This document shows positions 1-64,000 of a DNA stretch of 64,000 nt, piece by piece. The translations under genes were made by a program, and so were the position numbers. The stretch is from Oribacterium sp. WCC10 (GTDB lineage Bacteria; Bacillota; Clostridia; Lachnospirales; Lachnospiraceae): NCBI RefSeq assembly GCF_900113415.1, contig NZ_FOPH01000008.1, positions 1-64,000 on the forward strand, written 5' to 3'. Numbering within the stretch: position 1 is the first letter of the stretch; each line of letters starts with the position of its first letter. The notes below the pieces were generated by a model. The model did not search any database, had not been told where the DNA came from, and saw nothing but the letters and a program-made list of their open reading frames with translations.

Positions 1-182
1 GATTCAGGAATGGTGTAGAAACGATTCCGGCATCATTAAGGAAAAGGCATAATGCTGATAAAATGCCTGTAAGAGGTCTGATAAGGAATAGGCATTTCTT
101 CGGTTTTAAAGTTGCAGCACTAAATACGATTAAGCTAATCAAATATATGGTTAGCTTGGATAAGTGTGTCCAATTAGCATAA
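1..182 (+). CDS. C-terminal end of a DDE-type transposase, cut by the window edge
   Basis: The frame starting at base 3 is open from the window edge and ends at a TAA at 180-182, giving about 59 residues. It reads RNGVETIPASLRKRH, then DKMPVRG, then FFGFKVAALN. This NGVE...P.RG...FFG.K.AALN pattern resembles the tail of DDE transposases of insertion sequences, by family recall. The exact IS family cannot be named from the tail alone. No terminal inverted repeat was recognised downstream. It is one of only two coding stretches on the plus strand, which fits an inserted element. Confidence 0.6.
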   Translation, partial: FRNGVETIPASLRKRHNADKMPVRGLIRNRHFFGFKVAALNTIKLIKYMVSLDKCVQLA

Positions 183-357
183 GGAATGGAAATAGGATGC
201 TAATAATCCTCTGATTTTAGGTACGCATGTGCATCTGAAATCGTATTTTTTATAAAAAAGATAGTGTATTAAGTTTTCAAGGAACAATATATCGAAAATG
301 GATGTGATATAAACGTCCATTTGTCGGGCGACTCATATGATAGAATCAGAATAAAAG

Positions 358-407
358 AAACTCCCCTGTGATAAACCTCCGTTTGAGGCCATCACAGGGG
401 AGTTTTT
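358..407. terminator. Strong hairpin terminator downstream of the Asn-rich protein gene
   Basis: Two 15-base arms, AAACTCCCCTGTGAT and its complement, flank an 18-base loop. T-rich tracts follow on both strands, so it can end minus-strand transcription of the gene ending at 569 and plus-strand transcription from the transposase side. The rest of 183-568 shows nothing recognisable. Confidence 0.75.
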
Positions 408-568
408 CGCTATCGTAGATTCCGAATAGATTTATCGCTGATGTATGTTCAATGTTTACCGGTGAAATAGTCCATTTGTCATATGATTTAATTTACGCTT
501 TTTTAGTACAATGTCGGCATTTCTGCTGCATTTATATTGATCCTTGTAATACTGGTGGGTATCCAAAA

Positions 569-3286
569 TCAGCCCGTTTCCTGCCTCATTGAGCCACCTC
601 CCATTTGGGCAAATGTAGCTATCCCGTCAGCTCCTGCATTAGGTGCCATTGCTAATCCATCTGTGGCGGATCCCACAAAATCATTTCCTGCAGATAATGA
701 TGCCATTCCGACTTCGGCACCCATTACAGTATTATGTGTTTGCTCTTGTATAGGTGCTTCTTTTTGAACCTCTGGAGCCAACTTACTACCCAGAACAATG
801 AATACCAGGTTTCCGGTACCGGTTCCTACCGGTATAAGAAGCTCTCCATCAGCAAGACACTGTACAGTGACAATCTGATTGTTATTCAGGAGAATCTCGT
901 AAGATTTACCTGCTAAAACATTTGCCTTTACAGGAACATTGGCATTTGATGAAGTTGTATTATGGAACAAAGCATCAAGGTTGATCTCACCGTACACGAT
1001 AACATTATCTGAACTAAGACCTAATCCCTCCTGGGAAGAAAAATAATTCATGGCTGTTGACAGATTATCTATAGGTTTAAGTACTTCATTAAGGTTTGCC
1101 TCGATAGGATTTCCTGAACTGTCTGTTAACTGTTGACTGACAGCATTGTATATAGAAAGAATTTCCCCATTCGTTTTTTGCCCGAGATTTATTGTTACGT
1201 TATTTATCTTCTGACTGTCGCTGCCTGAGGAATCTTTATCAGAGCCTGAATCATTGCTGTAATTGGTGATGTCTTTGTTAATAATACGGTTGTTATTATT
1301 GATGATGTTATTACCGTTCTTGTTAGTGTTATCATCATTATTGTTAACATCATCGCTGTTATTATTGTTGATATTATTATTGTTGTTATCGGGGACGGAC
1401 TGTATGAGTGTAGCAGCAGGGATATCTATGCTGATATTGGTTCCTGAAGCTATCTTTATAGACCATGTCCCATCCTGCTTTTTTGTTGCGGTAACGCCTT
1501 CCGGGGTATTGATCGATGTGATCTCATAATTGCTGATCGGAGAAATGATGATCTCCGTATAAGTTATTTCCGTACCCTTTTGGCCTAACCACTCTGCACC
1601 CTTGTATGTCGTTAATCCGCTATTGCTTTTATCTGCTGTAATGTTTTCACCGGTTTTTATGGAGATTGAAAAATACTCTGTTCCGGTAGATTTGTCCACT
1701 ACTGTACCGCCATAATTGTAAACAGTACCGGTATTTTTCTGTATAACGCCATTTTCATAATTGGCAACTAAACCTGTTGATGTATTATTATTGATTTCGC
1801 CTGTATTTTTAACAACTGTACCATTGTTATCATCTATATAACCTTCGTTTTTTCTGATTGTACCGTTATTGTTTTCTACGATACCTTTAGAATCAACCTT
1901 ACCTTTGTCGTTAAGAGTAGCCTTGCTGTTTTCATGGATGGTTCCGTTGTTTATTACGATGGTACTGTTATTTGTGTATACAACGGCTCCGGAAAAGCTG
2001 TCAGAAATAATCATAACGTCTTCTTCCAGACTATCTTCGAGATTTCCGAGATCATTCTTACCTGCATTAAAGTATAGTTCAGAATTATTATTCTCGATTG
2101 TTCCGAAGTTGCCGGAACATTCATCATCTTCGTAACCAACTGTGGCACCCTTATTGTTATTCGTTATGAAGCCAAGATTGATAGTGACTCCACAGTTATC
2201 AGAAAAATTAGGGTTATTATTCTCGATTGTTCCGGTGTTTACTTCGACAGTTCCTGCATTAAATTGTATGTCACCATTAGTATCATTTTGTTCTATATAA
2301 CTGTCGTTTTGAGTGACTTTACCTGAATTTAACAATATGGAACCTTCATAGCCTTCATCTTCATCTACAGAGTTTTCTTTTATGGTTCCAACATTAAAAT
2401 CTACAGAGCCGTAGTTTTTATTTATACTTCCGTAGTTATTCTTGATGTCACCTGTATTTATATTTATGTTGCCGTTTTCTTTTGTATTGTTGAGGATTCT
2501 TCCATCATTCTGATCAACAGTTTCGTAATTATTGTATATTGCACCGTCACCATCATTATATTCTACGGTTCCGTTATTATTTATAACAGAGCCTCCGTTT
2601 TCGCTGATGGTTCCTTTTTCTGTATTATTGTTTACCTTGCCGTTGTTTACTTCTATGGTAGCGTTATTGTTTTCGATGGTTGCGCCTGTATATTCATTTA
2701 CCATTGAGCGGACTTCACCTTGTTCATAACCCATATCACTATGACTATCGAAAAAATCGTAAATGTCATCATAGTCATCAATACCTGCATTTTTTCCAAG
2801 GTCAGAATTATTGTTTTCTATATATCCGTGGTTTACTGATGTGTTTTCAAATGTTCCTTCACCATTTGGATATTCATCCCCTTCGCTGATGAATCCTTCC
2901 TCGGAGCCTATATCTCCATTGTTATCTGTGATGCTTCCGAGGTTTATGCCGACGGAACCGTCATTTGTACCGATGGAGCCGTTGTTGAAAGTTACTGCAC
3001 CAGTTTCATTATTGTTTGTAACTTCCTCGTTGTTTATTTCAATGGTTCCTTCAGCCTCGTCAGTACCATTATCGATTACAGTACCGTTGTTTATCTCGAT
3101 TGTGCCTTCATTTGCTCCTAATGTTGCATCAGATACAACTTCATTCACATCTTCAGTGTTTGTTTCGGTACTCTGATCACCGCTGATTGTTTTATATTCT
3201 GTCGCCATGGCCGGCAGCTGCACCTGTCCGACCGTGATAGTCACCGCAGTAAGTAACGTCACTGTCTGTTTAAACTTTCTTCTCAT
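569..3286 (-). CDS. Secreted Asn/Gly-rich repeat protein with a truncated-looking C-terminus
   Basis: Predicted secreted or surface protein of 905 residues; no enzymatic function recognised. Residues 1-29 form a signal peptide (basic start, hydrophobic core, PAMA cleavage site). About residues 60-570 consist of dozens of short degenerate repeats of 8-14 residues with the core N-N-G-T-I-x-x-N, as expected of a beta-solenoid. A non-repetitive beta-rich stretch (about 575-680) follows, then a poly-Asn/Asp linker and a C-terminal region of about 170 residues. There is no LPXTG-like signal or C-terminal membrane anchor. The last residues, FAQMGGGSMRQETG, resemble the entry into an autotransporter-like barrel domain (GGGSxRxETGSHVD in remembered homologues), but a stop follows at once. 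The ATG has AAGGAAAG upstream. An adhesin role is inference only. Confidence 0.65.
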   Translation of the reverse strand: MRRKFKQTVTLLTAVTITVGQVQLPAMATEYKTISGDQSTETNTEDVNEVVSDATLGANEGTIEINNGTVIDNGTDEAEGTIEINNEEVTNNNETGAVTFNNGSIGTNDGSVGINLGSITDNNGDIGSEEGFISEGDEYPNGEGTFENTSVNHGYIENNNSDLGKNAGIDDYDDIYDFFDSHSDMGYEQGEVRSMVNEYTGATIENNNATIEVNNGKVNNNTEKGTISENGGSVINNNGTVEYNDGDGAIYNNYETVDQNDGRILNNTKENGNININTGDIKNNYGSINKNYGSVDFNVGTIKENSVDEDEGYEGSILLNSGKVTQNDSYIEQNDTNGDIQFNAGTVEVNTGTIENNNPNFSDNCGVTINLGFITNNNKGATVGYEDDECSGNFGTIENNNSELYFNAGKNDLGNLEDSLEEDVMIISDSFSGAVVYTNNSTIVINNGTIHENSKATLNDKGKVDSKGIVENNNGTIRKNEGYIDDNNGTVVKNTGEINNNTSTGLVANYENGVIQKNTGTVYNYGGTVVDKSTGTEYFSISIKTGENITADKSNSGLTTYKGAEWLGQKGTEITYTEIIISPISNYEITSINTPEGVTATKKQDGTWSIKIASGTNISIDIPAATLIQSVPDNNNNNINNNNSDDVNNNDDNTNKNGNNIINNNNRIINKDITNYSNDSGSDKDSSGSDSQKINNVTINLGQKTNGEILSIYNAVSQQLTDSSGNPIEANLNEVLKPIDNLSTAMNYFSSQEGLGLSSDNVIVYGEINLDALFHNTTSSNANVPVKANVLAGKSYEILLNNNQIVTVQCLADGELLIPVGTGTGNLVFIVLGSKLAPEVQKEAPIQEQTHNTVMGAEVGMASLSAGNDFVGSATDGLAMAPNAGADGIATFAQMGGGSMRQETG

Positions 3287-3614
3287 GCTATTACTTTCCT
3301 TTCTGATAAGTGCATTTTATAAAGGCAGAGTTATGCAATTAAAGATTCATGTATTTGCTTTATAAAAGCATTTCACGTACCGGTTGCTGCATTATTCTGT
3401 GAATACAGAAAAATGGTCACAAAACAGCTCTCTCACTGTTTTTTACCTCGGCGATTTGATCAGGAATATAATTTGATATGAACGGAAAGATTATACGAAA
3501 AGTGACCGCACTAACAGATATTCCCACCCGGCCTAATGTCGATTGGAATAGAGATTAAATCAGATTGATGGTATATACTGTTTTGAAAAATTATCATTGA
3601 GTATAGAATGATAT

Positions 3615-3655
3615 GAAAAAACTGTCCCGGTATATAATTCCGGAACAGTATCATA
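3615..3655 (-). terminator. Terminator of rnpB
   Basis: On the minus strand the stem ACTGTTCCGG / CCGGGACAGT (one G-U pair) is followed by TTTTTT, just beyond the 3' end of the RNase P RNA. Confidence 0.8.
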
Positions 3656-3663
3656 GATTAAAA

Positions 3664-4012
3664 GATCGAGCATCGTAATAAGCCGGGTTATGTATCAAGT
3701 GGTCATCTATCTAGGGCGTATGTTGCCATACGTCTCAATCAACCTACCCGGAAACTGACGAGCAGCCATACGTTTCCTATTTGGTCTTTCTTCAGATGGG
3801 GTTTATACTGCCACATCTGTTACCAGATGCGCGGTAGTCTCTTACACTGCCGTTTCACCCTTACCGGCAAATGCCGGCGGTCTGTTCTCTGTTACACTTT
3901 CCTGTGCGTCACCGCAACCTGCCGTTAGCAGGCATCCCGCTCTGTGAAGCCCGGACTTTCCTCTCCCAGCCGGTTTCCCTTATACTGGCAGCGACCACAT
4001 CCGATACTCGAG
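3664..4012 (-). ncRNA. rnpB: RNase P RNA (catalytic subunit)
   Basis: RNA component of ribonuclease P, which matures tRNA 5' ends. Read on the minus strand it has the universal landmarks: GAGGAAAGTCCGGGCTTC near the 5' end, GGGTGAAACGGC with GTAAGAGACTACCGC in the middle, and GGGTAGGTTGATTGAG with a terminal GATAGATGACCAC block near the 3' end. Outer ends TCGAGTATCG (about 4003-4012) and CGATGCTCGA (3666-3675) pair as helix P1. A good promoter lies just upstream and a terminator just downstream. Ends are approximate to a few bases. Confidence 0.95.
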
Positions 4013-4017
4013 CCTAG

Positions 4018-4046
4018 ATTGTACTATCAAATCAGAGATATTACAA
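4018..4046 (-). promoter_or_regulatory. Sigma-A promoter of rnpB
   Basis: Minus strand TTGTAA (4041-4046), a 17-base spacer, TACAAT (4018-4023). Predicted transcription starts at the 5' end of the RNase P RNA. Confidence 0.75.
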
Positions 4047-4161
4047 GTATAAAAACAGATAATGTGAAATAATACCAGCCTGGTAGAAACTGCACTATTG
4101 TTATTTAAAATATATGTGGTATTAGCCGACGGGTATCCATAAAAAACGTTAAGCTGAGTCG

Positions 4162-4355
4162 TGAAAAATCAAAATCTGTTCACTTAGAGACACTAGGTAT
4201 TTTTCCTTGGATTCCTCGGCAATTCTGAGTTTTCATCAGGAAAACTCAGAAACTGCCGAGGACCTAAGTGTCTCTTAGGGGCTGATTTTTGATTTTTCCG
4301 TCGAAGCGCCCCGTTTTTATATGGAGACTTGTCGGCTACACAGAAATCTATCTTC
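4162..4355 (-). ncRNA. Candidate structured RNA element, copy A
   Basis: Between the terminator of the wall-protein gene and the rnpB promoter lies a segment that folds, on the minus strand, into an outer stem AGAGACACTTAGGT / ACCTAGTGTCTCT and an inner stem CCTCGGCA..CTGAGTTT / AAACTCAG..TGCCGAGG. The apical region contains TTTTCCTGAT. A 5' block ACGGGGCGCTTCG precedes the stems and an ATTTTGATTTTT tail follows. A diverged copy at 56500-56690 has the same order of blocks and similar pairing with different bases. No coding potential was seen. The assignment is inference from two copies. Confidence 0.5.
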
Positions 4356-4376
4356 GGCTATGTAGTTACTTTACAA

Positions 4377-4412
4377 AAAACCTCCCTACGGTTCATAACC
4401 GCAGAGAGGTTT
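4377..4412 (-). terminator. Terminator of the Cna_B wall-protein gene
   Basis: Minus strand AACCTCTCTGCGGTT / AACCGTAGGGAGGTT, with G-U pairs and a 3-base loop, followed by TTTTTT. It lies 35 bases past the stop codon. Confidence 0.85.
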
Positions 4413-4446
4413 ACAGTTCTAAAGAAAGTACACGTAGAACTATGTA

Positions 4447-7400
4447 TTACTGTTTCTTTCTTCTTTTAAAGATTATATACCACTTGATCATTACTATAAT
4501 TGCAACAAATGTTCCGAATCCGTACATGCTCATTCGTGAGCTGTCACCTGTTTTGGGTGAACGTTTCTTTCCGATTCCACGGGTATCTGAATCTTCATTA
4601 CCACCTGACTGTCTTGAAGCATTGAGGATTGATCCGGGATAAGCTTCGCTTTTTTCTGTTTCAGAAGAATTGTACTTGTCATTTGGTAACAATTGTATGA
4701 AAGTTATTTCATGACCTTCATCTAAAGCTGACTTTTTAATTGCATCATCTGAAGATGAGTTACCTTCACTGTGAACTGTATTATGCTTTTGAGAAGTAGT
4801 GTTTTCACCGGTAGAATTTTCAGAAGTTTTTGTACCGGAATCTTCATTATTTTCAGGCTTTGTATCTATTTCATCTGTAGAGTCAGGTTTTTCACCATTA
4901 GCCGGAAGCTCCTTTTCAGGCTCTTTGTCCGGATTTTCCTGAGATTCATTTTTATGATCCCCGTTCGGATCCTCAGGAACCTCATTTGCAGGCTTTTTAT
5001 CGGCCTCTTTCGGTACATCTGTACCATTTGTGGGCTTATTCTTTTCAGGCTCCTTTTCGGGCGTCTCAGACGGCTTATGTTTATCCTCAGGAACACCTGT
5101 GTAAACATTTATGATACCTGCTGTGCCGGTTCCGCTTCCTTTGTAATTATCGGAAGCATCGATGACATAACTTCCTTTGACTACAGTATCGTATCCGGTC
5201 CAGCCGCTATCGTGAGATATTTTTTTACCACCTTCGGATGTCAAATGGGTGTAGCTTTCAGTCTTAAGATCATAGAGGTTCTTTCCTGATCCGATGAGGC
5301 TGATGTTTCCTTCAGACCCGGATACCGAGCCTTCGAACACCTTGCAGAATTCCTTATTTTCATCGCCGGCTCTTTCTGAAACAACATATACATAAGGCTT
5401 AAGATTCGGTGCATAGTACGGAAGCTTCTTCCATGTATATGAAGTGTACTCAGGATGATCAGGATCATACATCAGTGTAATGTCTGTATTGCTGTCTGAA
5501 ATATCGGAATCATTAGTCTTAATAAGTTCCTGACTTCCGGATATGATTCCTGAATCGTTCTGGAGATAACGATATAAACGTACCTTGATGTACGGATTAT
5601 CCTTATTCTTTACAGTATTCCATTCAGCTTCGGATTTCTCTGACTTATCAGCTGTCCAATTCTTGTAAAATGTTATTTCATATCCGGTATCCGGTTTATA
5701 ACCATTTACAGCAACTATACCATTAGTCAGAGTGTCATCTGTTGTGAGTTCAAAAAGATGATGCAACAATTTCGAATCCTCGGATCCTTCAGCGGTATCC
5801 TTATCGTTAACCTCCTTTATAAAATAAGTGTATAGACGGCCTTTATCATCGTACTTTGGAACATAGGCTGTTTTTCCGTTTTTGTTATAGAAAGTAAATG
5901 AAGTTATACCGTTTTCATCAGCATTTCCAAGATATGCCGTAAGCTGCCTGTTTGCGTCATTCTTTATCAGAGTCTCATGCAAAAGTGAATCCTTCCCCTG
6001 TACATATTCATATACAGGTTCTTCTGTTTTACCGTCTGATGTCTTTCTCCAAAGTTCGATCTTGATCTTAGGCAGATCTCCGGCACGGAATCCATCAGGG
6101 AGATTCTTATAGATCTTAACTCCGCTGACAGTACGTTTATTCCTCTTTCTGTTAACGATAGTCCATGCTTTATCCGGGTTCAGAGTAACCAACGCCGCTG
6201 AGACCATGGTTCCGTCCTGAAGCTTCATAAGACCGGGCTTCGTTTCAGCATAGCTGTATTCCGCACCGTTTCCGGTATCCTTCGGAGAATCCGGAAATGC
6301 ACCGATTTCAACGTACTCATTAGTATTTTTGGAAGGCATGGATTCCTTTATATAGTATGTGTACTCATAGTAGTCTCCGGAACTGAATCGCGGCTGTGGA
6401 TCATAACTGACCTGCCACCAGTTATTCAATGAATCTTTGGTTGTATCCCATTCGAAATTGATATATTTGTCCTTATCGAGCTGCTCGATATGATAGTTAT
6501 TATCTTTATCGGTATATGTGCGGTACAGATTTACAACGATGTCCGGTCGTTTATTTGACCTTCCGTCTGCTGAATCACTGTCTTCCCAGAACTTATTGAC
6601 AGTAGGAACGATACTATCCTTTAACTCATGTCTTAGTGTAAATGAATAGATATCGCCTGTATGATGATCTCCAAGAGTCACTGCTTCCTGAGTCTGCAAA
6701 ATATAGGCGCCGGAGTAAAGCTCTTCATCATTTTTTCTGTTATTATAAACGTAGTTTATGAGTTTTCCGTTTTTATGTATGAAGCCCGGATTATAATTAA
6801 TTACATTTCCGGACGTATCATATTTTCTGAAAGGTCCCAGTCTTTTCTTCCATCCGTTTTTCTCGTTTAATGTTACTGGTTCTACCTTATCACCGATTTT
6901 CATATCAAGAATAATTTCATCAGGACGGGCTTTAGCCTTCAGTACGCCGTCAAGCCATTGCTCTGCATTGATATCAATATATACCACTCCGACTCGCATA
7001 TTGGATATCGTAAAATCAAAGGATGAGCCAAGCGTATTCTGATCTGAAACATTATCAGCAGAGTCATTTTTCTGACCAGCTGAAATGTTATCTCTGATGA
7101 GCACGTCGTAAACATACTTACTTCCTTTTACAAATCCAAACTCATCATCTTCCCTGGTGAGTTTGGAAAATGCTTCGGGATCACCATTGTATTTCTCCCA
7201 TTCATGTCCGAGGTACAGAGTATTTTCGCCGGATGAAGGATAGTCTTTCGCAATAGTAGAATCTGAACCTTCATAATAGTGAACCTCATTTTCTACTGTT
7301 TTGACATTACCGATATGAGTTTCTCTAACTCTGAAGATGTCGGAACTTTTCGTCTTTTTCCATTTGAGATATTCCTCAGTATATTCGTCCGGAACAGGTA

Positions 7401-10400
7401 TATATATGCAGTTCTCTGAAGACGGGTTGATGGTATATTCAGTTCCGATCTGCTCCCACTTTCCGTTTGCATTGTACTCAAGAACAAAATGTACAGGTTC
7501 TCTGGCTTCGGAATCAGAGCCGTCATTCCATTCCTTATATACCGAAATATAGTTTCCTCCGCCTATACTATTGATAATGTTCACATCGGTTTGCAGATAC
7601 TTTTCTGTAACCTCGGTACCGGAATCTTTCAAGGTGTACCTACGATCCTTTTCTTTTGTTTTGGTACGAACAGTAGGAAAATATCCACTGTTTTTTATAT
7701 TACCGTGTTCATAGGCGGTATATGTATATTCGGCTCCGTTTTCATCGTATCTCGGAAGCTGTCCATGGTACTTTTCAGCTCCGGTGATTCCTTCTCTATC
7801 CATATCTTCATAGGAGTCTATGAGAATCTGATCAGTGAAGGAATCATAAAGGTCCTCGATGCGGTTTATAGCTGTTTCTGATTCATCTCCTTCCGGACCA
7901 ACTGTATGAAGAGTTGCTCCTTTTTTGTAAGTTCTTGTCACAGTTCCGATTTTCTTTGAGTTTTGATAGATATCAAAGGTGACTTCTGCAAAACCCCTTT
8001 CTTTATCAGAATCAGAAAGACCCGTTGGAAAGGTTTTTGTTATGAGAATTTGAGCATTTCCAACCAGTGTATTGGTGATGGTTATTTTCTGATTATCTGA
8101 TGCGCTCTCAGAATTATAGCTATGAATGTAACGATAACCATCCTTTGTCAGGAAACAGTCAGTATCATTGTCCCGGAATATAACAGCATCTTCCATGAGA
8201 CCATTTTCTTTGTTTCTGGTTGTTACTTTTTCTTCTCTTGAGAAGTAGTACAGTCTGTTTCCGTTTTCGTCATACTTTTCAAGCACAGATTCGGTACTCC
8301 TGCTTTGACGTTCCGACGTGAAACCATTAAGCGTTACAGGATTGGAAAGTCTGGTAGCATATCGTTCATCATCATAGGTATCAGGATATTTAACAGGATC
8401 CTGAGTGGTCTTATACAGGGATAATGTAACCTCCGAGTCTACATCCTGTCTCGCGGCTGCCTTCCAGGTTTTTGTGGCTTTTACAGAGACACTGTCCTTT
8501 ATAAGGTTTTGGAGTGTTTCGCCGTTAAGTATGAAGTGGTTCTCGTAAAGACTTCGGTTTTCTCCGGATTTTGTGTTTAAGCTTGTTTCGTATGTTGCAG
8601 AGCTGCCTTTCTTTTTTACTTTTCCTGCATATATCAATTCAGCACCGTCTGTATTATAAGCATCAAGAGAATCATTTTCAGGCAGGGTCAAACGATATAG
8701 TCTGTTAATGTTTCCATCTTTTTCTGTTCCGATGTTTTTCTTGATTTCTACATACTTTGAATTCTGTATCGGTGACAGACCGGACCATCTGAAATTTCTG
8801 GAAGTATTTTGATCATTGGCATATCTGTACAGAATGATGGAGATTACAGGACGTCCTTTTACGGTTTCCGTATCGGCCTCATCCATCCATTTGCAGTAAA
8901 CTACATAGTTTGTTTTACCGGATAGAGTATTTATGAGAGTTCCGCCGTCATAGAGACCATTGGTTTTGTCGGAAGCATTGTGTACATTTTCATAGGTTAC
9001 TTCGTAGTGACGGTCTGTTATGACATTGCCTTCTGATCCTGAGGCATCCGAAAGTTCAAGATTTCCTTCGGTTATGTAATAGTGAACAGGATAGTTATCT
9101 TTATCGTAACCATATCCTTTTATATTGATGGACCATTCGTTGTTTCCATCATCACTTACAGTAAACGAACCTTCATTTTTTGCGGAATCAGAGATAAGAG
9201 CAACTTTTTTCGGATTCGATGTGTCACCTTTTAGAATCTTATACAGGGAGATATTGTTAAGCCACTCTTCTATGGAAGGTCTGTCAACATTATTTCCGTT
9301 TTCTCTTATTGCACCTGTGTCGTTCCACTTTATTTTAGCTGTGAAGTTGGTTATCTCATAATTTCGAAGTATATTTCCGTTTTCGTCTTCATAGGCACTG
9401 TAATAATGTTCATTTAATGTATCTTCAGCGGCAAGACGATACTTTATTTTATGAGCGGATAGTTCTCCCGTTATTTCATCCCTCTCCACGTATGTATCGT
9501 ATAATGCATCGGCAAAAGAATAAGTATATCTGGTAGGTACAGTGTAAGATGAACTGCATTTTGAAGGTGAAGGAACTGTATCAGCGTCTTTATCCGGATG
9601 ACCGAGGACAGCTGTCAGAGCTTTGCTGTCAAGTCGTTTCCATTCATCACTTTTGTTTTCTATGAAGTATTCAAGATATAGTAAGTCGTTTATATTCTGT
9701 CCGACCAGATTGTTCTTTGAAGACTCACTTTTGCCGCCATCTTCCCAACTGCTCTTTACGGTGATAAGAGGACTTTTCCCTATGACCATGAAGCAGTTCT
9801 CATTATCAAATGTTTCAGAACCTGCTTTTTCTGCGGTAAGAGTTATGGGTGCAGTACCGGTTCCTGCATGACTCTGATATTCTGTTCCTTCTGTATTTAT
9901 GCGGAGCTTTATCTCACTGTCAGATGCAATGATATCAAAGAAGTATGCAGAATCGGTATCCCTTAAAGGAATAGAAAAAGTTCCGTTTTCAACAGGGATT
10001 TCTTCTCCATCCGGATTATCTGAATTAAAATTCAGAACCGTTACATCATCCGGATTTTCAAGATCCTGCATCACAAAGTTGAGATTTCCGTCAGCATTTA
10101 CATTTTCTGTTTTCACATAAACAGGATAGATATTGGACGCAGTGGAAATGATATCTTTTGTGACTTCAACAGTTATGGTTGGAAGAGTTACAGAATACAG
10201 TTCAAATTGAGATTCATCCTGAAGATATGAGTCAAATGTATAAACTCCAGGAACATCAGGATCATACTCTCCTCCTAAAGTGAGGTTATTCTCCCAGTCA
10301 AGATTTAACTTTATGATTCTGTATCCTGAAAGATCAAGATTTGTTTTTTCTTCTATTTCGGAAATAACAGGCACTTTATCACTTGAAAGAAGTTTTTCGA

Positions 10401-10848
10401 TTATACTCTTTTGTTCATCAGTCATATAATCGATACTTCTGTTAAGAATTGATTGACTGGAAAGTTTATAGTCTGTTTCGCTATTGGATGCTATGGATGC
10501 AGCTGTAGAGGTTTCGCTGTCAGTTGCTTTTCTTTTAAGGTTTGAAACAGTGTTTTCTTCTGAATCTGATGACTCGGAATCATCTGAATCAGTTTCTGTT
10601 TCTTTTGTTGCAAGAGCATATATAAATTTGGGAAAGCGAAGCTTGGATTTCTTTGTTCCGACTGTTACTCTCTGCTTTGATATTTCTTTGGGCAGAGATG
10701 CGATGGCTTTTACTGCATACATTCCATATTGAGATTCTTCAATATGTTCTGAGGCATATCCTGTCATACCCGGAGCAAATCCGGTATCGATGACCAAAAT
10801 GATGCTTAGCAGCAGCGATAATAATTGTTTTGACAAACTACCCTTCAT
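4447..10848 (-). CDS. Giant Cna_B-repeat cell-wall protein with sortase signal
   Basis: A 2133-residue surface protein, probably sortase-anchored and involved in adhesion or as a stalk. Residues 1-32 are a signal peptide ending before YASEH. A Ser/Asp/Glu-rich stretch (about 85-135) follows. From about 500 onward there are at least seven Cna_B-like beta-sandwich repeats, each opening with a K-x-W/F/Y-x-D/N strand (near residues 506, 655, 795, 1105, 1420, 1580 and 1735) and continuing into hxLYR-type strands. Residues about 1915-2000 are a Pro/Lys/Glu-rich wall-spanning linker. The end has SPKTG (about 2097), a hydrophobic segment and the charged tail KRRKKQ. The motif is SPKTG rather than LPXTG, so a variant sortase may be used. 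Shine-Dalgarno AGAGG lies 7 bases before the ATG. Exact repeat boundaries need a profile search. Confidence 0.8.
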   Translation of the reverse strand: MKGSLSKQLLSLLLSIILVIDTGFAPGMTGYASEHIEESQYGMYAVKAIASLPKEISKQRVTVGTKKSKLRFPKFIYALATKETETDSDDSESSDSEENTVSNLKRKATDSETSTAASIASNSETDYKLSSQSILNRSIDYMTDEQKSIIEKLLSSDKVPVISEIEEKTNLDLSGYRIIKLNLDWENNLTLGGEYDPDVPGVYTFDSYLQDESQFELYSVTLPTITVEVTKDIISTASNIYPVYVKTENVNADGNLNFVMQDLENPDDVTVLNFNSDNPDGEEIPVENGTFSIPLRDTDSAYFFDIIASDSEIKLRINTEGTEYQSHAGTGTAPITLTAEKAGSETFDNENCFMVIGKSPLITVKSSWEDGGKSESSKNNLVGQNINDLLYLEYFIENKSDEWKRLDSKALTAVLGHPDKDADTVPSPSKCSSSYTVPTRYTYSFADALYDTYVERDEITGELSAHKIKYRLAAEDTLNEHYYSAYEDENGNILRNYEITNFTAKIKWNDTGAIRENGNNVDRPSIEEWLNNISLYKILKGDTSNPKKVALISDSAKNEGSFTVSDDGNNEWSINIKGYGYDKDNYPVHYYITEGNLELSDASGSEGNVITDRHYEVTYENVHNASDKTNGLYDGGTLINTLSGKTNYVVYCKWMDEADTETVKGRPVISIILYRYANDQNTSRNFRWSGLSPIQNSKYVEIKKNIGTEKDGNINRLYRLTLPENDSLDAYNTDGAELIYAGKVKKKGSSATYETSLNTKSGENRSLYENHFILNGETLQNLIKDSVSVKATKTWKAAARQDVDSEVTLSLYKTTQDPVKYPDTYDDERYATRLSNPVTLNGFTSERQSRSTESVLEKYDENGNRLYYFSREEKVTTRNKENGLMEDAVIFRDNDTDCFLTKDGYRYIHSYNSESASDNQKITITNTLVGNAQILITKTFPTGLSDSDKERGFAEVTFDIYQNSKKIGTVTRTYKKGATLHTVGPEGDESETAINRIEDLYDSFTDQILIDSYEDMDREGITGAEKYHGQLPRYDENGAEYTYTAYEHGNIKNSGYFPTVRTKTKEKDRRYTLKDSGTEVTEKYLQTDVNIINSIGGGNYISVYKEWNDGSDSEAREPVHFVLEYNANGKWEQIGTEYTINPSSENCIYIPVPDEYTEEYLKWKKTKSSDIFRVRETHIGNVKTVENEVHYYEGSDSTIAKDYPSSGENTLYLGHEWEKYNGDPEAFSKLTREDDEFGFVKGSKYVYDVLIRDNISAGQKNDSADNVSDQNTLGSSFDFTISNMRVGVVYIDINAEQWLDGVLKAKARPDEIILDMKIGDKVEPVTLNEKNGWKKRLGPFRKYDTSGNVINYNPGFIHKNGKLINYVYNNRKNDEELYSGAYILQTQEAVTLGDHHTGDIYSFTLRHELKDSIVPTVNKFWEDSDSADGRSNKRPDIVVNLYRTYTDKDNNYHIEQLDKDKYINFEWDTTKDSLNNWWQVSYDPQPRFSSGDYYEYTYYIKESMPSKNTNEYVEIGAFPDSPKDTGNGAEYSYAETKPGLMKLQDGTMVSAALVTLNPDKAWTIVNRKRNKRTVSGVKIYKNLPDGFRAGDLPKIKIELWRKTSDGKTEEPVYEYVQGKDSLLHETLIKNDANRQLTAYLGNADENGITSFTFYNKNGKTAYVPKYDDKGRLYTYFIKEVNDKDTAEGSEDSKLLHHLFELTTDDTLTNGIVAVNGYKPDTGYEITFYKNWTADKSEKSEAEWNTVKNKDNPYIKVRLYRYLQNDSGIISGSQELIKTNDSDISDSNTDITLMYDPDHPEYTSYTWKKLPYYAPNLKPYVYVVSERAGDENKEFCKVFEGSVSGSEGNISLIGSGKNLYDLKTESYTHLTSEGGKKISHDSGWTGYDTVVKGSYVIDASDNYKGSGTGTAGIINVYTGVPEDKHKPSETPEKEPEKNKPTNGTDVPKEADKKPANEVPEDPNGDHKNESQENPDKEPEKELPANGEKPDSTDEIDTKPENNEDSGTKTSENSTGENTTSQKHNTVHSEGNSSSDDAIKKSALDEGHEITFIQLLPNDKYNSSETEKSEAYPGSILNASRQSGGNEDSDTRGIGKKRSPKTGDSSRMSMYGFGTFVAIIVMIKWYIIFKRRKKQ

Positions 10849-10983
10849 GTTTTTACCTCTGGTTGATAATGATTATGTCTTGTTAATTTAAAAACACAGG
10901 ACTTGAAGTATATCATTTACAGATTAAAAATAAAGGGTAAATACCATTATATTTTGTAATAATACGTATAAATTTATGCACAT

Positions 10984-11013
10984 AAAAAGAAGGCTTTAAG
11001 TATTAAGCCTTCT
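10984..11013 (-). terminator. Terminator beyond the 113-bp repeat array
   Basis: Minus strand AGAAGGCTTAA pairs with TTAAAGCCTTCT (one bulge), followed by TTTTTATG. It is the first U-tailed terminator downstream of the nucleoside kinase, so the tandem repeats would form that gene's 3' untranslated region. Confidence 0.7.
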
Positions 11014-11027
11014 TATAAAACTGTTAT

Positions 11028-11479
11028 AACGATTTTTTGATAAAACCCGTTATCAGGTTATCGAACGCACAAGGAGAGCGTTCGATAATCCCACCAGGTG
11101 GGACAGCATTTTGCAAAAGCAAAATACTGCATATACGGATAACGATTTTTTGATAAAACCCGTCATCAGGTTATCGAACGCACAAGGAGAGCGTTCGATA
11201 ATCCCACTAAGTGGGACAGCATTTTGCAAAAGCAAAATACTGCATATACGGATAACGATTTTTTGATAAAACCCGTCATCAGGTTATCGAACGCACAAGG
11301 AGAGCGTTCGATAATCCCACCAGGTGGGACAGCATTTTGCAAAGGCAAAATACTGCATATACGGATAACGATTTTTTGATAAAACCCGTCATCAGGTTAT
11401 CGAACGCACATGGAGAGCGTTCGATAATCCCACCAAGTGGGACAGCATTTTGCAAAAGCAAAATACTGCATATACGGAT
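11028..11479 (-). repeat. Four tandem copies of a 113-bp triple-hairpin repeat
   Basis: Four head-to-tail units begin at 11028, 11141, 11254 and 11367 with exact 113-base spacing and only a few substitutions. Each unit contains an 11-bp stem TTATCGAACGC / GCGTTCGATAA, a CCCACC-A-GGTGGG stem and an ATTTTGC-AAAA-GCAAAAT stem. Unit 2 carries CCCACT-A-AGTGGG, a paired change that preserves the stem. The array continues directly into the hairpin at the 3' end of the nucleoside kinase gene. Open frames of 60 codons inside the units lack ribosome sites and are treated as by-products. Confidence 0.9.
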
Positions 11480-11507
11480 AACGATTTTTTGATAAAAATC
11501 GTTATCC
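11476..11507 (-). other. Perfect hairpin spanning the stop codon of the nucleoside kinase gene
   Basis: GGATAACGATTTTT and its complement form a 14-bp stem with a 4-base loop. The stop codon (11502-11504) lies inside it. No U-tract follows, so it is more likely an mRNA 3' structure than a classical terminator. The left arm recurs at the boundary of every 113-bp unit. Confidence 0.6.
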
Positions 11508-13154
11508 TACATCAAGACAGCTTCCGCCGATGAATTCTCTGACGATTGAGTTCTGCGGAATAAGTTCAGGGCTTATTGGAAGAATATAGTCCAGGAACTT
11601 AAGGAGGCGCTTTGCCTCTGCATGCTCAGGATCGCTTCTTTGTATCTGGAAAAGGAGCGGCGCTGCAAAGATCTTAAGCACCGGAAGTTCGTAGATCATG
11701 CTGGAGTTAACCATCACATCTGCGCTTTCCTGATACGGGAAGATATTCTTGTCTTCTCCTTTTCTGACATTATCCCACATGGCGATAGTGGCCTTTGCGC
11801 TGTAGCCGCGGGTTCTGTTATCACGCACTATACGGCGAAGAAGTCTGCCATCAGTGGTGGCAATGCGGTTGTGGGCATCAACATTGATCTGCGTAAGTGA
11901 TGAAATATATATGCGGTACTTCTCATCACTTGAAAGTGCATAAGACATCTCATCGTTAAGACAGTGTATACCTTCGATGACCAAAACGTCATTGGCACCA
12001 AGTTTACAGAAATCTCCTTTATACTCTCTTTCACCGGTGAAAAAGTTATATCTCGGAAGCTGTACAGTCTCACCGTTAAGAAGCTTCAGCATATCCTCGT
12101 TGAACTGCTGAACGTCCACACATTTGATGGATTCAAAATCTTTGTTACCGTTTTCGTCGAGAGGGGCTTCATCACGATTTCTGAAGTAATTGTCCACAGA
12201 AATCGGATGAGGATTAAAACCGAGAGCCTTGAGCTGAATGCTCAAACGTCTTGAAAATGTTGTTTTTCCTGAACTTGAAGGTCCGGCTATCATCACGATC
12301 TTCTTACTTGTTTTTGCGATATCCATGGCGATATTCCCGATAGTCTTCTCGAAAAGAGCCTCCTGCATGAGAATCAGGTCGTCGGAATATCCGTTCATGA
12401 TCATCTCATTTAAAGATCCTATACTTGAGCAGCCTATCTTTTCTGCCCACTTTGAAGATGCGTGCTCAACCTCATACAGCTTATTCAGCGGTACGAAAGA
12501 AGCCACCTTTTCAGGATTGCTTCGAGTGGGAAGCATTAATACAAAGCCTTCTTCGTAAGGGATGAGGTCGTAGTACTTTATATAGCTTGTGTTAAGTACC
12601 ATATAGCCATAGAAATAATCTGCGAAATTCCCCATGTAATAGACATTGACGCTTCCTGTCATACGGAAATGGAAAAGACGCTCTTTGCTGTGCATTCCGT
12701 TTTCACGGAAAAGCTTTATGGCATTTCTGGTACTGATAGACTTTTTGTGAATAGGAATAGCCTTTTGGTGGTATTCATCCATCTTGTCCTTTACTTTCTT
12801 AAGGAGTTCAGGTGTGACCTTTACATCACCCTTCAAATGGCAATAGTACCCGCCTCCCAGTGTGTAATCTACGACTACACCGAAATCCTTTACATCATCA
12901 CATACATTGTAGAAGGCTTTCAGCATCATGAATATGGCTGAACGTTCATAGGTTGACTGACCTATCTTCTCAGTGCCTGTGATGAAATGAATCTCACCGT
13001 CTCCTGTACATGTGTGGTACAGTTCAAAAAGCATATCATTGAAACGTGCAAGAAGAATCTCGTGGTCAAATTCAGGTTGAACCTTTTCTGCTATTTCTAA
13101 AAATGTTGTCCCCTCGGGAAATTCATAGTTTTGTCCCTTGATAGTAACAGTCAT
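11502..13154 (-). CDS. Uridine kinase-like nucleoside kinase with N-terminal TGS domain
   Basis: Cytosolic P-loop kinase of about 550 residues, related to uridine kinase/phosphoribulokinase and fused to a threonyl-tRNA-synthetase-like N-terminus. The first 60 residues (MTVTIKGQNYEFPEG...) look like a TGS domain. A tRNA-synthetase-like segment follows, containing HKKSISTRNAIKLF. The Walker A motif IAGPSSSGKTTFSRRL sits near residue 285. DNYFRNRDEAP and VIEGIHCLND are the typical second half of uridine kinases. The start was set at 13154 because GGAG lies 8 bases upstream; longer frames reaching 13217 have no such site. The in vivo substrate cannot be read from sequence. It follows nif3 in the same direction. 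Confidence 0.85.
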   Translation of the reverse strand: MTVTIKGQNYEFPEGTTFLEIAEKVQPEFDHEILLARFNDMLFELYHTCTGDGEIHFITGTEKIGQSTYERSAIFMMLKAFYNVCDDVKDFGVVVDYTLGGGYYCHLKGDVKVTPELLKKVKDKMDEYHQKAIPIHKKSISTRNAIKLFRENGMHSKERLFHFRMTGSVNVYYMGNFADYFYGYMVLNTSYIKYYDLIPYEEGFVLMLPTRSNPEKVASFVPLNKLYEVEHASSKWAEKIGCSSIGSLNEMIMNGYSDDLILMQEALFEKTIGNIAMDIAKTSKKIVMIAGPSSSGKTTFSRRLSIQLKALGFNPHPISVDNYFRNRDEAPLDENGNKDFESIKCVDVQQFNEDMLKLLNGETVQLPRYNFFTGEREYKGDFCKLGANDVLVIEGIHCLNDEMSYALSSDEKYRIYISSLTQINVDAHNRIATTDGRLLRRIVRDNRTRGYSAKATIAMWDNVRKGEDKNIFPYQESADVMVNSSMIYELPVLKIFAAPLLFQIQRSDPEHAEAKRLLKFLDYILPISPELIPQNSIVREFIGGSCLDVG

Positions 13155-13284
13155 GATGTTCTCCATTCTGCCATCCGGGATGGCAAACCGCTTTAGTGTA
13201 AATCCATCTTGAGGCACTGTGTATAGGATGCCTACGTTTATGGTCGAACATACATGTCATAGGTGTATACCGTGGTGTTTACTT

Positions 13285-14154
13285 CTAAAGCGCTCTTACA
13301 GGGTAATGTATCTGATCTTTAATTATCTCAACATCCGGGAAATGTTCCTCAATAAAATCACTGACATGGTTTACGAAGATGTGCTCAAGTCCATAGTGTC
13401 CTGCGTCTATGAGACTGATACCTTCTTCATTGAGATCCAATCCCTCATGATGTCCCATATCGCCGCTGATAAATGCATCTACATGATGATTCATGACTTC
13501 CCTGAGTTCACCTCTGCCTGAACCGGGACAGCATGCGATAGTTGTTATGGGAGTTCCTGCATCATAGAATCTGATAAAAGGAAGGTCGAACTTATCCTTT
13601 ATCATCTCAGAAAGCTCTTTACAGCTCATGGCATGAGGCAGCTTTGCAATGAAACCGATACCGTATTCGGTCATATCAGCTTTGATGCCGTTTACTGTGT
13701 CAGGTTCAGCTGTATGTGGCTTGATTCCGTTTGGAGAACCGTTTTCTTTATCCAAAGGAGTATAACCTGTAGGTTCCATGGAACATAATTTCTTAAGTCC
13801 CAATGTATCACATACCATATCCCCCATTCCGCCGGGACAGCTGTCATAGTTGGTATGCATGGAAAAAGCCGAAACATCATTCTGTATAAGGTCAAGAAGT
13901 TTTGATCCAAGAGCGGAGTTGTCATTGATAGCCTTTATACCTTTGAATATGACGGGATGATGTGTGATTATGAGATCACAGTCCGATTCGATAGCCCTGG
14001 ACACAACATCGTAAGTGGCATCAAGTGCCACATAGACTCTGGCAACTTCCTTGTTGCTTCTGCCGACCAGAAGACCTGGGTTATCCCAGTCACAGGCAGC
14101 GGCACGCGGAGCCAACTGATCAAGTTTTTCCATGATATTAGATACTGTCAACAT
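13285..14154 (-). CDS. Nif3-like dinuclear metal-centre protein
   Basis: Member of the Nif3/YqfO/YbgI family, widespread metal-binding proteins also named GTP cyclohydrolase 1 type 2-like; the physiological role is unsettled. The 289 residues include the family's metal ligands: THHPVIFKGIKAI near residue 65 and GDMGHHEGLD near residue 230. A spacer with Asp/Asn/Pro-rich sequence (about 130-160) replaces the larger insert found in some Bacillus homologues. A strong GGAGG precedes the ATG. It lies downstream of trmK, the same pairing as trmK-yqfO in Bacillus subtilis, which supports the call. Confidence 0.9.
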   Translation of the reverse strand: MLTVSNIMEKLDQLAPRAAACDWDNPGLLVGRSNKEVARVYVALDATYDVVSRAIESDCDLIITHHPVIFKGIKAINDNSALGSKLLDLIQNDVSAFSMHTNYDSCPGGMGDMVCDTLGLKKLCSMEPTGYTPLDKENGSPNGIKPHTAEPDTVNGIKADMTEYGIGFIAKLPHAMSCKELSEMIKDKFDLPFIRFYDAGTPITTIACCPGSGRGELREVMNHHVDAFISGDMGHHEGLDLNEEGISLIDAGHYGLEHIFVNHVSDFIEEHFPDVEIIKDQIHYPVRAL

Positions 14155-14239
14155 ATGTATACCTCCATCCCCTTCTGCAGGTCTTTAGTAAAGGGTTGTA
14201 TGCGCTGTAATCCTGGTTCTGATTTAAATAAGTCAGTGA

Positions 14240-14920
14240 TTACTGATAGTGCTTTTCTATCGCCCTTTTACATATCTCGTAGCTTTTTTTCAGTTCATCA
14301 TTCTGAGTCTTTGAAAGGATGTTCTCATAGCGAAGCTTTTCTTTTTGTAAAAAACTTAAAAGAGTTTCGTCCTTCTCTTTCAAGAGTAAACCGCCATATA
14401 TGAAATCCTCGTCATTTTTATAATAATCATTAGTGCTTTCACTATCTGACAGAATATTTGCCGATACTGTAAGGATAGTGTAATATTTTTTGTCATCTAT
14501 AAGCATATTTTCGGAAACGATCTTCATTCCATTGTCTATAAGGAAATGACGGAAATGTTCTATATCCGATTGAGGTGAAAGAACAAATGTATCAAAGTCC
14601 TTGAGATGTCCGGTGAGTATCCTTTCCATCAGAAGCCCCCCCATGCCTGCTATGATGACTGTGTCAGCCTCATGAGCTTTAACCCTGGCGAGACCGTCAC
14701 TTAGTCGCAGTTCCACTTTATCGGTTAACCCCTCAGAAAGGACATTCTGTCCGGCACTCTTCAGGGGTCCTTCATTTACATCGCATGCCAGTGCATGTTT
14801 TGCCTTGCCGGATTTGACCAGTTCGATGGCAACGTATGCATGGTCGCAACCGATGTCTGCGACAGTATCAGATGGTGGAACAAGTTCTGTTATTTTTTTT
14901 AGTCTGTATGGTAAATTCAT
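14240..14920 (-). CDS. trmK: tRNA (adenine(22)-N1)-methyltransferase
   Basis: SAM-dependent methyltransferase that modifies A22 in the D-loop of tRNA. The 226 residues begin with the Rossmann SAM-binding motif ADIGCDHAYVAIEL near residue 20, then ACDVNEGPL and AGMGGLLMERIL, all typical of TrmK. The C-terminal third is Glu/Lys-rich and helical. It starts 2 bases after the dnaG stop codon, with no room for rpoD, which is usually found here. Translation is probably coupled to dnaG, as no strong ribosome site of its own is visible. Confidence 0.9.
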   Translation of the reverse strand: MNLPYRLKKITELVPPSDTVADIGCDHAYVAIELVKSGKAKHALACDVNEGPLKSAGQNVLSEGLTDKVELRLSDGLARVKAHEADTVIIAGMGGLLMERILTGHLKDFDTFVLSPQSDIEHFRHFLIDNGMKIVSENMLIDDKKYYTILTVSANILSDSESTNDYYKNDEDFIYGGLLLKEKDETLLSFLQKEKLRYENILSKTQNDELKKSYEICKRAIEKHYQ

Positions 14921-14922
14921 CT

Positions 14923-16686
14923 TTATAGTTTCAGGTTCATAAGATCCGACTGCTGCTTGAAAAGATCTGTGAGACGGTGCGGATCGGTTTCATTTTCTAT
15001 CTTGGTGTTAAGAGAAGTCATCTTAATGTTTCTGATGATATCCTCAAGCCCTCTCTTAAACTCATATTCGTCGGAATCATCGGATAGGAGATTGCCGTTG
15101 AACATAGCTGCAACCTTTTCATACTCGTCATCAGAGTCTCTGAAAGTATCAAGTATTTCATTGGCAGGTGTTTGCTGATATACCATTGAGATGACCTTCT
15201 GCATGGTCTCATCACTGAGATCCTCCGGGAGAATATAATTTCTTACACTTGGGATAAGCTCCGGTTTCTCCTGAAGCCAGGTCACAAGCTGCTTCTCTGA
15301 CTTCTGAAGAGCTGTTTCCTTTTTCGTCTTTTTATCAGCCTTTGAAATGAAATCAGTATGTTTATATATTTTCTCGTTGAGAGGTGACTGCTTTCTTTCA
15401 CGCAGATCTCCCATGTGATTAACAAGTTTTCTAAGACTGTCGTAGTCTATCATCTGCTCTCTGGCAACAGCCTTTATATAGTTCTCTCTTTCTATAGGCT
15501 CTGTTATCTCACTGAGCTTTTCGGCAACGTCATTGGTATACTGTGTCATGCCGGCAGGATCCGACAGATCATAGTCCATCTTCATCACATCTATGAGCCA
15601 CAGGAAGCTGTTTCTGGCGTTGTCTATGTGTTCCTGAAATGCTTCAAGCCCCATGGCCTTTATGAACTCATCAGGGTCTTTGTAGGGCTTCATATTGATG
15701 ACTTTCGTATTGATGCCTACTGCTTTCAGCATAGGCATGGCACGTTTCGCTGCATTGATGCCTGCACCGTCTGAATCATATGTCAGAAGAACTTCATTGA
15801 CATATCTTTTGATAAGCCGGCACTGCTGCTCGGTCAAAGCTGTTCCGAGTGACGCCACTGCATTGGTGAAGCCTGCCTGGTGAAGCTGTATGACATCCAT
15901 ATACCCTTCGCATAGAATGAAGGATTTCTTTCGTGACTTTTTGGCATAGCATAGTCCGAAAAGGTTTCTTGACTTGTCAAAAAGCTTTGTTTCAGGACTG
16001 TTTAAGTACTTTGGTTCTCCGTCACCGAGAACACGTCCTCCGAAACCTATGACTCTGTTGTTTGCATCCATGATAGGAAACATAACGCGGTTAAAAAACT
16101 TGTCATAAACTCCCTTTTCAGAGAATGTGATAAGTCCTGATTCGTGGAGTATGTCGTCATCAAAACCTGAGGACTTAAGGTACTGATAAAGCCCGTCTCG
16201 AGTCTGGTCGGCATATCCGAGACCCCAGATTCTGAGGGTCTCATCCATAAGCTCACGCTTTTTGAAGTAGTTCATACCGGTCTGCCCCTGCGGAGCTCTT
16301 AATGCATTGAAAAAATAGACTGCGGCAGTTCTGTTTATCTCAAGAAGTCTGGTTCTTATATCACTTTCTTTTTTCTGTTCTGCAGTTTGTGCCATCTCAG
16401 GAAGCTTGTAACCTGTCTCTTCGGCAATTTTACGAACTGCTTCAGGAAACGTCAGATTCTCGTATTCCATGGTGAACTTGATAACGTCTCCGCCCTTTCC
16501 GCATCCGAAGCAGTGAAAAATCTGCATTCTGGGATTTACAGAAAATGATGCGGTTTTTTCACCGTGAAACGGGCAGAGTCCAAAGTAGTTGGCGCCTTTT
16601 TTCTTTAGATTTACATACTGCCCTATGACGTCAACTATATCCGCCCGGGATCTGACTTCTTGAACTATTTCTTCAGGATAAAACAA
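14923..16686 (-). CDS. dnaG: DNA primase, TTG start codon
   Basis: Synthesises RNA primers at the replication fork. The 587 residues contain the CHC2 zinc finger C-x2-H-x17-C-x2-C (residues about 38-63), the primase core, and the TOPRIM domain with LCEGYMDV near 260 and DSDGAG near 310. The C-terminal 130 residues form the helicase-interaction region. The start codon is TTG at 16686, with AGGAG 8 bases upstream; no in-frame ATG nearby fits the conserved N-terminus FYPEEIVQEV. Downstream comes trmK after only 2 bases, and upstream lies dgt. The dgt-dnaG order is common in Clostridia, but rpoD is missing from the usual place. Confidence 0.95.
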   Translation of the reverse strand: MFYPEEIVQEVRSRADIVDVIGQYVNLKKKGANYFGLCPFHGEKTASFSVNPRMQIFHCFGCGKGGDVIKFTMEYENLTFPEAVRKIAEETGYKLPEMAQTAEQKKESDIRTRLLEINRTAAVYFFNALRAPQGQTGMNYFKKRELMDETLRIWGLGYADQTRDGLYQYLKSSGFDDDILHESGLITFSEKGVYDKFFNRVMFPIMDANNRVIGFGGRVLGDGEPKYLNSPETKLFDKSRNLFGLCYAKKSRKKSFILCEGYMDVIQLHQAGFTNAVASLGTALTEQQCRLIKRYVNEVLLTYDSDGAGINAAKRAMPMLKAVGINTKVINMKPYKDPDEFIKAMGLEAFQEHIDNARNSFLWLIDVMKMDYDLSDPAGMTQYTNDVAEKLSEITEPIERENYIKAVAREQMIDYDSLRKLVNHMGDLRERKQSPLNEKIYKHTDFISKADKKTKKETALQKSEKQLVTWLQEKPELIPSVRNYILPEDLSDETMQKVISMVYQQTPANEILDTFRDSDDEYEKVAAMFNGNLLSDDSDEYEFKRGLEDIIRNIKMTSLNTKIENETDPHRLTDLFKQQSDLMNLKL

Positions 16687-16732
16687 ATAAATACGCTCCT
16701 GTCTAATCTGATTAAACTAAAATTTCAATAAG

Positions 16733-16855
16733 TAAATGCTGATTACTTAAGTGCTATCTCAGAGCTTTCGGTACCCGTGGTACGGATTTCAAAAAAATGT
16801 TGCCTTATATTGATAATCCTGCCGGAGAAACACTTTAATCAGTATTCACCTACGG
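16733..16855. repeat. Degenerate copy of the 120-bp palindromic repeat family
   Basis: The segment begins AATGCTGATTA and ends TAATCAGTATT, and includes CCGGAGAAACACT. This matches in layout the three copies at 25.2-27.1 kb, but the interior is poorly conserved. It lies between dgt and the TTG start of dnaG. Confidence 0.4.
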
Positions 16856-16865
16856 AAAAATCCGG

Positions 16866-17924
16866 TCAATACTTCTGCCACCCTATAGGGACAAAATACT
16901 CTTTAAACTTATAAATGCAGTAATCGTCAGTCATACCCGCTATGTAGTCGCATACACTTCTTTCGTGGGCCAGCAGGGTCTTCCGTTCCTTGTCGGGATC
17001 ATCCGTGGCGATACTTGCCAGATTGTTTTCAAGCATGGTTACGTATTCGCCTGTCATGGAATACGGATTCTCCATGTAGTAGTTAAAAAGAAGTCTGATC
17101 ATGCGATTGACTTTTACTTCTTCTTTTTTCGCTTCGCCACCGATATACACATGATCAAACATCCACTGTCTGAGGGACTGCATCGCCTTTTCTGTAGTTG
17201 GGGACATACGGAGTTCATTTCTGCCGTTTGAACTGTATATCACGTCATGTATAAGGTTGTTAAGACGCTCTTTTACAGAATGTCCAAGGACATCGGTGAT
17301 TTCCTTTGGTATCTCAGATTCACATATAAGTCCGGCCCGGAGAGAATCATCTGTGTCGTGATTGATATAGGCGATCTTATCTGCAAATCGCACAGCCTGA
17401 CCTTCAAGAGTCTGAGGATGGCCTGATGTGCGGTGATTCAGTATACCATCACGAACTTCCTTGGTCAGATTAAGACCTCTTCCGCCCTTTTCGAGAACCT
17501 CTACCACTCTTACACTCTGTTCTACGTGGGAGAAGCCGTTATGGCAAAGTGTATTGAGAACTCTTTCACCACTGTGTCCGAATGGAGTATGACCAAGATC
17601 GTGTCCCAGTGCTATAGCTTCAATGAGGTCTTCATTGAGACGAAGTGCCTTTCCAAAGGTACGGGCAATCTGGCTTACCTCAAGAGTATGAGTAAGTCTC
17701 GTCCTGTAGTGATCTCCCTCAGGTGCGATAAAAACCTGTGTCTTGTGTTTCAGTCTTCGGAATGATTTGCAATGAAGTATGCGGTCTCTGTCACGTTCAT
17801 AGCATGGGCGAATGTCATCTGGTTCTTCATATCTGTCACGGCCTTTTGAACGAACCGACAAGGCTGCATAAGGAGACAATGTCAGACGTTCCAGATCTTC
17901 AAGTTCTTCTCGTATACAGCTCAT
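16866..17924 (-). CDS. dgt: dGTP triphosphohydrolase-like HD protein
   Basis: HD-superfamily deoxynucleoside triphosphate triphosphohydrolase, splitting dNTPs to nucleoside and triphosphate and so affecting the dNTP pool. The 352 residues carry RRLKHKTQV, the first metal ligand in THTLEVSQIAR, and the HD doublet in GHDLGHTPFGHSGE near residue 110. RTSGHPQTLEGQAVRFADKIAY follows near 165. The start at 17924 was chosen because GGGAGG lies 5 bases upstream; an ATG four codons earlier overlaps that site. A MITE-like element begins only 16 bases upstream of the start, so the promoter must lie in or beyond it. Confidence 0.88.
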   Translation of the reverse strand: MSCIREELEDLERLTLSPYAALSVRSKGRDRYEEPDDIRPCYERDRDRILHCKSFRRLKHKTQVFIAPEGDHYRTRLTHTLEVSQIARTFGKALRLNEDLIEAIALGHDLGHTPFGHSGERVLNTLCHNGFSHVEQSVRVVEVLEKGGRGLNLTKEVRDGILNHRTSGHPQTLEGQAVRFADKIAYINHDTDDSLRAGLICESEIPKEITDVLGHSVKERLNNLIHDVIYSSNGRNELRMSPTTEKAMQSLRQWMFDHVYIGGEAKKEEVKVNRMIRLLFNYYMENPYSMTGEYVTMLENNLASIATDDPDKERKTLLAHERSVCDYIAGMTDDYCIYKFKEYFVPIGWQKY

Positions 17925-17940
17925 ATTTCCTCCCATATTA

Positions 17941-18209
17941 TGACGTGAGTGTCAAAAGTATTTGCCACTCACTGATTAGCGCTAACGCACACATTCGTGT
18001 GCATAGAGCAGGAATCCTTACAGATTCCTTTGAAGCGCTCAAAGCCGCGTGGCTCCTTTGATTAAAAATCGAAGGCAGATGTGCTGCTGAACACTCAAAC
18101 CTGGGTTCTTTTGCTGTGCAAAACGACTGCGTTATTCGTGTTCAGGCGGGTCATAAAGTCTCAAATCAACGTGCAAGCACGTGATTTGGTACTGTTGACA
18201 CTTACATCA
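17941..18209 (+). mobile_element. MITE-like palindromic element, full copy 1
   Basis: The 269-base core begins TGACGTGAGTGTCAAAAGTA and ends TACTGTTGACACTTACATCA, giving imperfect terminal inverted repeats of about 20 bases flanked by TATTA/ATATTAT. Inside are further hairpins: CGCACACATTCGTGTGC, AGGAATCCTTACAGATTCCT, CCTTTGATTAAAAATCGAAGG and AAATCAACGTGCAAGCACGTGATTT. There is no reading frame, so it would be non-autonomous. A nearly identical copy is at 40229-40497. Confidence 0.8.
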
Positions 18210-18293
18210 TATTATAAATATTTTATAAATATAGCATAGCATTTTGAGGCCTGCTCCGCAATAATTTACGAACGTTTGTACATCTAATGAACA

Positions 18294-18328
18294 TAAAAAG
18301 AGGCATCACAATGTATGTGATTGCCTCT
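18294..18328 (-). terminator. Terminator of the ilv-ridA operon
   Basis: Minus strand AGAGGCAATCACA / TGTGATGCCTCT with one mismatch, followed by TTTTTATG, about 85 bases past ridA. Confidence 0.85.
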
Positions 18329-18413
18329 GAAATGTATCTCTGAACTTGTGTGAGGTAAACTGTACCAGGGTAACGCTGACTAAACCAGCATTTTCACCGG
18401 AAAAATGAACTTC

Positions 18414-18782
18414 TTACAGCTCTGCAATTGCCTCGATTTCACATTTAACACCCTTTGGGATGTCTTTTACTGCAACACATGATCTTGCAGGATTTGATGT
18501 GAAGTACTTTGCGTAAACCTCATTAAATGCTGCGAAATCATTGATATCGCTAAGGAAGCAAGTGGTCTTTACAACCTTATCCATTGAGCTTCCGGCAGCC
18601 TCAACAAGAGCCTTAACGTTCTTGCAGCTCTGCTCTGCCTGCTCAGCTACTGTCTCTGCAACATTTCCTGTTGCAGGATCAACAGGTATCTGACCTGAAC
18701 AGAAAACAAGATTTCCAACCTTCATAGCCTGTGAGTATGGGCCGATTGCTGCGGGTGCATTAGTTGTTACAACTTTTTCCAT
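18414..18782 (-). CDS. ridA: RidA family enamine/imine deaminase
   Basis: Small trimeric hydrolase that clears reactive enamine/imine intermediates such as 2-aminoacrylate, formed by PLP enzymes including threonine/serine dehydratases. The 122 residues match the family along their length: AIGPYSQAMKVGNLVFCSGQ, the central TTCFLSDINDFAAFNEVY, and the catalytic Arg in NPARSCVAV, ending CEIEAIAEL. It is the last gene of the ilv cluster, 14 bases after ilvN2 and in the same transcription unit as ilvA. That fits removal of the by-products of IlvA chemistry. Confidence 0.95.
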   Translation of the reverse strand: MEKVVTTNAPAAIGPYSQAMKVGNLVFCSGQIPVDPATGNVAETVAEQAEQSCKNVKALVEAAGSSMDKVVKTTCFLSDINDFAAFNEVYAKYFTSNPARSCVAVKDIPKGVKCEIEAIAEL

Positions 18783-18796
18783 GATATCTCCTATTC

Positions 18797-19291
18797 TTAT
18801 TTTTCATCATTTTGTTCTTTGATTTTTGTTATAGCCAGCGTTCCGGTCCTGGCAAGTTCCACGATTCTTATGGATTTAAGTGTATCTAGAAACATCTGAA
18901 CTCTCTCCGGGGTATCGCACATCTTTATAGTCATCATAGACTTTGACAGATCGACGATACGTGCTCCCATGATCTGGCAGTTTTCCATGATATCCTTACG
19001 GTTATCACGATTATAACGTATCTTTACAAGTACCAGTTCCTGACTGATGCCTTCACTTTCATCGAAGGTCTTGACCTTGATTATATCAAGCTTTTTGTTA
19101 AGCTGTTTTTCTATCTGCTCAAGGGTTCTTTCGTCACCGCTTGAAACGATAACCATGTTTGAAACTGACTTATCTTCTGTTTCACCAACAGTCAGGGAAT
19201 CGATATTAAAGCATCTTCTCCAGAAAAGACCGGCGACTTTCGCCAGAACACCGGAACGGTTTTCTACAAGACAGGAATATATTCGTTTCAT
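18797..19291 (-). CDS. ilvN: Acetolactate synthase small (regulatory) subunit, long form
   Basis: Regulatory subunit of acetohydroxyacid synthase. Residues 1-75 form an ACT domain (YSCLVENRSGVLAKVAGLF, then MVIVSSGD) that in this family binds the branched-chain end product. Residues 80-164 match the C-terminal ALS small-subunit domain. The length of 164 is standard. It begins 10 bases after the large-subunit gene at 19302-20936, so the two should form one holoenzyme. A second, much shorter ACT subunit at 22360 pairs with the other large subunit. Shine-Dalgarno AGGAGGAG precedes the ATG. Confidence 0.92.
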   Translation of the reverse strand: MKRIYSCLVENRSGVLAKVAGLFWRRCFNIDSLTVGETEDKSVSNMVIVSSGDERTLEQIEKQLNKKLDIIKVKTFDESEGISQELVLVKIRYNRDNRKDIMENCQIMGARIVDLSKSMMTIKMCDTPERVQMFLDTLKSIRIVELARTGTLAITKIKEQNDEK

Positions 19292-19301
19292 CCGCTCCTC
19301 C

Positions 19302-20936
19302 TTATGCTATCTCTGATGGATCAACAGTAACTTCCATAAGTACAGACTCGTCATTTGCAAGGAACTCTGTCAGCTTTTCATCCATCTCGCTGTTGTTCGA
19401 AAGCTTCAGGTACTTCATCCCGTAAGCATCTGAAATCTTATCAAGCTCGGGACTTCCGGAAAGATCCGTTACCGAGAATCGGTCATTATATGTAAAATGC
19501 TGATACTGTCTCACAAGTCCCAGCCAGCCGTTTTTGATGACGGCGATCTTTACAGGCACTCTGTACTGTCGCATGGTTGCAAGTTCCATGAGACACATCT
19601 GAAATGCTCCGTCTCCTATAACAGCAACTACCTGTTTATCAGGAGCTGCAAGCTTTGCTCCGAGTGCCGCAGGAATAGAATATCCCATGGTTCCCATACC
19701 GCCTGATGTGAAGAACTTACCGTTTCTCATGATGTAGTTACCGCAGCTCCACATCTGATTCTGTCCAACGTCTGCAACGTATATGGCATCATCTTTAAGC
19801 TTCTGACTGAGTTCTATGACAAATTCTTCCGGAGTTACTGTTGAAGCCTTTCTGACTCTTTCCAAAAGCTTCTGAAGTTTTTTGTCTTCTGTCTCCTTTT
19901 TGTAGGCTCTGAGACGGTCAACCCAGTCCGAATACTCGGAGTCACATTCCTGCTGGTTAAATACTTCAAATACACTGCCGATGTCTCCGACCAGGGGAAT
20001 CTCAGGGCCTGCATTCTTACCGATTTCTGCAGGGTCTACATCAATGTGAACCAGTGTCTTGTTCTCCGTGATGAGATCCGGCTGGCTAATGCTTCTGTCC
20101 GCCACTCTTGCACCTGCCATAATAATCATATCAGCTTCATTCATGGCACGATTTCCGTAAGAGTTACCGTTGTTTCCTACCATCCCGAAGAACATGGGAT
20201 CAGTTGTTTTCATTACACCGATGCCCATCATGGTACAGACAACCGGTATGCGATTGTTTTCTGCAAACTTTCTTACTGCCTCTTCGGCATGGGCAAGATG
20301 AACGCCGCCGCCTACACAGATGATAGGTCTTTTGGCATCCTTAAGTCTTGCAAATACCTTTTTGATCTGAACTGTGTTTCCGTTTACTGTTGGACGATAT
20401 GTACGAAGTTTAACCTCATCAGGATAACGGAAGTCCTTTATCTGTGACTTTTGGATATCGATAGGGATATCGATGAGAACAGGTCCTTTTCTGCCTGAAT
20501 TGGCTATGTAAAATGCTTCCTTCATGATGCGAGGAATTTCCTTTGCATCACGAACTATATATGAATACTTAACGAAGGATTCGCAGGCTCCGGAGATGTC
20601 AGCCTCCTGAAAAACATCAGAGCCTACCAGATTGCTGTCTACCTGTCCTGTTATCACTACGATAGGAATGCTGTCTGCAAATGCAGTTGCTATTCCTGTG
20701 ATGATATTGGTGGCACCCGGTCCGGAAGTGACCGCAGCTACGCCGACTTTTCCGGTAGTTCTCGCGTATCCGTTTGCTGAATGTGCCGCATTCTGTTCCT
20801 GACGGACCAGAACGGTTTTTATCTCTGTATCCAGGATGCTGTTAAAAAAAGGAGCAATAGCAACTCCCGGATAACCGAAGACATATTCTACCTTTTCATT
20901 CTGGAGACATTTAACTAAAGCATCTGCACCTGTCAT
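19302..20936 (-). CDS. ilvB: Acetolactate synthase large subunit, second paralogue
   Basis: ThDP-dependent catalytic subunit that condenses pyruvate with pyruvate or 2-ketobutyrate, the first common step to valine/leucine and isoleucine. At 544 residues it has the catalytic Glu in RQEQNAAHSANGYAR (near 48), the FAD-fold domain and the ThDP motif IGDGAFQMC...KNGWLGLVRQYQ with an intact GDG. It differs clearly from the paralogue at 22770-24428 and lies directly upstream of its own ilvN, behind ilvA. The GGAG is 10 bases before the ATG. Which paralogue is feedback-sensitive cannot be told from sequence. Confidence 0.93.
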   Translation of the reverse strand: MTGADALVKCLQNEKVEYVFGYPGVAIAPFFNSILDTEIKTVLVRQEQNAAHSANGYARTTGKVGVAAVTSGPGATNIITGIATAFADSIPIVVITGQVDSNLVGSDVFQEADISGACESFVKYSYIVRDAKEIPRIMKEAFYIANSGRKGPVLIDIPIDIQKSQIKDFRYPDEVKLRTYRPTVNGNTVQIKKVFARLKDAKRPIICVGGGVHLAHAEEAVRKFAENNRIPVVCTMMGIGVMKTTDPMFFGMVGNNGNSYGNRAMNEADMIIMAGARVADRSISQPDLITENKTLVHIDVDPAEIGKNAGPEIPLVGDIGSVFEVFNQQECDSEYSDWVDRLRAYKKETEDKKLQKLLERVRKASTVTPEEFVIELSQKLKDDAIYVADVGQNQMWSCGNYIMRNGKFFTSGGMGTMGYSIPAALGAKLAAPDKQVVAVIGDGAFQMCLMELATMRQYRVPVKIAVIKNGWLGLVRQYQHFTYNDRFSVTDLSGSPELDKISDAYGMKYLKLSNNSEMDEKLTEFLANDESVLMEVTVDPSEIA

Positions 20937-20980
20937 AAAATGAAATCTCCTTTTTCGTATTATTCAGAATCAGGTAACTG

Positions 20981-22180
20981 TCAAACCAGTTTAAATCCCT
21001 CTTCGACAAACTTGTTTCTGATAGCCTCAATGTGTTCGAAGTTTCTGGTTTCCATCTGAAGTGTCAGATAGCATCCGTTGATATCTGTATCCATCGAGAT
21101 GGTGTTATGGTCAACCTTAGTGACATTGGCACCCATGGATGCAACGATATGTGATACTTCCTCAAGCTGACCCGGTTTATCCAGAAGTTCGATGGTAAGA
21201 GTTGCCTTTCTTCCGGTCTTGATGAGACCTCTGTTTATAACTCTTGAAAGGATATTTACGTCAATGTTTCCGCCTGATACTACGCAGACAACCTTTTTGT
21301 CCTTTACAGGGATCTTGTTAAAGAGAACCGCAGCAACTGATACTGCACCGGCACCCTCTGAAACAACCTTCTGCTTCTCCATAAGAGTGAGGATGGCTGC
21401 TGCTGTTTCGTCATCTGTGACAGTAACAACTTCATCAACATACTTTGAAACCATGTCATATGTCACATCACCGGGGCACTTTACGGAGATACCGTCTGCG
21501 AATGTATGAACTTCACTGAGAGCCTCTACCTTCTTGCTCTTGAGCGCACCTACCATGCTGGCTGCACCTGCTGCCTGAACACCATATACCTTGCAGTTTG
21601 GATTGAGTTTCTTTACTACGAAGCTTACGCCTGAGATGAGTCCGCCTCCGCCTACAGGAACTACTACTGCATCGGCATCTGCAAGCTGATCGCAGATCTC
21701 CATACCGATGGTTCCCTGACCTGCTATGACATCAACATCATTGAACGGATGGATGAATACTGCGCCTGATTCCTTTTGATACTCAACAGAAGCTGCGTAT
21801 GCATCATCATACACACCATCGATAAGACGGATCTCTGCACCATAGCTCTTTGTGGCTTCTACCTTTGAGATAGGTGCGATGGCCGGAAGGAAAATGGTTG
21901 ATTTGATACCTGCACGCTGTGCTGCGAGTGCAACGCCCTGTGCGTGGTTTCCAGCTGAGCATGCAACAACTCCCTTGGCCTTCTCTTCATCAGTTAGGGT
22001 TGAAATCTTGTAGTATGCGCCTCTGATCTTAAATGATCCGGTGTTTTGAAGATTCTCAGCCTTTAAGTAGAGATCGCAGCCTGCATCGATTCTGGTGGCA
22101 TGTACAAGCTCGGTTTTGTTGATGACAGGCTTAAGTACATGTGCTGCCTGATAGACCCTGTCCAATGTTAATTCGTTCAT
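20981..22180 (-). CDS. ilvA: Threonine ammonia-lyase with C-terminal ACT domain
   Basis: PLP enzyme that deaminates threonine to 2-ketobutyrate, the isoleucine precursor. The PLP lysine lies in GSFKIRGAYYKI near residue 51, followed by SAGNHAQGVA and the phosphate-binding loop PVGGGGLISG near 175. Residues about 325-399 form one ACT domain (LTIELLDKPGQLEEV). The length of 399 with a single ACT matches the clostridial short type rather than the two-ACT-domain enzyme of enterics. It sits between the two acetolactate synthase gene pairs, 44 bases upstream of ilvB2, and would feed the same pathway. Confidence 0.95.
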   Translation of the reverse strand: MNELTLDRVYQAAHVLKPVINKTELVHATRIDAGCDLYLKAENLQNTGSFKIRGAYYKISTLTDEEKAKGVVACSAGNHAQGVALAAQRAGIKSTIFLPAIAPISKVEATKSYGAEIRLIDGVYDDAYAASVEYQKESGAVFIHPFNDVDVIAGQGTIGMEICDQLADADAVVVPVGGGGLISGVSFVVKKLNPNCKVYGVQAAGAASMVGALKSKKVEALSEVHTFADGISVKCPGDVTYDMVSKYVDEVVTVTDDETAAAILTLMEKQKVVSEGAGAVSVAAVLFNKIPVKDKKVVCVVSGGNIDVNILSRVINRGLIKTGRKATLTIELLDKPGQLEEVSHIVASMGANVTKVDHNTISMDTDINGCYLTLQMETRNFEHIEAIRNKFVEEGFKLV

Positions 22181-22359
22181 AATTCCTCCCCAATCTTTTG
22201 TTTCGGTTTTTGGGTGTTTTCCTGAAGAATAATCTTCTGTGAGAAAGCCTCGAAAATCGTAGAATAATTGATATTATCGCAGAGACCTGTAAGGAATAAC
22301 AGATATTTTCCCTGCACCCTGCGGGTGTGCATGAGGAAGAAATCCTCCTGCAATATGGT

Positions 22360-22614
22360 TTAGTCTTCTTTGAATTCTGTTCTCAGATCAACTTTTCTGA
22401 TGTCATAGAGCTTTTCAAGCTGTGAGATAACCTGAGTTCTCATGTAATCGTCTCCTGTGGAAACGATTTCTATCTTCGTCACACCGGGAACATCTGTCGG
22501 GCCGGCGTGTATGGTTTCGATATTGTAGCCTCTTTTTGAGTAAAGACCGGTGATTCTGTTAAGCACACCAAAACGGTTATTTACCCAAAGATCAATGATA
22601 AATCTCTCTTCCAT
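22360..22614 (-). CDS. ilvN: Short acetolactate synthase regulatory subunit (ACT domain only)
   Basis: An 84-residue protein made of one ACT domain (FIIDLWVNNRFGVLNRITGLY, then GVTKIEIVSTGD), without the second domain of full-length IlvN. It follows the first large-subunit gene by 155 bases and so is probably its regulatory partner. The start at 22614 was chosen for GGAG 7 bases upstream; a longer frame from 22644 has no ribosome site. A stem GAATGCATAT / ATATGCATTC at about 22683-22712 lies in the gap before it, without a U-tract. Function as a regulatory subunit is inferred from position and fold. Confidence 0.85.
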   Translation of the reverse strand: MEERFIIDLWVNNRFGVLNRITGLYSKRGYNIETIHAGPTDVPGVTKIEIVSTGDDYMRTQVISQLEKLYDIRKVDLRTEFKED

Positions 22615-22769
22615 GATTAACTCCGTTCTACTGTATAAGATCAAAATCAGGCGGCAGTGAAGACTCTATGTTCACTTGGCAGGAATGCATATATCTGATA
22701 TGCATTCTTACCTGCTGTATAAGCAATCCGCAGACATTTGCTCAGTTTGTATAAATGAATGTATGACTA

Positions 22770-24428
22770 TCAGTCTCTCAGAATGATACTCTTTATGGAC
22801 TTTCCTGGCGGAATCATAGGAAGAACCTTTTCGTCCTCACTTATATGACAGTCGATGACGAATGATCCCGCAGGATCCGCATCGGTTTCTTCAAGTACCT
22901 TTTCAAGTTCTTCCAGAGTTGATACTGAGTATCCCTTAGAACCGAATGCATCAGCAAGTGCCGAGAAGTTTGTTTTTCTTCCTAGTGATGTCTGTGAATA
23001 CCTGCCTTCGTAGAAGATACCCTGCCACTGGCGTACCATGCCGAGAACAGTGTTATCAAGGATAACTACCGTTATAGGGAGTTCCTGGCTTACTACTGTG
23101 CAAAGCTCGTTGAGATTCATTCCGAAGGAACCCTCTGAAGTGAAAAGAACAGTTCTTTTTCGTCCTGAACCAATGCATCCTCCGATGGCAGCACCGAGAC
23201 CGTAACCCATAGTGCCAAGTCCGCCTGATGTGAGTAATGTCTTAGGCTGCTCAAAATCATAAAACTGTACTGTCCACATCTGGTGCTGACCTACATCGGT
23301 TGCAACAACAGTATCATCTTTGGTATGCTTTCTGACTGTTTCTATGATGTTCTTTGGACAGAACTCACCGGGACGGTCAGGTATGCGGGTCTTCTTGAAC
23401 TCTTCCACTTCGTCTCTCCACTCTTTGTGTCGAACACCCTGAATGTCTTTGAGAAGATCCTGAAGTATGCCCTTTATGTCACCCTGCAGACAAAAATCCG
23501 GACTTACATTTTTTCCAAACTCTGCCTTGTCTATATCAATGTGAATGACGGTACATTTTCTTGTGTACTCACCTATGTCGCCTGTTGCACGGTCTGAGAA
23601 ACGCACACCGATTGCAAGCATAAGATCACATTCTGCCTGTGCCTTTGTGGCTGCGTACTGCCCATGCATTCCGCACATTCCGAGATTGTATTCGTAGGAA
23701 TCGGGAAGAGCTGTTCTTCCCATCATACTGAGTCCCACAGGGGCATCCAGACGATGTGAAAGCTCCAAAACTTCCTTTTCCGCACCTGATGCAATCACAC
23801 CTCCGCCACAGTAGATAAATGGTCTGTGACAGTTTTTAATGGCTTCAAGAACCTCTGACTTAACGTAAGGTACTTTGGGCTTGTCAGGCATTCTCGGAAC
23901 AACTGCTATTCCGTACTCGCACATGTCGGTCTGTACATTCTTTGGAATATCTATGAGTACAGGTCCCTTTCTGCCGGAGTTTGCTATGAGAAATGCTTCC
24001 TTTATGGTCTGCTCAAGTTCCTGAACAGAACGAACCATGAAATTATGCTTGACTACCGGCTGGGTGATACCAACGATATCCACCTCCTGGAAACTGTCGC
24101 GTCCGAGAGCGTTAACGGAAACATTACCTGTAATGGCAACCAGTGGCACTGAATCAAGGTTTGCATTTGCAATACCTGTTACAAGATTGGTTGCACCCGG
24201 ACCTGATGTTGCGATAACAACTCCGGTCTTCCCGGAAGCTCTTGCATAGCCGTCAGCAGCGTGGCATGCGCCCTGTTCGTGAGCGGTTATGATATGGTTG
24301 ATTCTGTCGCTGTTTTTATACAGCTCGTCATAGATGTCGAGAACTGCGCCTCCGGGATAACCGAATACGGTATCGACGCCCTGCTTTACAAGTTCTTCTA
24401 TCAGAATCTGTGCTCCTTTTAATCTCAT
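22770..24428 (-). CDS. ilvB: Acetolactate synthase large subunit, first paralogue
   Basis: First structural gene of the ilv operon, ThDP-dependent. The 552 residues from MRLKGAQILIEEL show the catalytic Glu in AHEQGACHAADGYARASGKTG near 47, and the C-terminal LDNTVLGMVRQWQ typical of acetolactate synthases. The metal-binding GDG of the ThDP motif reads SEG here (FTSEGSFGMN), an Asp-to-Glu change at a magnesium ligand. The start at 24428 has AAGGAG upstream; the longer frame to 24509 has none. The gene is preceded by a long leader containing a leader peptide, an attenuator and three 87-base repeats. Confidence 0.92.
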   Translation of the reverse strand: MRLKGAQILIEELVKQGVDTVFGYPGGAVLDIYDELYKNSDRINHIITAHEQGACHAADGYARASGKTGVVIATSGPGATNLVTGIANANLDSVPLVAITGNVSVNALGRDSFQEVDIVGITQPVVKHNFMVRSVQELEQTIKEAFLIANSGRKGPVLIDIPKNVQTDMCEYGIAVVPRMPDKPKVPYVKSEVLEAIKNCHRPFIYCGGGVIASGAEKEVLELSHRLDAPVGLSMMGRTALPDSYEYNLGMCGMHGQYAATKAQAECDLMLAIGVRFSDRATGDIGEYTRKCTVIHIDIDKAEFGKNVSPDFCLQGDIKGILQDLLKDIQGVRHKEWRDEVEEFKKTRIPDRPGEFCPKNIIETVRKHTKDDTVVATDVGQHQMWTVQFYDFEQPKTLLTSGGLGTMGYGLGAAIGGCIGSGRKRTVLFTSEGSFGMNLNELCTVVSQELPITVVILDNTVLGMVRQWQGIFYEGRYSQTSLGRKTNFSALADAFGSKGYSVSTLEELEKVLEETDADPAGSFVIDCHISEDEKVLPMIPPGKSIKSIILRD

Positions 24429-24620
24429 ACCTGACTCCTTTATAAGTGATTTATGATGCGAGTAAAAGAACTCATTATGTGAAATGCAACCGGTATCCGG
24501 CCGGTACATACATCATCAATAACAGCTAAAACGTAGTGAAATGATAAAAATATTTAGTATAAATCATAAATATAACTATACCACAATAGAGGTTCTAAAA
24601 GAATCCCCCGCTTATCTTCA

Positions 24621-24881
24621 ATCTCCCATATTCAATGGTCGATTTCACGTTGGCTGTCATATGTCCGCCTGTGCAAGCACAGCGTCCGCATGACAGCTTT
24701 ATCGCGAATCTCCCATATTCAATGGTCGATTTCGCGTTGACTGTCATATGTCCGCCTGTGCAAGCACAGCGTCCGCATGACAGCTTTATCGCGAATCTCC
24801 CATATTCAATGGTCGATTTCGCGTTGACTGTCATATGTCCGCCTGTGCAAGCACAGCGTCCGCATGACAGCTTTATCGCGA
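24621..24881 (-). repeat. Three tandem copies of an 87-bp hairpin repeat in the ilv leader
   Basis: Units start at 24621, 24708 and 24795 with exact 87-base spacing. Copies 2 and 3 are essentially identical; copy 1 differs at two positions (CACGTTGGC for CGCGTTGAC). Each unit contains the arms GCTGTCAT...GCCTGTGC and GCACAGCG...ATGACAGC, forming a long imperfect stem with an AA loop. The array lies between the attenuator terminator and ilvB1, so it would be transcribed only when the attenuator is read through. Because 87 is a multiple of 3, both strands stay open; neither frame has a ribosome site. Confidence 0.9.
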
Positions 24882-24916
24882 AAAAAAACCTTGCAGTGGT
24901 AAAGCTGCAAGGTTTT
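24881..24916 (-). terminator. Attenuator terminator of the ilv operon
   Basis: Minus strand: perfect 12-bp stem AAAACCTTGCAG / CTGCAAGGTTTT with the loop CTTTACCA, followed by eight T. It lies 36 bases after the leader peptide stop and about 450 bases before ilvB1. The segment at 24941-24957 (GTGTAAAGCTTTTCAAG), overlapping the leader stop codon, can pair with CTTGCAGCTTTACCAC (24896-24911) over about 14 pairs and would break this terminator. Confidence 0.85.
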
Positions 24917-24951
24917 AAAAACATATCCGTCTTTATATCTCTTGAAAAGCT

Positions 24952-25035
24952 TTACACAAAAAAGGCACTATTGCGAATCACAATAATGTTCACGAGAATA
25001 ATAATGACAGATAGAATCACACTGTAATTATTCAT
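24952..25035 (-). CDS. Leader peptide of the ilv operon (27 residues)
   Basis: Short frame ATG 25035 to TAA 24952. Residues 6-20 read VILSVIIILVNIIVI: 13 of 15 are Ile, Val or Leu, the products of the operon downstream. It starts about 32 bases after a predicted transcription start, and its stop codon overlaps the first arm of an antiterminator. An intrinsic terminator follows 36 bases later. This is the arrangement of ribosome-mediated attenuation as in enteric ilvL. The ribosome site is modest: AAAGGA 13 bases and AAGAAG 1 base upstream. The peptide itself needs no function of its own. Confidence 0.75.
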   Translation of the reverse strand: MNNYSVILSVIIILVNIIVIRNSAFFV

Positions 25036-25073
25036 GCTTCTTTGCGTTTCCTTTCATCGAAATATATATATAA

Positions 25074-25102
25074 ATTATGCGATTGACACATGCCTAAGTC
25101 AA
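25074..25102 (-). promoter_or_regulatory. Sigma-A promoter of the ilv operon
   Basis: Minus strand TTGACT (25097-25102), a 17-base spacer, CATAAT (25074-25079). The start would be near 25067, 32 bases before the leader peptide ATG. Confidence 0.7.
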
Positions 25103-25213
25103 TAAACAATAAGTTATAAGAGATATGCTTGTCCGGTTAATGTTTTAACATAGCAGCATTAATCAACGTATCGAATTACTGCAGGGCTCTTCATACAATC
25201 GATTATAAACATA

Positions 25214-25333
25214 GGAAAAAGCTGATTAAAGCGTTTCTCTGAGCGGATTATCGATGCGAAGCATCAACTTCTTTTGAAAATCCGTGTCCCGACGTGGAGG
25301 CTCTGTGGAAACACTGATAAAATCAGCGTTTCC
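25214..25333 (+). repeat. 120-bp palindromic repeat, copy 1
   Basis: Begins GGAAAAAGCTGATTAAAGCG and ends CACTGATAAAATCAGCGTTTCC. It shares with the copy at 26705-26824 the interior blocks GATGCGAAGCATCAACTTC and TTTGAAAATCC. Each end is itself a small hairpin, and the two ends are inverted relative to each other. It sits just past the stop of the DUF815 gene. Confidence 0.75.
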
Positions 25334-25348
25334 ACAATACTGATATGT

Positions 25349-26656
25349 TTATCGCTCCGGATTAAGTGAGTTTATGAACTGTTGGGCAACTCTTCCGGTG
25401 TGTCCGCCTTTTCTCACGGACCAGACATTGGCTGCAGCCAGAAGCTCCTTTTCCGGCATATCGATGCCGTGCTTTTTGGCAAGGCTAATGACTATCTGCT
25501 GGAATTCCTGGAAGGTCGGCTTTGTGTAGAGGATATTGAGACCAAAGCGGTCAACCAGCGAAAGCTTTTCTTCCAGTGTATCTGAATGGTGTACATCACC
25601 GCCATGCCCCATGTCATCACGGTCAGATGTACTTTCCTTTATCAGATGCCTGCGATTGGAAGTGGCATAGATGAGAATGTTGTCCGGTTTCGTTTCAAAA
25701 CCGCCCTCGATAACTGCTTTCAGGTACTTGTATTCTATCTCGAAATCCTCAAAAGACAGATCATCCATATAAATGATGAACTTATAGTTACGTGTCTTTA
25801 CCTGAGAGATGACGTAGGAAAGATCCTTAAACTGATGTTTATAAATCTCAATTAGTCTAAGACCTTTAGGATAGAATTCATTGAGAGTAGCCTTGATGGT
25901 GGTTGACTTGCCGGTTCCGGCATCACCATACAGTAGAACATTGTTGGCTGCTTTTCCCTCAAGAAATGCCATAGTATTATCATATACCTGCTTCTTCTGG
26001 ATCTCATATCCGACAAGATCATCGAAGTTCACAGCATCAAGATTGTTTATAGGAATCAGTTCCGGGGCATCATTCTCGTCATTTCTGATTCGGAATGCTT
26101 TATTCAGACCAAACATTCCCACACCGTAATTCTCATAGAAGGATGCCATGGCATCGTAGAATGTACTGGGATCTTTTATGTCCATGAGTTTACTTCTCAG
26201 ACCGTTAACGGCCTTTGAAATGTAGCTGAAATACATTCTTTCATGTTTTTTGACTGCGTTGTAATCCTGCAGTGCTGAAAGACAATTGATGCCAAGAAGT
26301 CTTTCAAGGGTCGAAAAATCATAGTGCAGAAGCCTGATGATGAAACTGAAGTCACGCTCGGCAAAATCTGCTGCCGATCCTTCTGGCAGAACTGTTTTTT
26401 CAGACACCATAGCAAGCGGATTTTCATCCATCATAAGAAGAAATGTGATATAACCGGCCCACAGATTATCGGTGAAACCATATTCCGTAGCGGTCTCCAT
26501 GATTCTGTGAACCTGGTCAAAACAGGATGAAAGCAGACTTTTAACCCTTACTTCATCACCCGCTTCAGCTGAATCAGTTATATCGGCGATGAGATTAAGA
26601 GTTTCATCATGTTTCACTTTGTTATAAACGATGAGATTTGATAAATATTCTTTCAT
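25349..26656 (-). CDS. DUF815-family AAA+ ATPase
   Basis: Predicted cytosolic ATPase of 435 residues of the DUF815 family; biochemical role unknown. The N-terminal 180 residues are helical without known motifs. A Walker A, LLYGDAGTGKSTTIK, lies near residue 245 and a Walker B, FIIYMDDLSFEDFE, near 300. ATSNRRHLIKE follows as a sensor-1-like segment, with the Asp/His-rich DRDDMGHGGDVHH typical of the family. The start at 26656 was chosen because GGAG lies 6 bases upstream. Both flanks carry copies of the 120-bp repeat. It is transcribed towards the ilv promoter; no terminator was found between them. Confidence 0.85.
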   Translation of the reverse strand: MKEYLSNLIVYNKVKHDETLNLIADITDSAEAGDEVRVKSLLSSCFDQVHRIMETATEYGFTDNLWAGYITFLLMMDENPLAMVSEKTVLPEGSAADFAERDFSFIIRLLHYDFSTLERLLGINCLSALQDYNAVKKHERMYFSYISKAVNGLRSKLMDIKDPSTFYDAMASFYENYGVGMFGLNKAFRIRNDENDAPELIPINNLDAVNFDDLVGYEIQKKQVYDNTMAFLEGKAANNVLLYGDAGTGKSTTIKATLNEFYPKGLRLIEIYKHQFKDLSYVISQVKTRNYKFIIYMDDLSFEDFEIEYKYLKAVIEGGFETKPDNILIYATSNRRHLIKESTSDRDDMGHGGDVHHSDTLEEKLSLVDRFGLNILYTKPTFQEFQQIVISLAKKHGIDMPEKELLAAANVWSVRKGGHTGRVAQQFINSLNPER

Positions 26657-26704
26657 GGCATTCTCCATTGTAAAACCGCCGGATAAATAAAACCCGGAGA
26701 TATG

Positions 26705-26824
26705 GGAAACGCTGATTAAAGCGTTTTCTGGACGGATTTTCAATGCGAAGCATCAACTTCCTTTGAAAATCCTTGCACCGACGCCGGAGGCGCTGAGGAA
26801 CCACTGATATAATCAGTGGCTCCT
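26705..26824 (+). repeat. 120-bp palindromic repeat, copy 2
   Basis: Begins GGAAACGCTGATTAAAGCG and ends CCACTGATATAATCAGTGGCTCC. It shares long interior blocks with copy 1 (GCGAAGCATCAACTTC, TTTGAAAATCC). The copy lies between the ilvC terminator and the DUF815 start. Confidence 0.75.
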
Positions 26825-26854
26825 TAGTTTTTATCTGCTGCCGGGCTTAATAAA

Positions 26855-26891
26855 TAAAAAAACCGGCGCTATGCTATGCATAACAGCCGGT
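26855..26891 (-). terminator. Terminator of ilvC
   Basis: Minus strand ACCGGCTGTTATGC / GCATAGCGCCGGT with small mismatches, followed by TTTTTTT, about 185 bases past the ilvC stop. Confidence 0.85.
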
Positions 26892-26957
26892 CTGAAAAAC
26901 ATAGATAGTCTTTCTTGCTATCGTGAAACACTTATAAGTTTGGGTTTCACTTAAATT

Positions 26958-27073
26958 GTAAACACTGATTATAGCGTTTGTATAACCGGATCTTCATTGA
27001 GTCATTTTTACAGACTCTGAAAATCCGGAACTTCGCCGGATGATCAAATATATACTCTGACCAAATCAGCGTG
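26958..27073 (+). repeat. 120-bp palindromic repeat, copy 3 (diverged)
   Basis: Begins AAACACTGATTATAGCG and ends CAAATCAGCGTGTATT, with CTGAAAATCCGG inside. It abuts the ilvC stop codon, so it would be in that gene's 3' untranslated region before the terminator. Confidence 0.6.
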
Positions 27074-27075
27074 TA

Positions 27076-28095
27076 TTAGTTATTAACAAGCTTATCAGAC
27101 TCGTTGTTCCAGCTGTAAAGCTTTCTGATCTCTTCACCTACTGTCTCTGTAGGGTGCTGAGCAGCCTTTGCTCTCATAGCCTGGAAGTGAACCTTACCGT
27201 TATTCATGTCCTGAAGGAACTCAGATGCAAATGTTCCGTCCTGAATATCTGAAAGGATCTTCTTCATTGCCTTCTTTGTGTCTTCTGTAACGATCTTTGG
27301 ACCTGTTACATAGTCACCGAACTCAGCAGTATTGGAGATGGAATATCTCATGCCTGCGAAGCCTGACTGATAAATAAGGTCAACGATAAGCTTCATCTCA
27401 TGTACACACTCGAAGTATGCATTACGTGGATCATATCCTGCCTCAACAAGTGTTTCAAAGCCGGCCTGCATAAGTGCGCAAACACCGCCGCAAAGAACTG
27501 CCTGCTCACCGAAGAGGTCAGTCTCGGTCTCGGTCTTGAATGTTGTTTCAAGGATACCTGCACGAGCGCCGCCGATACCGGCACCGTAAGCAAGTGCCAT
27601 ATCAAGAGCATGTCCAGTTGCATCCTGATGGATAGCCACGAGACAAGGAGTTCCCTTACCAGCCTGATACTCTGAACGAACTGTGTGTCCCGGTGCCTTA
27701 GGTGCAATCATGGCAACATCAACATCTGCAGGAGGAACGATAAGCTTGTAGTTGATATTGAAACCGTGAGCGAACATAAGCATATCGCCGGCCTTTAAGT
27801 TAGGCTCAACATCCTTCTTGTACATACCTGCCTGAAGCTCATCATTGATGAGGATCATGATGACATCCGACTGCTTAACCGCCTCTGCTGTAGGAAGAAC
27901 TGTAAGTCCCTGGGACTCAGCCTTTGCCTTTGACTTAGAACCTTCATAGAGGCCGACTACTACATCACATCCGGATTCCTTCAGGTTAAGTGCGTGAGCA
28001 TGTCCCTGAGAACCGTAACCGATAATGCAGATCTTCTTGCCCTTAAGGAAAGATATATCACAGTCTTTTTCATAAAATAATCTTGGTTCTGCCAT
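27076..28095 (-). CDS. ilvC: Ketol-acid reductoisomerase (class I)
   Basis: Converts acetolactate or acetohydroxybutyrate to dihydroxy acids with NAD(P)H and magnesium, the second common step of branched-chain synthesis. The 339 residues are the class I length. [17 protein letters not shown] (near 28) is the Rossmann loop, followed by [16 protein letters not shown], then the [12 protein letters not shown] block and the metal-binding GLFGEQ-like [12 protein letters not shown] near 195. It is transcribed from its own promoter 120 bases upstream, separately from ilvB-ilvN-ilvA. Shine-Dalgarno GGAGG lies 8 bases before the ATG. Confidence 0.97.
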
Positions 28096-28213
28096 TTTTA
28101 AATCCTCCGATAAAATATAATTTAATGATGATAATGCATATATGCTTATCTCATATTTCGTATCAGTTGCATCCTGATGCGCTTCTGCAAGTTAATACGT
28201 TACAGATAAAAAA

Positions 28214-28242
28214 ATTATAAATTTCATAAAATAAAAATGCAA
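28214..28242 (-). promoter_or_regulatory. Sigma-A promoter of ilvC
   Basis: Minus strand TTGCAT (28237-28242), a 17-base spacer, TATAAT (28214-28219). The leader would be about 110 bases. It contains no terminator, so ilvC seems not to be attenuated like the ilvB operon. Confidence 0.75.
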
Positions 28243-28293
28243 TATAAATTATGAAAAACTGTTATAGTATAACTTCATATTATGTATAACCGG

Positions 28294-29673
28294 TCAGCTT
28301 ATTCTTTCCGAAATCTCTCTTGCGACAAATACACCGCTTGCCGAAGCATGTGACAGTGAGTGGGTAACACCGCTTCCGTCACCTATAACGAAGAGTTCAG
28401 GATAGATGGTTTCAAGGTGCTCATCCACAGATACCTCCATATTGTAGAACTTAACTTCTACGCCATAAAGCAGTGTATCATCATTGGCAGTACCGGGCGC
28501 GATCTTATCAAGAGCGTAGATCATTTCCACGATACCGTCGAGTATTCTCTTCGGGAGAACAAGGCTAAGGTCACCCGGTGTTGCTTTCAGAGTCGGGCGG
28601 ACTGTTCCCTCTTCGATTCTCTTTGCATTACTTCTGCGGCCTCTTTCAAGGTCTCCGAAACGCTGAACGATAACGCCTCCGCCAAGCATGTTGGAGAGAC
28701 GGGCGATGCTTTCTCCATATCCGTTACTGTCCTTAAACGGCTCAGAGAAATGCTTGCTTACGAGAAGTGCGAAGTTGGTATTCTCTGTCTGCATAGCCGG
28801 ATCCTCATAGCTGTGACCGTTTACGGTGATGATTCCGTTGGTATTCTCGTTAACAACAGCTCCGTGAGGATTCATACAGAAAGTACGAACCGAATCTTCA
28901 AACTTCTGAGTCTTATATACTATCTTTCCTTCGTAAAGTACGTCTGTGATGTCTTCAAATACAACTGCAGGAAGCTCAACACGTACACCGATATCTACAC
29001 GGTTGGATCTGGTCGGGATATTCATGTCATCACAAACAGTCTGCATCCACTTGCTTCCGCTTCGACCTACTGAAATGACACAGTATTTGCACGATGCCTT
29101 TCCGTCCTTGAACTCAACCTCATAGCCGTCATCGAGTTTTCTTACTTTTTCAATCGGAGTTCTGAAGAAGAAATGAATCTTATCCTTCATCTCTTTATAC
29201 AGATTCTCAAGAACGATATAGTTCTTGTCTGTTCCAAGATGTCTTACGGATGCATCCAGGAGATTAAGCTTATTCTGGATACACTTCTTTTTGAATTCAG
29301 AACCTGCTGTGCTGTATAGCTTAGTGCCCTCTCCACCATGAGTCATGTTAATGGTATCAACATACTTCATAAGGTCGATGGCCTTCTCTTTGCCCAGATA
29401 TTCATAAAGTGTTCCGCCGAATGCATTGGTAATGTTGTATTTACCGTCAGAAAATGCTCCTGCGCCGCCAAAACCGCTCATGATAGAACATGTCGGACAA
29501 TTGATACAGGATTTGATCTTGTCTCCGTCTATAGGACATTTTCTCTTCTCCAGAGGATTACCTGATTCAAATACTGCTATTTCGAGTTCAGGCTGAAGCT
29601 TCATGAGTTCATAAGCTGCAAATATACCTCCCGGTCCTGCTCCTATAATTATGACATCAAATTTAGTGTTCAT
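28294..29673 (-). CDS. FAD-dependent oxidoreductase (COG2509-like)
   Basis: Flavoprotein of 459 residues, substrate unknown. The N-terminal dinucleotide-binding motif is IIIGAGPGGIFAAYEL (residues about 7-22). A cysteine-containing segment (KSCINCPTCSIMSGFGGAGAFSDGKYN) follows, characteristic of this family of uncharacterised dehydrogenases. The C-terminus closes with the FAD motif VIGDGSGVTHSLSHASASG, where such enzymes place the flavin. The start at 29673 follows a very strong GAGGGGAG 5 bases upstream. The leader contains a terminator-like hairpin whose U-tract ends directly at that ribosome site, so expression is likely controlled by premature termination. Confidence 0.82.
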   Translation of the reverse strand: MNTKFDVIIIGAGPGGIFAAYELMKLQPELEIAVFESGNPLEKRKCPIDGDKIKSCINCPTCSIMSGFGGAGAFSDGKYNITNAFGGTLYEYLGKEKAIDLMKYVDTINMTHGGEGTKLYSTAGSEFKKKCIQNKLNLLDASVRHLGTDKNYIVLENLYKEMKDKIHFFFRTPIEKVRKLDDGYEVEFKDGKASCKYCVISVGRSGSKWMQTVCDDMNIPTRSNRVDIGVRVELPAVVFEDITDVLYEGKIVYKTQKFEDSVRTFCMNPHGAVVNENTNGIITVNGHSYEDPAMQTENTNFALLVSKHFSEPFKDSNGYGESIARLSNMLGGGVIVQRFGDLERGRRSNAKRIEEGTVRPTLKATPGDLSLVLPKRILDGIVEMIYALDKIAPGTANDDTLLYGVEVKFYNMEVSVDEHLETIYPELFVIGDGSGVTHSLSHASASGVFVAREISERIS

Positions 29674-29686
29674 TTTCTCTCCCCTC

Positions 29687-29755
29687 AAAAAAACAAGCTG
29701 CCGTTGACAATACCTTACGACAAAAAAAGTCATAAGGTGCTGTTAACGGCAGCTT
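29687..29755 (-). terminator. Terminator-like hairpin in the 5' leader of the FAD oxidoreductase gene
   Basis: Minus strand: a long stem opens AAGCTGCCGTT and closes AACGGCAGCTT, with inner pairs ACCTTA / TAAGGT and the loop TTTTTTT, followed by G and seven T (29687-29693). The Shine-Dalgarno GAGGGGAG begins at 29686. No promoter fits between hairpin and gene, so the hairpin must be transcribed as part of the leader. Confidence 0.75.
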
Positions 29756-29798
29756 GTGGAAACGCCCAACCATATAATGGGCATATTATGACGATGAA

Positions 29799-29827
29799 AT
29801 TTTACGTTGTTTGCGACTTATCGTCAA
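29799..29827 (-). promoter_or_regulatory. Promoter upstream of the leader hairpin
   Basis: Minus strand TTGACG (29822-29827), a 17-base spacer, TAAAAT (29799-29804). The start near 29792 gives a leader of about 120 bases that also contains a small GCCCA...TGGGC stem. Confidence 0.7.
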
Positions 29828-29890
29828 GGATGACTTAAAGGTTATTTGTCACAAAATACAAAAGTAAAATTAGTGCAATATTGATGTATG

Positions 29891-31174
29891 TTAAGCTTTC
29901 TGTGAAGCCTCAAGTGCCTGTCTGAGATCATCCATGATATCATCTGCATTCTCTATTCCGACAGAAAGTCGAACCATATCAGGTCTTACGCCTCCTGCAA
30001 GAAGTTCTTCATCAGTCATCTGTCTGTGTGTTGATGATGCAGGATGGAGAACGCAGGTGTGTGCATCAGCTACATGAGTTGCGATAATGGCAAGCTTTAA
30101 ATGCTTCATGAACTCTTCCGCAGTTTTACGTCCACCCTTTACACCGAAAGAGATAACTCCGCAGGTGCCGTCAGGCATGTACTTCCTGGCTCTCTCGTAA
30201 TATTTATCTCCCGGAAGACCCGGATATGTAACATACGAAACATTTGGATTGGACTGAAGGAACTCAGCCACCTTCTGAGCATTCTCGCAGTGTCTCTGCA
30301 TTCTGACTGCAAGTGACTCAAGACCGAGATTCAGGATATAGCAGTTCATAGGTGATGGTATAGCTCCGAAATCACGCATAAGCTGTGCTGTTGCCTTTGT
30401 GATAAATGCTTTTTCCTTTCCGAACTTCTCGGCATATGTGATGCCATGATATGAATCATCCGGTGTGCAAAGTCCCGGGAACTTATCAGCGTGGGCCATC
30501 CAGTCAAACTTTCCGGAATCAACGATAACTCCGCCTACTGTGGCATCGTGACCATCCATGTACTTTGTGGTTGAGTGAGTTACGATATCGGCACCCCACT
30601 CGAAAGGTCTGCAATTTATGGGAGTTGCAAATGTATTGTCTATGATCAGAGGAACTCCGTGCTTGTGAGCCGCCACAGCAAAGCGCTCAATGTCAAGAAC
30701 TATAAGTGCCGGGTTGGCAATTGTTTCTCCAAAGACAGCCTTTGTGTTTGGCTTGAATGCCGCTTCCAGTTCTTCATCGCTGCAATCAGGATCAACAAAA
30801 GTGAAATCGATACCCATCTTACGCATGGTCACATTAAAGAGATTGAAGCTGCCGCCGTAGATGCTTGATGAGGCTACAACGTGATCTCCTGCATTCGCAA
30901 GGTTGAATACAGAAATAAATGTTGCTGCCTGACCGGAGGATGTGAGCATGGCTGCGGTACCGCCTTCAAGGGCAGCAATCTTCGAAGCAACCATGTCATT
31001 GGTTGGATTCTGAAGTCTTGTGTAGAAGTAACCTTCTGCTTCGAGGTCAAAAAGCTTTCCCATGTCAGCGCTGGTATCGTACTTGAAGGTTGTGCTCTGG
31101 ATGATTGGAATCATACGTGGCTCACCGTTCTTGGGTGTGTAGCCGGCTTCGATACATTTTGTTTCCTTTTTCAT
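29891..31174 (-). CDS. metY: O-acetylhomoserine sulfhydrylase (PLP, Cys/Met metabolism family)
   Basis: PLP enzyme of the Cys/Met gamma family that makes homocysteine from O-acetylhomoserine and sulfide. At 427 residues it has the family layout: YTRLQNPTNDMVASKIAALEGG (near 52), SSGQAATF, the aspartate of LIIDNTFATP, and the PLP lysine in HSTTKYMDGHDATVGG near 209. LSVGIENADDIMDDL closes the C-terminal domain. AAAGGAG lies 9 bases before the ATG. No SAM riboswitch or T-box was recognised in the 300-base upstream region; a GGTCTCAAAGACC palindrome there is the only visible motif. Other gamma-family activities cannot be excluded. Confidence 0.9.
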   Translation of the reverse strand: MKKETKCIEAGYTPKNGEPRMIPIIQSTTFKYDTSADMGKLFDLEAEGYFYTRLQNPTNDMVASKIAALEGGTAAMLTSSGQAATFISVFNLANAGDHVVASSSIYGGSFNLFNVTMRKMGIDFTFVDPDCSDEELEAAFKPNTKAVFGETIANPALIVLDIERFAVAAHKHGVPLIIDNTFATPINCRPFEWGADIVTHSTTKYMDGHDATVGGVIVDSGKFDWMAHADKFPGLCTPDDSYHGITYAEKFGKEKAFITKATAQLMRDFGAIPSPMNCYILNLGLESLAVRMQRHCENAQKVAEFLQSNPNVSYVTYPGLPGDKYYERARKYMPDGTCGVISFGVKGGRKTAEEFMKHLKLAIIATHVADAHTCVLHPASSTHRQMTDEELLAGGVRPDMVRLSVGIENADDIMDDLRQALEASQKA

Positions 31175-31474
31175 TTGCTTGAAGCTCCTTTGAATTTATG
31201 AGTAGTTGGCAGCATTGAGAATATGTTTAACATTGTTACCGAAGATACAGGTACATTGATTCTCACGTACTGCATTTGATCGAAAGTAATTAAACTATCT
31301 TCATGATAATCTTTTATACTATCAATTTGAGTTATGGTCTTTGAGACCGCTACGGATTTAATGATAACTCATATAAAGCATAATTTTAATTAGATAATAA
31401 CTATAACGGGTAATAGTGAGAGGCTAGTACAAATGAATGAAAATAAATAATTTAATAAAAGTTAGAGCCGGGCA

Positions 31475-31510
31475 CAAAAAAAGAGCTTTGGAAAAAATCC
31501 AAAACTCTTT
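31475..31510 (-). terminator. Terminator of the tRNA-Pro gene
   Basis: Minus strand AAAGAGTTTTGGA / TCCAAAGCTCTTT (one mismatch), followed by a T-tract, 8 bases after the tRNA. Confidence 0.85.
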
Positions 31511-31517
31511 TGCTTAG

Positions 31518-31591
31518 TCGATGCGACAAGATTCGAACTTGCGACCTCTGCGTCCCGAACGCAGCGCTCTACCAAGCTGAGCCACGCATCG
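31518..31591 (-). tRNA. tRNA-Pro, anticodon CGG
   Basis: A 74-base cloverleaf: perfect acceptor stem CGATGCG / CGCATCG with discriminator A, D-arm GCTC..GAGC, anticodon arm CTGCG-TTCGGGA-CGCAG with anticodon CGG, and T-arm GCAAG-TTCGAAT-CTTGT. CCA is not encoded. It has its own promoter and terminator. Confidence 0.96.
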
Positions 31592-31606
31592 TTTTTTGCA
31601 AGTGAA

Positions 31607-31635
31607 ATCTTAGCAGACCAGTTAGTACATGTCAA
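31607..31635 (-). promoter_or_regulatory. Promoter of tRNA-Pro
   Basis: Minus strand TTGACA (31630-31635), a 17-base spacer, TAAGAT (31607-31612), ending 15 bases before the tRNA. Confidence 0.85.
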
Positions 31636-31794
31636 GTTCAATGTAAAAAATCATGAATTTAATATCCGGATTTAATTAAGAAGAGTACGTCCGGGTATGG
31701 ATAATACAATGTAAGGCTCTGTCAAATTCGGGCGATTGTGATGAAATGACATTATTACACATGGCATCTGTATTCATTCCACTGCATAAATTAA

Positions 31795-31825
31795 CAGAGC
31801 ACCTCATTATGTATGAAGTACTCTG
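31795..31825 (-). terminator. Terminator of the rsmD-coaD-coiled-coil operon
   Basis: Minus strand CAGAGTACTTCAT / ATGAGGTGCTCTG with G-U pairs, followed by a weak T-rich tract, 30 bases past the coiled-coil gene. Confidence 0.6.
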
Positions 31826-31855
31826 TTTTAGATGAATTAAAATATTGATCGATGA

Positions 31856-32464
31856 TTACTGCTGATACTCATCCTGTGCAGAATAATCATCCTGATATGA
31901 GGCATCCATCTGTGACTGTGGAGCCTGGATAGCATTATTGAGCTCTCTTCTGTTGTTTACCACAACATTGTAAGTGTTCTGCATGCTGTCCTGAAGCGCG
32001 TGGAATCTTGACTGCTGTTCAGCGATAGAATTGCTCATAAGTGCTTCGATGGAAGCAAGTATGGAATCAGTATATGAGATTGCGTTTGTCTTGATGCTGT
32101 TGGCTTCTGCAGTAGCATTGGCAAGGATCTGATCTGCCTGTACCTGTGCCTGCTGAACAAGTTCATTAGCCTTGCTGTATGCCTGCTGCATGATCTCGTT
32201 CTCTGATACCATCTCTTCAGTCTGCTGCTTGGCATCCTGAATCATGCTTTCTGCCTGATTCTTGGCATCTGCAAGGATGGCATCCTGCTGTGAAATGATT
32301 TTCTGATACTTCTTTATCTCATCAGGTACTCTGAGACGAAGTTCTACTAAAAGCTCTTCCATCTCCTCTTTGTTAACAAGAATCTTTGAATTTGAAAGAG
32401 GCTGATATTTGCAGCTGTCAATGTACTCTTCAATCTCACCGATTAACTGTTCAATTCTGCTCAT
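31856..32464 (-). CDS. Coiled-coil protein, DivIVA/ATPase-stalk-like, function unknown
   Basis: A 202-residue soluble protein without a recognised catalytic domain. After a short N-terminus (SRIEQLIGEIEEYIDS), residues about 35-165 form a long Ala/Gln/Glu-rich coiled coil with a heptad-like pattern (AKNQAESMIQDAKQQTEEM). The C-terminal 30 residues are Gln/Asp/Ser-rich and disordered. This pattern resembles DivIVA-type scaffolds or V-type ATPase stalk subunits, which is why homologues are loosely named ATPase. It follows coaD by 20 bases in one operon, a link whose meaning is unclear. Confidence 0.6.
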   Translation of the reverse strand: MSRIEQLIGEIEEYIDSCKYQPLSNSKILVNKEEMEELLVELRLRVPDEIKKYQKIISQQDAILADAKNQAESMIQDAKQQTEEMVSENEIMQQAYSKANELVQQAQVQADQILANATAEANSIKTNAISYTDSILASIEALMSNSIAEQQSRFHALQDSMQNTYNVVVNNRRELNNAIQAPQSQMDASYQDDYSAQDEYQQ

Positions 32465-32484
32465 ATATTTAATCCACCTTATAT

Positions 32485-32970
32485 CTACTTTATATTTTTA
32501 TATTTTAATTTGATTTGCTTCTCTACCTCTTCGGGCACGAATTCATGGATGGCTCCCCCGTAGCTTGCGATTTCCTTGACTGTACTGGAGCTGAGATATG
32601 AATACTTGAGATTAGTTGTAAGAAAGATCGTATCGATATCAGGAGCGATGACTTTGTTGGTTTGTGCAAGCTGCAGTTCGTATTCAAAATCCGTTACTGC
32701 ACGCAAACCTCTGACTATTATCGTTGCATCGCACTCACGCGCAAAGTTAACAGTCAGACCTCCGAAAGATTTCACCTCCACATTTCCATGATTTCTGGTC
32801 AAATCTTCAATCATTCTAACACGTTCTTCCATCGAAAACAATGGAGTTTTTGTACTATTGACGAGTACTCCTACGATGAGTCTGTCCACCATCTTGGACG
32901 CTCTTTCGATAATATCCAGATGACCATATGTGACCGGATCAAAAGAACCCGGATAAATACCTGTTATCAT
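32485..32970 (-). CDS. coaD: Phosphopantetheine adenylyltransferase
   Basis: Penultimate step of coenzyme A synthesis: ATP plus 4'-phosphopantetheine to dephospho-CoA. The 161 residues start with the nucleotidyltransferase motif [19 protein letters not shown] (TYGH is the HxGH-type signature) and contain [17 protein letters not shown] and the late [11 protein letters not shown] motif. The length is typical. It lies between rsmD (58 bases upstream) and a coiled-coil gene; rsmD-coaD is a very common pair in Firmicutes. AAGGAAG precedes the ATG. Confidence 0.97.
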
Positions 32971-33028
32971 AATAAATCTTCCTTTTAGGCTTATATTTAT
33001 AGCATGTTAAATAAGACTGTGTAAACAC

Positions 33029-33595
33029 TTATGCCATAATTCTTTTTTTGAAGAATACGTGTTTATTGGTTTTATATGTTTTCTCTCGCTGGAGATCGTA
33101 GCCCATTGCCTCAATCTCATCTGTGAGATCATCATTCAGATCAGCCTCGATAACAAACAAAGTGTTCTCGTCAACATAGTCCATATCATGCATAAGCTGC
33201 ATGGCCTTACGTTCGAATCCCTTATTGTATGGAGGATCCATGAAAATAACGCCAAAATGATATCCCTTACCGTTGATTCTGTTGATGGCAGACATATAGT
33301 CGGTTGAAAGAATAAGTGACTGTTCGTTAAAATGGCAGTGGTCAACATTTTCCTGAATACACTTGACTGCTTTTGGATTGTTTTCTACAAAAACAGCTCG
33401 TCTTGAGCCTCTGGATAATGCTTCTATGCCTATGGCTCCTGATCCTGCAAAAAGATCCAGAAAATCTATTCCCGGAACTTCGAACTGAAGCATGTTGAAA
33501 AGTGTTTCCTTTATACGATCAGTCGTAGGGCGTGTGTCTATAGAATCAATAGTCTTCAAAAGAAGTCTTCTTGCACTTCCTGCGATTACTCTCAT
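33029..33595 (-). CDS. rsmD: 16S rRNA (guanine(966)-N2)-methyltransferase
   Basis: SAM-dependent methyltransferase acting on G966 of 16S rRNA in the 30S subunit. The 188 residues begin MRVIAGSARRLLLKTI, followed by RPTTDRIKETLFNML, the SAM loop FLDLFAGSGAIGIEALSRG near 42 and the catalytic DPPYNKG near 118. All are diagnostic of RsmD. It lies 119 bases after recG and 58 before coaD. Confidence 0.95.
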   Translation of the reverse strand: MRVIAGSARRLLLKTIDSIDTRPTTDRIKETLFNMLQFEVPGIDFLDLFAGSGAIGIEALSRGSRRAVFVENNPKAVKCIQENVDHCHFNEQSLILSTDYMSAINRINGKGYHFGVIFMDPPYNKGFERKAMQLMHDMDYVDENTLFVIEADLNDDLTDEIEAMGYDLQREKTYKTNKHVFFKKRIMA

Positions 33596-33714
33596 GTTAT
33601 TTCTCCTTTTATGGTGTTATTGTCAAAAGACGATATCAAATTATTCCGCATCCCGGGGTCATAAAATGCGTCCTTGTTCGCTCTCCATGAACACCGGTAC
33701 GATGTAATAATGTA

Positions 33715-35751
33715 TCAGAGTACATAACTTTCTTCAAGATAAAGCTCAAGTCTTGATCTCAAAACCTGATTTTCTTCTTCATTTAGTTCTGGATCTGACC
33801 TCAAAACATAGACTGCATCTTCAGATGCTTTCTTAAGAAGCTCCTTGTCCTGATATATATCGGCAATGTTAAAGTCCAGTGCTCCGGACTGTCTTATACC
33901 AAAGATATCACCGGGACCTCTTAACTTCAGATCCTCTTCCGCGATATGGAAGCCATCGTTCGAAGAAGCAAGTATCTGAAGTCGTTCCTTGGATTTCTTT
34001 GAATCTGCCGAATCTACGAAGATGCAGTAGCTCTGATATCCGGATCGTCCTACACGGCCTCTCAGCTGATGCAGCTGTGCCAGTCCGAAGCGTTCTGCAT
34101 TTTCAACCATCATGACAGTTGAATTGGGAACATCTACACCGACTTCCACAACGGTTGTCGAAACCAGAATGTCTATCTCTTTATGCAGAAATCTGTCCAT
34201 GACTGCATCTTTTTCTTTCGGCTTCATCTTTCCGTGAAGCTTTTCGATAGATACTTCCTTTGGGAATACTTTTCTAAGTTTCGTAACATAATCTGTGACA
34301 TTCTCAAGATCCAACATATCATTTTCTTCGACCATTGGACAGATAATATAGGCCTGTCTTCCTTTTTTTATCTCATCGTAAATGAATTTATAGGCATTTT
34401 TCCTATAATCGGTATTTACAACAGCATTTTTGATCGGAAGTCTGTTGGACGGAAGCTCTTTGATCTGACTGACTTGCATATCCGCATACAAAAGTATGGC
34501 CAGTGTCCTTGGTATAGGAGTAGCCGACATCACCAGTGTATGAGGATTTTTACCTTTCCCGCTGAGTGTCTTTCGCTGGTTTACACCGAATCTGTGCTGT
34601 TCGTCTGTAACAACAAGAGCAAGATCATCGTATTCTACAGCATCCTGAAAAAGAGCATGTGTTCCGATGATAATATCGGCTTCATGACTCTTTATCTTTA
34701 GATAAGCCTGCTTTTTTTCTGAGGCCTTTAGTGAACCTGTTATGAGGACAACATTAAGACCAAAGACATTGTCATCGATGATCTTTTTGAGCTTGTCATA
34801 GTGTTGTGAAGCCAATATCTCTGTAGGAGCCATGATTGCTGCCTGGTGACCATTTAAAGCTGCTTCAAGGCAAGCTATGAAGGAGACGATGGTTTTGCCG
34901 GAACCGACATCTCCCTGAAGCAGACGATTCATGATAAAGCCTGATGACATGTCACTACGGATGTCAGACACGGCCTGTTTCTGCCCTTCTGTCAATGAAA
35001 ATGGCAGGGCTTTGATGAATTCGTCTATACGTTTTGATTTTTTTATAAGAAATGCTGACTTCAGTTCTTCTGTACTGTTTTTTTTCTTTACCAAAGCAAG
35101 AGAAAAAAGGAACAGTTCATTGTAGGCCAGCCTCTCGCGGGCCTTCCTGAAGTCATCCATGGACTTTGGCAGATGTATACCTGATATGGCCGCCTTCATA
35201 TCAAGTAGTCCCCGATTGTACCTTATGGCAGAAGGAATGAAATCGGGGCGATACTCGGCAATTTCAAGAACCTGTCTGACAGCTTTTAGTATTGCAGTAT
35301 TGGAAAGTCCTTTAACCTGACTGTACACAGGCTCAAGAGTACCGGTTTTTCCGGAATAATCCTGTGGTGTAAAGATCTTCGGCTGATTCATGGTCTTCTG
35401 CCCTTTGTAGGTTCCTGTTTTACCCATAAATACAAATACAGATCCGGATTTCAGAGTATTCCTTAGAAAAGGTGCATTGAACCAGGTGAGCTTCATTTTG
35501 CCGCTGATGTCATGTATATATACAGTTGTCATGTTAAGACCATGAAGATTGATGACGGAGGCATCCTTTTCCACTATACCTTTTACAGCCTGAATCTCAC
35601 CTTCATTGATAGCTTCGATGGGAACGGGCTGATCGTAATTCAGATAAGTGTTTGGAAAAAAATACAGGAGATCCTGTATTGTGAATATCCCAAGCTTATT
35701 AAAAAGCTTTTCTGTTTTAGGGCCTATGCCCTTTAAATCGGTCAATGTCAT
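33715..35751 (-). CDS. recG: ATP-dependent DNA helicase RecG
   Basis: Branch-migrating helicase that remodels stalled forks and Holliday junctions. From MTLTDLKGIGPKTEKLF (678 residues) it shows the N-terminal wedge domain with OB fold, Walker A LLQGDVGSGKTIVSF near 285, the DEQHRFG box near 390 and the QLRGRVGRSGYQSYC motif near 555. The start at 35751 was chosen because the conserved RecG N-terminus begins there. The longer frame to 35880 crosses a terminator hairpin and a palindrome. The ribosome site is weak. Downstream lie rsmD and coaD. Confidence 0.95.
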   Translation of the reverse strand: MTLTDLKGIGPKTEKLFNKLGIFTIQDLLYFFPNTYLNYDQPVPIEAINEGEIQAVKGIVEKDASVINLHGLNMTTVYIHDISGKMKLTWFNAPFLRNTLKSGSVFVFMGKTGTYKGQKTMNQPKIFTPQDYSGKTGTLEPVYSQVKGLSNTAILKAVRQVLEIAEYRPDFIPSAIRYNRGLLDMKAAISGIHLPKSMDDFRKARERLAYNELFLFSLALVKKKNSTEELKSAFLIKKSKRIDEFIKALPFSLTEGQKQAVSDIRSDMSSGFIMNRLLQGDVGSGKTIVSFIACLEAALNGHQAAIMAPTEILASQHYDKLKKIIDDNVFGLNVVLITGSLKASEKKQAYLKIKSHEADIIIGTHALFQDAVEYDDLALVVTDEQHRFGVNQRKTLSGKGKNPHTLVMSATPIPRTLAILLYADMQVSQIKELPSNRLPIKNAVVNTDYRKNAYKFIYDEIKKGRQAYIICPMVEENDMLDLENVTDYVTKLRKVFPKEVSIEKLHGKMKPKEKDAVMDRFLHKEIDILVSTTVVEVGVDVPNSTVMMVENAERFGLAQLHQLRGRVGRSGYQSYCIFVDSADSKKSKERLQILASSNDGFHIAEEDLKLRGPGDIFGIRQSGALDFNIADIYQDKELLKKASEDAVYVLRSDPELNEEENQVLRSRLELYLEESYVL

Positions 35752-35791
35752 ATTTTTTAAACACCAATGCTTGAAATTCAGGTCAAGAGTA

Positions 35792-35821
35792 TAAAAACGC
35801 TCCTGAGAAGTCTCAGGAGCG
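35792..35821 (-). terminator. Terminator between fakA and recG
   Basis: Minus strand CGCTCCTGAGA / TCTCAGGAGCG with a 2-base loop (CT), followed by TTTTTAT. It ends the yloU-fakA unit about 40 bases before the recG start, so recG needs its own promoter or read-through. Confidence 0.8.
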
Positions 35822-35910
35822 AATGCTTCAAATAAATAAAAGTGATAAAAACAGTTCAAAACTAAGGACACACTGATCATATCAGTGTTATCTGCTTTTA
35901 TTCCATAGAT

Positions 35911-37614
35911 TTATTCAACGGATATGAAGTAATAGTAAATAGGCTGTCCACCGTACTGAAGCTCAGTTTCTACTGAAGGATACTTGTTTCTGATAGTGGA
36001 TGCAATCTTTTCAGCGTCCTCTTCCTTTACATCTTTTCCGTAATAGATGGTAACTATCTCGGATTCACTGTTTACCATCTTTGAAACTGCTTCGGAAATA
36101 GCATGATCGATACTCTTCTGTACAGAAAGAAGTCCGTCATCACCGATAACCATGATGTCGTTTTCCTCTATAGGATGTCCATCGATGGTGGTATTACGTA
36201 CTGCATATGTAACCTCTGCTGAATTGACGCACTCTGATGCATCCTTCATGGCTTCGTAATTCTCTTCTGCTGTCATATCAGGGCTGAAACTGATCATGGC
36301 CGATATGCCTTGAGGTATAGTTTTTGTAGGAACAACGATGATGGTCTTATCCTCAATGATATCCTTGGCCTGATTTGCTGCAAGAATGATGTTCTTGTTG
36401 TTTGGAAGAACAAATACAGTCTTGGCATTTACCAGATTACATGCATTTAATATATCTTCAGTAGAAGGGTTCATGGTCTGTCCGCCTTCGATGACATAGT
36501 CCACACCTACACCCTTAAAGATTTCAGTGAGACCCTCTCCTGCTGAAACAGAGATGAATCCAAAGTCCTTTGCGGGACCAAGATCCTTAGGTGCCTCTTC
36601 TTTTTCTTCGGCCTTTTCCTTCTCGGCAATCTTTGATGCGTCCTTAATAAGAACTTCATTGTGTTCGAGACGCATATTGTCTACTTTCATCTTGGAAAGG
36701 AAGCCCATGCTGAGGCCTTTTTCAAAAGCGTTACCCGGATGATTTGTGTGTACATGAACCTTGATGATGTTTTCATCTGAGAAACATACAATGGAATCAC
36801 CAACACCGTTTAGCCACTCTCTGAGACTGTCAACTTCTTCGTCGGTAAATTCATGATCTCCGTTAACCATGAATTCGGTACAATAACCAAACTTTATGTC
36901 AGCAGTGGAAATCTCTCCACGTGATTTTCGCTCAGTTACAGGAACTGCTGCAGAAGATGGATCAACTTCAGAAAGATCGATATCGATCTTTTCGCCCTTG
37001 ACAGAAGCAAGTGCACCTTTAACTACAGTCATAAGACCCTGTCCGCCTGAATCCACAACCCCGGCTTCTTTAAGTACAGGAAGCATATCAGGTGTTTTTG
37101 CAAGTACTTCATCACCATATGCGATGACTTTCTCAAGCATTGTAATGGTATCATCGTCAGAAACAGACAACTCTGTGATACGATCTGCCATTCCCTTGGC
37201 AACAGTAAGTATGGTACCCTCTTTCGGCTTCATAACAGCCTTATAAGCAGTTTCAATAGCTCGATTGAATGCTCTTGCAAGTACAAGATTGTCGATTGTG
37301 CCTGCAGAAGCATTTTCACGGATTTCTTTTGTGAAACCACGAATCAGCTGACTCAGGATAACGCCTGAATTTCCTCTGGCGCCACGTAATGATCCGCTGG
37401 CCATAGCCTTGGCAACATTATCGATGGTTGGCTCGGAAATAGCAGCCACTTCACGTGCAGCTGACATGATTGTCATAGTCATATTAGTTCCTGTATCGCC
37501 ATCCGGTACAGGGAATACATTGAGTTCGTTGATGTAATCTTTATTGGCGTTAAGATTGCTGGCGCCGGCAAGAAAAGCATTTTGCAATGCTTTTGCATCA
37601 ATTTGATTACCCAC
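35911..37614 (-). CDS. fakA: DAK2/DegV-like fatty acid kinase subunit, GTG start
   Basis: Probable ATP-binding subunit of fatty acid kinase, which phosphorylates exogenous fatty acids held by FakB proteins. Residues 1-200 form a DhaL/DAK2 domain with the ATP/Mg loop NVFPVPDGDTGTNMTMTI near 28-45 and SLRGARGNSGVILSQL near 73. A middle domain and a DegV-like C-terminal domain follow (567 residues in all). The start is GTG at 37614 with AGGAGG 8 bases upstream. It follows the Asp23-family gene by 25 bases, as yloU-yloV do in Bacillus. No fakB is in this window. Confidence 0.88.
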   Translation of the reverse strand: MGNQIDAKALQNAFLAGASNLNANKDYINELNVFPVPDGDTGTNMTMTIMSAAREVAAISEPTIDNVAKAMASGSLRGARGNSGVILSQLIRGFTKEIRENASAGTIDNLVLARAFNRAIETAYKAVMKPKEGTILTVAKGMADRITELSVSDDDTITMLEKVIAYGDEVLAKTPDMLPVLKEAGVVDSGGQGLMTVVKGALASVKGEKIDIDLSEVDPSSAAVPVTERKSRGEISTADIKFGYCTEFMVNGDHEFTDEEVDSLREWLNGVGDSIVCFSDENIIKVHVHTNHPGNAFEKGLSMGFLSKMKVDNMRLEHNEVLIKDASKIAEKEKAEEKEEAPKDLGPAKDFGFISVSAGEGLTEIFKGVGVDYVIEGGQTMNPSTEDILNACNLVNAKTVFVLPNNKNIILAANQAKDIIEDKTIIVVPTKTIPQGISAMISFSPDMTAEENYEAMKDASECVNSAEVTYAVRNTTIDGHPIEENDIMVIGDDGLLSVQKSIDHAISEAVSKMVNSESEIVTIYYGKDVKEEDAEKIASTIRNKYPSVETELQYGGQPIYYYFISVE

Positions 37615-37639
37615 AGGTAATTCCTCCTTTAAACTACTG

Positions 37640-37999
37640 TCAGTCGATCACTCTTACACCTTCAACGAAGATATGAACATCTTTAACCTTCATGCCGGTG
37701 TATTCTTCAACTTTGAATCTGACATTTTCAATTAGATTGTCAGCAACAGCTCTGATGCTGACCCCGTATGCAACGATAATGTGGAAATCAAGAGATATTT
37801 CGTTATTCTCAATATTTACCTTGATGCCCTTGGTAAGGCTCTCACGCTTAAGAAGCTTAACGAGTCCGCCAGACTGGTAAGAAACCTTAGCCATACCAAC
37901 GATACCAAAACACTCTATAGCGGTAGTTCCTGCATAGGTAGCAATAACATCAGGATCGATCTGAATTTCACCCAGTTTGGATGCAATTGTTCCTTTCAT
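37640..37999 (-). CDS. Asp23/Gls24 family protein (YloU-like)
   Basis: A 119-residue Asp23/Gls24-family protein, a group linked to the cell envelope and alkaline or general stress; the molecular role is unclear. It reads GEIQIDPDVIATYAGTTAIECFGIVGM at the N-terminus, DFHIIVAYGVSIRAVADNLIE in the middle and VKDVHIFVEGVRVID at the end, matching the family throughout. It forms a unit with fakA downstream. A promoter with an extended -10 lies 48 bases upstream. Confidence 0.9.
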   Translation of the reverse strand: MKGTIASKLGEIQIDPDVIATYAGTTAIECFGIVGMAKVSYQSGGLVKLLKRESLTKGIKVNIENNEISLDFHIIVAYGVSIRAVADNLIENVRFKVEEYTGMKVKDVHIFVEGVRVID

Positions 38000-38046
38000 A
38001 TAGTACCTCCAGAAAAAATTTTATATATCATAATAAAGCAAGCCTC

Positions 38047-38075
38047 ATTATAGCATATAAACTGTAACGATGCAC
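38047..38075 (-). promoter_or_regulatory. Promoter of the yloU-fakA unit
   Basis: Minus strand GTGCAT (38070-38075), a 17-base spacer ending in TGC, then TATAAT (38047-38052): an extended -10 promoter placed directly after the rpmB terminator. Confidence 0.7.
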
Positions 38076-38102
38076 TCTATCTTTGGCTTTGCTGGTATGC
38101 AT

Positions 38103-38139
38103 GAAAAAAGGGTATTACGAAATGATCGTAATACCCTGT
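38103..38139 (-). terminator. Terminator of rpmB
   Basis: Minus strand CAGGGTATTACGATC / TCGTAATACCC, followed by TTTTTT, 25 bases past the rpmB stop. Confidence 0.9.
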
Positions 38140-38164
38140 CATACATCAATTAGACGATCCTGCA

Positions 38165-38383
38165 TCAAGCGTTTGCTTCTACAGTCTTAGATGTACCGAT
38201 TGCACGCTGTACTTTGCCTGATCTTAAGCAGGAAGTACATACATACATCTTCTTTGTACCGCCATTTACCATAACTCTAACAGACTTGATGTTAGCCTTC
38301 CAGACCTTGTTTGATCTTCTATGTGAATGGCTTACCTTATTTCCGAAGTGAACTGCCTTCTCACAAACTGCGCATTTTGCCAT
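38165..38383 (-). CDS. rpmB: 50S ribosomal protein L28, zinc-binding type
   Basis: Large-subunit ribosomal protein. The 72 residues start MAKCAVCEKAVHFGNKVSHSHRRSN and continue with VMVNGGTKKMYVCTSCLRSGKV. The pairs CAVC and CTSC are the four zinc ligands of the cysteine-containing (C+) form of L28. A 10-residue tail beyond the usual 62 ends VEANA. It is monocistronic, with its own promoter, a strong GGGAGG and a terminator. Confidence 0.97.
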   Translation of the reverse strand: MAKCAVCEKAVHFGNKVSHSHRRSNKVWKANIKSVRVMVNGGTKKMYVCTSCLRSGKVQRAIGTSKTVEANA

Positions 38384-38440
38384 GGTTGCACCTCCCTTTC
38401 ACAATAATCGAATCAGTTTTCCTGAATTCGCGACTCAAAT

Positions 38441-38469
38441 ATCCTAGCAAAAAACAACAAATAATGCAA
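38441..38469 (-). promoter_or_regulatory. Promoter of rpmB
   Basis: Minus strand TTGCAT (38464-38469), a 17-base spacer ending TTGC, then TAGGAT (38441-38446). Confidence 0.7.
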
Positions 38470-38503
38470 GTCTTATTTGATTAAAAATGAGATTTTTATT
38501 TTA

Positions 38504-38911
38504 TTAAAATTCAGATTTTTTTGCCATATCCTGTGCAACGATTTCTGCCTTTTTGGAAACTCTGCTACCACCGGTTATTTTGTCAATGGTATCAGGCAGC
38601 ATATCAAGAATTTTGGTAAATGCATCCTGATTCTTAATATTAATAAGCTTGCAGTTTCCATTTTGTAAAATCAGAACTGCTGTTGGGGTGATTTTTGAAC
38701 TAAGAGCACCGGCCCCACCGTCGCCCTTTCCTCCGTTCTGAGGCTTGGCAAAACCGCCCGCACCCATTCCACAGCTTACTTCAATGAGTGGAATCAAAGT
38801 GGCATCCCCGACTTTAACAGGTTCACCTACTACTGTTTTTGAATTGACAAATCCATCCATTCCCTGAAACAGAGAATCGAGAATATCTTTAACATTGTTT
38901 TGGTCAGCCAT
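38504..38911 (-). CDS. gerW: GerW family sporulation protein (YtfJ-like)
   Basis: A 135-residue protein of the GerW/YtfJ family, linked in Bacillus to spores and L-alanine germination; it is also found in Clostridia that are not obviously spore-forming. The diagnostic parts are VVGEPVKVGDATLIPLIEVSCGMGAGG, a Gly/Lys-rich loop, and GGAGALSSKITPTAVLIL. Its start overlaps the end of the upstream DUF2953 gene by 8 bases, the same ytfI-ytfJ order as in Bacillus, which indicates translational coupling. Confidence 0.9.
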   Translation of the reverse strand: MADQNNVKDILDSLFQGMDGFVNSKTVVGEPVKVGDATLIPLIEVSCGMGAGGFAKPQNGGKGDGGAGALSSKITPTAVLILQNGNCKLINIKNQDAFTKILDMLPDTIDKITGGSRVSKKAEIVAQDMAKKSEF

Positions 38912-40193
38912 CGGTGTCCTCCTTAAAATGATTTATGACAACTTGTCGTATTCTTTTATTTAAAAACATGTCTATAAGAGCTATCAAAAGATGAATAAGC
39001 CTTATATGACCTTTGAAATATACATCTCCGGTGAGTACAGATCTGTCAAACACAGGTTCAATTGTTAAATTCTCTCCATATAAAGGATACAGAAGACTTA
39101 TATACATCAAGGCACTTCCTGTAGAAGCCGGATCATCCGAACCATATGTGATGTTACCGTTTAGTTTTCTGAAGCGATAATGCTTAAGCATATATTTGGT
39201 ATCCTTAAGTATAAGCCTTACAGCTTTCTGATTTTCTTCATCATTTATATGGGCTTTGAAAACTTTTATCTTCTTGGAAACTCTATCTATTTTATCAATT
39301 AAAGAATTAAATTTCCCGTTTATTTTTTCCGAAAATGATGTTTCAGCCGAGGTATCTTCAGATGCTTGAGCTGATGTATCATTAGAAAATTCTGCTGATG
39401 GATTCGAGGATGATTTTACTGTAGATTCTTTAGAATACTCTGTTAATGTATCAGCAGTTGATTCTTTGCAGGATAGTCCGCTTGCTGCATCTCCGGATGC
39501 ATTATCCGGTTCGTTTTTGCAGTATTCCGTTAATCCGTCCGTAGATAATTTTATCGATGCATCTCCTGACGATTCAGCTTTTATATCTGCAGTTGATTCA
39601 GTTAAGGTATCTGATGCTGAATCTTTTGAAACATCGCCCTCAGATTTTGATTTGACTGTCTGGCCGGAATCCATGATATCTTTGGTGGTATTGTATTCAT
39701 TGGCTGGACTCTGATTAATACTCTGTGAGGAATTATCATCCTGCTTGGAAACTATAGTAGATACCTGCCGATTTATTTTTTTTGATTCTTCTATAGTACT
39801 GATACCGTCTGATTCGGTTGAAATTTTATTATTTTCAATTGAATCATCTTTTTTATCTGCTGTTTTGGCATCATCTTCCGATACGTCATAAGATTCATCG
39901 GAATCGGAAGATATATCATCATTTTCGTTATCATTTGAATCTATGAGCTTTAACCATAGAAAATCAAGGCTCATTTTGAATCCTTCAGGGTCATACAGTG
40001 CATTAAATCTAAGTGCTTTAAACAGCCAACCGGCTGTGAATGTCAGGCGATAATCTTCAGGTGTTTCCTTTTTGTAGCTTTTTGACTGATAACGTATCGG
40101 GACTAATAGTATTGCGCCTAAAATAATAAAAATAAGCAATAAAAAAACGAGGAGTACAATGCCTATGACCTTTAGTATTGTCAGGACAATCAT
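38904..40193 (-). CDS. DUF2953 (YtfI-like) membrane protein with long acidic Ser-rich insert
   Basis: A 429-residue protein of unknown function. Residues about 4-33 are one transmembrane helix (ILKVIGIVLLVFLLLIFIILG). Residues about 85-285 are a low-complexity Ser/Asp/Glu/Thr-rich stretch with many Ser-Asp and Thr-Ala repeats (SADIKAESS, STADTLTEYS), presumably disordered. The C-terminal 145 residues contain the DUF2953 core with RKLNGNITYGSDDPASTGSAL. The insert is far longer than in the Bacillus homologue, by recall. AGGAGG precedes the ATG, and a MITE-like element begins 36 bases upstream. Confidence 0.78.
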   Translation of the reverse strand: MIVLTILKVIGIVLLVFLLLIFIILGAILLVPIRYQSKSYKKETPEDYRLTFTAGWLFKALRFNALYDPEGFKMSLDFLWLKLIDSNDNENDDISSDSDESYDVSEDDAKTADKKDDSIENNKISTESDGISTIEESKKINRQVSTIVSKQDDNSSQSINQSPANEYNTTKDIMDSGQTVKSKSEGDVSKDSASDTLTESTADIKAESSGDASIKLSTDGLTEYCKNEPDNASGDAASGLSCKESTADTLTEYSKESTVKSSSNPSAEFSNDTSAQASEDTSAETSFSEKINGKFNSLIDKIDRVSKKIKVFKAHINDEENQKAVRLILKDTKYMLKHYRFRKLNGNITYGSDDPASTGSALMYISLLYPLYGENLTIEPVFDRSVLTGDVYFKGHIRLIHLLIALIDMFLNKRIRQVVINHFKEDTDG

Positions 40194-40228
40194 TCATGCC
40201 TCCTCGTTTAGTGATTATTATAATTAAA

Positions 40229-40497
40229 TGACGTGAGTGTCAAAGGTGTTTACCACTCACTGATTAGTGCCAACGCACACAATCGTGTGCATAGAGCAGG
40301 AATCCTTTCAGATTCCTTTGAAGCACTCAAAGCCGCGTGGCTCCTTCGATTAAAAATCGAAGGCAGTTGTCTGCTGAATACTCAAACTTGAGTCCTTTTG
40401 CTATGAAAAACGACTACGTTATTTGTGTTCGGGCGGGTCATAAAGTCTCAAATCAACGTGCAAGCAAGTGATTTGGTTCTTTTGGCCCTTACATCAT
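40229..40497 (+). mobile_element. MITE-like palindromic element, full copy 2
   Basis: A 269-base core of the same length and order of hairpins as the copy at 17941-18209, with about a dozen or more substitutions. Here CCTTCGATT / AATCGAAGG is a perfect stem where copy 1 has a mismatch. It begins TGACGTGAGTGTCAAAGGTG and ends CCCTTACATCA. It occupies most of the gap between the DUF2953 gene and the small gene at 40620; the remainder, 40498-40619, shows nothing recognisable. Confidence 0.8.
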
Positions 40498-40619
40498 ATT
40501 ATTAAATTCCTTTTGACAGATTTATACAACCAGTCAAGTTGAATTATCTGATGAAAATCTGGGTATATTATACGGATATACCAATGAAACTCAAAAGAAA
40601 CAATTCACATTTACAGCAC

Positions 40620-40895
40620 TTATGGCTGCAAATCACTTCTTGAAAGTATCATCCTTGTGACACACTCTACAGCATCTTTATAACCGTATCCTATTCCTAG
40701 TACTTCTACGTCATCTGTATCGAGCCGTGGATTCAAAAACATGGCCTGATTATAGATTTCGTAAAGATTAGGGCTCTTTGCTTCTATGATGACATAGGCA
40801 CCGGGCTGAAAATGTCTCTTGCGAAGATTTTCAAGTATATATTGCTTTCGTTTTCCGGCATGTCTGCCCCAATACAGATTTTTTGAGAAAATCAT
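40620..40895 (-). CDS. Conserved-looking hypothetical protein (91 residues)
   Basis: Not recognised. The 91 residues are soluble, with a basic N-terminus (YWGRHAGKRKQYILENLRKR), a central strand GAYVIIEAKSPNLYEIYNQA, then DDVEVLGIGYGYKDAVECVTRMI. It starts 12 bases after pgsA and is the last gene of the yicC-gmk-rpoZ-rimO-pgsA unit. Intact frame, operon position and normal composition support a real gene. Confidence 0.65.
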   Translation of the reverse strand: MIFSKNLYWGRHAGKRKQYILENLRKRHFQPGAYVIIEAKSPNLYEIYNQAMFLNPRLDTDDVEVLGIGYGYKDAVECVTRMILSRSDLQP

Positions 40896-40906
40896 GTGCG
40901 AACCCT

Positions 40907-41449
40907 TTACATACCGCCTTCAGTTATGACGCGGATGTTCTTTGCCATGTAATCTACCAGCGATACTATGGTGAGTACCAGCGCTATAAGTGCAATGATA
41001 GCAGTGACAGTACTTAATACCGGTATATTGATGATCAAAAGTATAACAGTTAACATCTGGAAGGTTGTTTTGAATTTACCCCACCAGGATGCCGCTATAA
41101 CTATTCCGTTGTCTGCTGCCACAAGTCTGAATCCTGAGATGATAAACTCTCTTGCAATGATGATGATAACATACCATGCAGGGAGCTGATCCAGTTCTAT
41201 AAGACATATAAGTGCAGAGCAAACAAGAAGCTTGTCTGCCAAAGGATCCATAAACTTTCCAAAATCAGTTACAAGCTGCTGTTTGCGGGCAATCTGACCA
41301 TCCAAAAAATCCGTAAAAGATGCGAGACAGAAAACTATCAGCGCAGCTATACGCAATGTCTGATCCTGACCACCTTTATATAGTAATAAAACTACAAATA
41401 TCGGAATCATGACGACACGAAGCAGTGTCAGTTTGTTAGGTAAGTTCAT
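40907..41449 (-). CDS. pgsA: CDP-diacylglycerol-glycerol-3-phosphate 3-phosphatidyltransferase
   Basis: Integral membrane enzyme making phosphatidylglycerophosphate, the committed step to phosphatidylglycerol. The 180 residues carry the CDP-alcohol phosphotransferase signature D-x2-D-G-x2-A-R-x8-G-x3-D-x3-D in TDFLDGQIARKQQL..DFGKFMDPLADKLL (near 47-74), and about five hydrophobic helices. Its ATG shares one base with the rimO stop codon (TGATG), so the two are translationally coupled. Confidence 0.95.
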   Translation of the reverse strand: MNLPNKLTLLRVVMIPIFVVLLLYKGGQDQTLRIAALIVFCLASFTDFLDGQIARKQQLVTDFGKFMDPLADKLLVCSALICLIELDQLPAWYVIIIIAREFIISGFRLVAADNGIVIAASWWGKFKTTFQMLTVILLIINIPVLSTVTAIIALIALVLTIVSLVDYMAKNIRVITEGGM

Positions 41450-42717
41450 CAGATACGTTCTCCAATCAGATCATATCCATCTGTATCAACGATATGACAA
41501 TCAATCATATCACCGGATAATTTGTTGTTATATTCTCCTGCATCTACATATACCACGCTGTCAATGTCGGGATTGTCCATATATGAACGGGTGATATACA
41601 TATTATTTTCCGGATCATAGCCCATGACGATAACTCTCAGATCCCTGCCTATCTGCTCTTTTGCCTTTTCAAAAGCGATAGTCTGCTGGATTCTCATGAT
41701 CTCGTCCTGACGCTGAAGCTTGATCTTTTCAGGTACCTGTCCATCCATTTCAGATGCAGCTGTACCCTCTTCCTGAGAGTAAGGGAATGCTCCAAGACGG
41801 TCAAATCGCATTTCTTTGACGAAATCCTTCAATATCTCAAAATCTTCATCTGTCTCGCCCGGGAAACCGGTTATGAGAGTTGTACGTAACGCAATATCAG
41901 GAATAGCCTTTCTGAGTGCTGCGATACGCTCTTTGAGTTCGGCCTGTCTGGTACGTCTGTGCATGTTCTTGAGAATATTGTCTGAAGCATGCTGGATAGG
42001 TATATCAAGGTAATTAACTACCTTCTTGTTATCACGGATGGTCTCTATGAGCTCATCTGTGATTTCTTCTGGATAACAATACAGAATACGTATCCATTCG
42101 ATACCGTCTATTTCAGAAAGCTTATTGAGAAGTTCCGGAAGAGCCTTCTTGTGATAAAGATCCACTCCATAAAGAGTGGTCTCCTGTGCAACAAGAATCA
42201 GTTCTTTAGTGCCGTTTTCTGCAAGCTGTTTTGCCTCGTCGAGAAGATGTTCCATGGGAACAGAACGATAATGACCTCTGAGGCTTGGAATAATGCAATA
42301 AGTACAATACTTGTCACATCCCTCGGCGATCTTCAGGTATGAAGTATAATTGTCGGAATCAGCAACTCTTGCAAGCTGAACATCCAGTTTTTCAACGTAA
42401 TCCTTTACACCCATGACTTCATCAACTTCCGGCATCTCTTTTCTGATCTGGTCTTTATAACGTTCAACCAGACATCCTGCCACGATTAGTTTCTGAAGTT
42501 TACCGTTTTCTTTATATTCGCCCATCTCAAGGATGGTATTGATACTTTCTTCCTTGGCATCACCTATGAAAGAACAGGTATTGATGACTGCAATGTCGGC
42601 ATCAGCGGGATCATCTGTAAGCTCTGAACCCGGATACTTCTCGAGAAGATTGCTGAGCATCTTCTCACTATCTACTCTGTTCTTGTCGCAGCCAAGTGAT
42701 ATCATGTGAATCTTCAT
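41449..42717 (-). CDS. rimO: Ribosomal protein S12 methylthiotransferase
   Basis: Radical SAM enzyme that methylthiolates an aspartate of ribosomal protein S12. The 422 residues have the N-terminal cluster cysteines (SLGCDKNRVDSEKM, INTCSFIGDA, VAGCLVERY), the radical SAM motif C-x3-C-x2-C in GCDKYCTYCIIP near 140 and a C-terminal TRAM domain. KNRVDSE, rather than the NSRDSE type of MiaB, favours RimO. It is located between rpoZ (2-base gap) and pgsA (1-base overlap). The rimO-pgsA pair is common in Clostridia. Confidence 0.94.
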   Translation of the reverse strand: MKIHMISLGCDKNRVDSEKMLSNLLEKYPGSELTDDPADADIAVINTCSFIGDAKEESINTILEMGEYKENGKLQKLIVAGCLVERYKDQIRKEMPEVDEVMGVKDYVEKLDVQLARVADSDNYTSYLKIAEGCDKYCTYCIIPSLRGHYRSVPMEHLLDEAKQLAENGTKELILVAQETTLYGVDLYHKKALPELLNKLSEIDGIEWIRILYCYPEEITDELIETIRDNKKVVNYLDIPIQHASDNILKNMHRRTRQAELKERIAALRKAIPDIALRTTLITGFPGETDEDFEILKDFVKEMRFDRLGAFPYSQEEGTAASEMDGQVPEKIKLQRQDEIMRIQQTIAFEKAKEQIGRDLRVIVMGYDPENNMYITRSYMDNPDIDSVVYVDAGEYNNKLSGDMIDCHIVDTDGYDLIGERI

Positions 42718-42719
42718 GC

Positions 42720-43112
42720 TTATGCTTCACTGTCTGAGTTGTAGTCATCTTCAGAAGAAGCAGAAGGGCTGTTGTCGATAAGCTCAGCTGTTCCGTCATC
42801 CTCGTCATCAAACTCTTCTGTTGCAAAATCAAAACGCTTCTCAACGGCATTGGTTCTGAACTCATCCTCGATCTCTGAACCACGCTTGATTGTTATGGCA
42901 TTCTTTGCAAGCTCTTCTACAGCGATTGAAAGTGGCTTTCTGCTTGGGTCTACAGGAAGAACCGGAGCTGCACCATCGATCAGCTGTCTTGCACGCTTAG
43001 CGCTTGCGATAACAACTGAATATCTGCTTTCTACGAGTTTATCTGTATCATCCTGAATCGCATTGGTATTGTTAGCTGCATCGATCAGGTCATTATATGT
43101 TTGCTGTGACAT
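42720..43112 (-). CDS. rpoZ: RNA polymerase omega subunit with acidic tail
   Basis: Small RNA polymerase subunit that stabilises beta-prime. Residues about 22-75 hold the core: LVESRYSVVIASAKRARQLIDG and KPLSIAVEELAKNAI. The 130 residues exceed the usual 70-90 because of an acidic C-terminal extension (EEFDDEDDGTAELIDNSP). The start overlaps the gmk 3' end by 20 bases, and gmk-rpoZ is a conserved pair. Shine-Dalgarno AGGAGG is present inside gmk. Confidence 0.93.
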   Translation of the reverse strand: MSQQTYNDLIDAANNTNAIQDDTDKLVESRYSVVIASAKRARQLIDGAAPVLPVDPSRKPLSIAVEELAKNAITIKRGSEIEDEFRTNAVEKRFDFATEEFDDEDDGTAELIDNSPSASSEDDYNSDSEA

Positions 43113-43731
43113 CTTCTATCCTCCTAAGATCTCTTCTTACATTTTCAATAATATCAATGTGTTGATGTGCTTTTTCGTGTTGAGCACGAATGAGATTATG
43201 CAATTTTTCGGTGCATGTGTCAATATCATCGTTTATTAAAATATAATCATAGGCTTCAACGCCTTCCGACTCCTGAATGGCTCTTTTAAGCCTTTTTTCT
43301 ACTACATCCAAAGCTTCTGTTCCTCTTCCGATGAGACGCTTTTTGAGTTCCTCACCTGAAGGAGGTGTGATGAAAACAAGTACTGAGTCAGGGAACTTGG
43401 ATTTGATTTTGAGAGCTCCCTGAATCTCTATCTCCAGAAGAACATCCTTGCCCTCCTGAAGCTTTGATTCGACAAATGCTTTCGGTGTTCCGTAGTAATG
43501 CTCTACATACTGAGCGTACTCGATAAGTTCATCCTTCTCTATCATCTCTTCAAACTCTTCCTTTGTTTTGAAGAAATACTCACGTCCATCAACTTCTCCC
43601 ACTCTCGGAGAACGTGTTGTACATGAGATAGAAAGTGCGTAATTGTCATATTTGCTTAGCAGACTCTTCATGAGAGTGCCCTTGCCGGCACCGGAGAAAC
43701 CCGATACAACCACTAAAGATCCTTTATTCAT
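43093..43731 (-). CDS. gmk: Guanylate kinase
   Basis: Converts GMP and ATP to GDP and ADP. From MNKGSLVVVSGFSGAGKGTLM (212 residues) the P-loop is GFSGAGKGT. It continues with SCTTRSPRVGEVDGREYFF (GMP binding) and LLEIEIQGALKIK. The start at 43731 was chosen for GAGG 5 bases upstream; the longer frame reads into a repeat fragment. A shortened MITE-like element lies 19 bases upstream, between yicC and gmk, where many Firmicutes carry remA. Confidence 0.95.
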   Translation of the reverse strand: MNKGSLVVVSGFSGAGKGTLMKSLLSKYDNYALSISCTTRSPRVGEVDGREYFFKTKEEFEEMIEKDELIEYAQYVEHYYGTPKAFVESKLQEGKDVLLEIEIQGALKIKSKFPDSVLVFITPPSGEELKKRLIGRGTEALDVVEKRLKRAIQESEGVEAYDYILINDDIDTCTEKLHNLIRAQHEKAHQHIDIIENVRRDLRRIEDVTANI

Positions 43732-43749
43732 ATTACCTCGGTTATATAA

Positions 43750-43830
43750 TGACGTGAGTGTCAAAATTATTTACCACTCACTGATTATCTCTGACGCACA
43801 CATTCGTGTGTAATGTGCTACTTCATATAA
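43750..43830 (+). mobile_element. Internally deleted MITE-like element
   Basis: Begins TGACGTGAGTGTCAAAATTATTTACCACTCACTGATT, like the left end of the full copies, retains GCACACATTCGTGTG, then jumps to GCTACTTCATATAAT, which resembles the right end. At about 80 bases it looks like a deletion derivative. Confidence 0.65.
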
Positions 43831-43860
43831 TGGTTTAATATTTAAAAATAATTGATGCTT

Positions 43861-44742
43861 TTACTCCAGGTTCTGAATCTGTTCCCGGATTTTCTCTATC
43901 AATGTCTTTAATCCGATAGCATCATCAGAGATAATGAGGTCATTGGCCTTACTAAGAGTCGTGTTGGCTTCACGATTCATCTCCTGAGCAAGGAAATCAA
44001 GTTCTCTTCCTACAGATCCGCCGTTTGTAAGCTTACTGCGCATATTCTTTATATGACTGTGGAGACGAACTCTCTCTTCATCGGTGCATATCTTATCAGA
44101 ATAAATGGTTACTTCCTGAACGATCCGCGATTCATCTATGCTTGCTGTTCCGAGAAGTTCTGTGACTTTCGCACGAAGTTTCTGCTCATATACAGCTGTG
44201 ATCTCAGGTGAACGTTCATCTATACGTTTGACTATTTCTTCCATCTCTGACAGTTTCTCCAGGAGATCCTTCTGAAGATTGATACCTTCGGAAATCCTTG
44301 TATCCACGAAATGTGTAAGGGCATCACGAAGTGCAGGTTCAAGTCTGTTCCAAAGTTCGTCCTCATCTTCTGACTCTTCCGAAAGCACCAGGACATCAGG
44401 AAGGCTGGCAATGTTAGTGACTTTTATATTGTCATCTACGCCTAATTCTAAACATATCTTTCTCATGGAGTCGAGATACTCCCTGGCAAGATCCATATTT
44501 AAGCGTAATGATTTGGAACCTTCACCAAACTCGTCGTAAGTGATAAAGAGATCCACTTTTCCTCGTGAAATAAACTCTTTAATGGTATTTCGGATGTTGG
44601 CTTCCAAAGCATTGAACTTTTTGGGCATCTTTATATTGAGATCAAGGAAACGGGAGTTTACAGACTTGACCTCAACTGAAAGACGATATATGTCGTTAGA
44701 TACCTCACATCTGCCAAATCCGGTCATGCTTTTTAAATCCAT
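43861..44742 (-). CDS. YicC/YloC family endoribonuclease
   Basis: A 293-residue member of the YicC family, shown in other bacteria to be an endoribonuclease. It begins with the family signature KSMTGFGRCEVSNDIYRLSVEVKSVNSRFLDL and ends with the conserved REANTTLSKANDLIISDDAIGLKTLIEKIREQIQNLE. The middle is Glu/Arg-rich and helical. It is first in the yicC-gmk-rpoZ-rimO-pgsA unit and divergent from rqcH. Confidence 0.92.
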   Translation of the reverse strand: MDLKSMTGFGRCEVSNDIYRLSVEVKSVNSRFLDLNIKMPKKFNALEANIRNTIKEFISRGKVDLFITYDEFGEGSKSLRLNMDLAREYLDSMRKICLELGVDDNIKVTNIASLPDVLVLSEESEDEDELWNRLEPALRDALTHFVDTRISEGINLQKDLLEKLSEMEEIVKRIDERSPEITAVYEQKLRAKVTELLGTASIDESRIVQEVTIYSDKICTDEERVRLHSHIKNMRSKLTNGGSVGRELDFLAQEMNREANTTLSKANDLIISDDAIGLKTLIEKIREQIQNLE

Positions 44743-44910
44743 AGCATACCTCTTTATATAGTGTTTGTCGGAAATGTTGCTTAGTCTACAGCTTGTCTTT
44801 TCCGAACATTTGTTATAAATTATAGTCTACCTAAAAAAATAAGTAAAGTTAAAGCGAAATGGCATGTATTAATGTACATTATATTATTATAGAAGAAAGG
44901 CGACACATTT

Positions 44911-46686
44911 ATGGCATATGACGGACTTGTTGTATCAGCTACAGTTAAAGAATTTCGTGAACGTCTTATCGGCGGAAAGATATCAAAGATAACTCAGCCG
45001 GAAAAGGATGAGATAGATTTTGTCATAAGAAACCAGAAGGATAATTTCCGTTTGAAGATTTCTGTAAATCCTTCTCTTCCTCTTTGTATTCTTACTGAGG
45101 AGAAGAAACTTTCTCCTATTGCTGTGCCAACTTTTTGTATGGCGTTAAGAAAACATATCGGAAACGGTGCGATACTTGATGTGATACAGCCGGAACAGTC
45201 TCTAAAGTCTTCAGGTCTTGAGAGAGTAATCATATTTGAAATAGAGCATCTTGATGAGATGGGTGACCTTGGCAAGAGATATCTTTCCATAGAACTCATG
45301 GGTAAGTATTCGAATATTATATTATATAGAGAAGATTTAAGTATCATTGATGCCGTAAAGAGAATTTCAGTTTCACAGTCTTCTGTCAGAGAAGTTCTTC
45401 CCAACAGACCCTATTTCATTCCGGACAGTGGTGACAAAAAGAATCCGCTGGAACTTGATGAAGCCGGTTTTACGGAACTACTCAGGGTGAAACCCGAACC
45501 TGTATTTAAGGCATTATTCCATAGCATAACAGGGATTAGTCCCTTGACAGCATCTGAGATGTGTCACAGAAGTGATGTGGATCCTGATATATCAGCCAAT
45601 TGTCTTCCGGTTGAAGCATTTGCAAAGCTCTATCAGGGATTCAGAGGAATAGTTTCCATGGTCACTGTAGAATCGAAACCTGATCCTGTCATCATATATA
45701 AGGATGGAATCCCGACGGATTTCTCGGCATTTTCACTATCTATCTATGAGAATGATTCGCAGTATGAAATCAGACATTTCGATTCCATGAGTGATGTCAT
45801 CGAGCGATTCTACAGTGAAAAGGATAAAAGTTCCAGAATCAGACAGAGATCAACAGATCTTAGAAAAGTGCTTAATACACTTATGGAACGAGCTTCCAAG
45901 AAACTGAACATTCAGGAAAAGCAGTTGAAGGACACAGAGGGTATGGACAAGTTCAGAGTTTACGGAGAACTTCTTCATACCTATGGTTATTCGCTTCAAG
46001 GTGGCGAGGATCATCTCATATGTGAGAATTTTTATACCAATGAAGAAATCAGCATTCCTCTCAAGAAAGATCTGACAGCATCAGAGAATGCGAAACATTA
46101 TCTTGAAAAGTATGATAAATTAAAGCGAACCAAGGAAAATGTTATTATACAACTTCGTGATACCAGACAGGAGCTGGAACACCTTGAGTCGATTCAGACT
46201 GCACTTGATATAGCAGAGAGTGAAGAAGATCTTCAGGATATCAGAAGAGAGATGGGAGATTTCGGATTTATTCATAAGATTCAGGGCAAGGACAAGGGTA
46301 AGCTTCAGAGAAAATCAAAGCCATATCATTTTGTCTCAAAGGATGGTTATGAGATTTTCGTCGGAAAGAATAACTACCAGAACGAAGAGGTTACCTTTAA
46401 GATCGGTGATGGCGGAGATATGTGGTTCCATGCCAAGAATGTTGCCGGATCGCATGTTATAGTGAAGACCGGTGGTCAGCCTATGGATGAGATTCCTGAC
46501 AGTCTGTTTATAGAAGCTGCCGGTCTTGCCGCCTACTACTCTTCTCACAGAAATGATAAGAAGGTGGATGTTGATTATACTCCACGTAAGAATCTGAAAA
46601 AGGTTCCTAATGCTGCGCCCGGATTTGTCATCTATCATCAGAACTGGTCTGTAACTGTGGAGCCAAAGAATATGACTGAGGTATAA
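44911..46686 (+). CDS. rqcH: RqcH-type NFACT ribosome quality-control protein
   Basis: Homologue of RqcH/Rqc2 (formerly fibronectin-binding protein), which binds stalled 50S-peptidyl-tRNA complexes and adds alanine tails. The 591 residues contain the NFACT-N domain (1-230), a helix-hairpin-helix-like part (FHSITGISPLTASEM near 205), a long coiled coil (about 300-430) and the NFACT-R domain with YEIFVGKNNYQNEEVTFKI and MWFHAKNVAGSHVIVK near 510. It is the only complete plus-strand gene here, with AAAGG upstream and its own terminator. Confidence 0.93.
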   Translation: MAYDGLVVSATVKEFRERLIGGKISKITQPEKDEIDFVIRNQKDNFRLKISVNPSLPLCILTEEKKLSPIAVPTFCMALRKHIGNGAILDVIQPEQSLKSSGLERVIIFEIEHLDEMGDLGKRYLSIELMGKYSNIILYREDLSIIDAVKRISVSQSSVREVLPNRPYFIPDSGDKKNPLELDEAGFTELLRVKPEPVFKALFHSITGISPLTASEMCHRSDVDPDISANCLPVEAFAKLYQGFRGIVSMVTVESKPDPVIIYKDGIPTDFSAFSLSIYENDSQYEIRHFDSMSDVIERFYSEKDKSSRIRQRSTDLRKVLNTLMERASKKLNIQEKQLKDTEGMDKFRVYGELLHTYGYSLQGGEDHLICENFYTNEEISIPLKKDLTASENAKHYLEKYDKLKRTKENVIIQLRDTRQELEHLESIQTALDIAESEEDLQDIRREMGDFGFIHKIQGKDKGKLQRKSKPYHFVSKDGYEIFVGKNNYQNEEVTFKIGDGGDMWFHAKNVAGSHVIVKTGGQPMDEIPDSLFIEAAGLAAYYSSHRNDKKVDVDYTPRKNLKKVPNAAPGFVIYHQNWSVTVEPKNMTEV

Positions 46687-46700
46687 GACTGATTAATTAT

Positions 46701-46742
46701 AAAAAAGGTGGTTCCATCATAATACGGAACCACCTCGTTTTG
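46701..46742. terminator. Bidirectional terminator between rqcH and yebC
   Basis: The perfect arms GGTGGTTCC / GGAACCACC flank a 10-base loop, with an A-tract before and CGTTTTG after. It serves rqcH on the plus strand and yebC on the minus strand. Confidence 0.85.
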
Positions 46743-46823
46743 TCTGTAAGTATCTGAACTCTACTTAAACAGAATCAATACACTAATATATAATCATGTA
46801 TTGATAAATATTCATACAGAGAA

Positions 46824-47573
46824 TCAATCATCGTTCTCTTCTGCCCAGTTTGTGTAAACATTCTGAACATCTTCTGATGCATCAAGAAGATCAAGAGTTC
46901 TGCGAAGGCTCTTAACTGCCTCAGGATCTGTGACAGAAACATAATTCTGCGGAACCATGACAACATCAGCCTCAGCCATAGGAATGCCCTGCTTCTCGAT
47001 ATTTGCACGAACCTCGTCAAAATCCGAAGGAGCTGTATAGATTACATATGAATCTTCCTCGTCCTGAATATCCTCGGCACCTGCCTCGATAGCCATATCC
47101 ATAAGAGTATCGAAATCCTTATCGAGATCATCCATAGCTTCCTTATCAAGAATGATCTGTCCCTTCTCATCAAACATGAAAGAAACTGCACCCTGTGTTG
47201 CAAGTGAGCCCTTACCCTTTGTGAAAGCTGAACGAATATCAGCTGCAGCACGGTTCTTGTTATCTGTAAGTACCTTTACGATAAGAGCAACACCGTTAGG
47301 ACCATAGCCCTCATACTGAAGCTCTTCGAAGTTGTCCGCCTCCATTGATCCGGCAGCCTTCTTGATGCCATTGTTGATAGTGTCGTTAGGCATGTTGTTT
47401 GCCTTAGCCTTTGCGATAACGGCAGCAAGCTTAGAGTTGTTGGAAGGGTCAGGACCGCCGGCTTTAACAGCAAGCGCAATCTCATGGCCGATCATTGTGA
47501 ATATTTTGCCCTTAGCAGCATCATTCTTTTCTTTCTTTGCTCGAATATTAGAAAACTTTGAATGTCCTGACAT
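46824..47573 (-). CDS. YebC/PmpR family protein
   Basis: A 249-residue member of the YebC/TACO1 family, described as transcriptional regulators (PmpR) and more recently as translation factors that relieve ribosome stalling. The N-terminal signature is SGHSKFSNIRAKKEKNDAAKGKIFT, followed by GGPDPSNNSKLAAVIAKAKANNMPNDTI and YEGYGPNGVALIVKVLTDNKNR, all diagnostic. The acidic C-terminus ends AEENDD. The gene is monocistronic, with AGGAG before the ATG. Gene names differ between lineages, so none is assigned. Confidence 0.93.
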   Translation of the reverse strand: MSGHSKFSNIRAKKEKNDAAKGKIFTMIGHEIALAVKAGGPDPSNNSKLAAVIAKAKANNMPNDTINNGIKKAAGSMEADNFEELQYEGYGPNGVALIVKVLTDNKNRAAADIRSAFTKGKGSLATQGAVSFMFDEKGQIILDKEAMDDLDKDFDTLMDMAIEAGAEDIQDEEDSYVIYTAPSDFDEVRANIEKQGIPMAEADVVMVPQNYVSVTDPEAVKSLRRTLDLLDASEDVQNVYTNWAEENDD

Positions 47574-47621
47574 ATCTTACTCCTCATATCATAAATAAAA
47601 ATCAAACTCTAGTACTATAAC

Positions 47622-47664
47622 GTAAAAAAAGCGTCAAATCAAGAGTTTCCTGATCTGACGCCCA
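47622..47664 (-). terminator. Terminator of the rex-acpS-nnrD unit
   Basis: Minus strand GCGTCAGATCAGGAAACTCTTGATTTGACGC folds with two internal mismatches and is followed by TTTTTTT. It lies just past the 33-residue frame ending at 47669. Confidence 0.8.
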
Positions 47665-47668
47665 ATAT

Positions 47669-47770
47669 TTAGTCTAAAACTGTTAATGATTCAGATTCCT
47701 TCATCAGATGATATACGCCCACCGGAATCTGATGTCTTTCAGAACAGGTCATTGCATAGAATTTTTTCAT
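47669..47770 (-). CDS. Candidate small protein of 33 residues after nnrD
   Basis: An intact frame from ATG 47770 to TAA 47669 fits exactly between the nnrD stop (10 bases away) and the terminator. It reads MKKFYAMTCSERHQ, then IPVGVYHLMKE. A weak ribosome site (AAAGTG) lies 4 bases upstream. Composition looks protein-like, with Cys and His residues, but no homologue was recognised. It may be real or a chance frame. Confidence 0.35.
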   Translation of the reverse strand: MKKFYAMTCSERHQIPVGVYHLMKESESLTVLD

Positions 47771-47780
47771 AATCACTTTA

Positions 47781-48929
47781 TTATGAATTGCTTTCCTTGA
47801 TACTATCGAGAATCAGTCCTAATGTATCGGCAGTTTCTCTCGCAAGAACTCCGTTGATTCCATGAATATTTGCTGCTTTTCTACCTGATTCCGCATGTAT
47901 AAGTACGGCAATCACCAGTGCCTTGTACAGGAGTTCGAAAGAATCTGAAGAACTGTATGATGGCTTGCTTTCAGTCTGGGTATCACATTCACAGTCATGG
48001 GGCCTTGTTTTGACAGCATTATCATGTTTGCCAGCAGCTCTCATTAATGCATATATACCTGCAACAGCACCGCTCAGCACATCACCTGATCCGCCTTTAC
48101 TGAGTGCCGGACTCGGAACCGGATTCCTGAAAAGATGTTCTCCCTGTGTATCAGAGATTACTGATTTACTTCCTTTGAGAAGCGTTACTATATGGTGTTC
48201 TTTGGCAAATGAAGATGCAATGTGTTCAGGTTCCTTCAGAATTTCAGATATATCAAGTCCGGTCAATCTGCTCATTTCCATCGGATGTGGTGTGATGACA
48301 ACAGGAATTTGAAGTGCGATGCTTTTTAGTCCAGTCAACATTGACGTGCTTTTACTGAGAAGATTAATACCGTCTGCATCTATAAGAAGCATTGGCATCT
48401 TCTTTATATGATTCCTGTTTAATGAAGAAGTACTCAATGATCTTGAAATTCCTGAGTCCGATGACTTTGGTATGGATGTTTGAGAAGCTTCAGTGGTGTC
48501 AAATGAGTTTTGTGAAGATGCTGCACGGGAATCAACATTAGTACACCACAAATGGTTTATCTCAGATAGCACTGAATCCAGTATTTTTGCACTTTGTTCT
48601 GATATTCCAAGTCCCGGACCGGCAATTACGATATCACTCCAGCTTATGTTTATTCTTATAATGTTTTCTATATCCGAAGTACTGTCGTATCCTTGAAAGA
48701 TGGCTTCCGGAAGCAGAGTCTGAAGGATGATCCTGTTCTCTTCGTGAGTCAGGATTTTGACAAGTCCTGCGCCACTGCGATAGGCTGCCAGAGCAGAAAG
48801 ATAAGCTGCACCGCTCATTCCTTTGCAGCCTGCAACTATAAGAATTTTTCCATAGGTGCCTTTATTGCTGTTTTCAAGGCGTTTGGGAATTGATTCAAGA
48901 TAGGTTGAGGCATCTGTTTCTATTTGCAT
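47781..48929 (-). CDS. nnrD: ADP-dependent NAD(P)H-hydrate dehydratase
   Basis: Repairs hydrated NAD(P)H using ADP. The 382 residues have KGTYGKILIVAGCKGMSGAAYLSALAAYRSGAGLV at the N-terminus, VIAGPGLG near 105, the VVITPHPMEMSRLTG motif and the catalytic GGSGDVLSGAVAGIYAL near 290. The epimerase domain (NnrE), fused in many bacteria, is absent. A Ser/Thr/Asn-rich insert (about 135-165) breaks the fold and is likely a surface loop. It lies after acpS, a recurrent neighbour. Confidence 0.9.
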   Translation of the reverse strand: MQIETDASTYLESIPKRLENSNKGTYGKILIVAGCKGMSGAAYLSALAAYRSGAGLVKILTHEENRIILQTLLPEAIFQGYDSTSDIENIIRINISWSDIVIAGPGLGISEQSAKILDSVLSEINHLWCTNVDSRAASSQNSFDTTEASQTSIPKSSDSGISRSLSTSSLNRNHIKKMPMLLIDADGINLLSKSTSMLTGLKSIALQIPVVITPHPMEMSRLTGLDISEILKEPEHIASSFAKEHHIVTLLKGSKSVISDTQGEHLFRNPVPSPALSKGGSGDVLSGAVAGIYALMRAAGKHDNAVKTRPHDCECDTQTESKPSYSSSDSFELLYKALVIAVLIHAESGRKAANIHGINGVLARETADTLGLILDSIKESNS

Positions 48930-48980
48930 TTTGAACTCCGTATATTTTGTAAAATAAAAAAATATGAGGGTCTAAAATAT

Positions 48981-49000
48981 CAACACTCACGTCATTATAT
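48981..49000 (-). repeat. Solitary end of the MITE-like element
   Basis: On the minus strand TAATGACGTGAGTGTTGA matches the terminal repeat of the family. No second end was found, so this is a relic, 52 bases upstream of the nnrD start codon. Confidence 0.45.
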
Positions 49001-49086
49001 ATAAACGACTCCGTTTTTTTTAGTGTGGTTTAAAAAGTGAGTTTATTTTATATGTTGTTCAATTACTGACTGAATAAACAGGTTTT

Positions 49087-49446
49087 TTACCCTTCTATCA
49101 CTGCAAATGCCGAAACCAGTTCCCCGGTATCGGTGATGGAAACGTGAATCATTTTTCCTCCGAGCTCTTCGAACTTTTTTAGAGCATTCCCATGAAGAAC
49201 CACGTAGGGCTTGCCAGAATCCTCTCTCAGAATCTCGATTTCAATAGGACGGATTCCTTCTGCGAATCCTGTTCCAAAGCATTTGACCACACATTCTTTA
49301 CATGCAAAATCACCGGCAAGCATCGAGTCTTTGTCAGATGCCTGCCGGAGTTCTTTTTCAGAGAAAATACGTTCTGCAGTATGATTTTTACGGGTATTAG
49401 CAATACGCTTAATTTCAAGAAGGTCAGTTCCGATACCGATTATCAT
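49087..49446 (-). CDS. acpS: Holo-[acyl-carrier-protein] synthase
   Basis: Transfers 4'-phosphopantetheine from CoA to acyl carrier protein. The 119 residues contain the magnesium motif IGIGTDLLEIKRI at the N-terminus and FACKECVVKCFGTGF near 46, the equivalent of the usual AxKEAxxKAxGTG. The end, HVSITDTGELVSAFAVIEG, fits the family. It starts 13 bases after rex, so rex-acpS-nnrD form an operon. Confidence 0.95.
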   Translation of the reverse strand: MIIGIGTDLLEIKRIANTRKNHTAERIFSEKELRQASDKDSMLAGDFACKECVVKCFGTGFAEGIRPIEIEILREDSGKPYVVLHGNALKKFEELGGKMIHVSITDTGELVSAFAVIEG

Positions 49447-49459
49447 AGCTGCCTCACTA

Positions 49460-50095
49460 TCAATCTTCGAGAGCTTCGCCCATTCTGTAGCTAAGTCTCA
49501 TAAGTGACTCAGAAAGATGAACATTTTCAATCACGATATTTTCAGGAACTTCAAGGTCAACGTGAGCGAAATTCCAAATGCCTACGATTCCGTCTTCGAT
49601 AAGCTGCTCGACAACCTTTACGGCAGCCTCTTTTGGGATACAAACCGCAGCCATTTTGATGGTAGAGCCCTTGATTGTCTCATCGAGTGTATCCATGGAC
49701 TGAATCTCAATATCTCCTACCTTTACACCCACAAGGCTTGGATCTTTATCAAATATAGCTTTAACTATGAAGCCTCTCTTACGGAAATTGGTGTAATTTG
49801 CAAGAGCCTGTCCCAGATGTCCTGCTCCAACGATAATCATCTCATGTTCGTTGTCAATGTTCAGAATCTTTGCTATCTCATCATGAAGATTCTTAATATT
49901 GTAGCCATATCCCTGCTGACCGAAACCTCCGAAGTTGTTCAGATCCTGTCTGATCTGAGATGCGGTAAGTTTCATACGTTTACTGAGTTCGCTTGAGGAA
50001 ATACGCTCGATTCCCTGATCCATAAGATCCTCAAGATAACGATAGTATCTTGGAAGTCTCTGAATGACAGCCTGTGAAATCTCTTTTTTTGCCAT
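49460..50095 (-). CDS. rex: Redox-sensing transcriptional repressor Rex
   Basis: NADH/NAD-responsive repressor controlling fermentation and anaerobic energy genes. The 211 residues have an N-terminal winged helix (QAVIQRLPRYYRYLEDLMDQGIERISSSELSKRM, then TASQIRQDLNNFGGFGQQGYGYN) and a C-terminal Rossmann domain with VGAGHLGQALANY near 91. The domain-swapped C-terminal helix (LSYRMGEALED) is present. Its promoter overlaps a Rex-box-like palindrome, suggesting autoregulation. Confidence 0.95.
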   Translation of the reverse strand: MAKKEISQAVIQRLPRYYRYLEDLMDQGIERISSSELSKRMKLTASQIRQDLNNFGGFGQQGYGYNIKNLHDEIAKILNIDNEHEMIIVGAGHLGQALANYTNFRKRGFIVKAIFDKDPSLVGVKVGDIEIQSMDTLDETIKGSTIKMAAVCIPKEAAVKVVEQLIEDGIVGIWNFAHVDLEVPENIVIENVHLSESLMRLSYRMGEALED

Positions 50096-50160
50096 GATTA
50101 CAATTCCTCTATTATTAAAGATTTTTGGTAAATTTTATTCATATTATTTATCACGTTAAT

Positions 50161-50189
50161 AGTATACATTTCTGTTAATTATATGTCAA
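50161..50189 (-). promoter_or_regulatory. Promoter of rex with overlapping Rex-like operator
   Basis: Minus strand TTGACA (50184-50189), a 17-base spacer, TATACT (50161-50166). The 18-mer TTGACATATAATTAACAG (50172-50189) matches the Rex consensus TTGTTAAnnnnTTAACAA at 10 of 14 defined positions and covers the -35 box. Confidence 0.65.
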
Positions 50190-50313
50190 AAAGAAATGGT
50201 AGAATTCTTAACAAAGTTCGAAAAATATTTAACAAATATATAAGAAGATTTTGTGAAAATGATGATTACTGTTTTCAGTAACCAGTGCTTATAGGAAATT
50301 AAATGCCTGAAGT

Positions 50314-50354
50314 AAAAAAGAACTTTCAAACATGAGTTTGAAAGTTCTTTTTTG
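50314..50354. terminator. Terminator between purA and the rex promoter region
   Basis: The perfect arms AAGAACTTTCAAAC / GTTTGAAAGTTCTT flank a 4-base loop, with A/T tracts on both sides. It lies about 87 bases past the purA stop. The rest of 50096-50440 holds the rex promoter and a second TTAACAAA-rich AT stretch. Confidence 0.9.
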
Positions 50355-50440
50355 GTTTACGTTATGTAGAACTTTTGGTACAAAGTGTACCCGGATCTGT
50401 CAAGTGTGTGATAAACACTTTGCATTCACTTTATATAATG

Positions 50441-51727
50441 TCAAATCTTCGGTGTACGCTTAAGTATCTCGTGTCTCTCAGGACCGTTTGAAACCATGGT
50501 GATTGGAGTCTCAATCTGCTTCTCAATGAAGTCGATATAGTCCTTGCACTCCTTAGGAAGCTCGTCATAATTATTGATGCCGCGGATATCACAGTTCCAG
50601 CCCGGAAGTGTCTCATAAACAGGCTTTGCCTTGTTAAGAAGTGGTGTAACAGGGAAATCTGTGGTTACTTTGCCATCGATTTCGTAACCTGTACATACTT
50701 TTAGTTCCTTAAGATATCCGAGAACATCGAGTACTGTAAGAACAGCTTCTGTAGCTCCCTGAAGCTGACAGCCATACTTGGAAGCAACTGCATCATACCA
50801 GCCGACTCTTCTCGGGCGGCCTGTAGTTGCACCGTACTCTCCCTTGTCTCCGCCTCTTCTTCTGAGTTCTTCTGCTTCATCACCGAAAAGTTCTGAAACA
50901 AAATCACCTGCACCTACTGCTGAAGAATAAGCCTTTGTTACAGCGATGATATCCTTTATCTCATAAGGGGGAATTCCTGCACCTACTGCACCGTAAGCTG
51001 CAAGAGTTGAGCTTGATGTAACCATAGGGTAGATTCCGTGATCCGGATCCTTCATTGTGCCAAGCTGACCCTCGAGAAGAACAGTCTTTCCAGCCTTAAG
51101 TGCTTCTCTTAAGAACTTTGAAGTATCTGTAACGTAAGGAGCAATCAGATCTCTCTGCTTATGCATCTCTTCAAGGAGCTCATCATAGCTGATTTCAGGT
51201 GCATGATAAAGTTCGCGAAGCATAGCATTCTTGATCTCAACCACTTTGTGAAGTCTGTCTGTGAGTATTTCCTCATCAAAAAGCTCATTAACCTGAAGAC
51301 CGATCTTTGCGAACTTGTCAGAGAAGAAAGGAGCGATACCTGACTTGGTTGAGCCATAGCTCTTTCCTGCAAGTCTGGCCTCCTCAAGTGAATCGAAAAG
51401 TACATGATATGGCATCATGACCTGTGCGCGATTGGAAACAAGTATCTTAGGCTTTGGAACTCCGGCATCAACGATAGACTTTAACTCAGTACAGAACTTT
51501 TCTATATCAAGAGCAACGCCGTTGCCAAGTACTGAAGTTGTGTGATCGTAAAATACACCGCTTGGAAGAAGGTGAAGTGAAAAACGTCCGTAGTTGTTGA
51601 TGATGGTATGTCCTGCATTGGCACCACCCTGAAAACGAACTACGATATCTGAAGATTCGGCAAGCATGTCTGTGATCTTGCCTTTTCCTTCGTCTCCCCA
51701 GTTTGCTCCTACGATAGCTCGAACCAT
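50441..51727 (-). CDS. purA: Adenylosuccinate synthetase
   Basis: First committed step from IMP to AMP: GTP-dependent joining of aspartate to IMP. The 428 residues start VRAIVGANWGDEGKGKITDML (the GDEGKGK nucleotide loop) and contain GSTKSGIAPFFSDK near 125, LEGQLGTMKDPDHGIYPMVTSSS near 215 and the GRPRRVGWYDAVASKYG block near 300. A perfect 20-bp palindrome sits just upstream of the strong AGGAGG. The gene is monocistronic and terminated at 50314-50354. Confidence 0.96.
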   Translation of the reverse strand: MVRAIVGANWGDEGKGKITDMLAESSDIVVRFQGGANAGHTIINNYGRFSLHLLPSGVFYDHTTSVLGNGVALDIEKFCTELKSIVDAGVPKPKILVSNRAQVMMPYHVLFDSLEEARLAGKSYGSTKSGIAPFFSDKFAKIGLQVNELFDEEILTDRLHKVVEIKNAMLRELYHAPEISYDELLEEMHKQRDLIAPYVTDTSKFLREALKAGKTVLLEGQLGTMKDPDHGIYPMVTSSSTLAAYGAVGAGIPPYEIKDIIAVTKAYSSAVGAGDFVSELFGDEAEELRRRGGDKGEYGATTGRPRRVGWYDAVASKYGCQLQGATEAVLTVLDVLGYLKELKVCTGYEIDGKVTTDFPVTPLLNKAKPVYETLPGWNCDIRGINNYDELPKECKDYIDFIEKQIETPITMVSNGPERHEILKRTPKI

Positions 51728-51746
51728 ATAAATCCTCCTAAAGAGA

Positions 51747-51766
51747 TAGTATCCGGCCGGATACTA
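51747..51766. promoter_or_regulatory. Perfect 20-bp palindrome in the purA leader
   Basis: TAGTATCCGGCCGGATACTA is a perfect inverted repeat ending 19 bases before the purA start codon and a few bases before its AGGAGG. It could be an operator or an mRNA hairpin affecting translation; nothing in the sequence decides between these. Confidence 0.5.
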
Positions 51767-51938
51767 CTGATGCCCCTCACCTTTTTGACACGTAATGATC
51801 CAGGTAATATAAGAACATCTAAATGTTGTAATGTCTTTCTTATCGATCTGATAGACGACAATACTTGAATAGAATCTTTCTGATCAGGATCACGCAGATT
51901 TACTGCTGTGAGAGATTCGTGACCGAAGCATCAAAAAA

Positions 51939-52124
51939 TTATTTTTTTGTTAGTTTCGTGAACCAGATGAATACATATAGTACCGTCGGGACCACTATCA
52001 GGCAAAACAAAACAGCCAGAAGATACTCTGTTTTTGCACCGGTAAAAGCGAAAAACAAAAGCAATATAAGCAATATGGCTATACATATCAATGCTAATAT
52101 CGCAAGTATACGCTTTATAGTCAA
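51939..52124 (-). CDS. Small two-helix membrane protein, TTG start
   Basis: A 61-residue protein starting with TTG at 52124, 7 bases after a perfect GGAGG; longer ATG frames in the region do not use this site. It has a short basic N-terminus (TIKR), a hydrophobic helix (ILAILALICIAILLILLLFFAF), a polar turn TGAKTEY, a second helix (LLAVLFCLIVVPTVLYVFIWF) and the tail TKLTKK. Small membrane proteins of this layout are common in Lachnospiraceae by recall. Function unknown. Confidence 0.65.
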   Translation of the reverse strand: MTIKRILAILALICIAILLILLLFFAFTGAKTEYLLAVLFCLIVVPTVLYVFIWFTKLTKK

Positions 52125-52299
52125 AACAGCACCTCCATGATAATTTGCGTTGCACAGACAAGAAAAATTATATAAATAAAAAACCAATATTTCAAGTTCT
52201 ATCATAAGTGTTCAAAGCACAGTGCACATTTATCAACCTGCTTGTTTTATCAACTGGTTAAAAATTATCTTGTGATCAGTTCATTATTGCATAATCACA

Positions 52300-52365
52300 T
52301 GATGTAAGTATCAGAAGTATTGGCCACTCCCTGAATATGCGGGGCATAAAGTATCGAATCTAAAA
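52300..52365. repeat. Decayed fragment of the MITE-like element
   Basis: TGATGTAAGTATCAGAAGTATTGGCCACTC resembles one terminal region, and GGCATAAAGTATCGAATCT resembles the interior GGTCATAAAGTCTCAAATC. The rest of 52125-52565 holds only the terminator of the permease gene. Confidence 0.45.
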
Positions 52366-52388
52366 AGATGATAACAGTTTTGAATACA

Positions 52389-52437
52389 AGAAAACTCCGA
52401 CATATAGTATCTATGAGAGATGCCATATATCGGAGTA
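52389..52437 (-). terminator. Terminator of the permease gene
   Basis: Minus strand ACTCCGATATATGG pairs with CTATATGTCGGAGT across a 15-base loop and is followed by TTTCTTG, about 130 bases past the permease stop. Confidence 0.65.
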
Positions 52438-52565
52438 AAAGTTCAATCTTTAACTGTAAAAACTGTCCGTTTGGTCCAAAACCAGACGTGGAATATATTC
52501 CGGTTCGCATCTGATCATAATGTTAAACAATATTGATCTTAATATGTCGGAATAAATAATCAGCC

Positions 52566-54092
52566 TCAGGCAATCTTTTTTGCCTTTTCTTCAGGACCTT
52601 CAGCTTTTCGCTTCTCATATCTTGTATAGATAACATAAGCTGCAAATCCGAAAAGTACAGGACCTATGATTGACCAGAATGTGGTCTTGAAGTCTCCGTC
52701 AAGTGCAGGCTGTATAATAGCGAAAAGGTTTGCAAGGAACAAAGTAAGTGTAACGATATATCCCCAGAAAGAAGCTGACTTCTGAGATTTGTATACCTCA
52801 AAGCTTCTGTCTATACCCTGAAGCTTCTTAAACTTAGGGAAAGCGTAGGAAATGAACATGTAAGGAATGGTCATACCTACGTTTACCATGGCTGTAAGGA
52901 TAAGGAAGAACTGCTGCATGGTATCTCCGCCGAAGGAAACAAGAAGTACCATGGTGCAGACGATGGCGCACTGAATCCACATAGCATTCTTAGGCATGCC
53001 ATCCTTCTCAATAACACCCATCTTTCCCGGCCAGAGATCCTCAGGTGTTCCCTCTATCATCTGCTTAAGAGGTGAGTAAACGAGTGTAAACATTGCACCC
53101 ATAAGGGCAAGGAACATAATAAGTGCGTAAATTCGTGCGAAACCGTGGGCGAGAGTTACCTGCAGCGCTTCAGATGCGCCAAAGGCTCTGCCGAAGGTTG
53201 ATGCAAAGTTAGACATTATTACATAGGATACATTTCCAAGGGTAATGTTTTCAGCCCCGAGTATCTCATCATAATTTGTGAATGAACCAACCAGCATGAT
53301 AAGAAGTGCATAGCCCACAAGGATGACCACAGCCGCTGTAACGATACCTTTAGGGAAATTCTTCCTGGGATTTTCAGTCTTATCCACAAGACCGCCCACG
53401 GCTTCTATTCCGCCGTAAGCAAAAAGCGCGTATACGATGAAGGACAGTATCATGATGAAATTGCCCTGATATGCAGCATTAAGAGGAGTCTTTAATGACT
53501 CAAGGCCGAGGAATGGCTGCTCCAGCTGACCGTGGCGTGCGATGATCATGACTATAGAGCCCACAAGTACAAGTACATTGATGGTAAGTACCGCCGAGCC
53601 TCCGATAGAGGTTACTTTGCTTATCTTGTCAATACCTTTGGAATCAAAGTAGGTTATCACGATAAAAAATGCTACAGCCATGATTCCCAGAAGCTTAGAA
53701 CCGGATATAAGCTCAGAGCCAAACAGAGACCATGTGGAAGTTGTATCACTTCCGAAAATAATGTTTGATATAGGTACCCAGATTCCGGAAGAAACATTGA
53801 CCATCCAGAGAACGTATGAGGTATACCACATAAAGGTTCCGATAAATGCATATTTAGGACCTACGGACTTCTCCATCCATGAGTACATTCCTCCGGTCTC
53901 GTTACGGAAGGCGGAACCAAACTCCGCAATCATAAATGCAAATGGAATAAAAAACAGGATTCCTGCGATGACAAACCATGGAATCGCCGCATATCCCATA
54001 AGATAGTAGGATCTTGGGATGTTATTGAATCCGTATACTGATGTGAAGATCATCAGTATAAGTGACATTAAACCGAGTTTCTTTTCTTTCAT
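52566..54092 (-). CDS. APC-family amino acid permease, YjeM-like
   Basis: Inner-membrane amino acid transporter of 508 residues with about 12 transmembrane helices. The N-terminus LGLMSLILMIFTSVYGFNNIPRSYYLMGYAAIPWF and the following IAEFGSAFRNETGGMYSWMEKSVG match the YjeM/GadC-like glutamate-GABA antiporter branch of the APC superfamily. IEAVGGLVDKTENPRKNFPKG is the usual cytoplasmic loop. The substrate is not known. The best ribosome site (AAAGGAG) belongs to an 11-codon upstream frame ending 1 base before the ATG, so translation may be coupled or hairpin-controlled. Confidence 0.85.
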   Translation of the reverse strand: MKEKKLGLMSLILMIFTSVYGFNNIPRSYYLMGYAAIPWFVIAGILFFIPFAFMIAEFGSAFRNETGGMYSWMEKSVGPKYAFIGTFMWYTSYVLWMVNVSSGIWVPISNIIFGSDTTSTWSLFGSELISGSKLLGIMAVAFFIVITYFDSKGIDKISKVTSIGGSAVLTINVLVLVGSIVMIIARHGQLEQPFLGLESLKTPLNAAYQGNFIMILSFIVYALFAYGGIEAVGGLVDKTENPRKNFPKGIVTAAVVILVGYALLIMLVGSFTNYDEILGAENITLGNVSYVIMSNFASTFGRAFGASEALQVTLAHGFARIYALIMFLALMGAMFTLVYSPLKQMIEGTPEDLWPGKMGVIEKDGMPKNAMWIQCAIVCTMVLLVSFGGDTMQQFFLILTAMVNVGMTIPYMFISYAFPKFKKLQGIDRSFEVYKSQKSASFWGYIVTLTLFLANLFAIIQPALDGDFKTTFWSIIGPVLFGFAAYVIYTRYEKRKAEGPEEKAKKIA

Positions 54093-54093
54093 C

Positions 54094-54126
54094 TTACTTC
54101 TGTGATGTTCGTTCCTTCAGATGCAT
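54094..54126 (-). other. Upstream short frame and hairpin before the permease start
   Basis: Minus strand: AAAGGAG is followed after 5 bases by ATG CAT CTG AAG..., encoding MHLKERTSQK and ending in TAA 1 base before the permease ATG. CTGTGATG and CATCACAG in the same segment form an 8-bp stem that would bring the strong Shine-Dalgarno next to the permease ATG. Confidence 0.5.
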
Positions 54127-54249
54127 CACAGCTCCTTTCTTTTGTGCTTCGCATGGATTCAAAAAAATACACGCGAGGTTATATAATACATAATTACAAG
54201 TTATATGTAAATATCACTTTTGCACAATTTGTACAAAAATATACTCCAC

Positions 54250-54283
54250 AAAAAAAAGAGGATGAAGCGATGCCTCATCCTCT
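54250..54283 (-). terminator. Terminator overlapping the end of the solute-binding relic
   Basis: Minus strand AAGAGGATGA / TTCATCCTCTT with an 8-base loop, followed by a T-tract. The stop codon of the relic lies inside the left arm. Confidence 0.8.
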
Positions 54284-54678
54284 TATCTTCAGTTTTAATG
54301 TATTAGGATACCATGAATCATCAGTTTCCAGATATTCCGGAAACATGGTTATCTTTTCATGCTGAGTCATCAGAATCTTCAGAACAGGCTCATCCGTGGC
54401 ATAGGCATCTATTTTATGAGTTTCCAGTGTATTTATCAGATCTGCCCTTGTGTTTAGATATACAAGCTTTGCATCAGGAATTCTTTCCTTTACTATTTCG
54501 TCCAAAACGGTTCCGGTCTGAATTCCGATACGTTTACCATTGAAATCCGATGATGATTTTTCTCCATCATTTTCTATCTGTTCATTTGATGTAACAGGAG
54601 TTTTGGCATAAACATTGCAGGAAAAATAGACAGTTAAAAGAGCAAATATAAATGTTATTTTTAATATTTTTTCTGCAT
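54275..54678 (-). pseudogene. Frameshifted remnant of an ABC solute-binding protein (SBP family 3)
   Basis: Reading from ATG 54678, the frame stops after 5 codons. If the A-run (T-run at 54667-54672, six bases) had one more base, it would read MQKKILKITFIFALLTVYFS as a signal peptide and run on to residues FNGKRIGIQTGTVLDEIVKERIPDA and the YATDEPVLKILM block of extracellular solute-binding family 3, ending at 54275. Only about 134 codons remain, and the domain stops where family members continue with a YGFAFPK-type strand. The ATG lies directly at the end of the purB terminator with no ribosome site or promoter. It is therefore a decayed fragment, perhaps of a larger sensor or ABC-transport protein. 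Confidence 0.7.
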
Positions 54679-54730
54679 AAAAATACAGCCGTGGGCAAGA
54701 GGGCTAACGCCAAATCTCATCCACGACTGT
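54679..54730 (-). terminator. Terminator of purB
   Basis: Minus strand ACAGTCGTGG / CCACGGCTGT (one G-U pair), followed by ATTTTT, 20 bases past the purB stop. The loop is large, about 26 bases. Confidence 0.7.
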
Positions 54731-54749
54731 ACGGTTACTTGTTTTATAT

Positions 54750-56186
54750 TTATACCTTGATATCTGCTGTAAGTCCGAGAATCTCTTTGTTTTCCTCAAG
54801 GATCGGCTTAACAACTTCGTTTATGTAGTCTTCTGTCTGCTTTGGAGAACGGCCAACATAACGCTCAGGCTGCATGCTTGCTTCGAGATCTTCAAGTGTA
54901 AGGTGGAAGCTTGGATCAGCGGCGATAAGCTCGAGGAGATTGTTGTCCTTACCTTCTTCCTTTACTGTCTTACCGGCTTCCATGCTAAGCTGTCTGATCT
55001 TCTCATGAAGCTCCTGACGGTCTCCGCCGGCCTTGACAGCATCCATCATGATATTTTCGGTTGCCATGAAAGGAAGCTCTGCCATAAGGTGCTTGCGAAT
55101 TACCTTAGGATATACAACAAGACCGTCAACAACGTTAAGGTAAAGATCAAGGATACCGTCAATGGCGAGGAAGCCTTCAGGTACTGAAAGACGCTTGTTT
55201 GCAGAATCATCAAGGGTACGCTCGAACCATTGTGTGCTGGATACAAGCATAGGATTCATAACGTCTGACATTACATAATCCGCAAGAGAAGCGATACGCT
55301 CGGAACGCATAGGATTACGCTTGTAAGCCATAGCACTGGAACCGATCTGATGCTTCTCGAAAGGCTCTTCAATCTCCTTCATGTGCTGAAGCATACGAAT
55401 ATCATTTGTGAACTTGTGTGCTGACTGTGCGATACCTGCAAGAATGCTTAATACGCGGAAATCGACCTTGCGACTGTAAGTCTGACCTGAAACCGGATAG
55501 CAGGACTTGAAGCCCATCTTCTCAGCTATCTTCTGATCAAGCTCACGGCACTTATTGTGATCGCCGTCAAAGAGCTCAAGGAAAGATGCCTGAGTTCCGG
55601 TAGTTCCCTTGGAACCGAGTAATTTGAGAGAATCAAGAACATAATCCAGATCCTGAAGATCCATAACGAGATCATTGATCCAGAGAGTAGAACGTTTGCC
55701 GACTGTAGTTGGCTGTGCCGGCTGGAAATGTGTATATGCAAGAGTCGGGAGATCTTTATGCTTCATGGCGAACTTGCTGAGTTCATTGATACAGTTGATG
55801 AGCTTCTTACGTACAAGTTCAAGACCCTGACGCATGATGATGATATCTGTGTTATCTCCTACATAACAGGATGTAGCTCCCAAATGAATTATGCCCTTGG
55901 CATTAGGACACTGAACGCCGTATGCATAAACGTGGCTCATTACATCATGACGAACCTCTTTCTCACGTGCTTCGGCAACCTCGTAGTTTATATCATCCTG
56001 ATGTGCTTTCAGTTCATCAATCTGTTCTCTGGTAATGTTAAGACCCAGCTCATGCTCTGTCTCAGCGAGAGCTATCCAAAGCTTTCTCCATGTACGGAAC
56101 TTGTTGTCCTGAGAGAAAATGTACTGCATCTCCTCAGAAGCGTAACGACCTGTCAGTGGGCTGGTATAACGATTATGTTCTGCCAT
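54750..56186 (-). CDS. purB: Adenylosuccinate lyase
   Basis: Cleaves adenylosuccinate to AMP and SAICAR to AICAR in purine synthesis. The 478 residues contain NAKGIIHLGATSCYVGDNTD near 95, AYTHFQPAQPTTVGKR near 155 and the fumarase-superfamily signature GSSAMAYKRNPMRSER near 292 (the variant AMAYKRNP). The length and this signature match the branch close to eukaryotic ADSL rather than the shorter Bacillus PurB. A strong AAGGAG precedes the ATG. The gene is monocistronic and lies apart from purA. Confidence 0.95.
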   Translation of the reverse strand: MAEHNRYTSPLTGRYASEEMQYIFSQDNKFRTWRKLWIALAETEHELGLNITREQIDELKAHQDDINYEVAEAREKEVRHDVMSHVYAYGVQCPNAKGIIHLGATSCYVGDNTDIIIMRQGLELVRKKLINCINELSKFAMKHKDLPTLAYTHFQPAQPTTVGKRSTLWINDLVMDLQDLDYVLDSLKLLGSKGTTGTQASFLELFDGDHNKCRELDQKIAEKMGFKSCYPVSGQTYSRKVDFRVLSILAGIAQSAHKFTNDIRMLQHMKEIEEPFEKHQIGSSAMAYKRNPMRSERIASLADYVMSDVMNPMLVSSTQWFERTLDDSANKRLSVPEGFLAIDGILDLYLNVVDGLVVYPKVIRKHLMAELPFMATENIMMDAVKAGGDRQELHEKIRQLSMEAGKTVKEEGKDNNLLELIAADPSFHLTLEDLEASMQPERYVGRSPKQTEDYINEVVKPILEENKEILGLTADIKV

Positions 56187-56299
56187 CTTGATCTCCTTTT
56201 ACTAAAACATAAATGAGTGATGATTCGAGTTGTTTATTTACTCGCAACATTTAGAACTATATAACATTTTTTCTCCGCTGTCGAATGCTTATTATATTA

Positions 56300-56493
56300 T
56301 GATGTAAAGGTCAAAAGTACCATATCACATGCTTGCGCGTTGATTTGAGACTTTATGACCCGCCCGAACACGAATAATGTAGTCGTTTTGCACAGCAAAA
56401 GGACCCGGGTTCGAAGGTTCAGCAGCATATTGCACACTAATGTGTGCGTTGGCGCTAGTCAGTGAGTGGCAAATTCTTTTGACATTGACGTCA
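56300..56493 (-). mobile_element. MITE-like palindromic element, shortened copy 3, inverted
   Basis: Begins TGATGTAAAGGTCAAAAGTACC and ends TTTGACATTGACGTCA. It is in inverse orientation to copies 1 and 2 and about 75 bases shorter through interior loss. GTTTTGCACAGCAAAAGG, GTGTGCGTTGGCGC and CAGTGAGTGGCAAATT match interior parts of the full copies. It lies between purB and the RNA element at 56500. Confidence 0.75.
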
Positions 56494-56499
56494 TATTAT

Positions 56500-56690
56500 T
56501 TTTAAAATTAAAATAGCCCCATTAGAACCACTTTGATATGTTTTCCTTGTTATCCATCACCAAGTCAGAGTTTATATCAGGAAAAATCTGACATTGGTGA
56601 GGGCCATAGTGGTTCATATAGGGCTGTTTTTATATTTTTCCTACGAAGCGTCCCGTTTTTTGATAGCGATGCCTGCCGGTTCTGCACAAT
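56500..56690 (-). ncRNA. Candidate structured RNA element, copy B
   Basis: Same layout as copy A at 4162-4355: a 5' block ACGGGACGCTTCG, a GGAAAAAT segment, an outer stem (AGCCC...GAACCACT / AGTGGTTC...GGGGCT) and an inner stem (CTCACCAA-GTCAGA / TCTGAC-TTGGTGA). The apical region has TTTTCCTGAT, then AAGGAAAA, and an ATTTTAATTTT tail follows. Stem sequences differ from copy A but pair equally well. It lies 60 bases downstream of dapB and may be its 3' region or an independent RNA. Confidence 0.5.
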
Positions 56691-56749
56691 ATATCCATAT
56701 GTTAAGCCATCACAGAATTGAATATCTGCGAATGTATTAATTCACTCAT

Positions 56750-57514
56750 TTACGCCAGTACATCCTGCATTGAATAAAGTCCGGCTGCCTTACCATTGAG
56801 GAACTTTGCGGCATTAAGAGCACCGTTTGCAAAAATATTTCTGGAGTAAGCTGTATGGTTGAATGTGATAACCTCATCTTCGCCTGCAAAAATGATATCG
56901 TGAACACCTGCAATAGTGCCACCACGGACAGCACTGATACCGATTTCATCGTGAGGGCGTGCCTGACGACGATCGGAGCGATCGTAAACATAATTCATCT
57001 TATTGTCGAGAGCCTCATTGACAGCGTCAGCTATGGCAACGGCAGTTCCTGACGGAGCATCCTGCTTTCTTCTGTGGTGCTGCTCAACGATGTCAATGTC
57101 GAAGCCTTTCGCATAGAGTTTTTTTGCTGCTTCCTTAACAAGTGAAAGAATAAGGTTTACACCTATGGACATGTTGGCACTTCTCAATATAGGTGACTTC
57201 TTTGAAATCTCTTCTACTCTTGCAAGCTGGGCTTCTGAAAGTCCGGTAGTACACTGAACACATGCCTTGCCAGTCTTCTCTACATAGTCAAGGAGTCCGT
57301 CTATAGCAGGAGCTACTGAAAAATCTATGATGACATCAAAATCCTCTGTCACCTTATCAAAGCTGCTGTATACAGGAAAACCCACTGCCGGATCATCAAA
57401 ATGATCCTCACGATCAACTCCGGCGACTACTTCGATGTCCTCCATAACCTTAGCACAATTTGCAACATTTCTGCACATAACGCCCATGGCGCCGAAAACC
57501 AATACTCTAGTCAT
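56750..57514 (-). CDS. dapB: 4-hydroxy-tetrahydrodipicolinate reductase
   Basis: Second step of the diaminopimelate/lysine branch, NAD(P)H-dependent. The 254 residues start TRVLVFGAMGVMCRNVANC (Rossmann loop) and carry the substrate signature IVEQHHRRKQDAPSGTAVAIADA near 150. HDEIGISAVRGGTIAGVHDIIFAG is also typical. It follows dapA after 142 bases that contain a long imperfect hairpin. AGGAG precedes the ATG. Confidence 0.95.
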   Translation of the reverse strand: MTRVLVFGAMGVMCRNVANCAKVMEDIEVVAGVDREDHFDDPAVGFPVYSSFDKVTEDFDVIIDFSVAPAIDGLLDYVEKTGKACVQCTTGLSEAQLARVEEISKKSPILRSANMSIGVNLILSLVKEAAKKLYAKGFDIDIVEQHHRRKQDAPSGTAVAIADAVNEALDNKMNYVYDRSDRRQARPHDEIGISAVRGGTIAGVHDIIFAGEDEVITFNHTAYSRNIFANGALNAAKFLNGKAAGLYSMQDVLA

Positions 57515-57567
57515 TTTCTCTCCTATTTAAAAATGATTGAATTTACATCACAATAAATGCATCTAAT

Positions 57568-57635
57568 TAAAACAATTCAGCAGGGGAAAATGTAATCCAC
57601 AGGCTCCAGACTACATGTGCCACTGCTGAACTGTT
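57568..57635 (-). terminator. Long imperfect hairpin between dapA and dapB
   Basis: Minus strand AACAGTTCAGCAG pairs with CTGCTGAATTGTT, with further inner pairs, and is followed by TTAATT. It may be a partial terminator that reduces dapB relative to dapA. Confidence 0.5.
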
Positions 57636-57656
57636 ACATCTGATTTAAATAATCAA

Positions 57657-58541
57657 TCAAAGAATACCGTACTTCTCCATCTCTTCCTTAAGAAGTGCCT
57701 TGGTAGTATCAGTTGCCTCTGTAAGAGGAAGTCTCATAGAACCTACATTCTTTCCCTGAAGATTCATGGCTGCCTTTACAGGAATAGGGTTAACCTCTGC
57801 AAAAAGTGCCTTGATAAGAGGAAAAGCCTCGAGCTGGGCATCAAGTGAACCCTTGACATCACCATCAAACCACTTCTGACAAATATCATGAGTCTGCTTA
57901 GGTGCTACATTGGATAGAACTGAGATAACTCCTGAACCGCCAAGTGCAAGAAGAGGAACAACCTCATCGTCATCGCCTGAGTAAAGAGCGAAGTTATCAT
58001 CAACAAGAGTCATAAGCTTTGTGCTCATCTCGATGTTTCCGGTAGCATCCTTTACGCCTACGATGTTCTCAACATTCTTATAAAGATATGCCATAGTCTC
58101 CGGCTGAATGGTAACACCGGTTCTTGATGGAATATTGTAAAGTATACAAGGAATGCTTATGGCCTCGGCTATAGCTGTAAAATGCTGGATAAGACCGTTC
58201 TGTGTAGCTTTATTGTAGTAAGGAGTAACAAGAAGGACTCCGTCAGCGCCTGCCTCTTCTGCCTGTTTTGAAAGATCAATGGCAGTCTGTGTACAATTAC
58301 TGCCGGTACCGGCTATAACAGGAATACGATGTGCTACCTTATCTATGATGAAACGTACAACATCCATGTGCTCCTTTTCAGACATGGTCGAAGCTTCACC
58401 TGTTGTTCCACAGGCAATAATAGCATCTGTGCCGCCTGCGATCTGCTCTTCTATGATCTCTGTCAGTTTATCGTAATTTACTGAACCATCCTCATGAAAT
58501 GGAGTAATAAGAGCTACTCCTGCCCCTTTAAATATGGCCAT
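57657..58541 (-). CDS. dapA: 4-hydroxy-tetrahydrodipicolinate synthase
   Basis: Condenses pyruvate with aspartate semialdehyde, the entry to lysine and meso-diaminopimelate. The 294 residues form a TIM barrel: ALITPFHEDGSVNYDKL at the start, CGTTGEASTMSEKEH near 45, the proton-relay tyrosine in ILYNIPSRTGV near 135 and the Schiff-base lysine in VGVKDATGNIEM near 163. A TATAAT box (58583-58588 on the plus strand as attata) lies about 40 bases upstream. GGAGG precedes the ATG. Confidence 0.96.
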   Translation of the reverse strand: MAIFKGAGVALITPFHEDGSVNYDKLTEIIEEQIAGGTDAIIACGTTGEASTMSEKEHMDVVRFIIDKVAHRIPVIAGTGSNCTQTAIDLSKQAEEAGADGVLLVTPYYNKATQNGLIQHFTAIAEAISIPCILYNIPSRTGVTIQPETMAYLYKNVENIVGVKDATGNIEMSTKLMTLVDDNFALYSGDDDEVVPLLALGGSGVISVLSNVAPKQTHDICQKWFDGDVKGSLDAQLEAFPLIKALFAEVNPIPVKAAMNLQGKNVGSMRLPLTEATDTTKALLKEEMEKYGIL

Positions 58542-58599
58542 AATAACCTCCAGTTTTTATGGTTTTAAACTAAACTCAGCCTATTATACAACATGAAAT

Positions 58600-58632
58600 A
58601 AAAACAGGCGACAGAAAATCTGCCGCCTGCCA
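58600..58632 (-). terminator. Terminator of typA
   Basis: Minus strand CAGGCGGCAGA / TCTGTCGCCTG with a 3-base loop (one G-U pair), followed by TTTTTAT, about 135 bases past typA and 60 before dapA. Confidence 0.85.
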
Positions 58633-58766
58633 TATTTTTTATTTATTGCAGAAATACTGTAAGAAATGCTATCAGATTCATTATCAGACTGCAATCATCT
58701 GATTACCGGTTATACTGAAACCATCTGTTAATGCCTGATTACATTACATTTTTTCAAACAATGAAA

Positions 58767-60605
58767 TCAGCCATTATTCTTTCTGGCAATTCCTGCTCTT
58801 TTTCTGAGTGTAGGATCAAGAATCTTCTTACGGATACGAAGGTTCTCAGGTGTAACCTCGAGAAGCTCATCAGTATCGATGAAGTCAATACACTGCTCAA
58901 GAGACATGATCTTCTTCGGAGTAAGCTTAAGAGCTTCATCAGATGAAGATGTACGTGTGTTTGTAAGGTGCTTGGTCTTGCAGACATTAAGCTCGATATC
59001 CTCAGACTTAGGTGACTGACCGATAACCATTCCTGAATATACCTTCTCGCCAGGTCCGATGAAAAGAGTTCCTCTTGCCTGAGCCTGGAAAAGACCGTAA
59101 GTTACAGCCTCACCATTCTCAAAAGCGATAAGTGAACCCTGGTGACGATATGAAAGCTCACCTCTGAATTCGCCGTAGCCGTCGAACTCAGTATTAAGAA
59201 TACCGTTACCCTTTGTATCTGTCATGAACTCGCCTCTGTAACCGATTAGACCTCTTGAAGGAATATCGAACTCAAGACGTGTATAACCTGTTGCAAGCGG
59301 GCTCATACCATTGAGAACACCCTTTCTCTGTGTGAGCTTCTGGATGATAGTACCTGTGCACTCATCAGGAACATCTATGTAAGCAATCTCCATAGGCTCC
59401 ATCTTCTTGCCCTGCTCGTTTGTCTTGTAGATAACCTCAGCCTTTGATACAGCAAACTCGAAACCTTCACGACGCATAGTCTCGATAAGAACTGAAAGGT
59501 GAAGCTCTCCACGACCTGAAACTTTAAGTGTATCTGCAGAATCTGTTTCCTCTACACGAAGTGAAACGTCTGTCTGAAGCTCTCTCATGAGACGGTCACG
59601 GATATGTCTTGATGTGACAAACTTACCTTCCTGACCTGCAAGAGGAGAATCATTTACGATGAAATCCATTGAGATAGTAGGCTCAGTGATCTTCTGGAAA
59701 GGAATAGCCTCTGCATCCCCGGTTATTACAGTATCACCAACATGAAGATCCTCAATACCTGAAATAGCAACAATCTCACCACATTTAGCCTCGGTAACAT
59801 CTACTCTTCTGAGACCGTCAAATGTGTAAAGCTTTGTAATTCTTACCTTGCTTCTCTTGCCTGAATCATGGTGGTTAACAACAAATGCCTCCTGATTAAG
59901 CTTAAGAGAACCGTTCTCAATCTTACCGATACCGATACGACCAACAAACTCGTTGTAGTCGATAGTTGAAACAAGCATCTGTGTATCAGCCTCTGCATCA
60001 CCAACAGGTGCAGGGATGTAATCAATGATAGCCTGGAAAAGAGGCTCCATATCCTTCTCTTCGTCGTCAAGCTTTGCCTTTGCAAAACCTTCCTTTGATG
60101 AAGCGTAAAGGAACGGGCAGTCAAGCTGCTCGTCTGAAGCATTGAGATCCATCATAAGTTCAAGAACCTCATCTTCAACCTCTGTAGGACGAGCCTGTGG
60201 CTTGTCGATCTTGTTGATGACAACAAGTACAGGAAGTCTTAAGTCGAGAGCCTTCTGAAGAACGAAACGTGTCTGAGGCATAGGTCCCTCAAATGCATCA
60301 ACAAGTAGGATTGCACCGTCAACCATCTTTAAGATACGCTCAACCTCGCCACCGAAGTCTGCGTGACCCGGAGTATCGATGATATTGATCTTCGTATCCT
60401 TATATGTTACAGCTGTGTTCTTTGAAAGTATGGTGATTCCTCTTTCACGCTCAAGAGGATTGGAATCCATGACACGGATACCGATATCCTGATTGTCACG
60501 GAATACACCGGACTGCTTCAAAAGTTCATCTACCAATGTTGTTTTACCGTGATCGACATGGGCAATGATGGCGACGTTACGAATGTTTTCTCTCTTCTCT
60601 CTCAT
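58767..60605 (-). CDS. typA: Ribosome-associated GTPase TypA/BipA
   Basis: Translational GTPase related to EF-G, involved in ribosome assembly and stress or cold adaptation. The 612 residues contain G1 AHVDHGKTTLVDELL, the switch-2 DTPGHADFGGEVERIL, NKIDKPQAR, and the BipA-specific C-terminal domain with VFNGMSPLATGYTRLEF-like and FNFIPSRGLIGYR-like blocks (here VLNGMSPLATGYTRLEFDIPSRGLIGYRG). Near-standard length. The start has AGAGG upstream, and a fragment of the MITE-like repeat lies about 20 bases before the start. Confidence 0.96.
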   Translation of the reverse strand: MREKRENIRNVAIIAHVDHGKTTLVDELLKQSGVFRDNQDIGIRVMDSNPLERERGITILSKNTAVTYKDTKINIIDTPGHADFGGEVERILKMVDGAILLVDAFEGPMPQTRFVLQKALDLRLPVLVVINKIDKPQARPTEVEDEVLELMMDLNASDEQLDCPFLYASSKEGFAKAKLDDEEKDMEPLFQAIIDYIPAPVGDAEADTQMLVSTIDYNEFVGRIGIGKIENGSLKLNQEAFVVNHHDSGKRSKVRITKLYTFDGLRRVDVTEAKCGEIVAISGIEDLHVGDTVITGDAEAIPFQKITEPTISMDFIVNDSPLAGQEGKFVTSRHIRDRLMRELQTDVSLRVEETDSADTLKVSGRGELHLSVLIETMRREGFEFAVSKAEVIYKTNEQGKKMEPMEIAYIDVPDECTGTIIQKLTQRKGVLNGMSPLATGYTRLEFDIPSRGLIGYRGEFMTDTKGNGILNTEFDGYGEFRGELSYRHQGSLIAFENGEAVTYGLFQAQARGTLFIGPGEKVYSGMVIGQSPKSEDIELNVCKTKHLTNTRTSSSDEALKLTPKKIMSLEQCIDFIDTDELLEVTPENLRIRKKILDPTLRKRAGIARKNNG

Positions 60606-60625
60606 TCTTTTACCTCTATCAAAAT

Positions 60626-60660
60626 AATGTGAGTGTCAAATAATCTGCCACCCACTAACT
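60626..60660 (+). repeat. Fragment of the MITE-like element upstream of typA
   Basis: ATGTGAGTGTCAAATAATCTG, then CCACCCACTAACTGA, matches the left end of the family (TGACGTGAGTGTCAAAAGTATTTG...CCACTCACTGA) with several substitutions. Confidence 0.5.
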
Positions 60661-60725
60661 GACTTTATAATCTATAAGCTATAAAGCTTTATATAACCGT
60701 CAAGGGCAACAACTCAAAAAAAATC

Positions 60726-61340
60726 TTACGCATTATACCACCGGTATTTCTCAATTGCAAGAGTAATGCTTCCGCCGGATAATTCTTGTATTTGATTTTG
60801 AAATGACGAAAGTTTGTCAGATGGAACGTGCCATGTCATATTGACATTGTTTCCGTATTCGGCATTGGCTTCAATGATTCCTTCTGTTTCAGTATAGTAT
60901 TTTATTTTTCCTACTAATGTATATGGTATTTCTGCTGTGGCCTTGTAACCTTCAACTGCAGTAAGAACAGTCGCAGCATCAATGGCGGCCTTAGCAGCAT
61001 TGGTATAACTTCTGACCAGTCCACCGGTACCGAGAAGAGTTCCTCCGAAATACCTGGTAACCACGATAAGGGCATCCCGTATCTCCTGCCCTTTCATAAC
61101 ATTAAGTATTGGCATACCGGCAGTCTGTGAAGGTTCACCATCATCTGACTGCTTGACCATTTCATAATTATCACCCAAAACATAGGCGAAGCAATGGTGA
61201 CGTGCGTCATAATACTTCTTTCTGATGGCTGCAATATGTTCCTGTGCTTCTTCCTCACTTTTAATAGGAAATATTTCACCGATAAAACGAGATTTTTTTT
61301 CTTCGTATTCGCCAGTGGCATAATCTTTGATGTATTTCAT
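60726..61340 (-). CDS. YigZ/IMPACT family protein
   Basis: A 204-residue member of the YigZ/YvyE (IMPACT) family, whose cellular role is undefined; some structures suggest nucleic-acid binding. It reads KKSRFIGEIFPIKSEEEAQEHI near 15, DARHHCFAYVLG near 45, SDDGEPSQTAGMPILNVM near 65 and VTRYFGGTLLGTGGLVRSYTNAAKAAI near 97, all diagnostic. The C-terminal 65 residues form the second ferredoxin-like domain. Confidence 0.92.
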   Translation of the reverse strand: MKYIKDYATGEYEEKKSRFIGEIFPIKSEEEAQEHIAAIRKKYYDARHHCFAYVLGDNYEMVKQSDDGEPSQTAGMPILNVMKGQEIRDALIVVTRYFGGTLLGTGGLVRSYTNAAKAAIDAATVLTAVEGYKATAEIPYTLVGKIKYYTETEGIIEANAEYGNNVNMTWHVPSDKLSSFQNQIQELSGGSITLAIEKYRWYNA

Positions 61341-61399
61341 TGATACCTCTTGGATAATGTGATTTTATAATGCTTTATAGATAATGTAACTTATCATAT

Positions 61400-61434
61400 C
61401 AAATTCCCCATCTCATATAGAGATGGGGAAAATA
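61400..61434 (-). terminator. Terminator of the class A PBP gene
   Basis: Minus strand TTCCCCATCTC / GAGATGGGGAA with a 5-base loop, followed by TTTGAT, about 35 bases past the stop at 61467. Confidence 0.7.
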
Positions 61435-61466
61435 ATAAGTATAAATCACATCGTAAAGATATATTT

Positions 61467-64000
61467 CTATCCTGTTATAACAGCAGGTATTTCAGCTCCG
61501 CCAGTTGGACCTCCGCTTGGACCGAATTCCACTGTTTCAGGCTGCTGTACTTCTGTTGTGGCCTGAGTTTCAGGGAGATTTATAACAGGCGGCAATATAT
61601 TGGTCTCAGCCTGATGATCACTGTAACTATATCCGCCGTCATCTGTTCCGTAGCTTTCATCATCAGGGACTTTTATTCCGCCCCATCTATAGTGATGATC
61701 ACAGGTATCTACAGGAACTGTTCCGGCTGTAAAGTACTCAGTAATGACTGCACTTCCACGATAGTCGCGATAACATCCGCTTGACGGAAGCATTCCGGAC
61801 TTACGGCAGACTTCTGCGGTAACTATTCCTGCAGGTTCTTCGAATCCTATATCAGGAAGTCCTTCATGAACTCGTTCCATGATCTTTCGCCATATATCCT
61901 TGTGGAATCCGGATCCTCCATTATACTCTCCGCTTGCACTGTCTATAAGCGGCTGGTTTTCATCACAACCACCCCATACACCTGCTGTGTAATATGGTGA
62001 AAATCCAACAAACCAGATGTCTACATCCTTCGTTGTTGTACCCGACTTTCCGGCAAGACTCATTCCGTCAAAGTGTGCTCTTGTAGATGTTGAGTTTACA
62101 TTGATGGAACCGGAAAATGCTCTGTTTGGGAGCATAGATTGACTCATAGCATCAGTCAAAAGGAATGCCGTAGTGGGTTTCATAGCCTGCCTTGCTTCAT
62201 CAAGTGTTGTATCGATGATGACATTACCATCCTGATCTACGATTTTAGTAAAGAACTTGGCTTTGTTGAACCGTCCTTCATTTGCGATAGTGGCAAATGC
62301 CTGGGTAAGTTCTAGATTGGTTACACCATTGGTCAGACCACCAAGAGCAAGAGCAGGATTTTCATCATCATCAACTAGGCTTGTGATACCGAGATTCTCT
62401 GCATAGAGTCGACCCTTGTGAGGATCCAGCTGCTCCATCAGACATCTGACTGCTATGATGTTTAGTGAGTAGATGATACCGTCACGTATGGTCTGATATC
62501 CCAGATAACCCTTGCTGTACCAGTTCTTAAATGTTTTCTCACCTATGGTATACGGACCGTCGTAAAAGCTTGTAGCAAGAGTGGCACCGTAAAGATCAAT
62601 TGCAGGTGCAAAACTGGATATAACCTTAAAGGTTGAACCCGGCTGTCTCGGAGTATTGGTAGCACGATTAAGTGACAGTGAGAACAGCTTTTTACCACGT
62701 CCACCACTTATAGCCTTTACCTGTCCGGTATGTTGATCCATAAGCACAAATGAAACCTGAGGTTCAAGTGTGGCATAATACTTTTCACCAAGCTCAACAT
62801 CTGTATCTGTGAGAAGTTCTGACTTATATTCCTCTATATAAGAATGTGCTGTATCCTCTGACTTAAAGAGACCATTGAAAGATACACCTCTTACTTCTTT
62901 TATATAACGGATCAGATCCTTTTCGGAGTAGTTCACCACAGTACCGTCAGCATGACGAACTGTATATCTCCATGTGATGGAATATTTCTCGGTATCATAA
63001 TTTTCAGGATTGTTAACCTCTTCATCAACTATGGTCTGTAATGAAGGATCCTGAGTTGAATAAATGGTCAGACCGCCGGAATAAAGCATGTCAGTAGCTT
63101 CTTCCTTACTGTAGCCCAAACGTTCCTGAAGTTCCTCTACAACCTGTTCCGTAAGTTCATCTACAAAGTATGAGTATGGTTCATCCACTTCCGCTGATTT
63201 CTGAGTGTCTACATCCTTGATTCGTGAATACACATCGTCAGCCTTTGCTGCATCATACTGAGATTTGGTGATGTATCCCTGTTCAAGCATATTTGCAAGA
63301 ACCTGCGCACGTCGTTCTGAATTTCTCTCAGGATGAGTGATCGGGTTCAGTGCAGAAGGATTCTTGGTAATGGCTGCAATAACAGCACACTCGGATAAAG
63401 TCAGTGTATTTACTTCTTTATTAAAGTATCTTCTTGCTGCGACCTTCACTCCGAGAGTATTGGCACCAAGGTTTATAGTGTTCAGGTACTCTGTGATGAT
63501 CTGCTGCTTGAGTTCCTCCTTTGAGATATCTGTCTGACTTTCAAGTTCAAGTGCCAGATATTGTTCCTGGAACTTACGAACGTACTTTTCGAAAGATCCT
63601 TCATTGAGTCCACCGCCGAAAACATTATTCTTGATGAGCTGCTGGGTAATGGTGGAACCACCACCTGCTGAACTGTTATCCGATACGACTCCTCGTACTG
63701 CACGTAGTATTGACTTGATATCGATACCGTTGTGCACCCAAAAACGTTCATCCTCAATAGATACAAATGCATTGATCAGATCCTGAGGCAGCTGATCGTA
63801 AGTAACACGTTCTCTGTTTGAACCTGCCTGTACAAGTTTTGCTGTAACATTGCCCTCAGTGTCAAGTACTGTCGAGGCATATGCTGTCGGTCCAACATGT
63901 ATGGACTTGATGTCAGGAGCAGAGTCAAGTATGCCCATAAACATACCGTAACCCAGAGCGCCGGTCAGTATTCCTCCGAACACTGCACCAATGATAAGTG
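61467..64000 (-). CDS. Class A penicillin-binding protein (bifunctional), N-terminus beyond the window
   Basis: Bifunctional peptidoglycan glycosyltransferase/transpeptidase. The frame stays open to the right edge, where it encodes a transmembrane helix (LIIGAVFGGILTGALGYGMFMGIL), so a short cytoplasmic N-terminus is missing. The GT51 domain has FVSIEDERFWVHNGIDIKSI and GGSTITQQLIKNNVF. The transpeptidase domain has the active-site serine in QPGSTFKVISSF, SLN in IYSLNIIAVR, and KSGTT in LAGKSGTTTKDVDIWF. The C-terminal 60 residues are Pro/Thr/Gln-rich and extracellular. PBP1a or PBP1-like naming cannot be settled from sequence. Confidence 0.93.
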   Translation of the reverse strand, partial: LIIGAVFGGILTGALGYGMFMGILDSAPDIKSIHVGPTAYASTVLDTEGNVTAKLVQAGSNRERVTYDQLPQDLINAFVSIEDERFWVHNGIDIKSILRAVRGVVSDNSSAGGGSTITQQLIKNNVFGGGLNEGSFEKYVRKFQEQYLALELESQTDISKEELKQQIITEYLNTINLGANTLGVKVAARRYFNKEVNTLTLSECAVIAAITKNPSALNPITHPERNSERRAQVLANMLEQGYITKSQYDAAKADDVYSRIKDVDTQKSAEVDEPYSYFVDELTEQVVEELQERLGYSKEEATDMLYSGGLTIYSTQDPSLQTIVDEEVNNPENYDTEKYSITWRYTVRHADGTVVNYSEKDLIRYIKEVRGVSFNGLFKSEDTAHSYIEEYKSELLTDTDVELGEKYYATLEPQVSFVLMDQHTGQVKAISGGRGKKLFSLSLNRATNTPRQPGSTFKVISSFAPAIDLYGATLATSFYDGPYTIGEKTFKNWYSKGYLGYQTIRDGIIYSLNIIAVRCLMEQLDPHKGRLYAENLGITSLVDDDENPALALGGLTNGVTNLELTQAFATIANEGRFNKAKFFTKIVDQDGNVIIDTTLDEARQAMKPTTAFLLTDAMSQSMLPNRAFSGSINVNSTSTRAHFDGMSLAGKSGTTTKDVDIWFVGFSPYYTAGVWGGCDENQPLIDSASGEYNGGSGFHKDIWRKIMERVHEGLPDIGFEEPAGIVTAEVCRKSGMLPSSGCYRDYRGSAVITEYFTAGTVPVDTCDHHYRWGGIKVPDDESYGTDDGGYSYSDHQAETNILPPVINLPETQATTEVQQPETVEFGPSGGPTGGAEIPAVITG

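Follow-up and report, generated by a model that had tools for sequence, protein, structure and literature searches.

The leader that precedes ilvB in Oribacterium sp. WCC10 most probably acts as a ribosome-mediated transcription attenuator of this gene, a reading to which we give, from sequence evidence, a probability of roughly 0.9. This reading had been put forward in a preliminary description of the same DNA, a window of 64,000 nucleotides, and it is supported here by comparative tests, by compensatory changes and by the absence of a T-box at the locus. The Oribacterium element has every sequence-level feature of ribosome-mediated attenuators that we tested, including a short leader frame in which codons for the operon's end products abound, an intrinsic terminator between this frame and the first gene, and an antiterminator that excludes the terminator and is conserved by compensatory change. 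According to the proposed mechanism, RNA polymerase would transcribe the leader as a ribosome translates an Ile/Val/Leu-rich peptide. With ample charged tRNA, the ribosome at the stop codon would cover region 2 and the terminator (3:4) would form; with Ile or Val (or Leu) scarce, stalling within codons 6-20 would let regions 2 and 3 pair, resulting in read-through into ilvB; and with an untranslated leader, region 1, containing the leader ribosome-binding site (RBS), would tie up region 2, leading to termination by default.

The gene ilvB (22770-24428, minus strand) encodes the large subunit of a biosynthetic acetolactate synthase (TIGR00118, 672.2 bits, cutoff 538.35) and is the first gene past the attenuator. 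It is followed, in order, by ilvA, a second acetolactate synthase large-subunit gene, a small-subunit gene and the gene of a Rid-family protein, while a DUF815 gene and ilvC lie upstream of the attenuator. The region 18797-24428 of the window holds two large-subunit genes within 6 kb, ilvB (22770-24428) and the second one (19302-20936), the latter being followed by the small subunit and ilvA sitting between the two. Directly past the T run of the attenuator and before ilvB are three tandem 87-bp repeats with inverted repeats (24620-24882); 7 of 17 genomes of the genus carry related copies, one of them (G006) at 11 places, which suggests a repeat dispersed within the genus. Elsewhere in the window, a purine riboswitch match (29713-29811; 38.9 bits, cutoff 37) overlaps the listed start of an open reading frame (28294-29733) without NCBIfam match, by eye an FAD-type oxidoreductase and an unusual neighbour for a purine aptamer.

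Upstream of the leader, the sigma-70-type promoter of the preliminary description is present on the minus strand (25074-25102), with TTGACT at 25102-25097, a 17-nt spacer and CATAAT at 25079-25074, and a transcript start is expected near 25067. By eye, 8 of 11 aligned relatives, window counted, have a TTGAC/ATAAT-like pair, and the other three (L013, L014 and L016) have none. The 27-codon leader peptide gene follows on the same strand (24952-25035; ATG at 25035, stop TAA at 24954-24952; MNNYSVILSVIIILVNIIVIRNSAFFV). Thirteen of the 15 residues at positions 6-20 are Ile, Leu or Val, as had been claimed, and no other stop-free 15-codon stretch of the window, in any of its six frames, has at least 13 such residues. 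When the leader frame is shuffled with dinucleotides preserved, the run is matched in only 5 of 20,000 shuffles in any frame and in 2 of 20,000 in frame 0. A chance frame is ruled out by these shuffles, by the uniqueness of the run in the window and by the controls of the leader-plus-terminator detector (see below). Two further Ile/Leu/Val candidates come up at threshold in a window-wide scan for leaders with terminators; they lie on the plus strand, at 1761 and 5758, and have terminators that look poor by eye. The Shine-Dalgarno sequence of the leader is not a textbook one at standard spacing, AAGGA ending about 13 nt before the ATG.

The intrinsic terminator (24881-24916, minus strand) has a 12-bp stem, AAAACCTTGCAG / CTGCAAGGTTTT (24916-24885), an 8-nt loop and a run of eight T (24888-24881). 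The stem is as initially described, but the eight T are not separate from it: four of them form its 3' end, so that the structure is to be read either as 8 bp and eight T or as 12 bp and four T. Region 2 (GTGTAAAGCTTTTCAAG, 24941-24957, minus strand) serves as the 5' strand of the antiterminator and shares bases with the leader stop codon. Region 3 (CTTGCAGCTTTACCAC, 24896-24911, minus strand) is common to the antiterminator, with region 2, and to the terminator, with its 3' arm. The pairing already noticed between the stop-overlapping segment and the 5' arm of the terminator is found again, GTGTAAAGC...CAAG facing CTTG..GCTTTAC.CAC, and the RNA from region 2 to just before the 3' terminator arm has a fold of -17.0 kcal/mol.

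The preliminary architecture is thus supported, except that it missed two elements, a helix between the RBS and region 2 and a hairpin inside the leader frame. In folds of the window leader, region 1 (GAAAGGAAACGCAAAG, 25040-25055, minus strand), which comprises the leader RBS and 5'UTR, pairs with region 2 as a protector helix. The in-frame hairpin, called hairpin A (24966-24988, minus strand), is followed by a T-rich stretch and holds the late Ile/Val codons, region 2 not being part of it. It ends 10-11 nt before an invariant G (24955 in the window) that is preceded by a pyrimidine. The pause consensus of RNA polymerase is G-10/Y-1/G+1, and the spacing is near that at which pause hairpins are effective, making hairpin A a candidate pause hairpin. 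In a classical attenuator, strand 1 of the 1:2 hairpin holds the regulatory codons, and in the trp leader this one hairpin serves both the pause and the protector functions; in the Oribacterium leader, these functions would be split between two helices. General accounts of RNA polymerase pausing are given in PMC6336406 and PMC9291695.

To see how far this organization is shared, 17 genomes of the genus were searched. In twelve, a close ilvB (65-100% identity) is complete and its upstream region is available, and a 13th locus comes from a genome (G009) whose ilvB is split over contigs and of which the upstream part could be read; no close ilvB orthologue is found in G012, G014, G015 and G016. 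None of the 13 loci lacks a short leader frame or a terminator. As the preliminary description had expected of relatives, leader frame, branched-chain amino acid (BCAA) codons and terminator are kept together, at 12 of the 13 loci, the leader of L018 being degenerate (MILSGIIV). Nine to ten Ile, Leu or Val in 12 residues are found in 11 of the 12 leaders with full ilvB, and 8 of 12 in G009, which has a 16-bp terminator; a stem of at least 10 bp followed by a T-rich stretch is present in all 12 leaders and in the 13th. In the lineage of the window (L009, L014 and L016), a 1-nt insertion alters the C-terminus of the peptide compared with L010-L013 and L015: with the extra base, the frame stops at GTGTAA, a site past which it continues in L010-L012 and L015 and, in a version of its own, in L013. 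This one-base shift of the frame end indicates that the C-terminus is free to change, the RNA segment being kept.

Compensatory stem changes, also anticipated at first, are present in both the terminator and the antiterminator. In the 12 leaders (11 distinct), terminator and hairpin A together have 100% of their cells paired and 5 pairs changed on both sides, and none of 500 shuffles, which retain the effect of relatedness between leaders, reaches their covariation score. All five double-changed pairs belong to the terminator, hairpin A varying on one side only in this set. When the set is extended to 20 leaders, 97.4% of the cells are paired and 9 pairs are changed on both sides, neither value being reached in 500 shuffles; two of the nine now fall in hairpin A, whose helix has 94.4% of its cells paired and one mismatched position in 8 rows. 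Slid controls of the same structures are only 30-57% paired in the two sets. For the antiterminator, 90.7% of the cells are paired in the 12 leaders (11 distinct), with 4 pairs changed on both sides (9/500 shuffles) and a covariation score that no shuffle out of 500 reaches; in four leaders (L017-L020), one A-U pair is replaced by C-G. Further pair types are no commoner in the 12 leaders than in shuffles, be it for terminator and hairpin A (257/500) or for the antiterminator (457/500). Sequence comparison shows that frame, codons, terminator, antiterminator and hairpin A are conserved, and that the RBS:region 2 helix is shared by near relatives.

Partner-swapping tests bear on the two helices that compete for region 2. 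A leader's own regions 2 and 3 pair better than swapped ones, none of 5000 permutations being as good in 19 leaders and 5 of 5000 in the 11 Oribacterium leaders. The test is not significant within the 7 non-Oribacterium leaders (660/5000), probably because their sequences are alike. For regions 1 and 2, swapped partners do as well as own ones in 0/5000 permutations (19 leaders), 2/5000 (the seven non-Oribacterium Lachnospiraceae) and 68/5000 (the eleven Oribacterium), figures that relatedness can inflate. When 54-74 segments along each leader are compared as partners of the RBS segment, region 2 pairs best in 17 of the 19 leaders, including that of the window sequence; it ranks 13th of 60 in L018 and 2nd of 60 in L178. 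The pairing is better than that of shuffled RBS segments in 16 of the 19 (at most 7/200 as good), and no better in L018 (152/200), L019 (21/200) and L020 (23/200). When eight other, mostly distant leaders are considered, the RBS:region 2 helix is supported in one, L178, whereas the 2:3 pairing is supported in seven, the weak case being L178 itself (57/300 shuffles as good). As the RBS:region 2 pairing is no better than in shuffles in L185, L186, L190, L191, L193, L194 and L160, we reject this helix as a general rule and regard it as a trait of the Oribacterium-like group.

Folding the window RNA with alternative structures, as the preliminary description had suggested, brings out the RBS:region 2, the 2:3 and the terminator alternatives. 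Thermodynamically, the terminator prevails in every full-length fold, so that kinetics must decide, as they do in other attenuators. Folds in which a ribosome masks part of the RNA, a crude model, were computed for odd codons only. As long as no ribosome is present, 1:2 prevails over 2:3. The latter dominates when the A site is at codons 3-5 or 19-23; with a single ribosome at codons 7-17, region 1 is free and 1:2 is preferred, which predicts termination; and from codon 25 onward neither 1:2 nor 2:3 forms and the terminator is free. The model thus agrees with the initial proposal that a ribosome at the stop codon masks the antiterminator strand. The companion proposal, that stalls in codons 6-20 free the antiterminator, agrees with the model for the late codons (19-20), which are predicted to act without a trailing ribosome, and disagrees with it at codons 7-17 for a single ribosome. 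When a second ribosome is placed on the RBS, which was tried from codon 11, 2:3 takes over at codons 11-17. Early stalls may accordingly need a trailing ribosome, since 1:2 is otherwise preferred at codons 7-17. The folds of the L010 leader resemble those of the window, 2:3 winning with one ribosome only at codons 3 and 21. From the sequence, we infer that the leader is transcribed and translated, that ribosomes stall and polymerase reads through, and that hairpin A plays a role in pausing.

Similar leaders are found beyond the genus with two covariance models, R1, built from the 12 Oribacterium leaders, and R2, built from 20 leaders that include the R1 finds. In 397 Lachnospiraceae genomes, R1 gives ten places with E<1e-3: two are training sequences (G000 and G001), seven others, all of them new, precede ilvB (G243, G284, G032, G295, G058, G377 and G298), and one (L155), not before ilvB and with an unconvincing leader by eye, is rejected. 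G072 (E 0.022) is an eighth ilvB case. The weaker places (E 0.001-0.1) were read for L158-L160, L168 and L166 (the same as L236) and checked for an adjacent ilvB only for the rest, and none but L168 adjoins ilvB. In 391 genomes of the class, R1 gives one strong new place (G569, locus L178, E 4.9e-10), and five of the seven places, without a convincing leader by eye, are set aside as chance. With R2, the same 397 Lachnospiraceae give 20 places at E<=0.003, ten of which are ilvB leaders, all in the R2 training set and thus adding nothing new. Three are aromatic leaders before a DAHP synthase gene (L229, L233/L160 and L236), this gene being named by Pfam for L160 and by eye for L229 and L236, and one place at a contig end (G072:C175) probably belongs to the leader that is truncated where G072:C17 ends. 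Six of the 20 have no convincing leader by eye, one of them at E 2.2e-6 (L230), and are set aside as chance; low E-values at places without a convincing leader imply that the model's E-values alone are not proof. In 398 genomes of the phylum, R2 gives 12 places at E<=0.001, including its own locus, a new ilvB leader (L190, E 1.9e-13) and three leaders before leuA that are rich in Leu/Ile/Val or in Leu (L191, L193 and L194); seven of the 12, lacking a convincing leader by eye, are set aside as chance. In nine genomes of the G569 family, it gives two DAHP-synthase leaders (L185 and L186) as well as G569 with the antisense echo of L184, and one of the five places, again without a convincing leader by eye, is set aside. 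The locus in G569 is peculiar, as an Ile-rich leader of the same RNA kind (L178:1492-1637) precedes a GerA spore-germination gene (L178:1751-3130); acetolactate synthase was not found in this genome in one search, and the genome is listed with 6% contamination.

Of 80 named ilvB loci, 8 have an upstream region in which a model-free detector of leaders with terminators fires, compared with 0/800 shuffles, 0/80 antisense copies and 0/218 other stretches; its settings were tightened after a first look, in which L077 also fired, farther upstream. The positive loci belong to Oribacterium sinus, to Oligosphaera ethanolica and a Lentisphaerae MAG (both Lentisphaerota), and to five others. R2 has six plus-strand matches with E<0.01 at the named ilvB loci. 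The L040 match does not fall in the leader but upstream of it, and L039 (O. sinus) effectively belongs to the training set, which leaves four independent places at three loci (L042, L041 twice and L066). In L041, from the Lentisphaerae MAG SIG80, two tandem leader-and-terminator units stand before ilvB (L041:2075-2463) and both score with R2. Over all these leaders, the codons track the pathway, with Ile/Val at ilvB, Leu at leuA and Phe/Tyr at DAHP synthase.

Three other explanations of the element can be weighed against this evidence. The terminator could be controlled by a metabolite- or tRNA-binding riboswitch, for instance a T-box, the hydrophobic frame being incidental. T-boxes are indeed found directly upstream of ilvB at 5 of 79 named ilvB loci (L044, L050, L051, L054 and L060, among L040-L118) and farther upstream at eight more, so that the leader appears to be one of at least two solutions at ilvB. 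Nevertheless, neither the T-box (RF00230) nor any other Rfam family matches the leader, either in the window at gathering thresholds or at 11 leader loci at E up to 0.5 (Rfam 15). The six T-box matches of the same genome, none at the ilvB leader locus, precede by eye thrS, pheS, trpD, trpE and the genes of an ABC-type substrate-binding protein and a transporter. Since an incidental frame would also not account for leader codons that match the pathway at ilvB, leuA and DAHP synthase, we consider such a riboswitch highly improbable.

It is equally hard to credit that the leader encodes a small membrane peptide with a function and a terminator of its own: its 27 very hydrophobic residues do resemble a membrane segment, but the C-terminus is frame-shifted in the lineage of the window, the RNA stems carry compensatory changes, and the similar DAHP-synthase leaders encode a Phe/Tyr-rich peptide instead. 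Finally, the long, repeat-bearing spacer between terminator and ilvB (24620-24882) would leave room for regulation by way of Rho or of ilvB translation initiation instead of the intrinsic terminator; this is scarcely more plausible, given a stem of at least 10 bp with its T-rich stretch in 12/12 leaders and in the 13th, and pairs that covary. Ribosome-mediated attenuation of ilvB is thus the reading that we retain.

One tentative extension, to which we would give somewhat less than even odds, is that the split design, made of an in-frame pause hairpin and an RBS:region 2 protector, reads ribosome queueing, and that it represents an exchangeable attenuator chassis of Bacillota with pathway-matched codons. 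If so, the switch would read both the stall site of the first ribosome and the occupancy of the start site by a second one, and a hairpin-antiterminator-terminator core would have its leader codons swapped for ilvB, leuA or DAHP synthase. An RBS-anchored protector helix, if real, would mean that the attenuator senses translation initiation and ribosome queueing besides stalling, and the leuA and DAHP-synthase leaders suggest that a single architecture may serve several amino-acid pathways.

We found no report, in the open-licence literature, of a BCAA leader attenuator in Oribacterium or other Lachnospiraceae. In the ilv/leu attenuators of enterics, strand 1 holds the regulatory codons; in Oribacterium, by contrast, region 1 is the leader RBS, and the late Ile/Val codons are found in a hairpin apart from it. 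The E. coli ilvGMEDA, ilvBN and leuABCD systems, as described in PMC6123439, otherwise have the same BCAA-rich leader, mutually exclusive antiterminator and terminator, and biosynthetic operon downstream. The earlier statement that Firmicutes usually use T-boxes for this purpose is too narrow, as Listeria and S. aureus use ribosome-mediated BCAA attenuation (PMC5864092; PMC5794164; PMC6123439), for which mutational and reporter evidence is given, the mechanism being shown in the former and supported in the latter (PMC5864092; PMC5794164). The literature establishes or supports such attenuation for enterics, Listeria and S. aureus; for Lactococcus, Streptococcus and Actinobacteria it is a prediction (PMC6123439; PMC5864092; PMC5794164; PMC1262725). 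Listeria monocytogenes Rli60 and the S. aureus ilv-leu attenuator share with our element Gram-positive, ribosome-mediated BCAA attenuation, but, according to their descriptions, on which the likeness is based, they precede ilvD, encode peptides of 13 and 26 aa and act with CodY (PMC5864092; PMC5794164). Likened by description as well, actinobacterial ilvB leaders have short Ile/Val/Leu frames and terminators before ilvB (PMC1262725), and in Corynebacterium a conserved upstream frame is described as regulating ilvBNC (PMC10272879). The Phe/Tyr-rich leaders with terminators before DAHP synthase (L160, L185, L186, L229 and L236) may be relatives of uORFC-13-1 of Acholeplasma aroF, likewise a Phe-coding upstream frame with a terminator; the latter comes from Acholeplasma and environmental sequences, and the likeness is again one of description (PMC8632094). 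As BCAA attenuation is known in Listeria and S. aureus, the kind of system is already known; what appears to be new are the taxa, an RNA without Rfam match, a helix anchored on the RBS, and a connection with the leaders of leuA and DAHP synthase. The bacteria that sense their BCAA supply by ribosome stalling would thereby come to include a group of Clostridia from gut and rumen.
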